Below the pieces are notes generated by a model that saw only the letters and a program-made list of their open reading frames with translations, was not told where the DNA came from and did no database searches. Of a DNA stretch of 64,000 nucleotides, positions 1 to 64,000 are shown in pieces. The DNA comes from Ulota crispa (Eukaryota > Streptophyta > Bryopsida > Orthotrichales > Orthotrichaceae): assembly GCA_963920765.1 (NCBI GenBank), contig OY987249.1, positions 17,270,483 through 17,334,482 of the forward strand, read 5' to 3'. The translations under genes were made by a program, and so were the position numbers. Positions within the stretch are counted from its first letter, which is position 1, and every line of letters starts with the position of its first letter.

Positions 1-963
1 TCAGATGCTTGATTGTACTATGTGTAATTGACATTCATGACTATGTATGAATATGTGATCAACATTCACATTGCAAATATGAGTGAATATTTGTCTTTGT
101 TCACATATGATTTCCTATTGCTAAAAGTTTTGTTACTGTTTAGGTGGTGCAATTTTAGAATGATTAGAATCTATCACATATATTATCAGTAGAAATATTG
201 TTGTATGCAATTATAGTGAGTTCCACTATTTATAGTAGAACATGGTGCAACGTACTCCATATTCTTCATGTCTAAACCAGAGACTATCACACTATTATTT
301 GACTTCTTTAAACATGATTATGTATTTTATAATTTCCATAGACATAATACTTGCCAAGACAACGACAATGTTCCCACAACGTAAAGAATAAAGACAAAAT
401 GACTGAAAATGACAATACAGGACAAGACACCGTGTGAGATAGAACATAATATTTGCTACAAAGTACTTGAATGACACCCAATCATCCAGTCAAAAGCTAT
501 TAGCATAATATCTACACATCATTTTCAATATCTAGAAATTTCTAGGTAACAAAGCTAGAGGTCTTGCACAAACATTGGTCAATGAAGAGGTTGCCGCAGA
601 ATAACATATAATGGAGTTCACACAAGGCAATTAAAAATATAACATTAAATTGACATAGCTAGAGTTTTCCATATGCCAACATGTTTAGGAGTAGCAAGAT
701 ACGCATGAAGACAATGACTGTGGCAAAAGAAAAGTTAAGAATAACAAGTCAAGCAAAGCAATCTTGCTTTTGAAGTACTTCAAATGAAGTGTATTACGTA
801 ATGTCACCTCGGTATAGTAGCATTTTATGTAATAAGAAGCATAGAACATACGTTCTAGTGAGCTATTTGAGATTCCAAGTTAAAATTTCTTGTTGGTAGC
901 AAATGTCAAATATACGGCAACATATATACTATGCCCTTGGGACGATTAAGGGTTAAAATAAGG
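1..963. other. AT-rich spacer, no gene seen
   Basis: I see no convincing coding exon, RNA gene or clear repeat boundary in this stretch. Short open frames on both strands lack codon structure and splice context. Confidence 0.5.
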
Positions 964-2255
964 CAAAATATAAAAAATGGGCTTGACAATTGGCCAATTT
1001 TCAAAAACATGCCTGACAATTAAAAAATATTGAAAATAGGCCTCATCAACTAAGGGCAGTTGCAATGCACCTAGCAATAGTCTTGGTAATTAAGTTTGGC
1101 TTTTTATTAGATAGTGAATTTACCATAGATTTTTAATGATTTGAAGGACATTAAAAATCTTATTGTGAAAAAGTAATAAAATTTGGACTTGAACATTGAC
1201 TAATTTAGATACATCCCATCAAATGTTAACCCCTAAAAGCCCAAGGGCCCTTTTGGGGGACAAATGGGATTTTGGGCAGGTACCCATGGCTAAACTACTT
1301 TGCGTGATTTTTTGAAACTTTTATGGAAGGTGAGGAATTCAAAGATCTATGTGGGAATGTAATTTTTTGTTCATTCTAACATTTATTAAAGAAGCTAAAA
1401 ATGAACTTATGGAAAACAAGGGACTCCAGGCAGCCTAAAAACTTCTATAAAAATTGTGTTTTTTTCTCAAAATCACACCTACACGCAAACTAAAACTTCT
1501 CATAACTTTCACCTCATCTATTAAAAATGCATGATTCAAAGCTCCCCACGTCTATATAAGTCTGAAGTACCTATTTCAGATTTTTATTTGGAAAAAACGC
1601 AATTTTTACCAAAGTTTTTGGGCTGCCCAGAGTCCCCTATTTTTCAGTTATTCATTTTTAGCTTCTCTAATAAATGTTAGAATGAAGAAAAAATTACACC
1701 TTTCACAAAGATCTTTGAATTCCTCACCTTCCATAAAAGTTTCAGAAAATCACACAAAGTAGTTTAGCCATAAGTGCCTGCCCAAAATCCCATTTGTCCC
1801 CTGACGGGACAATGGGCCTTTAGGGGTTAACTAGCTTCCAAAAAAATTAGAGGTCTTTCCAAATCAAACCCAAAAAAGGAAAATTCAGCCAAGGAGACGA
1901 TAATGGGGTGTCACTATACCAATCCCTAACTCCATTTGGCTAAATTTTCCTTTTATGGGTTTGGTTTAGAGAGACCTCTAATTTTTTGGGAATCTAGAGG
2001 GATGTATCTAAATTAGTCAATGTTCAAGTCCAAATTTTATAACATTTTCACAATAAGATTTTTAATGTCCTTCAAATCATTAAAAATCTATGGTAAATTC
2101 ACTATCTAATAAAAAACCAAACTTAATTACTAAGACTATTGCCGGGTGCATTGCAAATTCACTTAGTTGATGAGGCCTATTTTCAATATTTTTTAATTGT
2201 CAGACATGGTTTTGAAATATGGCCAATTGTTAGGCCTATTTTCAATATTTTTTTG
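964..2255. repeat. Large foldback element with long inverted ends, carrying a nested TTAA element
   Basis: The left arm (about 964-1225) and right arm (about 1990-2255) are long imperfect inverted repeats; both contain the block TGAAAATAGGCCTCATCAAC. A second inverted pair, reading TTAGAGGTCTTTCCAAATCA and its complement, lies inside at about 1845-1990. The element is interrupted at 1226-1830 by a separate TTAA-flanked element. A related copy without that insertion lies at 2946-3378. Superfamily is not assigned because no clear target duplication was found. Confidence 0.7.
1230..1826. mobile_element. TTAA-flanked MITE (CCCCTAAA family), 597 bp
   Basis: The element begins CCCCTAAAAGCCC and ends GGGCCTTTAGGGG, flanked on both sides by TTAA (1226-1229 and 1827-1830). 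The terminal inverted repeats extend about 170 bp inward and are highly similar. The related foldback at 2946-3378 shows the same surrounding sequence with a single TTAA and no insertion, which identifies TTAA as the target duplication. TTAA targets with C-rich termini are the hallmark of the piggyBac superfamily; no transposase is present, so that assignment is structural only. Confidence 0.8.
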
Positions 2256-2661
2256 TTTATTCAATACTATGATTTTTCTACAGGCTCTTAAAAATCAGAA
2301 ACGTTAGATTTAAAGTAAATTATCTGAGGTTCCATACATTATAGTAATATTAGTAATGAAAAAATTGAGTTTCTTCATAAATTGATAATAAGTTAAAACC
2401 TTCCAAAAGCATGCCGACAGCAACCCTCACGCAGAGGACGTTGACCCTGACAAAGAGAGAGCACACTCATGTGAATGAGTCCACGAGGGAACTGTTTTAT
2501 ATAATCCAGTGATCGAGTGACACGCATCCTTGAATGCATGCAGGTAAAAATTACATGGACAGAACCATCCAAGTTGGCATTCATCCAGTGTATGTCTATA
2601 ATTGGTTAAAATTTTCCGGATTTTGGCGAACCTAGTATTTCTTTCAGAGTAATTTGGTGTG

Positions 2662-3490
2662 GGAATTGATATCTGTACCACACGCTTGCGACTATTTTAC
2701 CACACCGGTCAATATTTATGATATTAGAATAGGTGATGCTAAATATCACTAATCTGAAAATATTTTTTAGCAAAGAAGTAAGTTGCAACTTCAACTTTAT
2801 TTATGAAATTCAAATCCTGCTCATTGTATAGTTCAAAAAATCTAAATTCGACTTAGCATATTTTAGATTTTTTAATAGTGCTATGAGCAAGATTTAGAGC
2901 TAAAAAACAATGAAAATTGCAATTTATATATGAAGTTGTTTTTTAAGGGGAAATTACAAATAGGGGCATGAGAACATAAAATATTACAAATAGGGGCGCA
3001 ATTTCAATATAATTACAAATAAGGGCACAATTTCAAAAAGAATTATATAATTTTTCAAATTTTTTTTGGAGTGGAAATTGGTTGATTTAGATACATCAAA
3101 TTACATGTTAACTAACTTCCAAAAAAATAAAAAGTCTTAAAAAATTGCCATCCTTTTACTAACTTCTTTATTTAGGCTTGATTTGGAGAGACCTTTAATT
3201 CTTTTTGGAGATTAGCTAACATTTTGTGTGATGTGTCTAAATCATACAGCATCCAAACCAAAAAAAACTACAAAAAATTGCAATTCTTTTAAAATCATGT
3301 CCCTATTTGTAATTATTTTGAAACAATACCCCTATTTATAATAATTTACGTTTTCATGCCCCTATTTGCAATTCCCCCTTTTCAAAATTAATGGTTTTTT
3401 GTCCGTGGTCCACACCTACTATTATAGCATATATATTGACCATATAGAGTAGGTATGGTAAAATAGTTGCAAGGGAAGATATCAATTCCC
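2662..3490. mobile_element. Mutator-like MITE with GGGAATTGATAT ends, containing a nested foldback
   Basis: The termini are GGAATTGATATCTGTACC on the left and the complement ending GATATCAATTCCC on the right, with extended similarity (a CCACAC/AATATT stretch on each side). The flanks TTTGGTGTG (2653-2661) and TTTGGCGTG (3491-3499) match at 8 of 9 positions, a plausible 9-bp target duplication. The same terminus recurs at 58051-58462 with a perfect 9-bp duplication. The middle is occupied by an unrelated foldback at 2946-3378. Confidence 0.65.
2946..3378. repeat. Foldback element with tandem CCCCTATTTG sub-repeats in its arms
   Basis: The left arm reads GGGGAAATTACAAATAGGGG and the right arm is its complement, with the short unit ACCCCTATTTGTAATT repeated about three times in each arm. 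The centre (3075-3240) matches the core of the element at 964-2255, including an intact TTAA at about 3108-3111 where the other copy carries a 597-bp insertion. It is nested inside the Mutator-like element at 2662-3490. Confidence 0.65.
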
Positions 3491-3499
3491 TTTGGCGTG

Positions 3500-6400
3500 G
3501 TTTGGTGGTTTCACATAATTCTTTTATCCTATGTTGCTAGTCAAAATGCGACCACATTCTGGCGGAAATCCCCTTCCTCCAAAATAAATGGCTGAGCCAA
3601 CGGTCAAGAACAAGAGCAGGAGTTGGCCAATAGCAGCAGGGTATGAAACCGCCAAGCTGTGGTGTGCTCCATGCTTATTGATTGCAGAACAGTAAAATTG
3701 TGAAATAAACAAATCATTTGTAGTAAACAAATTTTTTAAAGAGTCCAAATGTTACCACTGAAGGGCAGTACCCATTATGTCCCAAACGTGATTAGTTGAG
3801 AGTCAAAACTTGGGAATTAGCAAATTATACTATGTTCCAAGTCTCATGTTCAAATTGATTGCATTTTGCCCCATGTGCGCAGCACTTTTTGGAAACTTTG
3901 ACACTTAGAAAGATGGAAGTTCACTCAAAGTTTGAATCAACCTTTTGTTCTTGACCCAAATTCGAGTGCAAGTTCTGCTAAAATTTATGCATAAGATATT
4001 CATGACTTTCATTAGTAACTATTTTTTGTTCCTAACAACCTGACAAAGTTGAAATCTTGTGTTGAGGTGGGATTTGCAAAGATGGGATGTGGGACGCAAT
4101 ATGAAGTAGCATTGATCATATGATAAAAGACAAAAGTATTCTCTTGAAGTCACACCTTGTGGAGTCTTCAACATCACTAAATTCACTAAATTTGAGTTGG
4201 ATGAGTGACCCACAATTAGCAACGTTGTATAAAATTCTAAGCGCCAAGATGAGATTCCCCCTATATCGTAGCAATTTTTTGAAGTTTTTGCACCAATACA
4301 ATCGGGACTTTGATCTGAGAGTCAGGTTTACAAAAATTGGAAATCTACTTGGAAGCAAAGTTCTAACAATCATTTTGCGTAAGATATTCAAGCATTTAAT
4401 AGATTATATTTGTTAATCTTTTTTTATGCATTAGTTGAGATCTAATTTCAAATCATGACTTATAGAAGTGGAACTTGGAACAGAGTGTCTAGAGCCCCTT
4501 CAAACTTAGTAAATAGAGACCAGCAACATACACTCATGGTTACTTTTTCCATTAAAGATATTTCATTTGTATGGGTTGATGATGTTGTGGAGTACTTGGA
4601 TTATCTAAGATGTGCATTTTGAATATATTTTTGATAATATCATACACATTTTTAGATGATTTTTTTTGTAACTAAGCATACAAGATAGGATAATTCAAAA
4701 GCAAGTATGTACATTACCCATATATTTATCTCTGTCAATAAATGTTCATGATATGTTCTAGTCCATCACATTGAAAGTATGGCTAATTTTTGAGAGCGTG
4801 GCATTAGACTTGGACCTCTTGCACTTTGTGCAAACAACTCAACATCCAAATGATCTTCCTAGACCTTATTAAGTTTAGGAGGAGTTTGTTTACGCTCAAT
4901 TAAAAATCAAATGACTTTGACACTATTTGAAAAATCATTTGGAGTGAGATTTACCTACCTAGACATGTTTACACTTCAAGAATAAACTTGCAAGCCAAGA
5001 AAAAGCAAACACCAAGAAGTGAATGATGACAACATATTGAAAATTAATTATGTCTAGTCAAGTGCATGATTATATTCACTTATAGAATTGATTTAAACAA
5101 AAATTTCAAGTGATAAAATCATTTCAAATTGTAATTTTTGATGTCTTGGTTATTTGAAGATACAATAGATTTTGGTGTTTTTGTGACAATTTGCTGCATT
5201 TGGTATAGAGTTTTGTTTCTGCTTTATATTTTTGAGAAGTTTAACTAATTTTAGCCATGAACTCCTTGAACAAAAGAAATAATCATTTATTCTATACACT
5301 TGGCCATCAATTTTGCAAGAAAATTTCTAAACAACCTGTGCAAAAAATCCTTTTAGAAACATTAACAAAAACCAACATTTCTTCACTAATTAGGTGTTTA
5401 TTCTTGGGCTAAAGAGTCTCATATTGTTTTTGGTATACACATCTAAGTAACTAAATATTCCTCAAAAACATTTATTTCGTTCATGAACCCTTAGTGGCTT
5501 AGTCTTTAAGAACAAAAGCCATCATGACATAGTCACATCAATTTTAAAATCGATTTGGTCTCATGAACTACATATTTAATTTGGATTTTTACTTGGTACA
5601 CAATCCTATGTGTTTGCCTACTGCTGCAAAAATATTCATTATTTAATGCCACAAAATGTGATTGAAATCATTTCCCTACAAATGATACAACGAAATTGGT
5701 GAATACAACAAGATATGATCTTTTGTACTCAGAAATTTTGATATCCAGGAGCAAGTTGAAAGAAAAAATAGCAACAGAATACTTCAAGCAGCTTTTATTT
5801 TCTTCAATCTTAAACACCATTAGCTGTGATTCTCAATTCAATTTGTATTTGTTAAGCTAAATCCATCATTTATATAATTGAACAGCAAACCACACCTTTT
5901 TAACAATATGAAAACACGTTTTTATACCTTCTCTTTCATGAAAATGTTGCAATAACAAACATAGTTGGATTTCTAAATTTCTAGTATATAATATGATTTC
6001 ATAAATCATACCATGCATTATAATCATTTAAAAGTTTCAACACAGTGAGAAACTGTAATATGAAATTGTGACTTTTAATTGGAATCTAAACATCCTTACT
6101 CTGAATTTAGAAATTGAAATGAATCGCATAACTCTTTGATATTTAGATTCTAATCTACAGACCTTGCAATTGCAAGAAGTAAACCTAAATTCTCAGATTT
6201 TGAACATAGTGTGAAGCTGCAACTATAGATTTTATGCTTTACAACGATTAAGTCATAAGACTTCACTAAGACTTGGGACCTTGATTATTGTGTGAGTCAT
6301 AGAATTTTTTTTCAGTAATTTTTTGCCACAATCTTATTTCATTTTGGCATTGACTACCTTAACAATAAAAATAGTTGTATGAAGAAATGGATGACTACCT

Positions 6401-6892
6401 TAGCTAAACTCCCAAACCCCCTCAAAGGTGGAATAAATATTGAATTAAGGCTACTACTGTAGGTTGAGAGAGCAAATTTGGCATAAAAGAATTCCCCAAA
6501 ATTTTGCCTAATTATTCTACAAAAATGCCCAATGTCAAACAAATTAAAAAATTGAAATGCCAAATATTATAAAAGTCATTAAGCTTAACTAATAATGAAA
6601 GGTCAAGGTTGATTCCTAGAGGGCTCAATCTACTCCAAATTTTATATCAATGGCTAACTTTGGAAAGTGGAAGATGCTTAGAAAATGGCTTAATTCTACT
6701 AAGAAATCTGGTTGAACTCCAAATAATAACAACCATTTTTGAAAGTGCCTAATCTTGTTTAATTACAACATTTGATGCCGAATTGGTTTTTTTCTCAAAA
6801 AAATTCAATTTGGCAAAGACTTGCCAAATTTGCTCTCAACCTAGAGTAATATAAACCAATTTAATTAATGGAAGTGCACCATTGAATGGTTC
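3500..6892. other. AT-rich spacer, no gene recognised
   Basis: About 3.4 kb with no recognisable gene. A 74-codon minus-strand frame at 3524-3748 contains a hydrophobic stretch (AIGQLLLLFLTVGSAIYF) but matches no family I know, and a 98-codon plus-strand frame at 4120-4416 is equally unsupported. Most of the region has roughly two-thirds A+T and stop codons in all frames. Confidence 0.45.
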
Positions 6893-7206
6893 TACACAAA
6901 ATAGTGCATTTAGGTTGCCTTAACAATTAGGTTACTTTACCTTGAAAAGTTATCTCATGACTCATTCTACGACCATTTAGAGATGTATGTAGCTCTTTAG
7001 ATACTAGGATTTCACATGGTTTATGGCATGGACATCACTAGTATGTTATTCCATGGTGCCATGGTTCTTGCCAAGTCCTTGTTGTTGTTAATTTTTTAAT
7101 ATTGTAGTAATTATTGATGAAAATCATTGTAATATCAATAAATATTTATATAGTGCAAAATGTCAAGAAATCAATGTTGGGCAACCTAAATGCACTATTT
7201 AGTGTA
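6893..7206. mobile_element. MITE with GTGCATTTAGGTTGCC ends, copy 1
   Basis: The left end reads TACACAAAATAGTGCATTT and the right end is its near-perfect complement, ending AATGCACTATTTAGTGTA. Three related copies occur in the window (also 7516-8023 and 33701-34352), sharing an interior with AACTCTCTAAAAACTT and TTGATGAAGATTACTGTAG in the longer copies. Only a TA is shared by the flanks, so the superfamily is uncertain. Confidence 0.65.
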
Positions 7207-7304
7207 TCTATTTTTTCTTACATGTATGCAGTCTAACGTACGTGTGGCTTGATCATAGGATATCCACAAAAATTCCTGGGTGTAAACCGCCTTTTTTGTC
7301 TTTA

Positions 7305-7442
7305 AGGTAGGTATACCCATTCCCAACCATCTACCCAATCATGTCACTATGTACCCGGGGTGGTGATTTTAGTTCTAAAATGACCACTTTGAGTACATGG
7401 TGGCAGAATTGGATCAATGGTCGGGAATAGGTATACTTGCCT
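7305..7442. mobile_element. TA-flanked MITE (AGGTAGG family), short copy
   Basis: The element reads TA-AGGTAGGTATACCCATT at its left and AATAGGTATACTTGCCT-TA at its right. It is about 138 bp, the shortest of the AGGTAGG family in this window. Confidence 0.6.
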
Positions 7443-7515
7443 TACCCCAACCTAGGTATACTGGCCTTACTCCAACCTGCACTTCTTTTTTAACTTCCTG
7501 AATATAGTATAATAA

Positions 7516-8023
7516 ATACTAGATTTAGGTTGCCTTGACAATTAGGTTGCCTTGACAATTAGGTTGCCTTACCCTTGAAAATGATCTCATCACTCATCAC
7601 TTGGTCACTTGGAAGTGCATGCAACTCTCTAAAAACTTAAATTTCACATGGTTTAGGACTTGGAAGCAACTATTTTGTTGTTCTATACTACAAGGGAGCA
7701 CTGTGAATTTGGACATTTTTTGTCAATTAGGTCATGCTCATTTGGACACCTTTATGTCAATTTGGACATGTTTTTGTCAAATTTTTATCAATTTGGACAT
7801 TTTAGTGGATTTGGATGTGTCATGGTGGGCAATTTTTCTTGAAGTGTAGCTAGAACTTTGTTGTTGTTGCTAGACCTTTAAAAATTGTTTATCACAATAA
7901 TTGTTGATGAAGATTACTGTAGTTGTTGATGAAGATTACTGTAGCAGCAGTAAATATTCAAATAGCGAAGAATGTCGAGTAATTAGTGTGGGGTAACTGA
8001 CCGAAACGCAACATTCAGTGTAG
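7516..8023. mobile_element. MITE with GCATTTAGGTTGCC ends, copy 2
   Basis: This copy carries a triplicated AATTAGGTTGCCTTGAC unit at its left end and the complement of the family terminus at its right (CGCAACATTCAGTGTA). The middle (about 7695-7845) holds an irregular tandem repeat of TCAATTTGGACATTTT. A similar TTTGGACA-rich block sits inside the unrelated element at 35401-36104. Confidence 0.55.
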
Positions 8024-8517
8024 TATTGCTTAGGGCGGAGGGCACGTGGCATGCTATGGCAACGAGCCCGCCAAGCCCGAACTGCAAATCAGGCGGGTCG
8101 CGAGTCACACCGAACGCGGACGGCAACGGCAATCGGCTTGAGAGTGGCGGGGAAATGGTGGGAAATGGTGCGCACCAGTTACTATTACGAGTTTTCTGCA
8201 ATTAATAGCGTGGGCACAACTCCAAGAATAGAGTGTCGAAATTTCAACAGGACAGCCTGAGATTCATGGCGTCCATGGCGCTAAGAACAAACAGCCTTTC
8301 GTGGCAGCCACAGAAGCAAGTCCGGCGGGAAACATGCAAACTCGGTTGCAGGCGCTCGGAGCCGCTTTGCCGCAGCATGTAGACCAGTAGATGCTTTCCC
8401 GAGGTTGGCGTATCACCGTATGTATAATCTCTTCCCTGCTCCTCCTCTACCTCATTCATTTCCTTCACTCTTTCTGCCTACCCCTGCCTGCTTCTCTTTT
8501 TTCGAGCTGCACAGCTC

Positions 8518-8549
8518 CTCTGCTCTGCTCTGCTCTGCTCTGCTCTGCT
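8518..8549. repeat. (CTCTG)n microsatellite
   Basis: About six tandem CTCTG units lie in the presumed leader of the downstream gene. Confidence 0.85.
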
Positions 8550-8691
8550 ACAACATTGCAACTCTTCTTATTCCGATCGCACTTCTCTCTTTCGTCTCTT
8601 TCGACAAGGTAATTCACTCTTTGCGTAGATTCTAGTTTTGCATTGGTTAGCAAACTTTTAGCCGCAAGTATTGTTCATTGAGAGGATTCCA

Positions 8692-9172
8692 CTTGTGCGG
8701 AATATTGTGTGAATGCGGTCGGGGATGCTGGTTTTGATCGGGCATGGTTATTGCTGAGAACATATGTAGCTGCTGGTTGTATTTATACTGCATTTGTCCT
8801 CTTAGCAGAGGATAATTTTAGCTGTGGAACCGAATTAGCCGGTTGTGTTTCTACCGCTATTTCCCGAGCATGAAAAAACTTGTGGATTTTGCTATTGCTG
8901 AATGAAATAAGCATATGAATTTTTTTCGGAGCTTGTGCGGAACATTGTGCGCCAAATGCGGTCGGGTTGCTGGTTTTGGTCGGGCATGGTTCTTGCTGAG
9001 AACACATGTAGCTGGTTTTATTTATATTTGCGTATGGCTCTTAACAGAGGATGATTTTAGCTATGGAACCGAACTAGTCGGTTGTGTTTTCTACAGCAAA
9101 TTATTAAGTATGATAAGCTTGCGGACTTTATTTTTGCTGGATGAAATAAGCCATATGAACTTTTTTCGGAGC
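8692..9172. repeat. Tandem duplication of a ~240-bp leader or intron segment
   Basis: Copy 1 (8692-8931) and copy 2 (8932-9172) are head to tail and align along their whole length. Shared blocks include CTTGTGCGGAA, GGTCGGGCATGGTT, TGCTGAGAACA, TGTAGCTG, CAGAGGAT and GAATGAAATAAGC. They have diverged by scattered substitutions and small indels, so the duplication is not recent. It lies between the pyrimidine-rich tract and the start codon of the DUF3455-like gene. Confidence 0.8.
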
Positions 9173-9547
9173 GCAATGGTAATTTGTATAGAGTAGTGTA
9201 TAATTACGTTGAGATGTTGTGAGAATTATCGGTATTGTAATGCGTTGAGACGGCGTAAACAATCCTTGTTTTGGTACTGGACTTCAGCGGCGTTTAGGAC
9301 TCACGTGTTGCACTTTATTGTGTGAATGATCATGTCGTTTGAATTTACTTTTTTCGCTCGTGATAGACTAGCTACATACGGTCCAATCATGAATGGGAGA
9401 CAATCGAAATCTGGTATGAATGAAACGTACTGAGAGGAACTGGATTTCATTGTCGCTTGCAGGTTCTTGCGTCGGAGATAATTGCAAGTACTTCACCAGG
9501 TGGTAGGGAGTTCTGCAATTTGTGGAATTCACACACTTGTGCCGAAA

Positions 9548-11588
9548 ATGTCGAAAGTGAATAGCATATTGTGCGTCTTCGTATTGCTGCTTCAATTGCA
9601 GCCATGGAGCGTACTCGCTGATGACCTTGTTCCTCCTTCAGGATACAGGTAACTCTCTAAGCTTATATGGTCATGTTCATCTCCAAGTTGTTACTCTTTT
9701 GACAGTCATCACGAGCACACAGTGATTGTCAAATCCTAATAAGGATTGTCAGAAGTAGCTTGTATTGCACACTGACACAATCTTTGATCAATGTATATAC
9801 AGCTTGGCGTTTACCGGGGAGGTATCGGGGGGCTTACAGAAGTACGTATGCAGTAGTGGCACTTGGACCAAAACTGGATCCTATGCCGACGTAGTAACTC
9901 CAACCAATGCAAATCTTGGCACCTACTGGTCCACCAACAACCAGGGAGCCGTCACTTATTTCTGGAACATCATTAACTCTGCCGGCGCCACTGGTGAAAG
10001 TGGTCAAACCTCTACTGGTCTACAAGGTATTTGAGTCTTCTACAGTGTCTATGCAGTTTATCATTGTAGAGGTAACCAGACATTGGCTATGGATAGTGCG
10101 GTGCTGTCTCATCCTTCTTTATAACCGTGGAAGTGACATTTCGTCGTGTACTTGAGCATGTAAATCCGTTCATCGGCTCTCAATAATCACATGGAAAAGT
10201 CCATGTCAGTATGTATCGTCACTGCTATTGTATTTCTCGTATAATATCAGCTTAAAATTTTGCATGTTTCCAGTTCTTACAGATTTTGATTCCTGTGTGC
10301 AGCCACTGCGTCAACAACGTTGCAAGTGTCTGCTACCAGCATCACGGAGTATTTGGCAATCGTGAACGCCCACCGCGGCACTGGAGATACGGATCGTGTG
10401 GCCTGGGTTTCCCTTACGTCAACCTCTGGTGGTTTGCCTCCCTCTAAAGCGCTTTGCTCTTCAAATGGCGCTTCATCGGGAGTTCCTTTTACAGGAGTCT
10501 TCAAATTTTACACGCAAGATCAAGTTCCGGCTCCCGTTCCTGTCGCCCTCGCTGTGCAGAGCGCAACATTTGTGCAAAACGTTTTCGTTCAAGGGAAGAT
10601 GCATTACACGTTTGTGAACGGCAAATGGTCTTACCAGGGAATTTTCGCTAATATCACTGATGTTGCCGGGGGGACTGCACTAGGACAGTTCGGAACTGTG
10701 AGTCAAAGTAAGTACGGGACCACGACCGGCACTGCGACTGTGTTTAAGTTCAAGGATCCCAACGGGTTTTGGCTTGAAGCGCAGCTCTGTGCCAATCCTG
10801 TCCAAGTATCGCAGGCCGGTGCCCCGTGGCGGTTGTTCCGCATCAGCGACTCTGGAGGCTACGTGTAAGTAGTAGCATTGTCTCATTCCCATTCTTGAAT
10901 TTTTTGAGAAATTTCTCATCGTCAATTGGAGTAATTTTACTTCGATGGAAAAAGATGTTGGATAGCACTTTCAATGGGATTCTTTGCAGAGTTAACACCA
11001 TATTCTTAAAATCGGGATAAAGGATATATTTTTTTTACAAACTTTGCATTTTTGAGAGTATTTTGGTGATTTAGAATGAGTTTTATGATTATTTCTTTAA
11101 TATCTTACATCAATGACGTAGAACCTTGAAGGAATTATTAGAAATGTCACTTTAAATTGCCAAAATACTCTTAAAAATGCAAAATTCAGAAATCCTCAAA
11201 TGTATCCGTTTTCCCATCTAAGAAATATGATGCTAGTTTGCTTTCGGTTAAGTCTTGAAATTCTCTTGATGTCAGGATTCTGTCTCGAAGCACGGTTAGA
11301 TCTCGTATAAGTCATTGTTAATTGAGGTTAGTTAGTAGCTGATGCTTTAGAAACCTTTAGTTTGTATTTCTAATTGTATCTGTAAGTCTAAGTTGAATTG
11401 CTTTAAGGAAATATTGTTCATGTCAATGATGGTAAACGTCTGTTTCTGTTGGCAGGACTCCGCTCGGAAAGTTTCGGTACCTGCGGCTTGCATCGATTAT
11501 GGGAGGCCGGCCCCCTAAAATCGCTGCCAGAACGGAGGGAATTTCCTATGGATCCGCTTTTACAGGTCTCTGCAATATGTACGCATAA
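9548..11588 (+). CDS. Secreted DUF3455-like protein, four exons, 339 aa
   Basis: Exons read 9548-9648, 9803-10026, 10303-10864 and 11456-11588, joined by GT-AG introns with consistent phase; TAA at 11586-11588 ends a 339-residue protein. Residues 1-25 (MSKVNSILCVFVLLLQLQPW...) form a signal peptide with a likely cut after VLA-D, so the product should be secreted. The body has a GGLQKYVC-SSGTWTKTG motif at about 43-57 and HYTFVNGKWSYQG at about 209-221. Both fit the Y-x-C/x-G-x-W pattern of DUF3455 proteins. PWRLFRISDSGGYV at 283-296, followed by a tyrosine and leucine-rich strand and a GG-x-P turn, fits the C-terminal signature of that family. Retaining GTAAG at 10865 would stop translation after exon 3 and drop the last 43 residues. 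The family has no established biochemical role. Family assignment is by motif recall. Confidence 0.75.
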
Positions 11589-11831
11589 TTTAATGGAGAC
11601 GGTTTGAAGACTCTTTGGTTCGTAGTGACTATCGTGCTCAATGATATCTGTAGTTTTGTTAGCGAGACTCGAGTCATTGTAGACGTCCCTCCAATTAGCT
11701 CTTCCTAGGCAGTCTTCTCCTGTGAGACATGCATCCCCGGAGTATCAACACATCGTCTTAACTTTTGTCAAGGTTTACAAGGTTGATATCTCAAGAGGTA
11801 TTGCTTATGTATACTAGCTGCCCGTGAGGAG

Positions 11832-11837
11832 AATAAA
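11832..11837 (+). terminator. Candidate AATAAA polyadenylation signal
   Basis: AATAAA lies about 245 bp after the stop codon of the DUF3455-like gene, a plausible distance for a plant 3' end. Not confirmed by any transcript. Confidence 0.35.
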
Positions 11838-11839
11838 AT

Positions 11840-13497
11840 GGATTGCTCAGCGCAATGCACAGCTTTTTTTTCCTGTCAACTGTCACATTTTTGGGTATTC
11901 TCCTAGACAGAATATATCATCTGTTGCCATCGCATTTGTGCAAATACTGTATCTATAATTTTCAATTAAAAGAACACCTCATGTAAGGTGGGAGACAACT
12001 GAGTAGCAACGTCATATTACTTGCAAGTTTCATTCAGCAGTGCATCCTGTCTTGGAGAACCTACTTCTGATTATCTGCTGTTTGCACTCCCCTGCAAAGT
12101 CAGGTATAGCGTTGCGAGGGTACAAAGCTCATTTAGGGAGGTCAAAGGAAGAATAGAGCAATGATGTTGAGGAAGCAAGGCATAGAACTAAAGGGCTTCT
12201 CTCCCAGAATATTACACGCAACGAACAGAACGACTACGACATAATCTATTCCATTGCAACGAGGAAGTAAATGTGGCTAGAAAGGCTCACCTGAAGCACA
12301 AATGCCCAATTGTAAAGCGCATCATGATCCTCTTGATTCTTAAGTTTTTTTGCATTAGCTTAAGTGATTGGATGGAGGCCTGTTATTATGCACAGCATCT
12401 ACAATAATAACTGAATCTCAATCCAAGTTCAATCTGACTTGAGCACTCTTGCTACCAGATATATCCGGCAGGCAACTGTTGCATGCTTGAACATGAGCGA
12501 CACCATGGCCCATAGATACTTCCATTATAGGAGCCGATTGACCATGGAATCTCAAGAGCCTCAGTACGTTTGCATGATTTCCTTCTATTTTAGACAGGAA
12601 CTCAGTTCATTTCAAGTAGTGAGGATTAACTGTTCTCGTAACATAATATACAATGGCCAATGGCATGATCTGGATTGAGCAGGTAGACAACTAAATCTTC
12701 TAGTAACTCATAGCCTATCTCATCTTTGTTCAGCCTTTCCTGAAACCATTACGTGCAACAACTACATGAAAAGAGACCGTTTCACATCTCAACCCAAATT
12801 GTGAAGTGAACATGAAGATTTGAGCTCCACTATCAAAATACATGCTTATGGAAATTGTATGCGTCTGCAGGTATGATCCTCACCTCCATTTTAGCCTTTG
12901 GACAAATTCTTGTGGGTTACTAACATATTTAGGGTTAAGCAATTCTACCATTAACATTGATACAGGCTGTTGTTTCAATTGCTCAGAATTCGTAATGGAA
13001 TAGATCTCAGAACCAACACATATAGCTTGATCAAGTCAGTAATCTACATCTCCTGTACCATTTTTTCTAGAGAGAGGAAGTGAAAACCCCTCTAACGTAA
13101 AAATGTTAAAACATACTGACAACTGACCTCCATTGCTCGCCCATCGAACCTGCTCCGCGAAAATGAACGCGAGAGAGACAAGGAAGCTAGCTAAGGTAGG
13201 AGGCTCATGAACCGACCATCTAAGGGCTGAAACTGAATTTTGAGGAGGTAAAGTTTCTTGAAATAGTTTTCAGTAAGTATTACTTGAAAGACAAGAGAAA
13301 TTGGCATCTAACTCAAGTTTTTCATATTTTTTGGAGCTTTATAGAATTAGTTATGAAATTTTGAAGTGGAAAGGTCTTAAGGCTTTAAAATTGCCCACCT
13401 CCTCAAATGTACATCTATTGTACATTATTGAAAGGCTATGAATAAGACATGTATTGGTAGAGTTCATTTGGGGAGGTGAACTGTTTTAATGCCCTAA
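11840..13497. other. Spacer of moderate composition, no gene recognised
   Basis: The sequence to about 13,180 is less AT-rich than the surrounding repeats and may include transcribed flank, but no exon chain was found on either strand. A 79-codon frame at 12439-12678 has no recognisable motif. A partial AGGTAGGAGGCTC terminus occurs at about 13,195 without a clear partner. Confidence 0.4.
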
Positions 13498-13798
13498 GAG
13501 CATCTTCACCGATGGCTTTGGCTTGCTCAAAGTGGATGAAAAGTAGCCATGCCCCTCCCAAAACCCTCTCAAACTCTCTTATTTGGCAAGTCTAGCAAGC
13601 CACTCTCCAAGTCACTATTCACCCTAAATTTAGAGAGCTTTATTCTCTACTTCCTTAGATAAGTGTTCAACTACTTATTTATGGGGTGTGTTTGAGTATA
13701 AGGCCACCTTTTCAAAGAGCATGGGTGGAGATTGAGAGCCTTCAGGCCTTGCCAAACCAAATGGAAAACTTTGAGCGAGTTTGGATCGGTGGAGATGC
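13498..13798. mobile_element. PIF/Harbinger-like MITE (GAGCATCTCC ends), copy A
   Basis: The left end is TAA-GAGCATCTTCACCGATGG and the right end is TCGGTGGAGATGC-TAA. The interior, with GGCTTTGGCTTGCTCAAAGT, CTCAAACTCTCTTATTTGGC and TAAGGCCACCTTTTCAAA, matches the copy at 42419-42728 along its whole length. TAA/TTA target duplications are characteristic of PIF/Harbinger elements. Confidence 0.75.
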
Positions 13799-14330
13799 TA
13801 AAACTAAGTTTGAGCCTTCTATTGTAGAGTCCACAGCCAAAACATGCAAAGCTAGAGCAACAAGTTCCACAAAAGTGGATGAAAACCTAAATCCGGGTAG
13901 ATGGAAAAAAATGCTCTTGCCATAAGTGGCTTGGGCCAAAGCCACCACGGGGTCGACCACAGGTAAGGTAGTAGCACCCATACATGAGCAATCCCCAAAG
14001 TGGAGCCTTATTTTTGAGGTGTTCACCACTCATTGTGAACCCAAAGCGGAGCAATGAATGTCCCTTGCACAAGAAAATCTTGCCACAAGTCAATTGCTAA
14101 GTTGCTATGAGATGGCTAGGATAGGGATTGCCAAGCACATGTATAGGAACACATCAAAGCAGCTTCAAGGGTAGTTTAGAGCTGCTAATAGGGACCTATG
14201 AGCTGCAACTTTGCCCTTTAATATAAAACAATCTATAATACTTTTTTGTTCCATGATAGCTTGTTGGAAGGCTAACCCTACAAAAAAATTCTTAAAATTT
14301 TTGAGACTTTAAGGTACCCTAAACCCTTAA
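13799..14330. other. Unassigned repeat-like flank
   Basis: Sequence after the Harbinger-like copy includes a second CTCTTGCCATAAGTGGC segment and an imperfect complement (GGGCCAAAGCCACC) suggestive of another degraded element. No gene is visible. Confidence 0.3.
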
Positions 14331-14681
14331 CCCCTAAACGTCCGCACGGACGAAAAACGTCCTTTGCCTCAAAAAAAACAACTTTGTATCCCAGAAAAAG
14401 ACTGATTTTGATTTGATTTTTTTTTCAGAAGTGATCATAAATGCATAGTGCATCATGGAAGGCAAAAAATTACCTCTTGAGACACATTCATTTTGTTTTG
14501 TAACCCAAATTGTGATACATGGTATTAGCTCCCGAGCTGCCCTTCTTGCAATTTTCATGAGGGCACCATGTACTGTTGACTTTTCCAACTTTTTGAAGCA
14601 ATACTACTGCTGTTCATGTGTAAAACACTATAGAATGCTACAAGTAGGGCAAACTATGGTGATCCATCCGTCCTTTAAGGG
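14331..14681. mobile_element. TTAA-flanked MITE (CCCCTAAA family), 351 bp
   Basis: Flanked by TTAA at 14327-14330 and 14682-14685. The left terminus is CCCCTAAACGTCCG and the right is the near complement CGTCCTTTAAGGG. The interior matches the copies at 34406-34763, 54085-54442 and 61388-61702, sharing ATTTTCATGAGG-type and GTTGACTTTT-type blocks. Confidence 0.75.
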
Positions 14682-14699
14682 TTAAACGCCCTTAAATGC

Positions 14700-15290
14700 T
14701 CAGGTATGGTATGGGTGCAGTTACCTTTGCCCGACCTTCACCCGCACGTCAAGCTCGGGTGACCCGGGGTTTGGGGCAGTGACAAAGCATAGCTCGTTTG
14801 ATATTCCCTACCCAGTCGTCACAGCGCAGGGCCGCAGATTTCGCTGCGCTGTCTGCAACGCTTCTCCGCTGCCCCGTCCGTCGTGCTCCCCTCTCATCAT
14901 CTCGCAGCTCCCGGTATTCCTCGGCGCTCCTCCGGTACGTGGCACCTGCATCATCAGCCCTCTGCGCCTCCTTCGCTCCCCGCCGTCACAGCAAGCAAGC
15001 AGGTTTCAGGTTCTCCCCTCTCCTCTTCGTCCTTCTTCCTCGTTGCACAGGCCTCCCAGTCCCTCCGCCATCGTTTTTTCTCTCTGTCTTAGGGTTTGTC
15101 CCCCGCCTCTTTGGTAGTTGCAGCAGCTCTCCCTACCGCTCTCCTTTCCCCTTGTTCTTATCTCTCGCATTTTAGAGAACCCCAAAATCCCTTTAGTTCT
15201 TATGGGTCTTTTTTTTTACACTCACATAGTATCATACTAGTTAACAATTTGGTGTCATTTTATGAATTTAGGGTTTAGGGTCACACCTAG
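14700..15290 (+). other. GC- and pyrimidine-rich block resembling a promoter or leader
   Basis: An island of GC-rich then CT-rich sequence ends with GGGTTTAGGGTC at about 15,265. Open frames of 112-125 codons exist here, but they are low-complexity (Pro, Ser, Leu, Arg) and overlap in several frames, so I do not call them genes. The block could be the promoter and leader of the transposase remnant at 19086, or of an unidentified transcript. Confidence 0.35.
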
Positions 15291-15299
15291 AATGAATGC

Positions 15300-15655
15300 T
15301 AAGTAAGTTAGGATTGGATAGGATGGGCCGGTGTTACTCCGTTCTTTGCTGCGTGTTCGTGAAAACGAGTCCTAGCCAGGTCATGTGGGAAATGCCGCTT
15401 GTCATGGCCAAATAGATTGATGAGTAATTTAGGATCGGATAGGATGGGCTGGTGTTACCTTGTTCTTTGCCGTGTGTTCGTGGCAATGAGTCCCGGCCAG
15501 GACTTGTGGGAAATGCCATGGCTTGTCATGGCCAAATAGATTGATGAGTAATTTAGGATCGGATAGGATGGACGAGTGTTGTGCTATGTATTTTGGTCAA
15601 CCAAGTCGTGGCTAGGTCCCATGAAAAATGTATCGTTTGTCCAAATAGACTGATG
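15300..15655. repeat. ~125-bp tandem repeat, about 2.8 copies
   Basis: Units begin at about 15,300, 15,424 and 15,550 and share TTAGGATCGGATAGGATGG, TTCTTTGC-GTGTTCGTG, GAGTCC-GCCAGG and GCCAAATAGATTGATGAG. The third copy is shorter and more diverged. Confidence 0.85.
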
Positions 15656-15796
15656 ATTCTAAAAAGTAATCAACATTAATTTTATATTTATGAAATGTGT
15701 ATCTTACTTAGTAATTATGATGTTTTGTTCTTATCTATATTGTTATGAAATCATGTATTATGCTCTTTTTTCTTAAAATTGTTAGTTTATGACGCA

Positions 15797-15869
15797 GGGA
15801 TCAAGGCTTGTGTTTGCGACAGGGATCAAGGCTTATGCTTGCAGCAGGGATCAAGACTTATGCTTGCCA
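15797..15869. repeat. ~30-bp tandem repeat, three copies
   Basis: CAGGGATCAAGGCTTATGCT is repeated three times with small changes. Confidence 0.75.
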
Positions 15870-16971
15870 GGTGATTTAGGTGAGTTATAATAATTTCAAC
15901 GAACTTAGCTTTGAGTCCATTTCCTCATGTAGTACACAAATGTCCTGTAGTTGTTTTTTTCATTGAGAACTGGAGAGTAGATATATACTTTTTACATTTT
16001 TTCTTTTAAACTTAGAAGTTAGGGGAGTTTAGGGTCTAAAACTTGGAAGAGAACTACAGTAACTATGATATTTAGTGTTATGTTATCAATAGTGTTACTT
16101 GCACTTTTACCTCACTCACTCTAAATGTCACGTAGTTTGCATTTAGAGTTGTCTTCTTTGTGGTCACCACACCTTGTCACCTCTTTCTCCTCTTATCCTA
16201 ATTGCTTGTAACCTAGCCTCTTTGCTCAGCCTCCGTACCCCACCTACCTGTGCCACTTTGATCTTGCTCTCTGACCCCTGCCAAGCCACCCCTTGTTGCT
16301 TGGCTCTCTTGATTCATGCTTCAGCAATTGCTCATTCTGAGATTCTTTTACCTGTGCCTGCCACCCCTTGCTTGTCAGATGGAGACCCCAACTGATGCAG
16401 ACCCTTGTTGCTGTGCAGCCCCAAGTCCCCAGCCTCTTGCTTTTAGTCGACCCGGCCCCACGTCCACTAGCTCATGTAATTTTTCTTTGAACAAAACTTT
16501 GTTGGATTAAGTTACCAGATTTTTATTCTACAATATCTTGGTCATGTGCTCAGGGGGAGGGGGGCAAATACCAAACAACCATGGCTTCACAGAAAATATT
16601 ATTTTGGCTAGGGTAGTACCTCATAGTCGTTGGTGGAGTTGAGGACCATTTTTATAACTTGTTATATATGTATCTCAAGCTTCTAATAACACCATTGTTG
16701 GGTTTCAAGTTTAATTTACGCACTTTTACATATAAAAATACTGATAAAGGTTTTGATATACTATAGTCACAATTCTGAACATTGCTTTGAAGAAGCTTAA
16801 TTTTGAGATGATTTCTTTTTATAGTCAAATAACTGGAGCTCAAACTAGGTTTCTACTAAAGAACCTGTATGATAATGTGTATAGAAGTAAGGAAGTTGTT
16901 GAATTTTATATAGAATTTGTGTACGGGAAAACTTGTTAAGTTGTTTTGTTCTAGGTCCACAGCTTGTGATG
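15870..16971. other. Spacer with a C-rich tract, no gene recognised
   Basis: The stretch at 16,150-16,470 is rich in CCT and CTT and contains short open frames (73 and 64 codons) without family motifs. It might be an untranslated exon of the region leading to the transposase at 19086, but nothing proves this. Confidence 0.3.
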
Positions 16972-16973
16972 TA

Positions 16974-17366
16974 AGGTACTATGCTCTAAAACCGTAACTT
17001 TAAGGGCTGATTTGCCTTTTCATGGGCTTTCAAGACATGAAGATTTTTTGTTCAATTTTTAGACAAAGAGAAATGGATGCCAAATGTAACACAATTTCTT
17101 CATATTTTTTGAAGCATTATTGAATTGTTGATGAATTTTCAAAGTTTTATATAGTAAACATTTATTTGTGACTCTAGGTCTCCCATAAATTTTCCTTTGC
17201 AACTTGTAAAGAGATGGGTGAACTTGAGGAGTATGATTGGCTCTTGCAATAGAATACACCTTTCTTTCTATGACTTGAAGGGGTCCATTCAAAGACCACT
17301 TCATGCCCATTTGTGATCTACATATGGGGTGCCTTATTTGAGAAGGTCGCAATTAGAGCATATTAC
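16974..17366. mobile_element. TA-flanked MITE (AGGTA family) with conserved interior
   Basis: The termini are TA-AGGTACTATGCTCTAA and the approximate complement AGAGCATATTAC. The interior matches the elements at 21726-22095 (same orientation) and 40708-41082 (reverse), sharing GGTCTCCCATAAA and TTGCAATAGAATACAC. Confidence 0.6.
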
Positions 17367-18170
17367 TTCGGTTGTGCTATTAGACTCATGTAGAGAAACT
17401 AGTACTACTTATGTATTTGCAAGTGAGGAATGTGAGGAAGTGTAGAATTTTTTTAAGTGTTCCTTAAAATTGCAATCAGAAATAAAACGATAGAATGTGC
17501 AAAAATTGTTGAATATTTAGAGCAAGCTTTATGGTTTTCTATACCTTGTGCATGTGTGCATTGAGTGCATCATGTTCAGATTGTCATTTCTTAATATTTA
17601 AATTGCCATTCTTTGTGAAAGCAAAATTCTCGACTGTTAGTAATTTGCTTTGTGCACAAAGCAAATTCTTATTCCATCCCTTCAGACTCTTGCCCTTCTC
17701 AAATCCTTCCTTGTATTTACTTGTTGTATGTTTCACTCCATGCTTATCCTTGTGCTATGGAACATTTTGAAATTTCTAAAATTTATTTGTAAGTGCTTAG
17801 TCCAAATCAGAGTCGAACTAAATAATCTAATTCAAGTTTGCTGTGTCTTTTCAAAGTATTTAATGTCCAAAGCCTGGTAGAGGAAAATAGAGATTGTGCG
17901 GGTTAGCAAGGTAACATGAAAAATCACTTGCAATCAACAATTTATATTACCTAATGGAATTGCAGCTTATAAATTTGAGGGATTAAAATCGATGAAAACC
18001 TGAAGCAATGTAAGCTATTCTATAGCTAAAAGCTGTCAAAACTTTAAACGGAAACCAGTTTGCAGTTTTCTCAAAAGATATGTTTTTCAATAGATGGCAT
18101 TAAGCAATATAATACCTTCCATCCTTGTAATCATATACTCGGAATGACAAATGCGGTCCTTGCATGTATC
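17367..18170. other. AT-rich spacer, no gene recognised
   Basis: Nothing coding or structured is visible beyond short open frames (76-79 codons at 17,531-17,880) that are Cys/Phe/Leu-rich and lack motifs. Confidence 0.4.
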
Positions 18171-18171
18171 T

Positions 18172-18300
18172 ATAGTTAAACTATTTTGTGTGAGTTTTTG
18201 AAACTTTTATTGAAAGTGGAGAATTCAAATATCTATGTAGGCACCTGATGTTTTCTTCATTTTGACATTTGATGAAGAAGTTGTGCATGAGTTTATGAAA
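18172..18300. repeat. Solo fragment of a TTAA-family arm
   Basis: TAAACTATTTTGTGTGA, GAAACTTTTATTGAAAGTG and GAATTCAAA match the arm of the TTAA element at 1230-1826. No matching terminus is present, so this is a truncated copy. Confidence 0.6.
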
Positions 18301-18368
18301 ATTCGAGGAGGAAATTCAAATTATTTGAATGTTAAGTTTGTATCAATTGATTTCTATCACTTATCATA

Positions 18369-18764
18369 AGGTAGCGGCATCCATAAGCGCTGTGTCCTCA
18401 TGGCTGTCACCTGACAGTGGCCGGGCTAATCAATAAAAAAACAAATGGTTGTGGGTAATTGAGTGATGGTTATGAGTGATGAAGTGATGGTTGTGGGTGA
18501 CTAGCATGAGGTTTTGAGTACCCATCTCACTATTTAAGAACCAACAAGCCTTGTTTTTAGCATCTCTTACACATGGTTCCTACAATTTCAGTGATTTTGA
18601 ACTTTAAAAAATCTTTGTGAACAAATGCTTGTAGTTGGATACTTGAAATTGATGTCAATATTTTTGGTTTCCACTTCCTAGCTTACAGTTTTTTTTTGCA
18701 AAGTTAGACAATTGTTTTACCTACTCCAAAACCCTTATTTCCATGCTTATGGGTGCGCCTACCT
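18369..18764. mobile_element. TA-flanked MITE (AGGTAG family)
   Basis: Ends read TA-AGGTAGCGGCATCCATAAGC on the left and the near complement GCTTATGGGTGCGCCTACCT-TA on the right. Confidence 0.6.
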
Positions 18765-19085
18765 TAAACATTATAGTAATTTCATTTTGCATAAAACTAA
18801 GTAGGATTTTTCATATTGCTGGATTCTATACATTTGTCTCATAATTCAAAAATATTGAATTGCAATATTATTGTTTTAATTATTTTTAAATTATGAATTG
18901 TTTAGGTATGTTTCAAATGATAGAATGTTTTATACTTCTTATATTTAAATTTGTTTTAGGTTGTTTTGTTAACTATTAAACTTTATTTTAAGAGACTATG
19001 TGTTAATGTACTTTAAAAAGTATAATTTTTAGAATTTGAATTTGTTTAACATTTCATTTTTTAGGGTTCTCCATCTTCTAGCACT

Positions 19086-20644
19086 ATGGATGATGATGTT
19101 GCACCTCAAGCTCATCCTCTCCACAATATGAATTCCAACATTGGCATTTCACGTGCTTTGCAACAAATTTCAACCATTGCAGCACGCAAAAACGTCATTG
19201 CTTGGATGATTGAGGATGAAGCATTGCACGGCGTAAGAGGCCTTTGCACATGCACGACTGCAACTTTTCCAGTGCATTTTCAAGGACAGAAGAGTGCCAA
19301 CCTCATGAAGACATCAAGGTGGTGGAAATTGCGTGACCAATTCTTCAATGATATTGGTGAAGATTCTAATGTGGCATTTTCTTGTAGCAGAAGCTGTCTT
19401 GGAATGCAAAAGTGGATGCGTACAAAAGTTGTTTTTGGGCGTGGCCACAAACGCTCTGATTGGGTGCAATGGCTTTACCCTAAACTACTTGAAGCATTTG
19501 AAGGGTTTAAAAAATCTGGGGTTAAATTTTTTGCAACTTTACTAATTGAATTAGCACTTAACATATTGTTAGCTTTTGACTCTATATATACTAATCAATC
19601 TAGAGATCCTAAAGATAATGTATTGTTCATAGAAAAAATAGGTCATAGTTGGGTACAACAATTCATGGATGTTCATAACATTGTTTTGTTATCTCAACGT
19701 AGCAGATTAACATGTAGTGTAGAAAAAGAATTAATGATTGAAATGCAAATTGCATTTCATTTAGGTTTGTTGCATAAGGGGTTTCAATTTGGTTCATTAG
19801 ATGAAAATCTAATGGAAAACATTGACGAGACCCATTTTGTTGTCAATATTGACAACGGTTGCACTTCAGGGTTTTGAGGAGATACTTCTACTAAATATGC
19901 TGAAGTAGTTTCAGATGGGGATTCCATGACTATGGTCGTGAGAATCTTTGGGGGACGTTGGGCTACGATAGAAGCTCCAATGTTGATATTTACTAATGCA
20001 AATAGTAATTATCCTATTAGAGGCCTTGATGATGATGTTCCCAGAGTAACCTACAGGACAAGGCCAAAGGGTTGGATGGGCCAAACTCTTTTTTCTTAGT
20101 CTTTTGAAGAACCTCGAGCATTTCAAGTCGATGTGCAACAACGAATTAAAATAGTGTGGGTTGATAACTGCAGCAGTCATAATCTTACTCCAAGATTGAG
20201 AATTGTTTTAGCTAAAAAGCTAACTGTTCGGAACTATTTGTTTCCTTGTTCTACTCACCTACGTCAACCTGTTGATACGTTTATCATTTCAAAGATAAAA
20301 GGCGCTTGGACCAAATAGTGGGAAGCAAAGAAGTCATAGCTCATTCAAGCTAATGCTTGGCAAAACACAGCTCGTGGTGATGGCCAATGGTTTGGTAAGC
20401 TTATCAATCCTGGCAAGAGTTTTTCCTTCAACCGGCTGTTGATAGTGTTGAAGATATTAATAAGCAAGTAGATTGCGATAACATTTCTTATGCTAGAAAA
20501 GCCATGATCTGTTGTGGTATGGCATTAGGTCTTGATGGTTCTTGGAGTATAAACCAACTATTTCCACATCTTCAAGAAATAGTTGCAAAGCATAGGCCAT
20601 ACTTTGAGGGGCAAGATGTAGCTAAATATACTATTCCAATTTAG
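19086..20644 (+). pseudogene. Decayed pogo/Tigger-like (DDE_1) transposase
   Basis: The frame opens at ATG 19086 just after a TTTTTTAG acceptor-like site and runs 263 codons to TGA at 19875-19877. The same frame continues through TAG codons at 20097, 20316 and 20337, then shifts frame near 20,425 and ends at TAG 20642. The conserved triad context of DDE_1 transposases is visible. ENIDETHF at about residues 247-254 gives the first Asp, WVDNCSSHN gives the second Asp, and the stretch ending CSTHLRQPVD gives the third acidic residue with the usual QP-x-D motif. The N-terminal third has basic and aromatic residues (TSRWWKLRDQF, HKRSDWVQWLYPKLLEAF) as expected for a DNA-binding region, but no clear CENP-B helix-turn-helix was assigned. 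At least four stops and one frameshift mean it is inactive. Its TIRs were not found. Confidence 0.75.
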
Positions 20645-21723
20645 ATTTTTTTTTTCACTATATAGAAATATGAAGATTTTTATACTATTTTCTTCATTTA
20701 AAAGTTTGTATGATAAATTTTGCAACACAAATTGTGTGTTTTGGTATATTGATATTTCAATGAACACTTCTATATGTTGTTTTTATATTTGATCAAATTG
20801 TGCTTTTAGTTGTTTTTGTTCTCATTTTTGAGCACTGGCTGTTTTTTTTTTTTTTTTAATATTAAATGCAATGTCAATTTGCAATAAACTCTATTTTTTT
20901 ATTTTATAGAATAATAGACTTGTTTTTACTTTTCAGTTGAATAATACCTTATACATTTGATTTATATGTTTTTATTGGAACCAGTTTATTGATTGAAAAC
21001 ACCTATGGATATGTTTAATTTTGTGCTTTGCATTTGAAGCATCTTTAGGGTTTACTTGAACACGTGTGTAACAATGGAAATGGCTATTTGAGCAGTTTGA
21101 TATTAATTTGTATACTTTGTGATATAGCAAGTTTGCAAGTATATCAAGTTTATGGCTTTTTGCTATGTACGTTCACTATGCTTTAATAAAACATGCTGCT
21201 GTTAAGGTAATCCTTTGATTTCTGGAGAAAATGTTAAATTTTTAGAATTTCTGGACTTAGTCAAGATGACTTCAGTTAGTTATGGTTTCTTTTTCTTTTT
21301 TTAAATCTTAGTTATTTCTCTGTTTGGTTTTTAGTTTTTTGGTTACTTTACCTTTTTATTTTATGCCCATGTTTAGTGACTAGGTCCAATACCCCGGAGG
21401 CTAGAGCACACGAGTTCATGATGACACATCATGAAGCAAAAAATATTTGTCATCCTTTTTTTACATTGATTTGACATAAAATTTGATCTGATATCAATAC
21501 AACATGAATTCCAAGAGCAGATATTTTTATTTACTTTTTTTTTCTTCCATCATTTCATTGATTCAACATTCTTCTATTCCTTGAACTTTGGGAACATTTT
21601 TAACAAAGGTTATCTTCAAAATTGGTTGACATGTTTGTTTCTCTCTTGCAGGTTGAATTTGGGTTTGATTTTATAAAAGAGGCTCAATGAATGGACAGCA
21701 TCTCTAAATCCTTAATTTTGGCT
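20645..21723. other. AT-rich flank of the transposase remnant
   Basis: No gene is seen. Homopolymer runs of T (for example about 20,843-20,857) and ordinary AT-rich spacer follow the transposase. Confidence 0.4.
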
Positions 21724-21725
21724 TA

Positions 21726-22095
21726 AGGTAGGTAGCTTGAAAATTATCACAATAAATGCTAGTCTAAATTTTCAAGTGCTTTTTGAGACAGGAAGACTAT
21801 TTGTCTACTTTTCAAACAAAGAAATATATATGTCCAATGTGACACGGTTGTTTTCATATTTCTAAAGTATTATTGAATTGGTGATGCAATTTTATGTAGT
21901 AGACACCTATTTGTGGGTTTAGGTCTCCCATAAACCATTTCCTTATGGCTTTAAAAGAGATGAGGTGAAATCAAGGAGTATGATTGACTTTTGCAATAGA
22001 ATACACATTTTATTTTATGAACCACTTTATACCTACTCTTCAACCACCTATAGAATGCTTTAGAAGAAAAGAGTCTCAATTTAAGCTACCTACCT
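21726..22095. mobile_element. TA-flanked MITE (AGGTAGG family)
   Basis: TA-AGGTAGGTAGCTTGAAA at the left pairs with TTTAAGCTACCTACCT-TA at the right, an almost perfect terminal inverted repeat. The interior is shared with 16974-17366 and 40708-41082. Confidence 0.75.
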
Positions 22096-22667
22096 TACAA
22101 AAAAAAATCTTTTATTGTGATACCGGATTTTGTGCCAAACTTGGTCACTTAGTAAGTTTATCTAAAAACAATGAATCACTTGTTTGTTGTTTCAATTATA
22201 TTTGATCCTTGTAAACTATAGACATGCTCAAATCCAATTGTTTGCATTTAATATTGTTGTTTTTTTAATCTTCTACTTTTCCCAATGAATTTCAAGCTTT
22301 TGAATTGATTATATGCAAGAAGTGTTGGTCATGGATTCATTGAAGACAAACCAATCTTGAAATGATGGATGAAATGGCAAAGTGAGATATCACTATATCA
22401 ACCTCAATGACTCAGTTGCCAAATATGCTAAAAAGTCAAGATCATGGTTAGACTAACTTAGTTATGCACATATATTGGGCATAGCTTAGTTCAACAAAGC
22501 AAAAAATCTTTGATGCATTAGACAATTTTATAGTGTAGATAGGTTTGTGATGTCTATAATTGCACAATAATGATGTAGCTTGACATCTATAATACATGAC
22601 AACATTATTGAAGATTAAAAATTTCAAGTAAAACATACTTTTGTAATGTAAGAATGATCAACAAATA

Positions 22668-24216
22668 TTGACTTGTCTTGTATTGTGTTTGCAAGAACAT
22701 CTTGAGAGACTTGGCAACGTGGTATGGAAAGATGATTCTATTGGATGGTTACTTAGGCTGATTTTCACCCTGGAGAAGTTTATATCAACAAAAAAGGCAA
22801 GGCAAACACACCATTTTTTGTCTCTTTTAGCAAATAATTCCAGTGGCATGTATTTAATCCAATTTCTTTTTTTTATGTTATCACTTCATACATTTAATTT
22901 TTGAAGGTCCTGATCGAGAGGTCCAAGGAGGGCTTTGTCTTTTTTAAGTCACATAGCAAGTTTCTTTCTTCCAATTCTTTATATTTTTCATCGACAAATG
23001 CAATGTTATGTGACTGCGGCCGGTTTTAATTATTGGATTTTTTTTTGGGTAAGGTAGGAGGCTCTAGTTTCGTTCGGGTTTTAATTAGGTTCAAAGTCAA
23101 GGAATAAGCTAGGGACATATATTTCTTCAAATATTTGTTATTGATGAGTTTAGTAGGCTTAGCAAGTTATGTTAACTAGCTTAATTTGCTAAGCGTACCT
23201 AACTCATCAATCACATTAAAATATATTTGAAGGAACATGTCCCTTGTTCCTAAAATGTGAACATAATTAGAACCCAAATGCAATTAAATCCTCCTACTTG
23301 AGTTGGAGTTTTCCTAAGATGGTTGTTTTTTTGGTGCCAGATAGCACTTTTAGACTACAAGCAAGTGAAAGATATCAATGACAACATCAAGCTTGGTTTT
23401 GCACAACTAATTATAACACTCGCCTCAAGCAACATATGAGAAATTGATCTGTTGTTTTGGTAGGTTGAGAACCTAATTTCCACAATCGGAATTACCTAAA
23501 CGCAAAGGTCAAATCAACGTGTCATTTATGCCAAATACCTTTAATGACCCTCTTAATTCCCAAAAGGTAAAGATGTCCAAGTTGGAACTCATGTTATTTT
23601 GCTTATTTGAGCATTTTATTCTGTTTAGTTTTAGATCAACACTTTCAATTTTTAATTATTTATCTCGAAAAAATCCTGGCCATTATTAATTTTTGGAGAC
23701 ATTAATATGCTTTATTTTGCTTATGTTTGGTGGATTATTGTGTCAAGGATCTTGGTATTGAGATCTCAATTTCTGCAGAAAGTGACCTCAAGAACTTCAA
23801 GACATTTATTTGTTATGATGTTTGAGAGGAAGCTTCCTCCAAGTATTGTCCTGGCAAACCCATTTAATGATGACTTAATTCTTGCAAAAGTTTTTGTACA
23901 AATACTAACACTATTTTCCAATAAATCAAATGTGGTATGTTCATTACTATTTGTTGACTTTTCCTTATTATTATGTAAAAATAAAATGTTAACTTTCATG
24001 ACATATTTGTATGTGGTAACATTATACATGTGCAGCCATTTCTTCAAGGCTTGTTTTACATCTTGCATTCCATACATGTTGCAAAGATTGAGTGTAAGAA
24101 TGGACTCCCCTTTCTCTTCAGTAGAGTTGTGGAAATCTCTTGCCTTACATGCGTTTGCGTATGTTGGCCAATCCTCTACCAAAAACCAATTTCTAACATT
24201 AAATGTAAACTTGTAA
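22668..24216 (+). pseudogene. Unrecognised coding-like fragments, probably a decayed gene
   Basis: Several short stretches read like protein on the plus strand: LERLGNVVWKDDSIGWLLRL and THHFLSLLANNSSGMYLIQ (22,668-22,860), VLIERSKEGFVFFK (about 22,908-22,950), ALLDYKQVKDINDNIKLGF (about 23,343-23,400), and LGIEISISAESDLKNFKTF (about 23,750-23,810). They have balanced composition and some are followed by splice-like sites, but frames are broken by stops and shifts and a MITE at about 23,052-23,299 interrupts them. I do not recognise the family. It could equally be transposon cargo. Confidence 0.3.
23052..23299. mobile_element. TA-flanked MITE (AGGTAGGAGG), near-palindromic
   Basis: The two halves are inverted copies of each other. 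TAGGAGGCTCTAG, GTTTTAATTAGGTTCA, TCAAATAT and TGATGAGTTTAGTAGGCTTA on the left have complements on the right, meeting at about 23,172. Confidence 0.7.
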
Positions 24217-27032
24217 AAAAATTTACTCCCACAAATTACAACAGTTGATAAATAGTGTTAGATTGACATTTAGTGTTGGTAACATTAAGAGGATTGTTGA
24301 CATTTAGTGTTGGGATTTGTAATTAGTATTGCCAACACTAAATACCATAATTAGTGTAGGAAGGGGGTGATTTATTCACCTACCGCCAAGTCTCCTTTCA
24401 AGTGGCGATGATGTCTTTATTGGAGAAGTGACTCGTGGGTGAATCCTTTCAACCACTGTTGTGCATCTAAGTAAAGCCGCTGGTTTAGAGTGTTTGTGTG
24501 CTAGAAGTTTAAAGAGTTTTAGGTGTCTGTATTGAAGATGGGCTTTTGGGTTGATTAGAATATGAAAGAGTTTAAAATTTAGGACTTATTGTTAAATTTA
24601 TTAAATTATTAATCATGTTATGAATTTATTTTCTTACGTTTTAGAACTTGACAGGCTTGATGTTCAAGTGATATTTCTAATTTCCTTTTACATTTTGGCC
24701 ATGTTGTTTTGTGTTTGTTTTTTTTGTTGCAACATCTTTCTTTGAGAGCATTTATAGAAGGTACGATTTCATTCTTTAAATTTATTAATTTCTATATAAT
24801 AAGATTGTATTGTATATCCTATTCCATCCAAAATTCATGATGTGTATATTGAAATTTTTATTGTTAGGGCTATTATTTGACTACTTTTAATGCTTGATGA
24901 TCATTAGTCATATTTAATATAAGCCAATTTCCACTATATTGTAAGGATCTTAGGGTTCAAAAAATGTGTAAACTTCAAGTGCGAAGTTCAATCATTTTTT
25001 GAGACCTTGATTATTATTTCATAGACACATTTAATCACACGTTTGATACTTGTACCTTCTTTGTAGCGTCTAAAACATACATTATCTCAAATTAGAATCA
25101 ATTGTGAGGCAAACTAAATAACTAAAGGTTTCAGCTCGATTTCGGAACTGGTTTTTTTAGAGATTAATTGTAATAAGTGTCGAGCTATCAACATTCTGCT
25201 CTTTTGCATTTAAAAACATGGCGGTTGTTGCATTTAGATTCTTTGATGCAAATTTGTTTATAATGGTTATATATATTCAATACTGTAATGAGATTCTTTG
25301 GTCTCAAATTGCAATTCAAAACTACTAAAATTTTCACTTAAGTATGCTAAACCATAGAATACCACATACAGGGCTGAATTTAGGGACAAAGACATAAAAT
25401 TGTTTATGATTGATTTATTTGTAGCTTTTACTTATGAGATGTCTATATGTATACAATTGTACAAACGTGGTGTGGTACAACCATGTCACTAGTGACTTGA
25501 ACATGTTTGAAAGAATGTATTCAACCTTGTAACTGTTGTGTTGCCCTTTACATCCCAATCTCAAAGATAAAACATCAACATGTTGACATAACTATTATAT
25601 ATTTACACAATAATATTTTATGGTGGTATTCAAAGTAATAAACAATGTGATCACCAATCAATTAAGAAATGAATATATTTCAGTTTAAAAATTCAAATCT
25701 ATGGTGAAGACGCTAGTGTATAGCATGGTGTATAGTAAGCAGTAGCGACTGTTTTCAATGCTAACAGAAAGCATGAGGAAAATCATGTGATTGGATGAGA
25801 TGAATGTATATGTATTAAGTAGAGATTAAGGTTAAGGTTTTATGTAACCTGATTTTATAATGAATATTTAAAAAAGTGACATTTCAATAGAACTTTGATA
25901 TCATTCACTACATTTCTTGTGAATTTAAAGTTGTAAGTGAACAAGGGATACACTCCACCTGTGTTTTATGGCAGAACCATGTTGTACGCTCAATTTTCAA
26001 AATAAAACTCTATTTTAGTATTTCAGAGTTTAGAAATCATTGAGAATTAATGATAGCACATAGTAAAATTATCCAGGGTTTACTTGTTATAGTGAATTCT
26101 CTAACATGCTTTCCAAATTGATAAACACTGAACTTTGAAAACTTTATTTTCATATGATGAAGTTTATGGATAATCGACATTATATACTTATTAAGAGAAA
26201 TAAGAATATATAAGAATTTTTTGTAAATGAACGAATTGTGATTATTTTGGTACTATACAGTATATGCAACTTTCAATTTTTGTTTATATACCTCAGTTGT
26301 TGAGTAAAACAAGTCCCTTTCCACAAATTTCAATGCACAACTACTGTAGGTTTGTAAGTTCATCTATAGTGACATTGTATTTAACAAACTTGGATGAGTA
26401 TTGTATCCTAATATTTTATTTGCAAATAATTTTCAATTAGAACCTCAGCAATTTTTTGGATACGAATGTGTCTTTTTAGATGTTCACCGAGCATATTTAA
26501 AAGTACATGGAATATTTTTCTTTTATGTAATTGTAACAATAGGAATTATAATGACTACAAAACTTGGTATTCATAAGTGAGACAATCACGTGATATATAA
26601 GTTCAAGGTGACATACAACTAATTAGCACGCTGTAGGGTTTAGGGAATTATTCAAGGTTAATAATGCAAATACAATCACATCCAAGAGTGTACAAACATC
26701 ATGATTGGTTGTTTACTTGGAATATTGTTCTTAGGAAGCACACATGATGCTTACAAGTATGGCAAGAAGTCTAAAGGCGTTACATTCATATCATTCTAGT
26801 AATCCAAAAAGTATTGCGACTATGTATTAGTTTTATTGATGGCAATGAATGCACAAAAATGTACTTGTCGACCCAATTTCATGGAAACCTTCAAAGATCA
26901 ATGTGGTTCGTATTGGCATTTTGTGACTTTTGATATTTTATGCAAATGTAGCCACAACACTCTAAATCAGATATTTGAATGTCCATGTACGTCTTTGGGA
27001 CGCTTGTGACACTTGTCTGTATATCAATATAG
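24217..27032. other. AT-rich spacer, no gene recognised
   Basis: About 2.8 kb without an exon chain. A small cluster of CATTTAGTGTTGG direct repeats lies at 24,255-24,320. The rest is low-complexity AT-rich sequence. Confidence 0.45.
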
Positions 27033-30000
27033 AAATCCCTAAGTGGTGCAACTCGGGTAGAGACCGTAAATCCAACCTCAGAAACGACTATAAGCGCTTG
27101 GCTTGAAGGTGGTGACAATGGAGAGGAACAAATTGAAGTTCTTGATGTTGGAGACGACAATGACTTTAGGCTTACAGAGAACGACCTCCGACGTCTTCAA
27201 AAGATTGATGTTGTTGCCTCAATTACAAGCTTGATGATGAAGCTGGAAGACCTCTCCTGCTTCCGCATTCCCTTGTGCAGGCTTGTTCCCATGCCCATGG
27301 TGAGACCCACGTTGATGTGCAATCTGGTGAAACTGGAGCACGAATTTGTTCATGGGTATCGTGAGGGCTCGCAAGTTTTCTATGTTTCAACAACGAACGA
27401 GGTTGGAGAAATGGTGGAGTTCACTGCTGAAGAAATGGCTGGTTGGAGCTCCCATTGGAGGAGTGAAAATGACAAGTTCCTTGCTTATATTGAACGGCAC
27501 ACGGAGCTGCATTTCTTGAGGAATGCAAAAAAATTGTATGCGATGGGAATCATAGGAGATTGGCGTGGATGAACCACATTTCAAAGCTGCATACTCATGA
27601 CTGAGCTTGGCATATTTCGGTAGACTCAATCGTGCTGGAGACCGTAGGGCGGATGGAGCTTGTTATGCAAGTGATGCATGACATTAACAAGTGAGTTGTT
27701 ACTTCGTGTCCTCCTACCCGACTAATTCTGTATTTGCGTGTGCATGAATCACCCTATCCGTACAATATCTAGCGTTAACTGATGACGGTTATTGTTCATG
27801 AATTGTAGGCACACCAAGGATTCACATGTAACAATGAATTTGGTGCACATCTTGTACCAGGTACAGAAGTGTGGCGTTTTGCCGATGGAAAAGTTTGCCA
27901 AGCTTCACCTGCTTGTTGCCTTGAAACGCTATGGAACGACCTCGAGTAGGAAAAGTTGGTATAGCACGCCAGTTGAATTGTTGACCTCCTTCATATTTCA
28001 TGTATGACTTGGCCACCCCACTTGAACTTTCAAAGGATGCTCTAAACCATGTTTGTGTTTGCCTGCCTTGATGCTTTTGATCATTGTGCTGTAGATTTTT
28101 GTGCATGTAACAAGAGATTGTTGTAGCAGCAGACGATACTCTTCGCAAGTATCACAAAAAGACAATGGATGATGATAAATGTGAATTTGGCATTGCCAAT
28201 GCCATGTTTGTGGGGGCAAAGGAGAAGGCCCAGAAGTTATGTTTGAAGATGGTTTGGCTTGAGGCAGTTGCAAGTCCCAACAATGGACAGGGGTTTCTCA
28301 AAGAGGTGTGACCAAAGACCCAATGTTTTGTTCTCTTGTGTTGTTATGGTCCGTCATGTCTCTCTAATCTTGAGTTTGCTATCTATTGCATAGGTGGAAA
28401 GACATTACAATTCGAATGAGGTGCCCGAGATGACCCTCAAGAAGCTGCAGATTGTGACTACGTGCAATATGTCATCTTATCACAAGATTAAGTTCCTCAA
28501 GTGGTGGAATTCTTCAATGCCGTCACGCAATGCAAGGCGGTTTTCCCCGAGGCTAGTGTCTGAGGAAAAATTGAAGACATTTTTGAGCAAATGCGTTTGG
28601 TACGCTGGGGTAAGTATTTTGACATTTGTACTCACAATGGGAAGGTGTATTCTTGTTTTTTTGTTTTTTGTTTTTGTCACGGTTGATGTTGATGGTATCT
28701 TGGAGTATGACGGATTTCTAGCTGTTGGCATTATGTTCTCAAATTGAAGACGCCGCCCTTATGTATTATAAGGATATTATCAAGGTGGACCACATCAACG
28801 TCGATATGAATGTTCCCATGGAGCCAGAGACTCTTGCGGAGTACACTGAAGGGTGGAGAAGGAAGATATGGGATCATGGATTCACGCCTTACTTCAAAGG
28901 GGTGCAGTCTTCAAGAGAACTGACAACTTCACAAATTTCCAGGATTCCGACCGAGCGATTTGTAGAGTTGTCTTTTGGTGAGATTTTCTCTGTATGGTTT
29001 TTTGTATCAAAGTTATGGAGGCATGCAATTTTTACTTTTACTTACATCCTTATTGTCCCTAAACCTTGCAGAGTGACTTGTCTCTTTGTTTGAGAGCCAC
29101 AAAGATAATCGGGCTAGAGATGCATGAAGGCGAACACTTCTAAATCCTATGGCCACAAGGGTGATTGTTGTTGCTTGCAAGATACGCCAATTCCTAAAAC
29201 CTTAAACATTTCCGTGGGTGTCGGATTTATCCATAGGTGCCACTTGCATGTGAAGCTTAGGGGTTGCGTATAAAACCAACCCTAAATCCTATCTCCCTCA
29301 TTGAGATTCTTAGATGGTACATTTGACCCTAATACTACCGATGGCAGATTTTTGCGTCACGTCGTTTTCATGGATTTGCTTACCAAAGTTGACACTTTGT
29401 TTTTGTTGTGTAGCTATATCAAACACAAGCTGCTGGCCAAAAAAGCCATAAGTCGCAAAGATCTTCCTCCTTTCTTATCAATGTGGCATGATTTCGGTTT
29501 AGTAGATTGTATGTACACTCTAGCTCAGCTTCAAACCTACACAACTGCCCATCTAGCGAGTGGAGGGTGGTACCTAGATTGTACTATTGACTTCACCCAC
29601 AATTTGGAAGTCCAATTGCACAAGTCTTGCAAAGATGTTGGAGAGGTGGACTTGGTGGTCCATGAGTTTGACGACTTGGATGAGGTGGCAAAATCTAAGG
29701 TCATTGCAAGGAGGACGACTGGTGATAAGAAGAAAAAGGCCCAAGAGATTGCAATTCAAGAGCAAAAGGTAGCTAGGGAAGCAAAGAGATTGGCAAAGGC
29801 GGGAGAGAACGGGAAGAATGAGAATATGAGGTCCAGTACTAGATGAAAGATGGAAACTCCAGGTGGTGAGCTTGGAGTTTTGCTCTCCTTGGTGGATCAA
29901 GGATCTCACATGCAAAGTGACCCCGTAGGGGTTTGAAACGGAAGGCATTAATGGACCCATTGGCAGAATTTGATCTATTTGATGGATTTGACATTTATGG

Positions 30001-31513
30001 CAAAATGGATGTTGTTCCTTTTGACGAAATGTGCAAAATGGAGTTCCTTCTCAACTTTTCAATCATTGATATTGTTAGGGACATGAAAACCATTGGTCTT
30101 AATCCATATATGGAGGTGATGGATTTCTTGAAAAATGTATTTGGTGCACACTTTTTTTGATTTTGAAGTTGGTAGTTTCCATGCGTGGTGACAAAATTGT
30201 CCTATGTTTTGAACTCGTTTATCCACAACATTGACTTTGCCTTTTGTCTTGTTGTATTTTGTGGACTTCAAAGTTTTCAAACAAAAGAGACCAATTGCCT
30301 GGCGGTTCAAAGAGGATCAAAAAGGCTGAGGTCGACCTCATCTTGTTTGATTGCCAAGAAAACTTGCCTGTTCCTAGTGTCTCCGAAACACAATCCGATG
30401 TCCCTGATTGGAACTACGATAAGGGTCACAAGATGATTCATGCGGCTTTCTGTTTTGCCGCGGAGCACCTTTAAGATCACAGTGCAATCATTGTTGTTCA
30501 TGCTCACTCTACCGATTCCAAATCTGTCATTGCCAGACTTTGCATCACTTATCGCATGACGATAAAGAAGGAATGGTTAGGCGTCAATTGCCTACACTTG
30601 ACCTCGTCTTTTGATGTCTCTTCTACAGTAAGCTTCTTCTTACCCTTTTATTATGATTCAATTCATTGTGTTGGTCTCCCCAATGCTTCCCTTGGTATTG
30701 AGTTTGTTGTAATGGATTTTGCAGACTCAAAAGTTTGGGATCACTTTGTTGGTGAAAAACCTTGGCAAGAAGCGGACATCCAATTTCTGTCTCAAATGTT
30801 CTCCCACGATGGAGAAACACGCATTGAACGTTGGTTGAAATGACGTGATTGTGAACCCCATCTTGGAAGATAGGTGGGCCATGAATGGCACCAAGCCGTG
30901 GAGAGGACCAAGGGAGAAGGACCCTCGATTTTACCAACTTCTCATCGAAGCGGCGTCAGGCAAAAGAGATGTTATCATTGACTGTACGGCTTCGACAGAT
31001 ACGATTGTCATTGTTTTTGTTATTGTCCACCATAAACCCCCTAAATTTTATTTTCATGGTTGATTGAGTCACTTTTCTCTATTACCAAAGTTCCATTATG
31101 TTTACAGGTGCGACAATTATTGCTTGCCGTCGAACGGGTCGCCATATATTGACACTGGAAGAAGATGGCAAAATATTTCAGGCCTTGCTGAAACCAATGA
31201 TGCCAATCAAACATGAGAAGGAGGAGCCGGCTCTAATAGCAACAACTGCGCAAGACCCGAATGCTATAATGGTTGAACCGAATTTTTTGCAAGAATCTAC
31301 GCAACAAGTAAGTTTCTCTTGCGATTTTGTAAATTTGCAGTCCATTTTCATGTCATGGGAGCTTTGTGCTGATTGTTTTGCAAAAAAATTTACTTGATGG
31401 AAGTTGTATTACAGGTGACGAAGATGGAGGAGAAGAAGAAAAAGAAGATTGAGGAGTTAGCTCGCCTCCCTCCGGAGAAATGCGGATGCAAAGACGAGAT
31501 GATGCATTGGTAG
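27033..31513 (+). pseudogene. Decayed multi-exon gene: ParB/Srx-like domain joined to an N6/N4 DNA-methyltransferase-like domain
   Basis: Exons can be followed by sense and splice sites at about 27033-27690, 27809-28001, 28117-28305, 28394-28609, 28722-28977, 29301-30130, 30272-30627, 30725-30998, 31108-31307 and 31415-31513. Exon 1 has FRIPLCRLVPMPMVRP, FYVSTTNEVGEMVEFT and, after a frameshift in an A-run near 27,530, a DGNHRRLAWMNH motif typical of the ParB/sulfiredoxin fold. A charged linker follows (KKKKAQEIAIQEQKVAREAK, about 29,733-29,790). The C-terminal part has VDLILFDCQEN at the motif IV position, then KPWRGPREKDPRFYQLLIEA, VIIDCTASTG and ATIIACRRTGRHILTLEED. This is the order of beta-class N6_N4_Mtase enzymes, with motif IV first and motifs X and I last. 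The last exon encodes a Lys-rich stretch and PPEKCGCKDEMMHW. Damage includes stops near 27,601, 28,560, 29,844, 30,472 and 30,837, frameshifts in exons 1, 4 and 6, and a mutated donor at 30,999. Retained introns exclude a processed copy. Family calls are by motif and need a search. Confidence 0.65.
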
Positions 31514-32172
31514 TTGTGGTAACTATTAACACCTGTGACCACTGTACACGAGAAATTGATTGAAGCATCACGCAGAGGAGAAACGGTGGAAGTAGAAGAG
31601 ATGCTGGTCAAACACCTTGTGCGTGGGAAGGGTCCTTATAAGTTTAATACCCTTATTCTTCTTTTATTTCTGTATCAACAATTGCTCCATTTGGTTTTGC
31701 TTGCCACTTCTCATTTGAGTGTGAGTGGGTGCTGCTATGCGACACGTTAGGAGAAAAGGTTCCTCACTAACTTAGATTTTGCTTCACTCTATCTCATAAC
31801 TTAGTGTCTCACTGGCTGCTGCTTCTTTTCCTTTCCGATTTTTTATTTTCGTGTCTTTGGCTGTTGCTGATCGGTAATTAAGTGGAAGAGGTCCAACTGA
31901 GGTTTTCTAATTTCTGGTCCTCTTCTTCATTCACGTGACAGTTGCAAGGAAGCATGACTTGTCCGCAGCTTGTATGCAGTTGGCATTAATATTTTTGGCG
32001 GCGCATGCAAGCTGATGTGAGGCGCTCTTGTCTTCAAACTTAGAAAAGAATTCTGCTGCATTGTTTTGAATTAACGGAAGGATAGATGGGGAAAATTAAA
32101 CTAGCACGGATTGTCGGAAGGGAAATTATGGCTGCATCAGCAAGTGAATAAGTATGAGGTTCGTATCCATAC
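31514..32172. other. Spacer of moderate composition, no gene recognised
   Basis: Contains CT-rich and TTTCTTTTCC tracts and a CACGTG at about 31,934, which could belong to a promoter, but no downstream coding exon was found on the plus strand before the next repeats. Confidence 0.35.
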
Positions 32173-32232
32173 GGAGATTATTTGGGTTTACTAGGTAGTG
32201 CGCTTACTACCTAGTAAACCCAAATAATCTCC
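32173..32232. repeat. Perfect 27-bp hairpin with a 6-nt loop
   Basis: The left arm, starting GGAGATTATTTGGGTTTACT at 32173, is exactly complementary to the right arm ending at 32232, with loop GCGCTT at 32,200-32,205. All 27 pairs are matched. Such exactness suggests recent formation or selection. It could be a tiny foldback insertion or a small-RNA precursor; the sequence alone does not decide. Confidence 0.85.
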
Positions 32233-32234
32233 CT

Positions 32235-32272
32235 GTTAGTACATCGTTGCATCGTTAGTACATCGTTGCATG
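32235..32272. repeat. Exact 19-bp direct duplication
   Basis: GTTAGTACATCGTTGCAT is present twice head to tail directly after the hairpin; the units differ only in their last base. Confidence 0.8.
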
Positions 32273-32788
32273 AGGATGCGGAGTAAGTTATCAACCTCGC
32301 GGATGTTGAATTGCATGCCCTGGTGACGCCTGTATTAAGCCTTCGGATCACAAGGTATTAATTTTCCTGCTCATGAAGGAGATCGGCAGTTCCTAATTAA
32401 GATAAGTCTCGGAGATTAGTATGGAATTATGTTGTTCATATTCGAGAAAAAATAGATGCAAAGCTTTGTGTTCTTCAGTTTGTAAAAAGCAATCGAGCCT
32501 TAGCTTTCGGCGATTTGTTGAACTGCTCCCTTAATTGCTCCGTTGCTCGTGAGTTAAGCAAAGATTTCTGGAGTTATGATTTTGGATGTTTTGGGAGAAT
32601 TTAGTAAGTCAGATAGCTAGTAGCAGTTCAGGTAAGCCAAATTCTGGTGTCACATAATTTGTTTGCAGCTGCGGTTATAGCTGCCACCACGCAGCTTATG
32701 CTCATCACCCTGGTGCTGGCTTTGTTACTTTCGGGTACGAAGACTTCTTTCAGTGATTACAAAAGTTGTTGGTAGTTCGTGTCAAAAG
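32273..32788. other. Spacer, no gene recognised
   Basis: No open frame or repeat boundary of note. Confidence 0.4.
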
Positions 32789-33135
32789 CATATAGAATGT
32801 AGGGAAAATTTCATGGATACCACTGAAGTTCGCAATAATTTCATAGTTACCTCTGCTTTTTCAGAAATTTCACAGATACCCTTGGACCAACATTTTTAAG
32901 CGTATTTTTTGTTGTGCATGCCACTTTCCTTTTTCCTTGTGCGCACTTGTAACAAGAACAAGAAAGAAGTAGTGTGTGCACAAAGGGAGAAGAGAAGTGG
33001 CATGCACAACAACAAAAAACTCTTGAAAATGTTGGTCCAAGGGTATCTGTGAAACTTCTGAAAATACAGGGGTATCCATGAAATTTTTGCGAACTTCAGG
33101 GGTATTCATGAAATTTTCCATAGATTCTATATATG
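32789..33135. mobile_element. Long-hairpin MITE with TCATGGATACCCCTG sub-repeats
   Basis: The two halves are near-perfect inverted copies (arms of about 150 bp), meeting near 32,960. Each arm holds a short tandem unit of the form AAATTTCATGGATACCCCTG. Ends read ATATAGAATGTAGGG and the near complement TAGATTCTATAT. Confidence 0.75.
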
Positions 33136-33700
33136 AACTTCAATGGGTTCATGCTTGGCACGACCTTGTGTTCGCAAAATTAGTAGCAATCCCGTTTGCT
33201 TGTGATTTTTCAGCAAATATTTTTGTAAATGTCAGTGACTAGGGCCGCAAGATATAAATACCTATCTCCCTTGAGTTTGCTAAGTCTTAATGTTTGGTGC
33301 CGTTATCCGAGAATTATTCATAGATCTGGTGAAGGATACAAGCAAGGATGAACGTTAGCCACGGGGTTAGCCATGCCAGATTAGAGAGTAAATCAATTGC
33401 AATTGCTGCACTTTTCATTGTTGGGATGTTTGTTGCAAGTCGCTATGGAATGATCTTATTTTGTACAGATTCTCAATTGCAACATCTTGTCAAAATTACA
33501 ACAAGAAAACAGGGTGCGCTGTTTTGATTTTGCAGCACTAGCTCTATTATATCGCTGTAGATCATTTAGCAGAACGTCATCAATGAAATCCTTGCTGGCG
33601 ATTTTGCCATTTTGCCAACGTGCTCTCACTTGATTGACCAACACTGTTAACACGCAAATGTGAAAATTTAATTCAACTAAACACGAGCTATCCACTACGT
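33136..33700. other. Spacer, no gene recognised
   Basis: A 79-codon minus-strand frame at 33,456-33,695 has no recognisable motif. Nothing else is visible. Confidence 0.4.
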
Positions 33701-34352
33701 CTACACTGAGTATTGCATTTAGATTGCCTTAGAGCATCTTCTGCCATCTGTCAAATGAAGCCCATGGAAACTAGGTTTGGAGGGGAAGGGAGCAGCAAGT
33801 AGCGCAATAGGGTGTAAAGTTCTCTTGGAGTGCAAAAGGTTTCAAGGCCTGTACCTGTGCTAAAACAAATCACATTGGTACATCTAGCTAAGCAGAGTGA
33901 ACAGTGCTTGGCGGGACTGTGAAGGGAGTTTGGAGAAACCTTGAATTTGATGTGAAAGTGGCTAAACCTTAACGGCCCCGCTCTTGCACATTGACTAGTA
34001 CAGTATTATTGGAGACTTGAATTGCAAAAGCCGTTACAGGTGGAACGCAAAGGGCTCATTTGGCAAGTGGCAAGAGTGCTCTTACCTTGGAAAATTACCT
34101 CATGACCCATCATTGGCCACTTGAAGCCGTTGGAGGTACAAACAACTCTCTAAAAACTTGGATTTCACATGGTATAGATCTTGGAATTTGCTATTTTGTT
34201 GTTTTGGAATTTTGTTGTTGTTGTTAGACCTTTTAAAATTTATTTATTGTAGTAGTTATTGATGAAGATTACTGTAGCATCAAGAAATATTCAAATAGTG
34301 TGAAATTTCAAGAAATTAGTGTGGGGCAACATGAATGCAATATTTAGTGTAG
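33701..34352. mobile_element. MITE with GCATTTAGGTTGCC ends, copy 3, with a nested insertion
   Basis: The left end is CTACACTGAGTATTGCATTT and the right end is its near complement GCAATATTTAGTGTAG. The right interior matches copy 2 at 7516-8023 (GGATTTCACATGG, TTGATGAAGATTACTGTAG, ATTAGTGTGGGGCAAC). The left part is interrupted at 33,732 by a Harbinger-like element. Confidence 0.7.
33732..34081. mobile_element. PIF/Harbinger-like MITE nested in another MITE
   Basis: Starts TTA-GAGCATCTTCTGCC and ends GCAAGAGTGCTC-TTA. The duplicated TTA and the uninterrupted copy at 6893-7206 (GGTTACTTTACCTTG at the equivalent point) define the insertion. Confidence 0.65.
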
Positions 34353-34405
34353 TTGGTTTAATTGAAGCAATGTGAGTATCTGTTGGAGAAAATTGACATT
34401 ATTAA

Positions 34406-34763
34406 CCCCTAAATGCTGAGGCAGACAAAAACCATTTGTTGCATATCAAAAAAATGCTTTGCAAATTGGGAAAAAGCTATTTTTCATTTGATTTTTTTCA
34501 AAAGTGATCATAAACTCATGGTCCATCATGTAAGGCAAAATATCACCTCATTAGATGCACTCATATTTTTAAGTAACTCAAATTGTGAGAAGATTCAAAG
34601 ACATGGTGTTAGATCCCATGCTACCTTGTAATTTTCAAGAGGTGAATATGTATGTTGAGTATTACAACTTTTAGAAACAATATTATAATGAGTGGGCACT
34701 TGCAAATCATTGTAGAGCCATTGTAAAGGGGCTGGTCATGATGACTAACCTGGTGTTTAGGGG
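34406..34763. mobile_element. TTAA-flanked MITE (CCCCTAAA family), 358 bp
   Basis: TTAA at 34402-34405 and 34764-34767 flank termini CCCCTAAATGC and the right end TGTTTAGGGG. The interior aligns with 14331-14681 (AAAGTGATCATAAACTCATG, AACTCAAATTGTGAGAAG, ATTTTCAAGAGG). Confidence 0.75.
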
Positions 34764-34919
34764 TTAAGAGTGTGAATGATCAAACCAAAAAAAATTTGAA
34801 CATAGAAATTATAAAACATCTAGTAATACACAACCTCAAGAAGAAACCTGAAAGTAAATTTTCACTAGATTGTCAAAATACATAAATCCAAAGTTGATTA
34901 TGTGCACTCACTAAATTTT

Positions 34920-36660
34920 TGAGACGGTATGCACTAAGTGTTTAAGTTTTGTCAACTTGCTATAAGTAATTCACTTTGACATATTATCATACAGTCTTTA
35001 GCACAAATTTGTAGTGATAGCATTATAACTATCCTCCACTCTTCCATAATTGAGAAAGACCAACTAGAAGAGTTGGCCAAGAGTTTCAACAATGTTGAAA
35101 ATAGCCCAAACATGCTCTATGAGACAAAGGTTCAAGGATTAAGTTATCCACTCTAGAATGATGAATAATTGTCCTAAATACCATTTTGAACTATTTCTCT
35201 CTCATGCACATGTGAATTATAATGCTAAATAATAACTTTGTCAAGATGGAAATACCTTAGTCTCTTCCAACTCAAATACAAATCTCCATGTAAGCATGAA
35301 ATATAGTCCTAAGTCATAGTTCTTCATTTTTTCATAGAACAATCAAAGAGGTTTTTTGTCATTGACCATACACCAAGCCTTCTTGTTTGCATTGAAAGAA
35401 GAGAAAATATCAAAATCACCCCTCAATTCTTTCAAAATATCAAATATACCCCTATATTATTTGAAACATAAAAAATATCCCTTGCTTTGTGCAAGAATAT
35501 CAAATATACCCCTAGTTATCTTTGAGAATATCATTAATACCCCTAGTTTATTGTGCCTCTTTATTGCAATTTTTTTAGATATAAAAATGACAACAAAAAT
35601 TATTATGCAATCATTGCAATGCTTTGACCACAAGACTTACATGCAAACACCATATGCTACAAGAAAACTTTGTCAATTTGGTCATTTTTTGTAGATTTGG
35701 GTGTGTCAATTTGGACGTTTTTTAGTCAATTCAAACACTTTTTTGTCATTTTGGACAAGTTTAGTCAATTTAGACATTGTTTTCTTGCAGCATACATGTA
35801 CAGAGCTTAAAGAGCTTGCTTCCAAGATTAGACTTGCATTCAACTTACATCTAGTTTTTGTACTTTTCATTATCATCTACAAATTCACAAAGATTTGCAA
35901 AAAGAAGTACAAGAGAGTTAGGGATGTTTCCTATAATTCAAATAACACAATGATAAATTTGATGTTTCCAAATAATTGAGGGTCCCAAAGAACTAGGGGT
36001 ATAATTGATATTCCTACCAAAACATAGAGGTATTTTGTATATTTCAAATAATATAGGGATAAATTTGATATTTTGAAAGAATTGAGCATTTTTGGTATTT
36101 TCCCTTGAAAGAATTACCTTTTCCTTGTCACTAAATACAACTCTCTTCCAATCTTCTACAATCTAATTTTTGTGGATTGTAGCAAAAAATATCCTTTCTT
36201 GTACATTCTTGTGTAACACATAGTGCTTTGGCATTTTTTCTCAAGCCCTTCATATAACATCTTTCAAACATTTTGTAGTGTGTTATCACAAAATCCCACT
36301 TCCCTTCTTTCAAAACTTTCAATGCCTCAACCTAGCATTTTGATCCTTCAACAAAGACTAATTGCATTGCAATGTTGTTTTTCTAAGGCAACAAAAATTT
36401 CTTCACAATCTTGTATTGGCATTTCTAAGCTACTACAACATTTGGATTGTGAGAAACCATTTTTTTTTGCAACCTCTCTTGGAATTTTACCTTTCATTAA
36501 AAGAGCAATAGTATCTTTGTCTATCTCTTTCAAAATTGAGTTCTTAGTGCCATCCTTATCTCAAAAACTTCACAAAGCGTCCTACAAAATATTAAAGCAC
36601 AAAATCCGGAAAAACTTCACCGAAAAAATATCAAAGTGCTCGGTTGCTTTCTTCATGTAA
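34920..36660 (-). pseudogene. Decayed Tc1-like transposase, split by an insertion
   Basis: Read on the minus strand. The N-terminal helix-turn-helix is recognisable at about 36,533-36,440 as LKEIDKDTIALLMKGKIPRE followed by VAKKNGFSQSK. A second DNA-binding region follows at about 36,322-36,140 (LKEGKWDFVITHYKM, MKGLRKNAKAL). At 36,148-36,115 comes VEDWKRVVFSDKEK, the classic Tc1 catalytic context (DWKRVVFSDE), with the expected Glu replaced by Lys. The frame is then interrupted by a 704-bp element (35401-36104) and resumes at about 35,390 with a Trp-containing stretch and weaker C-terminal similarity down to about 34,920. Multiple stops and frameshifts make it inactive. The DDE family is known for Tc1/mariner, which uses TA targets; TIRs for this copy were not found. 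Confidence 0.7.
35401..36104. mobile_element. Mutator-like foldback element, 704 bp, perfect 9-bp target duplication
   Basis: Flanked by exact copies of TTGAAAGAA at 35392-35400 and 36105-36113. Ends read GAGAAAATATCAAAA and the complement ending TTGGTATTTTCCC. Arms of about 130-150 bp contain a repeated ATATCAAATATACCCCT unit. The centre (about 35,668-35,780) holds TCAATTTGGACA-type repeats also found at 7695-7845. Nine-base duplications are typical of Mutator elements. It sits inside the Tc1-like transposase remnant. Confidence 0.8.
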
Positions 36661-39229
36661 GATTAATTGAACGGCTCTTCAACAAGTAAAATCCATTTAT
36701 ATTTTCGTGAAAGTTTGCAAAGTGGTCTAAATCTGTATTTCATTTTGCCTTGTACATGGTTTTTGTTTCATGAAATTGGAAAATTTCTTCCATGTGTGCC
36801 TCCTTGATTTTGACATACATGCATTGACTCGTTCGTTGTTAGGGTCAAGGTACATTCTACAACAAATGCTTTTTATTGTCCTTGAGAATATTGAGCAAAT
36901 GACAGGTCTCTCAAAATCGCCAATTTTTTTCAACAAGTTTTTCTGCAGTATTTTGAGGTCGCTTGAAACTAATATAAAAAAATCAACTCCTGTCCTTTGA
37001 GCTGTTTTGTTTATAAAACTCTCTTTTCAAGCCACGTATTCCCACATTTCTTCACCATGTTAGTCTTCAAGTAAGATGGCAAGCCTTTCACACAAGATGA
37101 ACAAAAACTCCTAATATATTTGCAAATGCTTGTTAAAAAATAAGTTAACTATTACCTTGCAATAAGTGATTGAAGTTGATATTGGAGCAATGAGCAGGGA
37201 GATGCACAAAAACAATAGAAAGTCAATTGAACAAAATGATAAAAAGGTTGAAATTTGAATTTATTGAACAAAAAATGGTCAATTTTTTATTAAAAAGATC
37301 AAGTAGTACAAATATGTAGGTAATATCTAGTGCATGCACTCAAAAATTAGTTGAAAACGAGATTTGTTGGATTTTACATATGGAGCTCAAAATCTCCTTG
37401 GACAATGTATTAAGTTAGAGGGGTCAAACAACAAATGTACTACATAACTGATAGACAAAGCAAGCCAATTTTGGGACCTAATTCTCTCTAACAAACAAAA
37501 TCAAAATCATGTAATCTTTGAGGCAGTGCTAATTTGCTATTTTGTGAGCGTAAAATGGTGAGCCTATGGGTGGTGAGCCAAGATTTTGTGAGCGGGAACC
37601 AATTTTGAACTCAATATCAATAGAAAAACAAAAAAATGGCAAGTTTTCCAAGAGATGAAAATCTAAAATGCACAATTTTGAGGGCCGTATGTACACAATT
37701 ATTGATAAAATTTAATACTTTGATAAAAATATATATATAGGCTCATGGCTCACTGATCCCCGGCTCCCCTCTCACGGTTTAGCATTCCTCAATGGCCCTG
37801 TGCCCATGTGACAATTAAAGTGAGAAGAGAATGTTGTATACAACTTTAGAATTACAAATAATGATCTTTTTGAAAATCCAAAAGTGGACCCCTAAACATA
37901 ACATTCAGTAGCAGTCAGCCTCATTGTTCTCCCTCCAATTGAAGAGTGTGGAATATTCCATACCTATTAGTAACTAAGAGGACACTTGGCTGAATTTGTC
38001 ATAGAATTTATGAAAGAGAGGCTCAGTTTAGTGCACATACGTCAATGTGGGGGTCAGCCATGTCTAAAATATTTATTTATTTATTTTTATTTTTATTTTA
38101 TTTTTTCATGATGAAGTTTATGGAAGATACCTAAAGAAAGGGAAAGGCAGCCTCTCTTTAGGCTACTCAATGTTATGAACGCCTTAAAAGCCACCTCTAA
38201 CTTTTACACCTTACTCTCTCACAATTTTCAATTTTAATCCGATTGATCAAGCTTTGGGACCCAAAAAATGTTTTAGCAAAATATGGGATAATTACAAAGA
38301 TGCTTATGGCTTTACTTTGGATAATACTAGTAGAAGTACGGTCTAAGCAAACTGAACTTTAAATTTCACAATTGATCTAATCACAAAATGACATGTTCGG
38401 TTGAACCAATTATGGGTTTAAAAACTTAGTTTACACAAACCGTATTTTTACTAGTGTGATGATATTTTTAGAATTGAATTGGTTTTTTTAGTCTTAGTGT
38501 GCTTCAATGAATGTGAGGTAGTCTTAGTCTTGTCTTCAAAGCATCTTTGTATGTCTAACTTTTGAGTTGATTTTTTAATTTGTTTTTCGTTATCCATTCT
38601 TCATAGTTTAAAACTTAACAAAGTAATCTAGTAAGAAGAAATCTTGTATCCCTTCATTTGCATTTGATTTTTGGACACCCAACCTTATTCCTTCATATGT
38701 AATTGATTCTTGAACACACAATCTTATTCCTTCATATGTAACTGATTTTTGGACACTAGTGCCATATTCTTTTGAAAATGATCAAACCATTTGAATTTGG
38801 AAGGTTCTTGAGCTAAAACTATAAATGATTCATATAACAACTAAAGTAGATCTTGTAAAGTTTAAAACTTAGATTTGTAGACATTCAGGGCCTATGTTTT
38901 ATTTCTACGTTTTATTTTGCAAATATGGTTGTCTATAATATAATATAGGTGAAAGGGTAAGCTCAACATGTAAAGTTAAAGGAATGATAAAAAACAATTG
39001 ACATTAGCAAATTTGGAAAAGCTCAAAAAAGTATACCTTTGTGCCCTAAATAAACATCTTTTGTACACAAATATTCTTCTTCAAACAATGTTCAAAGAAC
39101 ATTCAACAGTTGTGGATTTCAATGTAATCACACCCATCATTGAAGATTCCCATGCTTAGGTAGGATTTGTTATGAGGTCTATATGTATTCTTCAAAAATT
39201 CTTTCAATATTGAAAGTTGTCACCCACTA
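36661..39229. other. AT-rich spacer with a degraded element, no gene recognised
   Basis: A region at about 37,540-37,760 with GTGAGC...TGGTGAGCC at one end and GGCTCATGGCTCAC at the other resembles 49,525-49,720 and is probably a degraded inverted-repeat element. Otherwise no exon chain or clear repeat boundary is visible. Confidence 0.4.
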
Positions 39230-39543
39230 AGGTAAGAGCACCCATAAGCATCAAACTAAGGGTTTTCAACATGATGAGTATCAATAAACAGTTAGCAAAT
39301 TATAGGATCCTATTAGGAACAGAAAAATATTGAGTTTGCACTTCCAAATGTATTATTTGAATACTGTGAGAATAAGTTGTAAATTTTCAAAAAGAAAAAT
39401 GCCATTGCACCCAAAACCACTTTCAAGATTTCATGTTCACATGTTGTACATCCTTGTAATTACATCTATTCATTTTCACAGATTTTTCAAGATATCAGAG
39501 GTAACGATTATGGGGATAGTGACGCTTATGGGTGCTCCTACCT
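39230..39543. mobile_element. TA-flanked MITE (AGGTAAG family)
   Basis: TA-AGGTAAGAGCACCCATAAGC pairs with GCTTATGGGTGCTCCTACCT-TA; both ends continue with GGTTTTCAACATG or its complement. Confidence 0.7.
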
Positions 39544-39545
39544 TA

Positions 39546-40707
39546 GGAGTAGTTCATGGTTTTCAACATGGAAACCGTAAACTTTGTGCTTTGTGAAAGG
39601 GGATTTATCTTCAGGCTTTCAATGGTAAAGGCTCATCTGCCTTTGTAATTTTTTCGAGAGGAGGTGGGATATATTGTATGGATATAATGTATGATGAGCG
39701 TATCTTTCTGGTTTAAACTAAATGCAAAGTTAACTTACATTGGAATTTTAATGTCTACTGCCAAATTCTTGGAGTTGGTGTTTTACCGGATCAAGCGCCT
39801 CCAAAAAGAACCTTTGTTAAATCCACCAAATAAGCTTTTCAAAAATTTGCACGTCTTGTATCATGCATAGTTATTGTGAGTTTCAAAGTAAAATTTTGAA
39901 TGCTTTGAGCCTCACGAAATTCTTTCAAAAAGGTCCTTTGCAAATAATCTTCATCCAGTATACTAAAATGCCATAAGTGCATTAAAATAATCGTGCAATT
40001 AAGGAAAATTTTGGTATGGCATGGGGCTACAAAGTTAGCAACTAAAAGCATAATTAGTTAGAATATATCTGAAAAAAATGCCACCAAAAAATTTGTAATT
40101 TAGGATTGCTTCTGGATTGTGACCCAAGAAATTGGGTCAAGAAGAGAGTGTTCAATGTTCATTATTGGTTTAAAATGAAATTCAACCCAATTTCATATTT
40201 CTAAAGTCTCAAGCCCAAGAGAGTTGAAATTTATAAGGGCTTAGGGGAGATAAACCTCGATTAACTCTACAATAGAGCTTCACAAAAAGAAGGGAGTGCT
40301 TCCATTTGGATTGGGCAAATTTCACAATTTAAAATTCTCATTCTAAATCTAAAAGCTTTTATTTGTTCCTAATTTTGCATTTGGCTCTATAGTCTATGTG
40401 CATCTTTCTACAAGTGGAGGCTAGTGTCCAACATTTGACACTCCTAATGTTGGCATTTTGTTCATTAATTCTCTAAAAACAACCTCAAGGCCTTTGCACT
40501 AAGAGTCAATGCAAGGCCAACTTTTCAAAACATATTGTAATATTTAAAAAACAAGATGTGACACAACCCTCACTTCAAAAATTGGGTCCTCCAAAGAAGG
40601 GAAGCCAATTTTTGGACTCAAGATCATTGTCAAATTATACTAAAATGTGACTATTTGAAAAAATAATAATTTTTTGAGAGAATCCACACTCTAGGACAAA
40701 ATAAATA
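39546..40707. other. AT-rich spacer, no gene recognised
   Basis: No supported feature. Confidence 0.45.
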
Positions 40708-41082
40708 AGTTAGTATGCTCCAAATGCGACCCTTTCATGTAAAGCGTACCATAGGTAGCTCAAGAATGGACATGAAGTGGTCCTTGAATGGACCTCTTCA
40801 AGTCATAGAAGAAAAGGTATATTTTATTGCAAGAGCCAATCACACTCCTTGGTTTCTCCTCATCTCTTTCCAAGTTGCATGGGAATGGTTTATGGAAGGC
40901 CTTGAGTCATAACTAAGTGTCTAACTTTGAAAAATCATGAATAATTCAATAATGCTTAAAAAATTATTTAAAAAATTGTATTACACTTGGTACCTGACAG
41001 TTAGACAAAAAATCTCTATGTCTTGAAAGTCCATGAAAAGACAAATCCGCCCTTAAAGTAACAATTTTAGAGCATACTACCT
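40708..41082. mobile_element. TA-flanked MITE, reverse-orientation relative of 16974-17366
   Basis: The left end AGTTAGTATGCTCCAAATGC pairs with the right TTTTAGAGCATACTACCT-TA. Internal similarity to 16974-17366 in reverse includes the frame MKWSLNGPLQVIE and IARANHTP, conserved between the two copies. Confidence 0.65.
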
Positions 41083-41306
41083 TATGGGGCTCTATTTGGT
41101 CTCTATTTTTATCGTGTTTCTCTTATAAATTTCAAAGTTTTCTCTTTACTATCCTCAACATTTCGGCCTGAAGGCCGTGCACAAGAGAACTGGCCCTTGT
41201 TGTATTCATAATATAATGGGCGTTTGGAGGTGGTTTTTCATTTAAACTGAAATTTTAATTAAAAGTGGCCCTAAGTTTTCATGATACACTTGACTCCAAG
41301 TGTTAA

Positions 41307-41546
41307 CCCCTGAGCATCCAGTCTAAATTCATGTCATGTTGGATCTCATTGCAAACAATTTGGCACTGCAAGTTCAAAAACAACATCTCGAAGAGTTAGC
41401 TGTCGATATTGCATAATGATTAGGGTTTACAAATGTATGAAATTTATGGTAAACATTTATTGCACGGATTAAAAGATTATAACGGTTATAGACAACCAGT
41501 TGTTAAGTATGGAGAGGTTAGATTTGGGGCGTTAGGGCGTTAGGAG
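41307..41546. mobile_element. TTAA-flanked MITE, 240 bp, abutting a second copy
   Basis: TTAA at 41303-41306 and 41547-41550. The left terminus CCCCTGAGCATCC and right terminus GGCGTTAGGAG are diverged from consensus. The right TTAA is also the left TTAA of the next element. Confidence 0.6.
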
Positions 41547-41550
41547 TTAA

Positions 41551-42089
41551 CCCCTAAACGCCCAATTGACCATTTTTTGGTTGCTACTCTTTTTTCCAAG
41601 CCGCTTGAGATGAAAAAAAGCATTTTCAAAAGAAAAGAAAAGAAAACTTTTATACATAAAAGCAAGTCTACTTTCCAACCTAATCTAAATCACGTCAATC
41701 CAAGTTAAACTCCACCAACGAGAAATTTCCAAAGACAAACACTTCAATATTTGTTGGTGTTATAAAATTTACTATTTTGGGAGACTAATGATATTCAATT
41801 CTTCAAAAAGAAAAAAAAATTGACTTTTAGAATATAATGTCAAATTTTAAGCAAACATACCAATTTTGTATTCCATAAATAAATTTTGTAATTTTGATGA
41901 ATGTTAAATGATAAATGCTTCTAAATTCATTAAATAAGAATCCAAATTTTTTTGAATGTTTGACTATATGGATAATTACTAAAAGTTGTGATTCTTGTTT
42001 TCTCTTTAGAAACAACCTTCATCAAAGTTACAAAAGTATCATCTTATAATGCATCTATGTGTTGCCCTTATCCATTGAGCGTTTAGGGG
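41551..42089. mobile_element. TTAA-flanked MITE, 539 bp
   Basis: TTAA at 41547-41550 and 42090-42093 flank CCCCTAAACGCCCAATTGACC and ATTGAGCGTTTAGGGG. The interior is AT-rich with no coding potential. Confidence 0.75.
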
Positions 42090-42093
42090 TTAA

Positions 42094-42418
42094 GAGCTTC
42101 TCTACCCTTGCACTAGCCGGGACTGATACACTCCAAGCACGGATGATAAATACTTAGGGTCCCTCAAAATTCTCTCATGGCACTCCATTCTAGAATGTCA
42201 AAGCAGGGACCCTTCAAAACACTATTCATCCCAACTTTAGTGAGCTTTATCCTATATTCCCTTTAGTGCATGGTCAAACTACTATATATGGGGCACGCTT
42301 GGAGTGTAAGGGCCATGTTTGAAGTGCATGACTAGAGAGCATGAATTATGGAAGCCCTTCAAAAATAGATGTAATCTTGTGGAGTGTCAAGTTTGAAATG
42401 CAAGGCTAGAGCCTCTAA
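42094..42418. repeat. Diverged relative of the GAGCATCTCC element
   Basis: CACTATTCATCCCAACTTT, AGTGAGCTTTATCCTATATT and GCTTGGAGTGTAAGGGCCA parallel blocks in 42419-42728, so this is probably an older copy next to the newer one. Confidence 0.5.
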
Positions 42419-42728
42419 GAGCATTTCCACCGGTGGCTTTGGCTCGCTCAAAGTGCATGAAAAGTAGCCAGGCCCCTCTCAGGCCCCTCTCAAACTCTCT
42501 TATTTGGCAGATCTAGCAGGCCACTCTACAAGCCACTATTCATGCACTATTCACCTTAAGTTTAGTGATCTTTATTCTTTACTTCCCTAGATAAGTGGTT
42601 GACTACTTATTTAAAGGATATATTTGAGTGTAAGGCCACCTTTTCAAAAAACATGAAGATTAAGGCCTTTTTGGCCTTGCCAAACCAGATGGACAACCTT
42701 GAGCGAGTCCGGACCGGTGGAGATGCTC
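42419..42728. mobile_element. PIF/Harbinger-like MITE (GAGCATCTCC ends), copy B
   Basis: TAA at 42416-42418 and 42729-42731 flank GAGCATTTCCACCGGTGG and ACCGGTGGAGATGCTC, a near-perfect inverted terminus. It ends directly against the GC-rich upstream region of the ROP gene. Confidence 0.8.
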
Positions 42729-42731
42729 TAA

Positions 42732-45482
<2,751 letters not shown>

Positions 45483-47052
45483 AAATGATTTAACTGTTTT
45501 GACCTAGCTCAGTTTTTGGAGCTGGTCATAATCATTAACTTCCAGAATCTCTTACCTTTCGGTTACGTCATAGCTGACATCCAGTAGTATAGGTTCCGCG
45601 GGTGATTCTCCACAGCCTATCTGTGTCCACTTCTTTGTGGAAATTGGGATCGCTTCAATTGTAGTGTATTCTTTTCTCCTGCTGGTAATTTGGTGATGCA
45701 CATGGGGAGTGATTTTGTAGATGGTGCGTTCCGTTCCGTTAACTGAAGGGGCGACCTCATCGCCTACAAATGCTCTTGGTCACAGGTACTTAACAAATAT
45801 CTTCTGCCAGCCAGAAGGAGGCTGCAGTAGGAAGCTTTGTAGACTTATCAGGCATTACGCTGAAACATCCCCATTTTAAACCTTTTGCGCGAGTTGTTTT
45901 GTTTTTCACTTTGGGGACAATGTTTTTGTCTACTACGAGTAGATTGCCTTCTACGTAGTTGGTCTCACCCACCATGTAGCAGGGTACACCTCTTTCTATG
46001 GAAACCGTTTTGTGTGCTTGTATATCTTCTCCGGGAATTGAGTGACTTCGCTTGGCCGAATCGGACTACTCAAGGAAGGGCCTTGTGATTCTAAGCAGTT
46101 GACTTATCTACTGATAGAATGGTATTTGACCAATCTGGCTTTGAGTTAGGAATATTGATATGTACGGTACATAATCATATACGAAATCCGAACATTATGT
46201 TGGTAGGCTGCTTGGGAGTATGCGAGGATATGAAGCTATAAAGCAAGGCCAGCGGTGTCAGTATTCTCTTCCCTTAAGTTCCGAAGCCCTGTCTCCTGAC
46301 CTGCATCCCAAAAATCAATGTATGCCTGTTCCGTTTCAGACGTCTTTGTCTTAAATTCGTCAGAATTGTTCCATGTCTGTCAAGTTTGCCTTTGAAAATT
46401 CACCTCTTCCACCATTTTAGGTTGGCCTTGCTTCATGAAGAATTGTTGGACATTCTGTTGAAGAATTTCTTGGTTCCTTACGGCCACTGGAATTCTATTT
46501 CATTGTGGAGCACTGTGGAAGTACGACTGTGAACATGCTCGGTGAGGAGTTTTAGACAACCATCAGCATTATTTTAAGGTGAATAGATCTTGCAGTTTCT
46601 GTTCACGAAATAGACATCTGATTGGGCTCCGATTAAATCTGAAGCACCTTTCTTATCATCCTGCCTAACCGTACTGGCTTATAATAATGGTGAAGTTTGT
46701 AAACACAAGCTCCTCACAGCATGTGCCTCACTTGTGCCTTTACTGACTTTGCAGAGATAATGTCATCATGATTTAACCTATTGGCCAACTATTTAATCCT
46801 TTTGCAGAGATGATGTCATAATCCTACTGGCCAAGTACTTAATTCTTTTGATTGAGGTTGGCTTCTTCTTCTCCTAATTTGCAGTTACACAAAATTACAA
46901 TCGAAATGCAGGATCCTGTGGAGTTGTCATCTGAAAAGAATGTTCCCAGCATGCTTGCAGATTTATGCGGTTGTGCATTTAGACAAACTGTAAGAAAAAC
47001 CATTCTAAAAATAAGCACTAGATTTAAGAACAAGAGTTTGTTATAGTTGTAG
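45483..47052. other. ROP 3' flank and spacer, with a short tandem duplication
   Basis: The first several hundred bases are less AT-rich and likely include the ROP 3' untranslated region; no clear AATAAA was found. At 46,754-46,850 a ~48-bp segment (GCAGAGATAATGTCATCAT...) is tandemly duplicated. No further gene was recognised. Confidence 0.45.
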
Positions 47053-47405
47053 GTATTCTTGATTGCAACTTTGCTCATCGCTTGTGCATTGCTATTTGTT
47101 GAGCAAATGACTCATTGCTTGTTACACCCTCAACTTGTCAAGTTACATCAATTCTTGTTGTATAGTGTTAGTGAATCTCGGTGTGTTGCAGCGTTCTTTG
47201 TTGCATTGCACAACAACTTGTTGCATATATTGGGACACTTGCACACTACAAACACCCATTTATTTGCACTTGCACAGTGATTGAATGCAATGCAACAAGA
47301 TTCACTAATATTCTACATTTAGAGTTTATGTGACTTGACAAGTCAAAATTTGCTCAATGAATAACAGTGCAACAAAAACAAGGAGAGTTGCAATCAAAGA
47401 TAGTA
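47053..47405. mobile_element. Inverted-repeat MITE with TTGATTGCAACT ends
   Basis: TTGATTGCAACTTTGCTC at the left pairs with GAGAGTTGCAATCAAAG at the right, and the arms continue with TTGAGCAAAT, ACTTGTCAAGT and TTAGTGAATC plus their complements. The centre is near 47,225. Confidence 0.7.
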
Positions 47406-48186
47406 GATTATTCCATTAGAGGTTTGAACAAGAGGATGTTTCAACTACTAAACCCTAATGGGTGTTTGAAACCTTTGTAAAGGATTTTGTAAAGGATTTA
47501 TGATTGGCAACCATTTTGTAAGTTTTAGATCTGTTCTTTATAGGAATTTGTGGTTGTTATTTCACTTGTTTATTACGGTACTTGTAAAGTGATAATCCAT
47601 TGCATGTGCACTTTTAATAAAAAATGTCTTCATGACAGAATCAGTTGAATTCCTAGTGTAGTAGAACTTGCCTAAAGTAAACATGCTATGACTAGGGGAT
47701 TTGTTCAATTTAGAGAAGTTTTCATTTTACATAGGTTTAATTTAGATAAGTTTTATTGCAGAAGATAAAACTCTTAATGAATTCAGGATAATTTTGTTTT
47801 TGCAGCAAAAAATGATTAAAAGAAGATCCTTTCTAAAATAAGCACTTGAATATTAAACAATAAATATCTTCTATGTTGCAACAAAACTTTAGCCTTTACA
47901 TTTCTGTTGAATGTGTTAAATGCTTTCATTAGTATATTATCATCTTTTTATTACAATCGTGTTTTACTCCTCTAATTTGACCATGCCTTCTTGTTACAAA
48001 AGGTATTGTCAAAGTCTCATAATTCCAAAATGGAAAGCCACATAAAGATCGAATTCAAAATCTACAGGCATTTACATGACAAAGGTATAAATGCACAATG
48101 ATAAACTTACTAATTGCAATATACATTATAGTTACCATATGTTTAAATCTTATTCAACTTTATAAAATTGTTCATAATTATCTTTG
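47406..48186. other. AT-rich spacer, no gene recognised
   Basis: No supported feature; a TTCTAAAATAAGCACTTGA segment at about 47,829 resembles sequence at 47,003-47,025 just left of the preceding MITE. Confidence 0.4.
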
Positions 48187-49237
48187 GGGATTTGATATTT
48201 GCACACCCAATGTTTGTTATATGTACACCTGGGAGGGGGAGGTAATTTTAGATATTTATCATCAACAAGTTGAATTTGGAAAACTTGAATTCATATTTGG
48301 ATTTAAAAACCTAGATTTAGTCTAAAATCACAAAGGAGGATACAATTGAACAACGCTCATTAGAAAAACTTGGCTAGGGGACAAAATATCATTTTTACCC
48401 TTGTTTGTGAAAAAAGTTACGCTTTTGCACTATGCGTTGTTCAATTGTAACCTCCTTTGTGGTTTTAGACTAAATTAAGGTCACTAAATCCAAAATGTGA
48501 ATTCAAGTTTTCCAAATTTATCTTGTTTGTGGTAAATATCTAAAATTTATCCCCCCTTCCCTGCACAATGTACAATTGGGTATAGTAAACTTATGAATTT
48601 TTTTGTAGTAAAACTTCAGTCAACTTCAAGACCTTCCAAAGGTCATAACTTCTTAACAAATTGTCCATTTTTGAAACCAAATATTGTGTTGGAATACTAC
48701 TAAAGGGTACTACATGATTTGATATTAAAAAAAATCTGAAATTTTATGAATGATAAAAAAAATTGGGCTACTTCCTATATAGTGTACTTCCACCTCTTGC
48801 CAAAACCACCTCTTAAATTGGATTAAGCTACACCACCACCAACGGCCAAAGAACAAGCAAGAAATGATACACATCATTCAAAGAGTATGGGATGAAGTAT
48901 CCATGGAGCAACTAAAAACTCTTATTACAAGTATGCCAAATCAATTCAAGTGATGATTTCTGCAAGAGGTGGAAGTACTAGATGAGAGACACAATATAGG
49001 AAGTAGCCAAACTTTTTTTATCATTTGTAAACTTTAATTTTTTAAATCAAATCATGTAGTACTCTTTTGTGTGATTCCAATGCAATTTGTGGTTTCAAAA
49101 TTGAACAATTTTTGAGGAAAATATGGCTTCTTAAAGTTGCTGAACTATTGGCTGAAATTTCATTGCAAATTTTTTTGTAAGATTACTGTACCCGACTGTA
49201 CATATAACAAACCCCAAATGTGCACATATCAATTCCC
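48187..49237. mobile_element. Mutator-like MITE (GGGAATTGATAT ends) with nested inverted-repeat element
   Basis: Outer ends read GGGATTTGATATTTGCAC and the complement GTGCACATATCAATTCCC. Inside are inverted arms with GTTGAATTTGGAAAACTTGA and TAGTCTAAAATCACAAAGGA that align with the element at 58051-58462. The right arm is split at about 48,599 by another inverted-repeat element. No convincing 9-bp duplication remains at this copy. Confidence 0.6.
48599..49180. mobile_element. Nested inverted-repeat element
   Basis: Arms of about 200 bp are complementary. The left arm includes AGTACTACATGATTTGAT-like and GGGCTACTTCCTATATAGTG sequence, and the right arm contains ATATAGGAAGTAGCCAAAC and AATCAAATCATGTAGTACTC. 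The centre is near 48,880. It interrupts the right arm of the enclosing Mutator-like element. Confidence 0.6.
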
Positions 49238-50030
49238 TTGATCTAATGCAATAAATTCCTTGTTAATAATGATGACAATGTGCACTTTGGTCTATTTTGA
49301 GTGTGATTTCAAATTTATATCAAAATCAAAATCCTCTTGTTTTGCATAATCAAAACATGCAAAAGAATGGATTAATAAAGTTTCATTTTTTTTGAGGTTT
49401 AACAAAGTTTAAATTGATCACAAGACTTGAAGGTCAATGAAGGTAAAAGGAAGTAAGGTTGGTCATCACTAAAGTGAATTTGTATATTTAGACCATTGTC
49501 ACTGGAGAATGCTATTTCATGATTAGGGACTTGTGAGCCATGAGCTGTGAGCGAGGACATTTTGTCAAAATAATATATTCCACCAGATTCTATAATTGTG
49601 TATTTTAAACATCTCTTAAAAAATATATATAATTTATTTAATTGTTTTGTTGATTTTGAGGTGAGAATCTATTTGTGCTCACAAAATCTTGAATCCCCAC
49701 TCATGGCTCACTAACTTACGCCCACCAAATAATGTTGTCTCATCTTCACCCAACTTGCTAGTCCAACCCTCAACATTGGCCAACAGGCTTGGGTGAAAAT
49801 CAGCCTTCCCAATTCCACGTGGATAGTGCCCAGTTAGGGAAGCAAGTTCTTGGTTGCGGGAGGAGGGCTTTTGGTAACTTTCTCCCAAATGGCAAGAGGG
49901 GAGCAAAAATGCCAAGCCTCTTGTCTAATAACGTGCTCCCAAGTGTGTAACTTTGATATGTTGCGGCATTTGGAGGTCAAGGGAAAGGAGGAAAACTCCA
50001 AGAATTCTCCAAGCACTCTCCAAAGCTTAA
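49238..50030. other. Spacer with a degraded inverted-repeat element
   Basis: 49,525-49,720 has GAGCCATGAGCTGTGAGCG and CTCATGGCTCAC-type ends like the region at 37,540-37,760. Low-complexity frames at 49,679-50,059 on both strands carry no motif. Confidence 0.35.
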
Positions 50031-50915
50031 CCCATAAATGCACAAGCGACCAGATTTGAGTGTTTGCAAAACTTTGAAGGTGAAGATAATCTTATAAACC
50101 ACTATTTTATTTTTTAATTTTAATTTTTTTTAATACAAGTTTGTTTTGAAGTCTATTTTCAACATCAAAAATTTGATTTTGAAAATGAATGTTGACAATT
50201 TTTCTATTCAAGATTTTGTACAATGGTGTCCATTGCAATCATGAGTTTTTTAGTATTGGAAGATCTTGAAAATGAGTCTCAAATACACTAGAGATTAACT
50301 CTTGAACAACCAATTGACCATAGTACATAGTATGTACGTTGCTGTATAACTGGCATTTGCTACCAACAAAAAGTTTTCATTTTGGATCTTGACTAGCTCA
50401 CTAGAATTGCATTGATCTATATTCTCACTTCTATGTTGATCTCAAATGTAGTAAAGGTGTGGATGCATTCTAAATACAAGAAAAATGTATTGTATTATAC
50501 TATGTATTATGGTCAACTAGTTGTTTAAGGGTTAAGGAAAAACCCGCACTAGAAATATCATAAAAAAATATAGGAGCAGATTTTGAAAGCTATAAATTGA
50601 TTAATTAGACACGTAATGACCTTAAACCTCATATTTTTTTGGTGACCAACTTTTTAGATTTGACATGTGAAATGATAATTGGATAATTTCAAGTCACTTT
50701 TGCAATTTTAACACCCTCAGGTTCAAACATTATAATCTTTCAAACTATAAGTGAAATAGTGTTGTGCTTTCTTTTTCCATGTAATCTCTAACATGTTTAG
50801 TTTGAATTTGTACACTCACAATTGAAAAAAATTATGAAATTTATGAAAATGTTGATTGATTGTTCAGTTTCATGGAAATTCCAAGAAGCTCAGAAAGGCC
50901 TTGGGCATTTAGGGA
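50031..50915. mobile_element. TTAA-flanked MITE with a second TTAA MITE inserted in it
   Basis: TTAA at 50027-50030 and 50916-50919 flank termini CCCATAAATGC and GCATTTAGGGA. The interior aligns with 61707-62341 (TTTGATTTTGAAAATGA, ATTCAAGATTTTGTA, AAGCTATAAATTGATT). That copy lacks the internal insertion at 50299-50531. Confidence 0.65.
50299..50531. mobile_element. Nested TTAA-flanked MITE, 233 bp
   Basis: TTAA at 50295-50298 and 50532-50535. Ends CTCTTGAACAACCAATTGACC and GGTCAACTAGTTGTTTAAGGG are inverted. The interior (TGATCTCAAATGTAGTAAAG, CTAAATACAAGAAAAAT) matches 54602-54826. Confidence 0.7.
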
Positions 50916-50919
50916 TTAA

Positions 50920-51815
50920 AGTTGGAGTGGAGAGAGTTTAGTCTAAGATTTTTAGCTCTAAATATTTACAATTTTCATAGTCTTTTAATTATAGACTTAT
51001 AGTTGCAAATTGTCTTGGTCTGGAGTCATTTTGCTAGCACATTTTTTTATTTTTTTGGGTTATTTGATTGCCTACTTCCTTGAATTAAGATATCAATAGA
51101 AGATTCTCCCTCTAATTTTTGATATCATGAAAAATTCAAATTTTGAGAATGATGAATGTATATGTTTTGTATTGAGTGTGGTTGAAGGTTTTTTTAACTC
51201 ATGCAATGTGGGGCACCGAGCAACCTCATGACATGTTTTGAAAATGAATTGTAAAATATTATTGCAATTTGTGTCTTGAAAACGTTATATTACAATCAAT
51301 GCAAAGTTTTGAAACAAAATGAAAGAACTTGAATTGTAACGGGGCAAGTTTGCTAGAATTTATGCCAATATTTTGATGAGTTTGGCACAACAAGAATGAC
51401 TCCATTGAGAAGGTCAAGATATTTTATAAACAATCATTTAAAACAAACAAAGTTTTATTTTACATGAATTCGTAGCAAGTGTTGCAAAATGTTCCAAAAT
51501 GAAGAGCATATTGCACCATTGGTGCCAAACAACTGCCAAAAAAATATCAAATTGCAAATTCAAATTTTTCCCCAACATCCATCAGGGAGGAGCCTTGTAG
51601 AGAATGTAGTGTTTTTTCTCCAGTGCAACCAATTGGAAACAAAAAGGCCAAGATGTAGTGGATATCAAATCTAAAAAATGTGAATAAAAACTCAGTAAAG
51701 GTATGATTGCTTCAATAGTGCCATTTAGAAGAGAATAGAAATGTTAAAAGAAATTGCTAAATTGCAAGTTTTTACAACGTCTCTAAACATTTTTGGACCC
51801 AGACGCTGTAAAATA
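50920..51815. other. AT-rich spacer, no gene recognised
   Basis: No supported feature. Confidence 0.4.
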
Positions 51816-51817
51816 TA

Positions 51818-52394
51818 CTCCCTTTGTCCCATTATAAAACTCCAAAAAACTGGAATTAACTGTACTTTTAGTCATTATGCTAGTGACAAATGCATTCTAG
51901 AATCAATATACTGCCTACCAAATATTTCCAAAACCTCAAGTTTTTATGTTGTCATTTAGACACCCAAACTCCATGCCAAAAGTATCAAATTTGTGCAAAA
52001 TTTGTTAAGGCTGCCGGCTCCTCATTATTTTAGTCTTTGTAAGAATGACACATGCATTCTAGAATCAGTATACCATCTACCAAAAGTGTGCAAAATCTCT
52101 AGCTTTGATGTTGCCACTTGGGTACCCAAATTCTATGCAAGAAGTACCATATTTGTACATGTTGCTAGCTCCTCATTATTGGTGATTTATAGATTAGTAG
52201 CAACAATGGTACCTCATATGGGCAAGACCAAGCTTGTTAGGAGAGGAATGCTCTTTAATTGCTTAACTTGCCCCTATGAGATCATTGGACATGACAAACA
52301 CTTTCTCATGAATTGAAATTAGCAAAAGGGAGCTTTTTAGTGGGACAAGAACTATCAATACCTAATTTGGAGCTTTATATTGGGACAGAGGGAG
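51818..52394. mobile_element. Stowaway-like MITE, copy 1, 577 bp
   Basis: TA-CTCCCTTTGTCCCATTATAA on the left and TTGGGACAGAGGGAG-TA on the right. The CTCCCTC-GTCCC terminus with TA duplication is the Stowaway (Tc1/mariner) signature known from grasses and other plants. The interior contains two diverged tandem copies of a ~155-bp segment starting GACAAATGCATTCTAGAATC, and a 107-codon frame that is not conserved intact in copy 2. Confidence 0.8.
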
Positions 52395-52396
52395 TA

Positions 52397-53012
52397 TCAA
52401 ACTTCACCTTCACAAAATGCTAAATTCCTTGAATTTCAACACTTTTACAAGTAAAGTTAGAAGCTTTCTAAGCTTTAGAAGCGTGGAAGGTACTTTAAAC
52501 AAAAATGTGAAAAAAAATTTGTGTTCAAATACAAATGGACTTTTATATTTCTTTATTTGAGATTTAGTGTTTTTGAGAAATGCTCTTTTAAGAGTAGTAT
52601 TAATTTTGTTTCTTTGTTATTAAAATTTGCATACATTATTCTAATTTCATACTCTAAGTATTCTATATGACATTTGTATTACAAGTCAATTGTTAAACTC
52701 AATGATTTTATACTATCATTAGTTTATTGCCCCATTAAGCAAAATTCAATGAACAATGGTGATTCCATTTAGCATAGGTTAAGGTTTGTATAAAAAAATG
52801 CCCACTAAGCATAGGTTAAGGTTTGTATAAAATCCATTTATAACTTTGCACTTTTACTTTTGTACTCTACTCTATTTTAAAGAGAACATTGAATTAAATT
52901 ATTTTACTTTGGTTAAACTTGTACTCTACTCTATTTTTAACTAAAAATTGATTCATCAAAACTAACACACATACACAACTCAATAATTTTATACTATCAT
53001 TAGTTTGTAAAC
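52397..53012. other. AT-rich spacer with short direct repeats
   Basis: AGCATAGGTTAAGGTTTGTAT occurs twice in 52,770-52,830 and a related form again at about 53,610, with TACTCTACTCTATTTT also repeated. These may be the flanks of a degraded element around 53013-53564. Confidence 0.4.
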
Positions 53013-53564
53013 AACACTATATTTGTTAATTTGGGAAAACCGGGTGTTCCACTTTGAACCTCATATTCAACAAAATGGGAGTTTTCCATTGAATTGAGAG
53101 GTAATGTAAAGGAAAGTCAACAAAAGGTTTTATGTCAATTCAACTCCAAATTGAAATGAATTGACATAAAACCTTTCAGATTTTACCTAAAATTAGAAGG
53201 TTTTACTGCAATTTAGGTCAACTTGACCTAAATTGCAATAAAACCTTTCAAAACGAACCTGAAATTGAAAAGGTTTATATCTCCTTTGGTTATTTTGGGA
53301 GGTGCCCAATCTCCCATTTTACCAAATATGAGGTTTTCGTACTCCACCTTAAATCCAAAAAGTTACCTTAAACTAGATTTGAAGGTATCAGATTCAATCT
53401 GAGCCACTAAGATTTTTTCCCTTGCAAATTCATCCTCTCAAGTGAGGACACGTGTACAAAAAGAAAACGTTGAGCTCAGTTTTAGGTGATCACCTAAAAC
53501 CTTCACATCAAAATTTGAAAGTTCCAAAATGTACCGTTTTTCCCAAATTAACGAATATGGTGTT
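53013..53564. mobile_element. Inverted-repeat MITE with AACACTATATTTGTTAATTT ends
   Basis: The left terminus AACACTATATTTGTTAATTT and right terminus AAATTAACGAATATGGTGTT are inverted copies, followed by TGGGAAAACCGG and its complement. Two smaller palindromes occupy the centre: TTATGTCAATTCAA with its complement, and GCAATTTAGGTCAACTTGAC with the complement half. The duplication is unclear. Confidence 0.65.
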
Positions 53565-54084
53565 AAACCCATTTAACTAAGCTAAATGAGTAATGGTGAC
53601 TCCATTTAACGTAGGTTAAGATTTGCATCAACACACATTCACAATTCAATAATTTTATCTCATATATATAAAAGAATACCATTTTGGATGAAAAATAAAA
53701 TAGAATAGAGCAATCCCACATTGGATGAAAAATTAAATAGAGTAGAGTACAAAAATCCCATATTGGATGAAAAGTAAACAATGTGCATGTTCCTCTAGCA
53801 AAGGACCAACATGGGAGGGAGGGGTACATGCATAATGTGGTTTATAGTGAGGCTTTACTTTCAATTAGAGTGCTAGCATTTGTGAGTGAAACAATTTGAA
53901 TTATTAATTTGGTACATTTTGTGCACAATTTGTTTATTGCAAGGATGTTTTTGTTGACCCCGTTGGTACAACGGGTGTGTAAACTAGTCATATAGAACAT
54001 TGTTTAGAATTTCATACAAATATTGTATTGAGCAAGGAGTGTTAAGATAAGGATTATATTCTAATACACTCTCCACATAGTTAA
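53565..54084. other. AT-rich spacer, no gene recognised
   Basis: CCCACATTGGATGAAAA is repeated (about 53,716 and 53,758). No coding feature is supported. Confidence 0.4.
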
Positions 54085-54442
54085 CCCTTAAGCGACGGGT
54101 GGGTGACCCTGGCCTGCTTTGCTTGTAGCTTCTATAATGTTTTCATAGGTGTGCATGAGTGGTGTTGCTTCTAAAGGTTGCAAAAGTCAATAGTGCTTGT
54201 TGACCTCATGAAAATTGCAATAAGGACAATTTGGGACCTAACACTGTGATTTTGGAATTTCTCACAATTTGAATTACCAAAAAATATAAGTGCATTTGGT
54301 GAGGTGTAATTTGCCTTCCACAATGAACCATGTGTTTATGATCACTTTTGAAAAAAACCAGATGAAGAACAACTTTAGCTTGTTGTTTAGGAATGTTTTT
54401 TGAGGCCAGAGAATGAAAAACTTCCTCCTTGGCATTTAGAGG
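54085..54442. mobile_element. TTAA-flanked MITE, 358 bp
   Basis: TTAA at 54081-54084 and 54443-54446; left end CCCTTAAGCGACG, right end GGCATTTAGAGG. The interior is the reverse orientation of 14331-14681 and 34406-34763 (GTGCATTTGGTGAGG, ATGTGTTTATGATCACTTTT). Confidence 0.7.
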
Positions 54443-54601
54443 TTAACTAGAGTTCACTAGGGTTAACTTTAGTAGAAGAATCCCTTGAACCAATAGAAGA
54501 AAAGGACTTTTACTTTTATCCTCTCTCTTCCTTGTATGTGATGAGAAAACCTGCTCGGAATAATCCTCTTTTACTTCTTGCTTCTTGCAGACTTTGGTTA
54601 A

Positions 54602-54826
54602 CCCTTAAAGGACAACAGGGAGTAGTATATACGTTGTCGTATAATCCTTATTTGCTATGAGTAAGAAGTTTAATTTGGGATTTCAAGTGACTCACTAGAA
54701 CCACTTTGATCTATTCTCCAACTTTTTTGTTGATCTCAAATGCAATAAAGGTGTGAACTTATTCCAAATACAAGAAAAATACCTGGTATTCTACTGGTCG
54801 CAGTGGCACGCTCCATCCTTTAGGGG
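54602..54826. mobile_element. TTAA-flanked MITE, 225 bp, just upstream of a candidate gene
   Basis: TTAA at 54598-54601 and 54827-54830. Ends CCCTTAAAGGACAACAGGG and CTCCATCCTTTAGGGG. The interior matches 50299-50531. It ends 31 bp before the ATG at 54862. Confidence 0.7.
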
Positions 54827-54861
54827 TTAAGCTTACTCTTGGTTGTGTACTTGTTCAAGAT

Positions 54862-56189
54862 ATGGTGTCCCTCATGCGCCAGCTGCAGAGCAAAGCTGCC
54901 GTGGCGACAAACATTGCCACCAAGAGCGGCTTGGCTTTCTACAAGCAGCTCAGCAGAGCCTTTAGCTGGCGAACCTATTCGGTAAGTGTGCTTACACGCA
55001 TTTGTGTGCTCGGTTTGTTGAACCAGCTCTAAGGATAAATTGTTTGAGTACCTCTTGCATATAATTGTCCTGCATGCATGTGCATGCAGTAAAGGTTTGC
55101 TAGGGTTTGTGTGCCTCCACTTAGCTACTTCTGTTGTGGAGCGTCTGAACGTGAGATCACAGTGTCCGTAGTTGCATGCCAATTGTTCATGCAAGCTCAG
55201 TAGAGATTTGCTAGGATTTTTTAGGATTTGGTTTTCTAGGGTTTAGTTTTCTAGAATTTGATTTTCTAGGGTTTAGTTTTCTAGAATTTGGTTTTCTAGG
55301 GTTTTTTTGGGTTTGTACGTGTCTTAGAACTTAGCGACTTTTTTTGTCGTGGAACTGGAACCTCCGATTACATTAAAACATGAGATCTCAACGTCCAGAA
55401 TTGCATGCCAACCGTTTATGTCTAATAACCAATGTCAGCCTTTGGCTGTTGAGCGGTTGAAGACATTCTTTTCAATCGAATGTCTGGCATGCTCAGGAGC
55501 GAAGTAGTTCCAGATAGAATAAGCCTTTCTCAGCTCATAAACGTTATCAATCAGTGGAATACCGCTTAAAAAAAGCATTTACTCATCAAGGTTTGACATT
55601 ATATAACGTAGAACCCCATATTCGATCAATATGAGTTGTCAGCTATATATGGAGTGTATCTGGACTTGGTTCAGATACGCTCCATATATAACTGACAACT
55701 CCATATTGATCGAATATGGGCTAGTAGCCTAGCTATAGAAAAGTGATTTTTCAATACCTACAATTGCAATATCTGCCGTAGGGTTCGTCAACTAAGGGGA
55801 GTTTAAGTGCAAGCGGTCGTTCAATGTGTTCCACATGCGGTGACGTGAGCACGAACGAAGAATCGCCTACAGAAACCTCGTCTTTCCCGAAGACCGCCAA
55901 GATTAAGATTCTGAACATGGACAACATGGATAACATGGATAGCGTTGCCTTTAAAATTGAGAAGATTGAGAAGAATAGCCAGACTCCGACACTGATGAGT
56001 TTGCCACCTCCTCCGCCAGTAGCTGGGTACAAAGGGGCAATGGCACGATCAGGGTATTCCAAATTTTCCATCCTGGAACTCCAGGGACCCGACGCAATAG
56101 GGTACCCCAAACTTTTCCCTTTGGTACTGCAGGGACTTGATGCAACAAGGTACCCAAAAACTTTCCCCCTTAGAACTGAGGGGACCTGA
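54862..56189 (+). CDS. Candidate chimeric gene: ATP synthase subunit g-like exon 1 plus unrelated exon 2
   Basis: Exon 1 (54862-54981) encodes 40 residues with no acidic side chains. MVSLMRQLQSKAAVAT and ATKSGLAFYKQL closely resemble the start of the plant mitochondrial ATP synthase membrane subunit g (LQSKA-x-x-AT...KHG-x-YYKQL). A strong donor, GTAAGTGTG, follows at phase 0. The first in-phase acceptor leading to a long frame is CCGTAG at about 55,776-55,781, giving exon 2 at 55782-56189 (135 codons). Exon 2 is Ser/Thr-rich, then KTAKIKILNMDNMDNMD, then MSLPPPPPVAGYKG, and it runs into the 48-bp minisatellite before a stop. Nothing after KQL resembles subunit g, so the gene would be a capture or recombination product, or a real unknown gene with chance N-terminal similarity. 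The model assumes one 800-bp intron and is untested. If translated, mitochondrial targeting is plausible. Confidence 0.4.
55216..55312. repeat. TTTTCTAGGGTTTAG tandem repeat
   Basis: About three irregular units of TTTTCTAGGGTTTAGTTTTC with TAGAATTTG spacers lie in the presumed intron of the candidate chimeric gene. Confidence 0.75.
55615..55720. repeat. Near-perfect ~48-bp hairpin with a 9-nt loop
   Basis: The arm starting CCCATATTCGATCAATAT at 55615 pairs with the arm ending at 55720, with one bulged base, one mismatch and one position that would be a G-U pair in RNA. The loop is GACTTGGTT. It sits in the presumed intron of the candidate chimeric gene, 61 bp before exon 2. It may be a small foldback or a small-RNA precursor. 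Confidence 0.8.
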
Positions 56190-56770
56190 CACAACAGGGT
56201 ACCCCAAACTTTCCACCTTGGAACTCCGGGGACTCGACGCAACAAGGTACCCCAAACTTTCCACCTTGGAACTCCGGGGACTCGATGCAACAAGGTACCC
56301 CAAACTTTCCACCTTGGAACTCTGGGGACTCAACGCAACAAGGTACCCCAAACTTTCCACCTTGGAACTCCGGGGACTCGACGCAACAAGGTACCCAAAC
56401 TTTCCACCTTGGAACTCCGGGGACTCGACGCAACAAGGTACCCCAAACTTTCTACCTTGGAACTCCGAGGACCCAACGCAACAAGGTACCCCAAACTTTC
56501 CACCTTGGAACTCCGGGGACCCAACGCAACAAGGTACCCCAAACTTTCCACCTTGGAACTCCAGGGACTCGACGCAACAAGGTACCCCAAACTTTCCACC
56601 TTGGAACTCCGGGGATCCGACGCAACAAGGTACCCCAAACTTTCTACCTTGGAACTCCGGGGACCCAACGCAACAAGGTACCCCAAACTTTCCACCTTGG
56701 AACTCTAAGGGCTTGATGCATCAGTGTATTCCAAATTTTCCACTCTAGAACTCTGGGGACTCAATGCAAG
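56053..56770. repeat. 48-bp minisatellite, about 15 units
   Basis: The unit begins GGTACCCCAAACTTTCCACC and continues TTGGAACTCCGGGGACTCGA and CGCAACAA, 48 bp in all. Because 48 is a multiple of three, long frames cross it in several phases on both strands. One unit near 56,390 lacks a single C. The outermost units are more diverged than the inner ones, as expected for arrays homogenised by unequal exchange. The open frames over this array (up to 203 codons) are consequences of the period and are not called as genes. Confidence 0.95.
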
Positions 56771-56821
56771 AATAGCAATAGGACTCTGATATTGGTGAGA
56801 TTGCCACCTCCTCTGCAAATA
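56771..56821. repeat. Duplicate of the minisatellite's left flank
   Basis: AATAGCAATAGGACTCTGAT and GAGATTGCCACCTCCTCTGC repeat, with changes, the sequence at about 55,972-56,018, so flank plus array has been duplicated. The duplicate continues at 57428 after an inserted element. Confidence 0.65.
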
Positions 56822-57425
56822 AGGTAGTAAGCTCTAAAAGCGTGTAGTCATTTTAATTTGACCATGTAGGGTCACAAAAATAGTGCATAGAGGTTCTTAA
56901 ATGGGTCACATTCTTTTATGTTCAAAAATTGTACTCGTGCATGCACGGTTTTATTTCCTCAAGAGAATGGCATGAACTACCATTAAGTGTGCTTTTTGGC
57001 CATGATTGTGTTGAGTTTTGTTTTTCAATAAAACATGGATATATGTCATACTAAAATAAATGAAAACATGTTTTCAATCATGTTTTGAGCATTGGAATAT
57101 GGAATGGATGCTTGCAAGCTTTAAGAACCTTATTGGAGCATTTTTGGCTTTGTAGTGGTTGCTTTTAGGACTCATGTGCTCCATTTACAAGCCCCCTTTG
57201 CATCATGAATGCTACCACCTATGATCAAGAATAGAAACCCATGCACCTTTTGCTTTGATAAATTGTAGTTAATTCCTACCAACTCAAAAAAATTCAATTT
57301 AAATGGCCATAGAATTGTTTCTTCTTTGACTTTCCACCAAAAATACTTCTAGGTTGCTAATCTGATTTCATTTTAGTAGAAGCATTATCTTTCCTTTAGA
57401 TGGTCAGTTTACAAGCCAACTACCT
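56822..57425. mobile_element. TA-flanked MITE (AGGTAGT) inserted in the duplicated minisatellite flank
   Basis: TA-AGGTAGTAAGCTC on the left and CAACTACCT-TA on the right. The sequence on either side (GCAAATA and GCTAGGTACAAAG) joins to match the uninterrupted original GCCAGTAGCTGGGTACAAAG at about 56,017-56,036, confirming a TA target. Confidence 0.7.
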
Positions 57426-57427
57426 TA

Positions 57428-57495
57428 GCTAGGTACAAAGAGGCAATAGCACAATTAGGGTACCCCAAATTTTTTACCCTAGAACTCCAAATAGT
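57428..57495. repeat. Continuation of the duplicated flank, single diverged minisatellite unit
   Basis: GGTACAAAGAGGCAATAGCA and AGGGTACCCCAAATTTTT match 56,028-56,075, ending after about one diverged unit. Confidence 0.7.
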
Positions 57496-57515
57496 ACTTG
57501 TGCATTGTTTGCACT

Positions 57516-57898
57516 AAGGTAGGACCATCCATTCCCAGTCATTTAAGCTCTTGCAGGACAACAATTCTAGCAACAATGTGGTGCAAATTTTTCTTTGGTG
57601 GCTTCATACAAAACATTGCAACACAAAAAAAATTGAAATTTTCCACGCAAAACTGAGTTATATACAAATTTTGAAGTGCTTGAAGTGTTTTGAACCCATA
57701 CACAATCACTAGACTCTCCTAATCCCGAGCATAGCCAAAACTTCTTATTTTCTTTTGGGACATATGTCATGACCTCATTTGTCTTAATCTTAAAAAGAGG
57801 AAAAATACACATTCCAAGACTTGAAAATAGGCTAGTTGGAAATAGCACACCCTAGAGGTTGGGCTTGGATCCTTGGTTAGGAATGGGTGGTCCTACCT
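57516..57898. mobile_element. TA-flanked MITE (AGGTAGG family)
   Basis: TA-AGGTAGGACCATCCATTCCC pairs with GGAATGGGTGGTCCTACCT-TA. A 93-codon minus-strand frame inside has no recognised motif. Confidence 0.75.
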
Positions 57899-58050
57899 TA
57901 GTACTATCATAAATACTTTTATTTTGTGGATTCTATATTCATATTTGATAAGTGATGCAAAAAAAAATTATTAGTAGAGGAGAATGACAAAAGAGCAAAA
58001 ATAAAAAGACTTTATGATATTATTATGGGTTATTCAAAGATTATTTTATT

Positions 58051-58462
58051 GGGAATTGATATGCATACCACACCTTCTTGACTATCCCACCACACCCTAG
58101 GGTAAATTTTAGATTTCTACCATCAAAAAGCTGAATTCAAGAATTTGGAATTCAAATTTGGATTCAGAGACCTAGATTTTGTCTAGAACCATTAAAAAAA
58201 TGTTGTAACTGAACAACACCCAATGAAAAAGCTTAGCCCAAGGAAAAAGTATAACTTTTACCTTTGTTTATAAAAAAGATGAGCCTTTTCAGTGAGTGTT
58301 GTTCAATTAAAACTTTTTATGTGGTTCTAGACAAAATCAAAGATTTTGAATCCAAATTTGAATTCCAAATTCTCAAATTCAACTTTTTGATGGTAAAAAT
58401 CTAAAATTTACCCCAAGGTGTGGTGGGATAGTCAAGAAGGTGTGGTACGCATATCAATTCCC
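58051..58462. mobile_element. Mutator-like MITE, 412 bp, perfect 9-bp target duplication
   Basis: TATTTTATT at 58042-58050 is repeated exactly at 58463-58471. Ends are GGGAATTGATATGCATACCA and the complement ending CATATCAATTCCC. The whole element is a long hairpin with arms of about 185 bp. Confidence 0.85.
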
Positions 58463-58471
58463 TATTTTATT

Positions 58472-59372
58472 AGACAGATTTTAGTTTTTAATTCTCTTTT
58501 CACATCGAGAAGCAAATGAAATGTTACAGTACCAAAGAATATTTGTAGGTTCTCTTGCTGTACATGGAAACGAGGCTTTCATTTTTTTTTTCTTTATTTT
58601 CTCTTACGATTTTTTAAATTACTAATAGCTATTATTTTTAATTTATTTAGTGTTTTCTTGAAAATGATGCAAAGCAAATCATAATGCATGGTATACACTT
58701 TTTTATAATAATGTATATATTTTTTGCATTTCACTTTTGAAGTTTCATAGGTGTTGGACAATGTCATTTTTAAGATGGAAGTTGACTTTTGCTTAAAACC
58801 AAACATTTTTTTTTAGAAAATTGCTCAAATAATAAAGAGCAATGTACTAAATGTTCATCAATACATCAATAGCACTTATCAATTTTAACAAAAAAATGTG
58901 ATTAAAAACATATTTTGATTGTTCAATTTGGATGATTATGTAGTGCATGAACACAAGAAGTCCACAGTCTTTATAGTTGACTCACTCCAATGTCATTTTA
59001 ACTTTTGAAATACTTCCCTTTCGTGCCTATAGTACACTAAAATTCCATGTCACATTCTTTCTTGCACCTTCTTGCGTTTTTGCATACGATTTTTGCTTTT
59101 TGAAGTTCATTTACAACTTTTTGAAATGTAATTTAGTTAGAACATGTTTCGTTTGCCAAAAACTAATGAGAAGCGTATTAGTATCTATTTATGATAAATT
59201 TTACATGAAGCCCTACTCAATGTAAGTAATTAAAGCAAAGGACAACAATTGACTACAGCAAACAACGGGTAGCACCTTGTAGCAATTGAAAGCAACATGT
59301 GTATCAAAGTAATGAACAATTGGAGAGGACTGTGCAAATCAACCATGCCCTCTTTTTACCTCTTTACCTTGC
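58472..59372. other. AT-rich spacer, no gene recognised
   Basis: Homopolymer-rich sequence. An 82-codon frame at 58,977-59,225 has no recognised motif. Confidence 0.4.
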
Positions 59373-59374
59373 TA

Positions 59375-59952
59375 CTCCCTCTGTCCCATTATAAAGCTCC
59401 AAAAACTTCTCCATGAGGAATTAATCATATTATTAGTCATTCTGCTAGTGACAAATGCATTCTAGAATCAATATACCACCTATCAAGTATTTACAAAATC
59501 TCAAGTATTTTTTATCTTTTAGATATCCATATTCCATGTAAAAAGTATCATATTTGTGCATAGTTTGTGAAGGCTGTTGGCTCCTCATTATTTTAGTCTT
59601 TGTACTAATGACACATGCATTCTAGAATCAATATATCATCTACCAGATGTATGCAAAATCTCCATCTTTGATGTTGCCATTTGGGAACCCAAATTCCATG
59701 CAAAAATTTTCATATTTGTACATGTTGCTAGCTCCTCATTATTGATGATTTAAAGATTAGTAGCAACAATGATACCTCATATGGGCAAGACCAAGCTTGT
59801 TAGGAGGGGAATGCTCTTGAATTGCTTACCTTGCCCCCATGAGATCATTGGAACTGACAAACGCTTTTTCAGCAATTGAAATTAACAAAATGGAGCTTTT
59901 TAGTGGACAAGAATTATGCATAATTTGGAGCTTTACATTGGGACAGAGGGAG
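59375..59952. mobile_element. Stowaway-like MITE, copy 2, 578 bp
   Basis: TA-CTCCCTCTGTCCCATTATAA and TTGGGACAGAGGGAG-TA. It aligns with 51818-52394 over its full length in the same orientation, including the internal duplicated segment and ATACCTCATATGGGCAAGAC. Confidence 0.85.
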
Positions 59953-59954
59953 TA

Positions 59955-60279
59955 TTTGCCAAGTTATAGAGCTAGTGAGGTAGCTAGGATGGAACTGCTT
60001 TTAAATGCTTTACTAGCCAAAACAAGAAGGCTTATTATTGTATAGCTGCACTCAAGAAAGGCGCTGTTGAACATGGGTTGGATTCAAAACAATTTATTAA
60101 ATTCAATATAAAAGATGAGAGTTTGTACTCAAAATGCAATTTCTTGCAATTTCTTGCAATTTCTTTTAAGAAATTGACATGTTTTTTCAATGTTGTTTGT
60201 TAATTGATGAATTTTTTTGCTATGGTGCAAAGTTCAGTCATTAAATGCTCGGTTGGTCACCATGATTGCCCCTCTACAT
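59955..60279. other. Spacer, no gene recognised
   Basis: No supported feature apart from a short TTTCTTGCAA tandem repeat at about 60,142-60,170. Confidence 0.4.
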
Positions 60280-60603
60280 ATTAGGAAAAATATGGGGTTC
60301 CAATAAGGCCATGAGTTTGGGGGGTCCTTAGTCATGGGAACCCAGTTCCCAATAAAATCATGCGCAGGCTAATGTGGCATCATTGATGCCACATCAACTT
60401 TTTTGAATTTTTTAATTTAAAAAAAATCAAAATAAAAAAAGTTTCTTATTTTTTTCTAAGATTTTTTTTTTTGATTTTTCGGATTTTTTTAATTCATTTT
60501 TTCCGGCCATCAACAGGGGTTGGTTCCCCACATCGGGAACCAAAAGAATGGGGGGCTAGATTTGTTTTTAGAGGCCTTCTGCAGGCCCCATATTTTTCCT
60601 AAT
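60280..60603. mobile_element. Inverted-repeat element with ATTAGGAAAAATATGGGG ends
   Basis: ATTAGGAAAAATATGGGG at 60280 is exactly complementary to the right end at 60603. The interior contains poly-A/T tracts and a GGTTCC/GGAACC pair. The target duplication is unclear. Confidence 0.7.
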
Positions 60604-60607
60604 GTTA

Positions 60608-61041
60608 GGGGGTTTCAAACATGAAATCTAGCCTATGAGTTTCTCACCTCGCAAGATTTTAGGTCACTAGTGAATTTTTTTTGTTCACTCACTTGCCCGA
60701 AGTCTCACACACCCGTAAGTTTGTGTGAGTTTGCGTTTAGGGTTCAGTTTTTGCAACAAGTACGCTATAAGAGTAGGACCAACACAAGCACAAGCAATGC
60801 AAGTACCAGGAGCAAGGCAGGAGTGGGAGCAGGATGGGTGGGTGACAACCTCCGTCCGCATTCATGCTTGTCTCTGAAGCGCTGCTCATCAGAGGCACAA
60901 AGGTGAATTTCTGAGGTTCACTCCTAAGGTGATCACATCAGGAGTGAACTTCAAAGGTGAGTCACCTCCTTGTTCACTAGTGAATCCACCGAGGTGAACG
61001 ACGACATGAGTCACCAAAAATAGTTGATGTTTGAAACCCCC
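60608..61041. mobile_element. MITE with GGGGGTTTCAAACAT ends, first of a joined pair
   Basis: Starts TA-GGGGGTTTCAAACATGAAA and ends GATGTTTGAAACCCCC-TA. The interior carries inverted blocks around TTCACTAGTGAA-type motifs. A 78-codon frame is present without known motifs. Confidence 0.65.
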
Positions 61042-61046
61042 TATTA

Positions 61047-61381
61047 GGGGGCTTCAAACATCAAATTTTTCAAGTGACTCACGTTGTGTATCACCTTGGT
61101 AAATTCACTAGTAAAAAGCAAGGTGATTCACCTCTAGAATTCACTCCTAACGTGATTCTCGTTAGGAGTGAACTGCAAAATTCACCTCTGCCCAACTCAT
61201 CCTTACAGGTATCTTGGATGCTCAAACCCCCAACTAATGCACAAAACCCTACTCAAGGCTAATCACAAACTCATGGTTGTCTCAAACTTTGGACATGCAA
61301 GTGAACATAAAAATTCACTAGTGAGCTAGGACCCTATGAGGTGAGAAACCTCATAGACCAAAGTTCATGATTGAAGCCCCC
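61047..61381. mobile_element. MITE with GGGGGCTTCAAACAT ends, second of a joined pair
   Basis: Starts TA-GGGGGCTTCAAACATC and ends CATGATTGAAGCCCCC-TA. It is separated from the preceding element only by TATTA and shares its internal TTCACTAG and TCACCT motifs. Confidence 0.65.
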
Positions 61382-61387
61382 TATTAC

Positions 61388-61702
61388 CTCTATAGTGCTT
61401 TGTAGTGGTGTGACAAGTGCCCACTCATTGTAATATTGTTTCCAAAAGTTGCAAAAGTCAACAATGCATGGTGCCTGCATGAAAATTGCAAGAAGGGTAT
61501 CATGGGACCTCACACTTGTAAATCTTCTCACAATTTGGGTTACCTGACAAATATGAGTGCATTTGGTGAGGTTGTTTGCCTTCAATGATGGACCATGTGT
61601 TTATGATCACTTTTGAAAAGAAACATGAGAAAAACAACTTTTTTCCAACCTATAGAGGATATTTTTGTTATCCAGAGGACAAAGAAACATCCTCTTGGGT
61701 GT
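61388..61702. mobile_element. Truncated TTAA-family MITE
   Basis: The interior matches 54085-54442 (AAGTGCCCACTCATTGTAAT, AAAATTGCAAGAAGGGTATC, ATGTGTTTATGATCACTTTT). The right end meets TTAA at 61703-61706, and the left end is missing where the preceding element lies. Confidence 0.65.
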
Positions 61703-61706
61703 TTAA

Positions 61707-62341
61707 CCCCTCACCGCCCAAGGGGACCAAAACCATCCTTGTTTGTTTGTAATTTGGGATTTACAAATTTCCTTGAAGATTAATTACAATGATTTTTATT
61801 TTTTTTAAGTTCTTGTTGGGGTCTTGCTTTGGTATCAAAAGTTTGATTTTGAAAATGACTAATTATGATTTGCCTATTCAAGATTTTGTAAAAGGGTGTC
61901 AATTGCAAATCTTCACTTTCTAGTGTTGAGGATTCTTGGACATGAGCCTCAAGTACACAAGAACTTGGAGAAAATACTACATTAGAAATTGAATTAAAAA
62001 GTTTGTAGAATAGATTTTGAGAAGCTATAAATTGATTGGGTTTATGCATATTATACTTTCCATACTCATATTTTTGGGTACCTTCAATTTTAGATTTGAG
62101 ATGTGAAAAGAGGATTGAAAAACTTCAAATCAATTTCACAATTTTAACACCCTCATGATCAAATCTTTTAATTCATAAGTGATGTTATGTTTTTTTTTCC
62201 ATGTAGTCTCTAACATGTCTAACTTGAATTTGTATGGTTACATATTTTTTTTTAACTAACAAAATTTATCAGAACATTGGCATTTTATTCAGTAAAGAGC
62301 AAATTCTGAGATGCTCAAGATCTGCCTTCGGCGGTGAGGGG
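61707..62341. mobile_element. TTAA-flanked MITE, 635 bp, CCCCTCACCGCC ends
   Basis: The terminal repeat CCCCTCACCGCC is perfect (GGCGGTGAGGGG at the right). The left flank is TTAA (61703-61706) and the right is TCAA (62342-62345), a one-base decay. The interior aligns with 50031-50915 without the insertion seen there. Confidence 0.75.
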
Positions 62342-62345
62342 TCAA

Positions 62346-63830
62346 GGATCAACGAGCTCTAAAATAGTTCATCACTACAGTATGAACATCAAATAGAAAT
62401 GTTAATTTAATTTTGACACAATATGGTAGTTTTAGAATCAGAATATAATTTACAATACCCTGAAAAAGGAGTCTTAGATATGTCACATTTGGTTCAACAA
62501 ACTTAAAAGCGTCCACAGCGAGTGTAAATGCTTTATTCATAAGTTTTTGTAGAAAATACGTAACTAGTTGAATAATGTTACGAACATATTTGCATATTCA
62601 TAATACTAGTTTACCTTTGTAATGGGTGCAAATCTCAACCTTATAAACCAATTACCTGTATCAAGAGCAAATGCAACTTTACAAGGGATTTCATTACATT
62701 TCCAATTTTCAGGACGTCAGATATAAATCACAACATAATCCCTACGTGTATCCCAAGAACCTCTTATAGTGTACAAAATTGGTTCAATACCTCCACATGT
62801 AATGTTGTGAACAGGCTAGAGCAACACGATGGAGCTTATTTGTCTCCAAGATACTGCAATATCCAAATGGCGGTACAATTAGAGAGGGTTAAATGCATAG
62901 GGTCGATTGTAGGGAAGGAAAACAATAATTATTCTATCATAAAAACCACCACGCCCTTCACTGCAAAAACAGAAATAAGAACTTGTCAACATACCAACGT
63001 TGAACCTTTGTGATAGAAACATTGTTTCGAATCCAATGTGCAGGGAACTGAAATTCAGTGGCAAGCCTGTACATTTCCGACTGAATTCTAGAGAAGTTAT
63101 AATACGCAAGAAGAAATCACAATTATCAAACGCCCTCAAGGTTGACCATAAAACCCAAATACAATAACTTAGCTGCTCCCTGGATGCACTAATATCGTAT
63201 GTGCGGGATTTCGAATTACCGTAGGAGTTCATCATCCTCACTACCAAAATCATATTAATCATCAACATGACCAATCTCCAGTAAAAAGTCCTCGGATCTG
63301 CTCAAGCAAAGAAATTCTGAAATCCTTCAAAGAAACATTGTTCCATCACATACTCTTACATTAGTCCTCTTTGAATTCTTCATACCTAGAACTTCTGACC
63401 ATCTATCTGCAAAGAGACCTAATTCTCCAGATTTTCACAAACGAAATGACAAAAGTAACCATATTGGAACATCAATATTTATAATATATGTACAGAAGTC
63501 AACCGTGACCTCATTCCCGCAAATGCACAAATTCCTCTCGAGTTGATTTTCCATTACCCCAGACGCGATGAATGAGACTCCCACGTTCTTCGCTTGGAAA
63601 AGCAAAGCTTCACCGATCAAATGGAAACATGCCTGTAGGCAAAAGGAAAGTTTAACACCGTACTGAACCTTGATTGTCAATCGTGCTGTTTTTGAGAAAC
63701 TAACTAATTGGAAGCAGACATGTAAATGTAAGATGAAGCTGTTTGTTCTATACGCTGAATAAGATGCACGAGGACAATTCGAACAAGATAAAGTGGACTA
63801 GAACTGAGGCTGTCACGACGTGATTCTTAC
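62346..63830. other. Less AT-rich region flanking the minus-strand gene, exons not resolved
   Basis: Composition resembles gene flank rather than repeats. Minus-strand frames at 62,879-63,274 (131 codons) and 63,435-63,680 (81 codons) have no recognised motif. Since the stop codon of the minus-strand gene at 63831 is followed by a splice-donor-like GTAAG, part of this region may be its 3' untranslated exons and introns. Confidence 0.35.
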
Positions 63831-64000
63831 CTAGTTTTTTTGATTGTAGAAGTACGTGATGACAAGAACGAGGATACAAGCGTTCACGATGACAACTGGA
63901 CAAATGTAGTTAGCGTAACATTTAGTCTCCGCCTTCACCCATTCCCAGAAGTCGTCCCAATTGCTGTAATCTTCGTCATCTTCATCATCATCATTCAACC
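63831..64000 (-). CDS. C-terminal exon of a membrane protein with an acidic stretch (partial)
   Basis: Read on the minus strand from the window edge, the frame gives an acidic run (NDDDEDDEDY), then SNWDDFWEWVKAETKCYAN, then a hydrophobic segment YICPVVIVNACILVLVITYF, then YNQKN and a TAG stop at 63831-63833. The hydrophobic segment of about 20 residues close to the C-terminus is a probable membrane anchor, with the acidic and aromatic part on the other side. The gene begins outside the window, so start, length and family are unknown. GTAAG immediately follows the stop and may be a donor of an intron in the 3' untranslated region. No stop interrupts the 56 codons seen. Confidence 0.5.
   Translation of the reverse strand, partial: LNDDDEDDEDYSNWDDFWEWVKAETKCYANYICPVVIVNACILVLVITYFYNQKN

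Follow-up and report, generated by a model that had tools for sequence, protein, structure and literature searches.

A ParB-like/methyltransferase-like gene carried by a two-gene DNA transposon family in Ulota crispa and its decayed copy

The broken gene at positions 27033–31513 of the window, the 64,000-nucleotide stretch of Ulota crispa DNA analyzed here, is very probably the relic of one of the two genes of a DNA transposon with terminal inverted repeats (TIRs). Its product would have been an accessory protein that binds the DNA of the element and counters silencing, probably without canonical DNA methylation. The window copy is truncated and mutated. In the family's element, the left half carries a gene on the minus strand that is probably the transposase, and the right half the ParB-like/methyltransferase (MTase)-like gene on the plus strand. 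A sequence-only reading had described the region as the remnant of a ParB-like/DNA-methyltransferase fusion gene in a plant genome; transposon gene is a better name than plant gene.

A multi-exon family and its copy in the window

The exon chain proposed in that reading, which gave ten exons without listing them, is real and its introns are shared with other copies; we count nine exons with family support in the window. All lie on the plus strand. The ParB/sulfiredoxin-like exon (27033–27690) is matched by tblastn in 19–20 of 20 copies and by pieces of the family HMM, and ends at a shared intron after the residues NK, with a donor GT at 27691. Its reading frame shifts near 27.53 kb, and positions 27602–27604 hold an in-frame stop; because of the frameshift, the DGNHRR motif (27542–27559), evident in the sequence and as a column of the family alignment, sits in a different frame from the preceding open reading frame (ORF). 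Four middle-region exons follow, at 27809–28004 (20 of 20 copies, with splice sites), 28111–28308 (13 of 20), 28394–28606 (19 of 20) and 28737–28975 (19 of 20), the last frameshifted and recovered as two HMM pieces. The interrupted long exon at 29394–30139 holds the end of the middle region and a charged linker (about 29680–29819); its first part is matched in 17 of 20 copies and positions 29924–30142 in five (tblastn). The first MTase-like exon (30319–30627), whose two ORFs are matched in 12 and 15 of 20 copies, is interrupted by an in-frame TAA at 30472–30474 and contains the motif IV tetrapeptide position (30349–30360), where DCQE stands in place of DPPY. Two further MTase-like exons carry the first half of motif I (WRGPREK...DCTAST; 30725–31012, 14–15 of 20 copies; A3) and its second half (GRHILTLEED; 31108–31319, 10 of 20). 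The basic stretch that closed the proposed range, at about 31416–31513, is absent from the family HMM chain, and nothing in the family alignment corresponds to it.

Across 27039–31319, ORFs of the window, those of the middle region and charged linker included, have tblastn matches in as many as all 20 fetched copies, and the family HMM picks out pieces between about 27063 and 31205 whose order is that of the copies. The gene is broken, as had been claimed, by at least three in-frame stops and two frameshifts. Neither the family HMM and alignment nor the own-genome search located the family's last exon in the window copy. The N-terminal exon, which 13 of 20 copies have at a distance of 1.5–2.5 kb upstream and which L026 shows weakly, was not found within positions 20001–34000 of the window, nor in the divergent locus L036.

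The genome searched was the window's own, 274.8 Mb in size. It gave at least 45 matches to 27033–31513, with 40 of 48 candidates scored, and 41 to the motif peptide, and 20 copies were fetched as 10-kb loci for family comparison. With the homologous long exon of another copy (L011) as query, 121 matches were found at 114 loci, the window copy among them. ParB-like and MTase-like parts of at least 40 residues each occur together in one chain in 16 of the 20 fetched copies; in the loci without both (L023, L015, L016 and L026), the gene runs off the end of the fetched locus or is shortened. Within the reach of each 10-kb locus, the HMM finds the same exon order in the window and the sampled copies, L036 keeps it too, and intron positions coincide. 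The suggestion of an established multi-exon family is thereby borne out. Exon translations were merged for 23 sequences, namely the 20 copies, the window, L034 and L036, and our statements on motifs and selection refer to these out of the 114 loci. The full accessory protein would have about 1,100 residues.

For the most part, purifying selection acted on the protein as the copies diverged. We compared 20 hand-picked pairs, 12 of which gave dN/dS values; the other eight were saturated, including all six with the window copy. The ratio lies between 0.14 and 0.32 in 11 of the 12 pairs and is 0.59 in the twelfth, and with dS reaching 1.96 these ratios are rough; it is from their low level that we read past purifying selection. 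The sequences compared do not show the intact members that had been expected elsewhere: stops or frameshifts were detected in 22 of the 23, and for the exception, L036, coverage is limited to 597 of 1092 columns. The 99 stops comprise 57 TAG, 31 TGA and 11 TAA, and 37 of the 60 that could be placed in the alignment fall in columns of Q, W or R, where C-to-T or G-to-A changes would produce them, a pattern that would fit the decay of methylated cytosines.

Element ends, duplications and the partner gene

The family is carried by a TIR DNA transposon, with inverted terminal repeats and a target-site duplication. A conserved stretch with a sharp end, about 330–550 nt beyond the last exon piece, is shared by 13 of 20 copies, and a fourteenth copy, L028, has the same right end with 4 mismatches. 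The 21-nt right end occurs at 84 genome sites with no more than two mismatches and the left end at 76, against one site for the control in each case; 44 of the 76 left ends have a right end in the same orientation downstream within 35 kb (2.8–30.8 kb), and two control arrangements gave 0 and 0 such pairs. The ends, CAAC(G/A)AC(G/A)CTAGCG... on the left and ...GCTAGCAACCCTG on the right, form short imperfect inverted repeats. In three short elements, subterminal repeats of the GAGCTTGTGAGCC type were found next to both ends; in the full element they were found only on the right.

The single full element read, around L013, measures 14,312 bp and is flanked by an exact 9-bp target-site duplication, and the three short elements have exact duplications of 9, 9 and 10 bp. 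Exact duplications thus flank all four elements read at both ends, and in 12 mismatched pairings the length is at most 2 bp. Five further right-end sites were read, four with gene fragments and one, L061, with the end only. The three that were extended are unlinked elements of 5.3–6.0 kb, 87–94% identical over kilobases, and these 5–6 kb relatives retain both ends and the gene as fragments only. The paired ends, target-site duplications and unlinked elements of 87–94% identity support a spread by transposition, which had been raised as a possibility.

In the element around L013, the left half (L065) contains broken ORFs on the minus strand and the right half the ParB-like/MTase-like gene on the plus strand, the two genes being divergent. 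A 248-residue piece of this partner has 133 matches in the same genome, merged to 110 loci, and the association with our gene is strongly oriented: at 67 of the 114 long-exon loci a partner locus lies upstream in opposite orientation, no more than 25 kb away (median 7.7 kb), whereas the upstream-same, downstream-opposite and downstream-same arrangements occur 0, 0 and 2 times. At 47 of the 114 loci no partner was detected; L036 also has an adjoining partner match (C8:9977543). Given the ends, the duplications and this pairing, the partner is probably the transposase. Pfam gave no match identifying it as one; a C-terminal stretch rich in cysteine and a CxxH-like spacing might be read as transposase-like features. 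Among the candidates set aside are Peptidase_M48_N (E 0.00017 and 0.0027), which stayed under its cut-off, and CG32412 in PDB (E 0.32). A 9-bp target-site duplication alone would fit the Mutator-like superfamily; none of the 74 genome matches to MULE (PF10551) comes closer than 10 kb to any of the partner exon's 133 matches, and the same is true of the two matches to PF18758 of the KDZ superfamily, one of them over the cut-off.

Terminal repeats, which the sequence-only reading had proposed to look for around the gene, are thus found on family elements; at the window copy neither transposon end motif occurs within 5 mismatches, and no remnant of the partner gene was found in the window (best tblastn E 0.09). 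Its family membership therefore rests on coding homology, and it is by its coding sequence that we assign the window copy to the family, as an old truncated relic.

The ParB-like and methyltransferase-like halves

Since scans of profile libraries with single exons gave nothing over curated cut-offs, the family regions were merged across exons and compared with 11 beta-class MTases and eight ParB-like proteins. Between the MTase region (18 of 23 rows) and the 11 phage and bacterial MTases, hhalign gives 96.4% over 200 columns, with motif IV and then motif I in register, in agreement with the proposed beta-class order of the C-terminus. The same region scored no more than 0.5% against eight other targets, and all other pairings reached at most 3.2% (the ParB test) and 1.7%, except for the pair reversed on both sides, at 94.6%, since double reversal preserves true homology. 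With the 11-MTase profile, at least 12 of the 23 rows score better than every one of 483 shuffled or reversed controls (4e-8 at best, against 0.69 for the top control), but these whole-sequence scores sum several weak pieces, many of them outside the MTase region, and are less clean as support. The direct profile checks yielded less: PF01555 had seven matches in the genome, none over the cut-off, two of them to family members at the motif I end, in a search that takes exons separately and so lowers scores; PF02195 had no match in the same genome. The last MTase-like exon of the window also matches a methyltransferase PHROG (E 0.02), weakly but in agreement. Judged by this clear profile–profile support, the MTase half is homologous to the beta-class N6/N4 MTases.

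The catalytic motif of beta-class N6/N4 amino-methyltransferases is [DNS]PP[YFW]. In the family, the DPPY-type tetrapeptide is replaced in all 20 readable rows and PP[YFW] is kept in none; motif IV reads DC(P/L/Q/S)(E/K/D) in 16 rows and DFLE, DYPE, GCLE or DMLD in the remaining four. The motif I region likewise departs from the usual glycine-rich form, in a local alignment that is uncertain, with an intron splitting the motif.

The N-terminal half resembles ParB proteins, an identity that rests on a motif together with sub-threshold matches, never significant on their own. The DGxHR-type motif has its central NH in 21 of 22 readable rows and is exactly DGNHRR in eight. Against the eight ParB-like proteins, the ParB region (21 rows) reached an hhalign value of 3.2%, the best of nine comparisons and sub-significant, with DGxHR in register. 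Profiles for DndB, DGQHR, DUF1015 and a ParB-like PHROG were hit at E 0.056–0.15, each in one of eight members and below threshold, and with a ParB HMM three of the 23 rows (0.068, 0.075 and 0.82) beat the best of 483 controls (0.98). PMC10853773 counts DndB among the proteins of the ParB superfamily. Of the proposed ParB/sulfiredoxin-like N-terminus, then, the motif stands, and the profile evidence stays below threshold. Imm63 (E 0.0031, one of eight members) and DUF6909 (best E 0.028, two of eight) outscored the ParB-type Pfam models and were set aside as being at odds with the remaining evidence, as were DUF1639 (E 0.06) and the quinoprotein amine dehydrogenase-like PDB entry 9s6c (E 0.002). 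A2 and A3 compared with the PDB gave nothing useful, and a pattern scan and tblastn (A1 and A3 in viral_contigs, A1 in genome_contigs) returned no close bacterial or viral relatives.

Function, alternatives and relation to known systems

With its ParB-like and MTase-like folds, the accessory protein most likely binds the DNA of its own element, plausibly at the GAGCTTGTGAGCC-type subterminal repeats, and the binding would help the element to stay expressed or mobile in the face of silencing. With the catalytic tetrapeptide missing, the protein is expected to bind DNA and probably not to carry out canonical N6/N4 methylation. A more specific version, which we put forward tentatively and consider doubtful in its full detail, combines a transposase outside the tested superfamilies with a selected, catalytically dead MTase and a ParB-type clamp on the terminal repeats, amounting to partition-like anti-silencing in a land plant. 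Alternatively, the MTase could be of an active type, with the element marking its own DNA with 6mA or 4mC through a noncanonical motif IV. The conserved fold (hhalign 96.4%) would allow this, and the published algal kin are predicted to make 4mC or 6mA (PMC12477816). Yet not one of the 20 readable rows keeps PP[YFW] in motif IV and the motif I region is also unusual, as far as its uncertain, intron-split alignment can be read, which leaves such activity unlikely.

The ParB-like/MTase-like protein might also belong to the transposition machinery itself, as its co-inheritance with the partner gene and the mostly purifying selection on it could suggest; elements of 5–6 kb retaining only fragments of the gene indicate that it is at least unnecessary in cis, and we hold such a role to be improbable. 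Plant DNA transposons can capture host genes, and the gene could stem from a host family, whether domesticated or gained by horizontal transfer, that was copied with a transposon after a chance capture. Pack-MULEs are mentioned in PMC12477816, but the pairing of the two genes in one order and orientation at 67 of 114 loci, the divergent group included, and the failure to identify a separate host copy in the same genome make this origin quite improbable. Still further down, and hardly credible, is the misreading of two unrelated adjacent genes as one: no single known profile spans the whole protein, but the order from ParB-like through middle exons to MTase-like recurs with shared introns. 

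The pairing of ParB and MTase on mobile DNA is already known from algal transposons and phages. In the brown alga Ectocarpus, the giant Sola-1 DNA transposon Sola1-1_Ec32 carries, on the strand opposite its transposase, a gene whose product of 1,104 residues combines ParB-like with N6/N4-MTase domains and is predicted to form 4mC or 6mA, and similar ParB/MTase proteins are reported from green- and red-algal transposons (Iyer et al. 2011, Petroll et al. 2025, via PMC12477816). The Ulota family is like Sola1-1_Ec32 in domain architecture, protein length and opposite orientation, a likeness of described features rather than of compared sequences, and unlike it in having 9–10 bp duplications, a partner that Pfam does not recognize and a replaced motif IV. 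Fusions of ParB-CTPase and N6_N4 methyltransferase show the same domain pairing but are phage genes (PMC12704722). A functional parallel may be drawn to the VANDAL transposons, where the anti-silencing protein VANC, a different protein, binds repeated motifs in the element's own noncoding DNA (PMC5735166 and PMC10398659). Fungal DNA transposons carrying TET/JBP and retrotransposons carrying DNMT genes are likewise eukaryotic transposons with a gene of DNA-modification type, but with other enzymes and in other element classes (PMC12730594 and PMC5890265).

Among the papers listed by the literature searches, which cover few subscription papers, we saw no report of such an element in land plants; our analysis places transposon-borne ParB-methyltransferase genes, published there from algae, in a plant genome and defines element ends, duplications and a partner gene for the family. 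Copies of this kind might otherwise be entered as ParB or methyltransferase genes that the host had acquired from bacteria. That the copies share the loss of the catalytic tetrapeptide sets binding apart from methylation, and a proposed role of the protein in the self-protection of the element thereby becomes testable.

Repeats within the window

Two inverted repeats were seen in the window, one at 32173-32232 with perfect arms of 27 nt and a 6-nt spacer, the other at 32790-33132, where 119-nt arms at 88% complementarity enclose a 105-nt spacer and the structure is perhaps MITE-like. A tandem array at 56059-56769 holds 14.8 copies of a 48-bp unit. The segment at 24184-24362 (~180 nt) resembles, on the opposite strand and at 91% identity, DNA downstream of L022, one of the genomic copies of the ParB-like/MTase-like gene; the counterpart there sits beyond the element end, and the match probably represents another repeat.

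KDZ transposase match and divergent loci in the Ulota crispa genome

A single KDZ transposase match above the cut-off was observed in the genome (G000:C152:16677-17060). The searches with the long exon and the partner exon also recovered a second, divergent group of loci in the same genome, with ~21-39% identity to the query exon. Part of this group is likewise paired with the partner gene, and the element lineage is therefore old and diverse.
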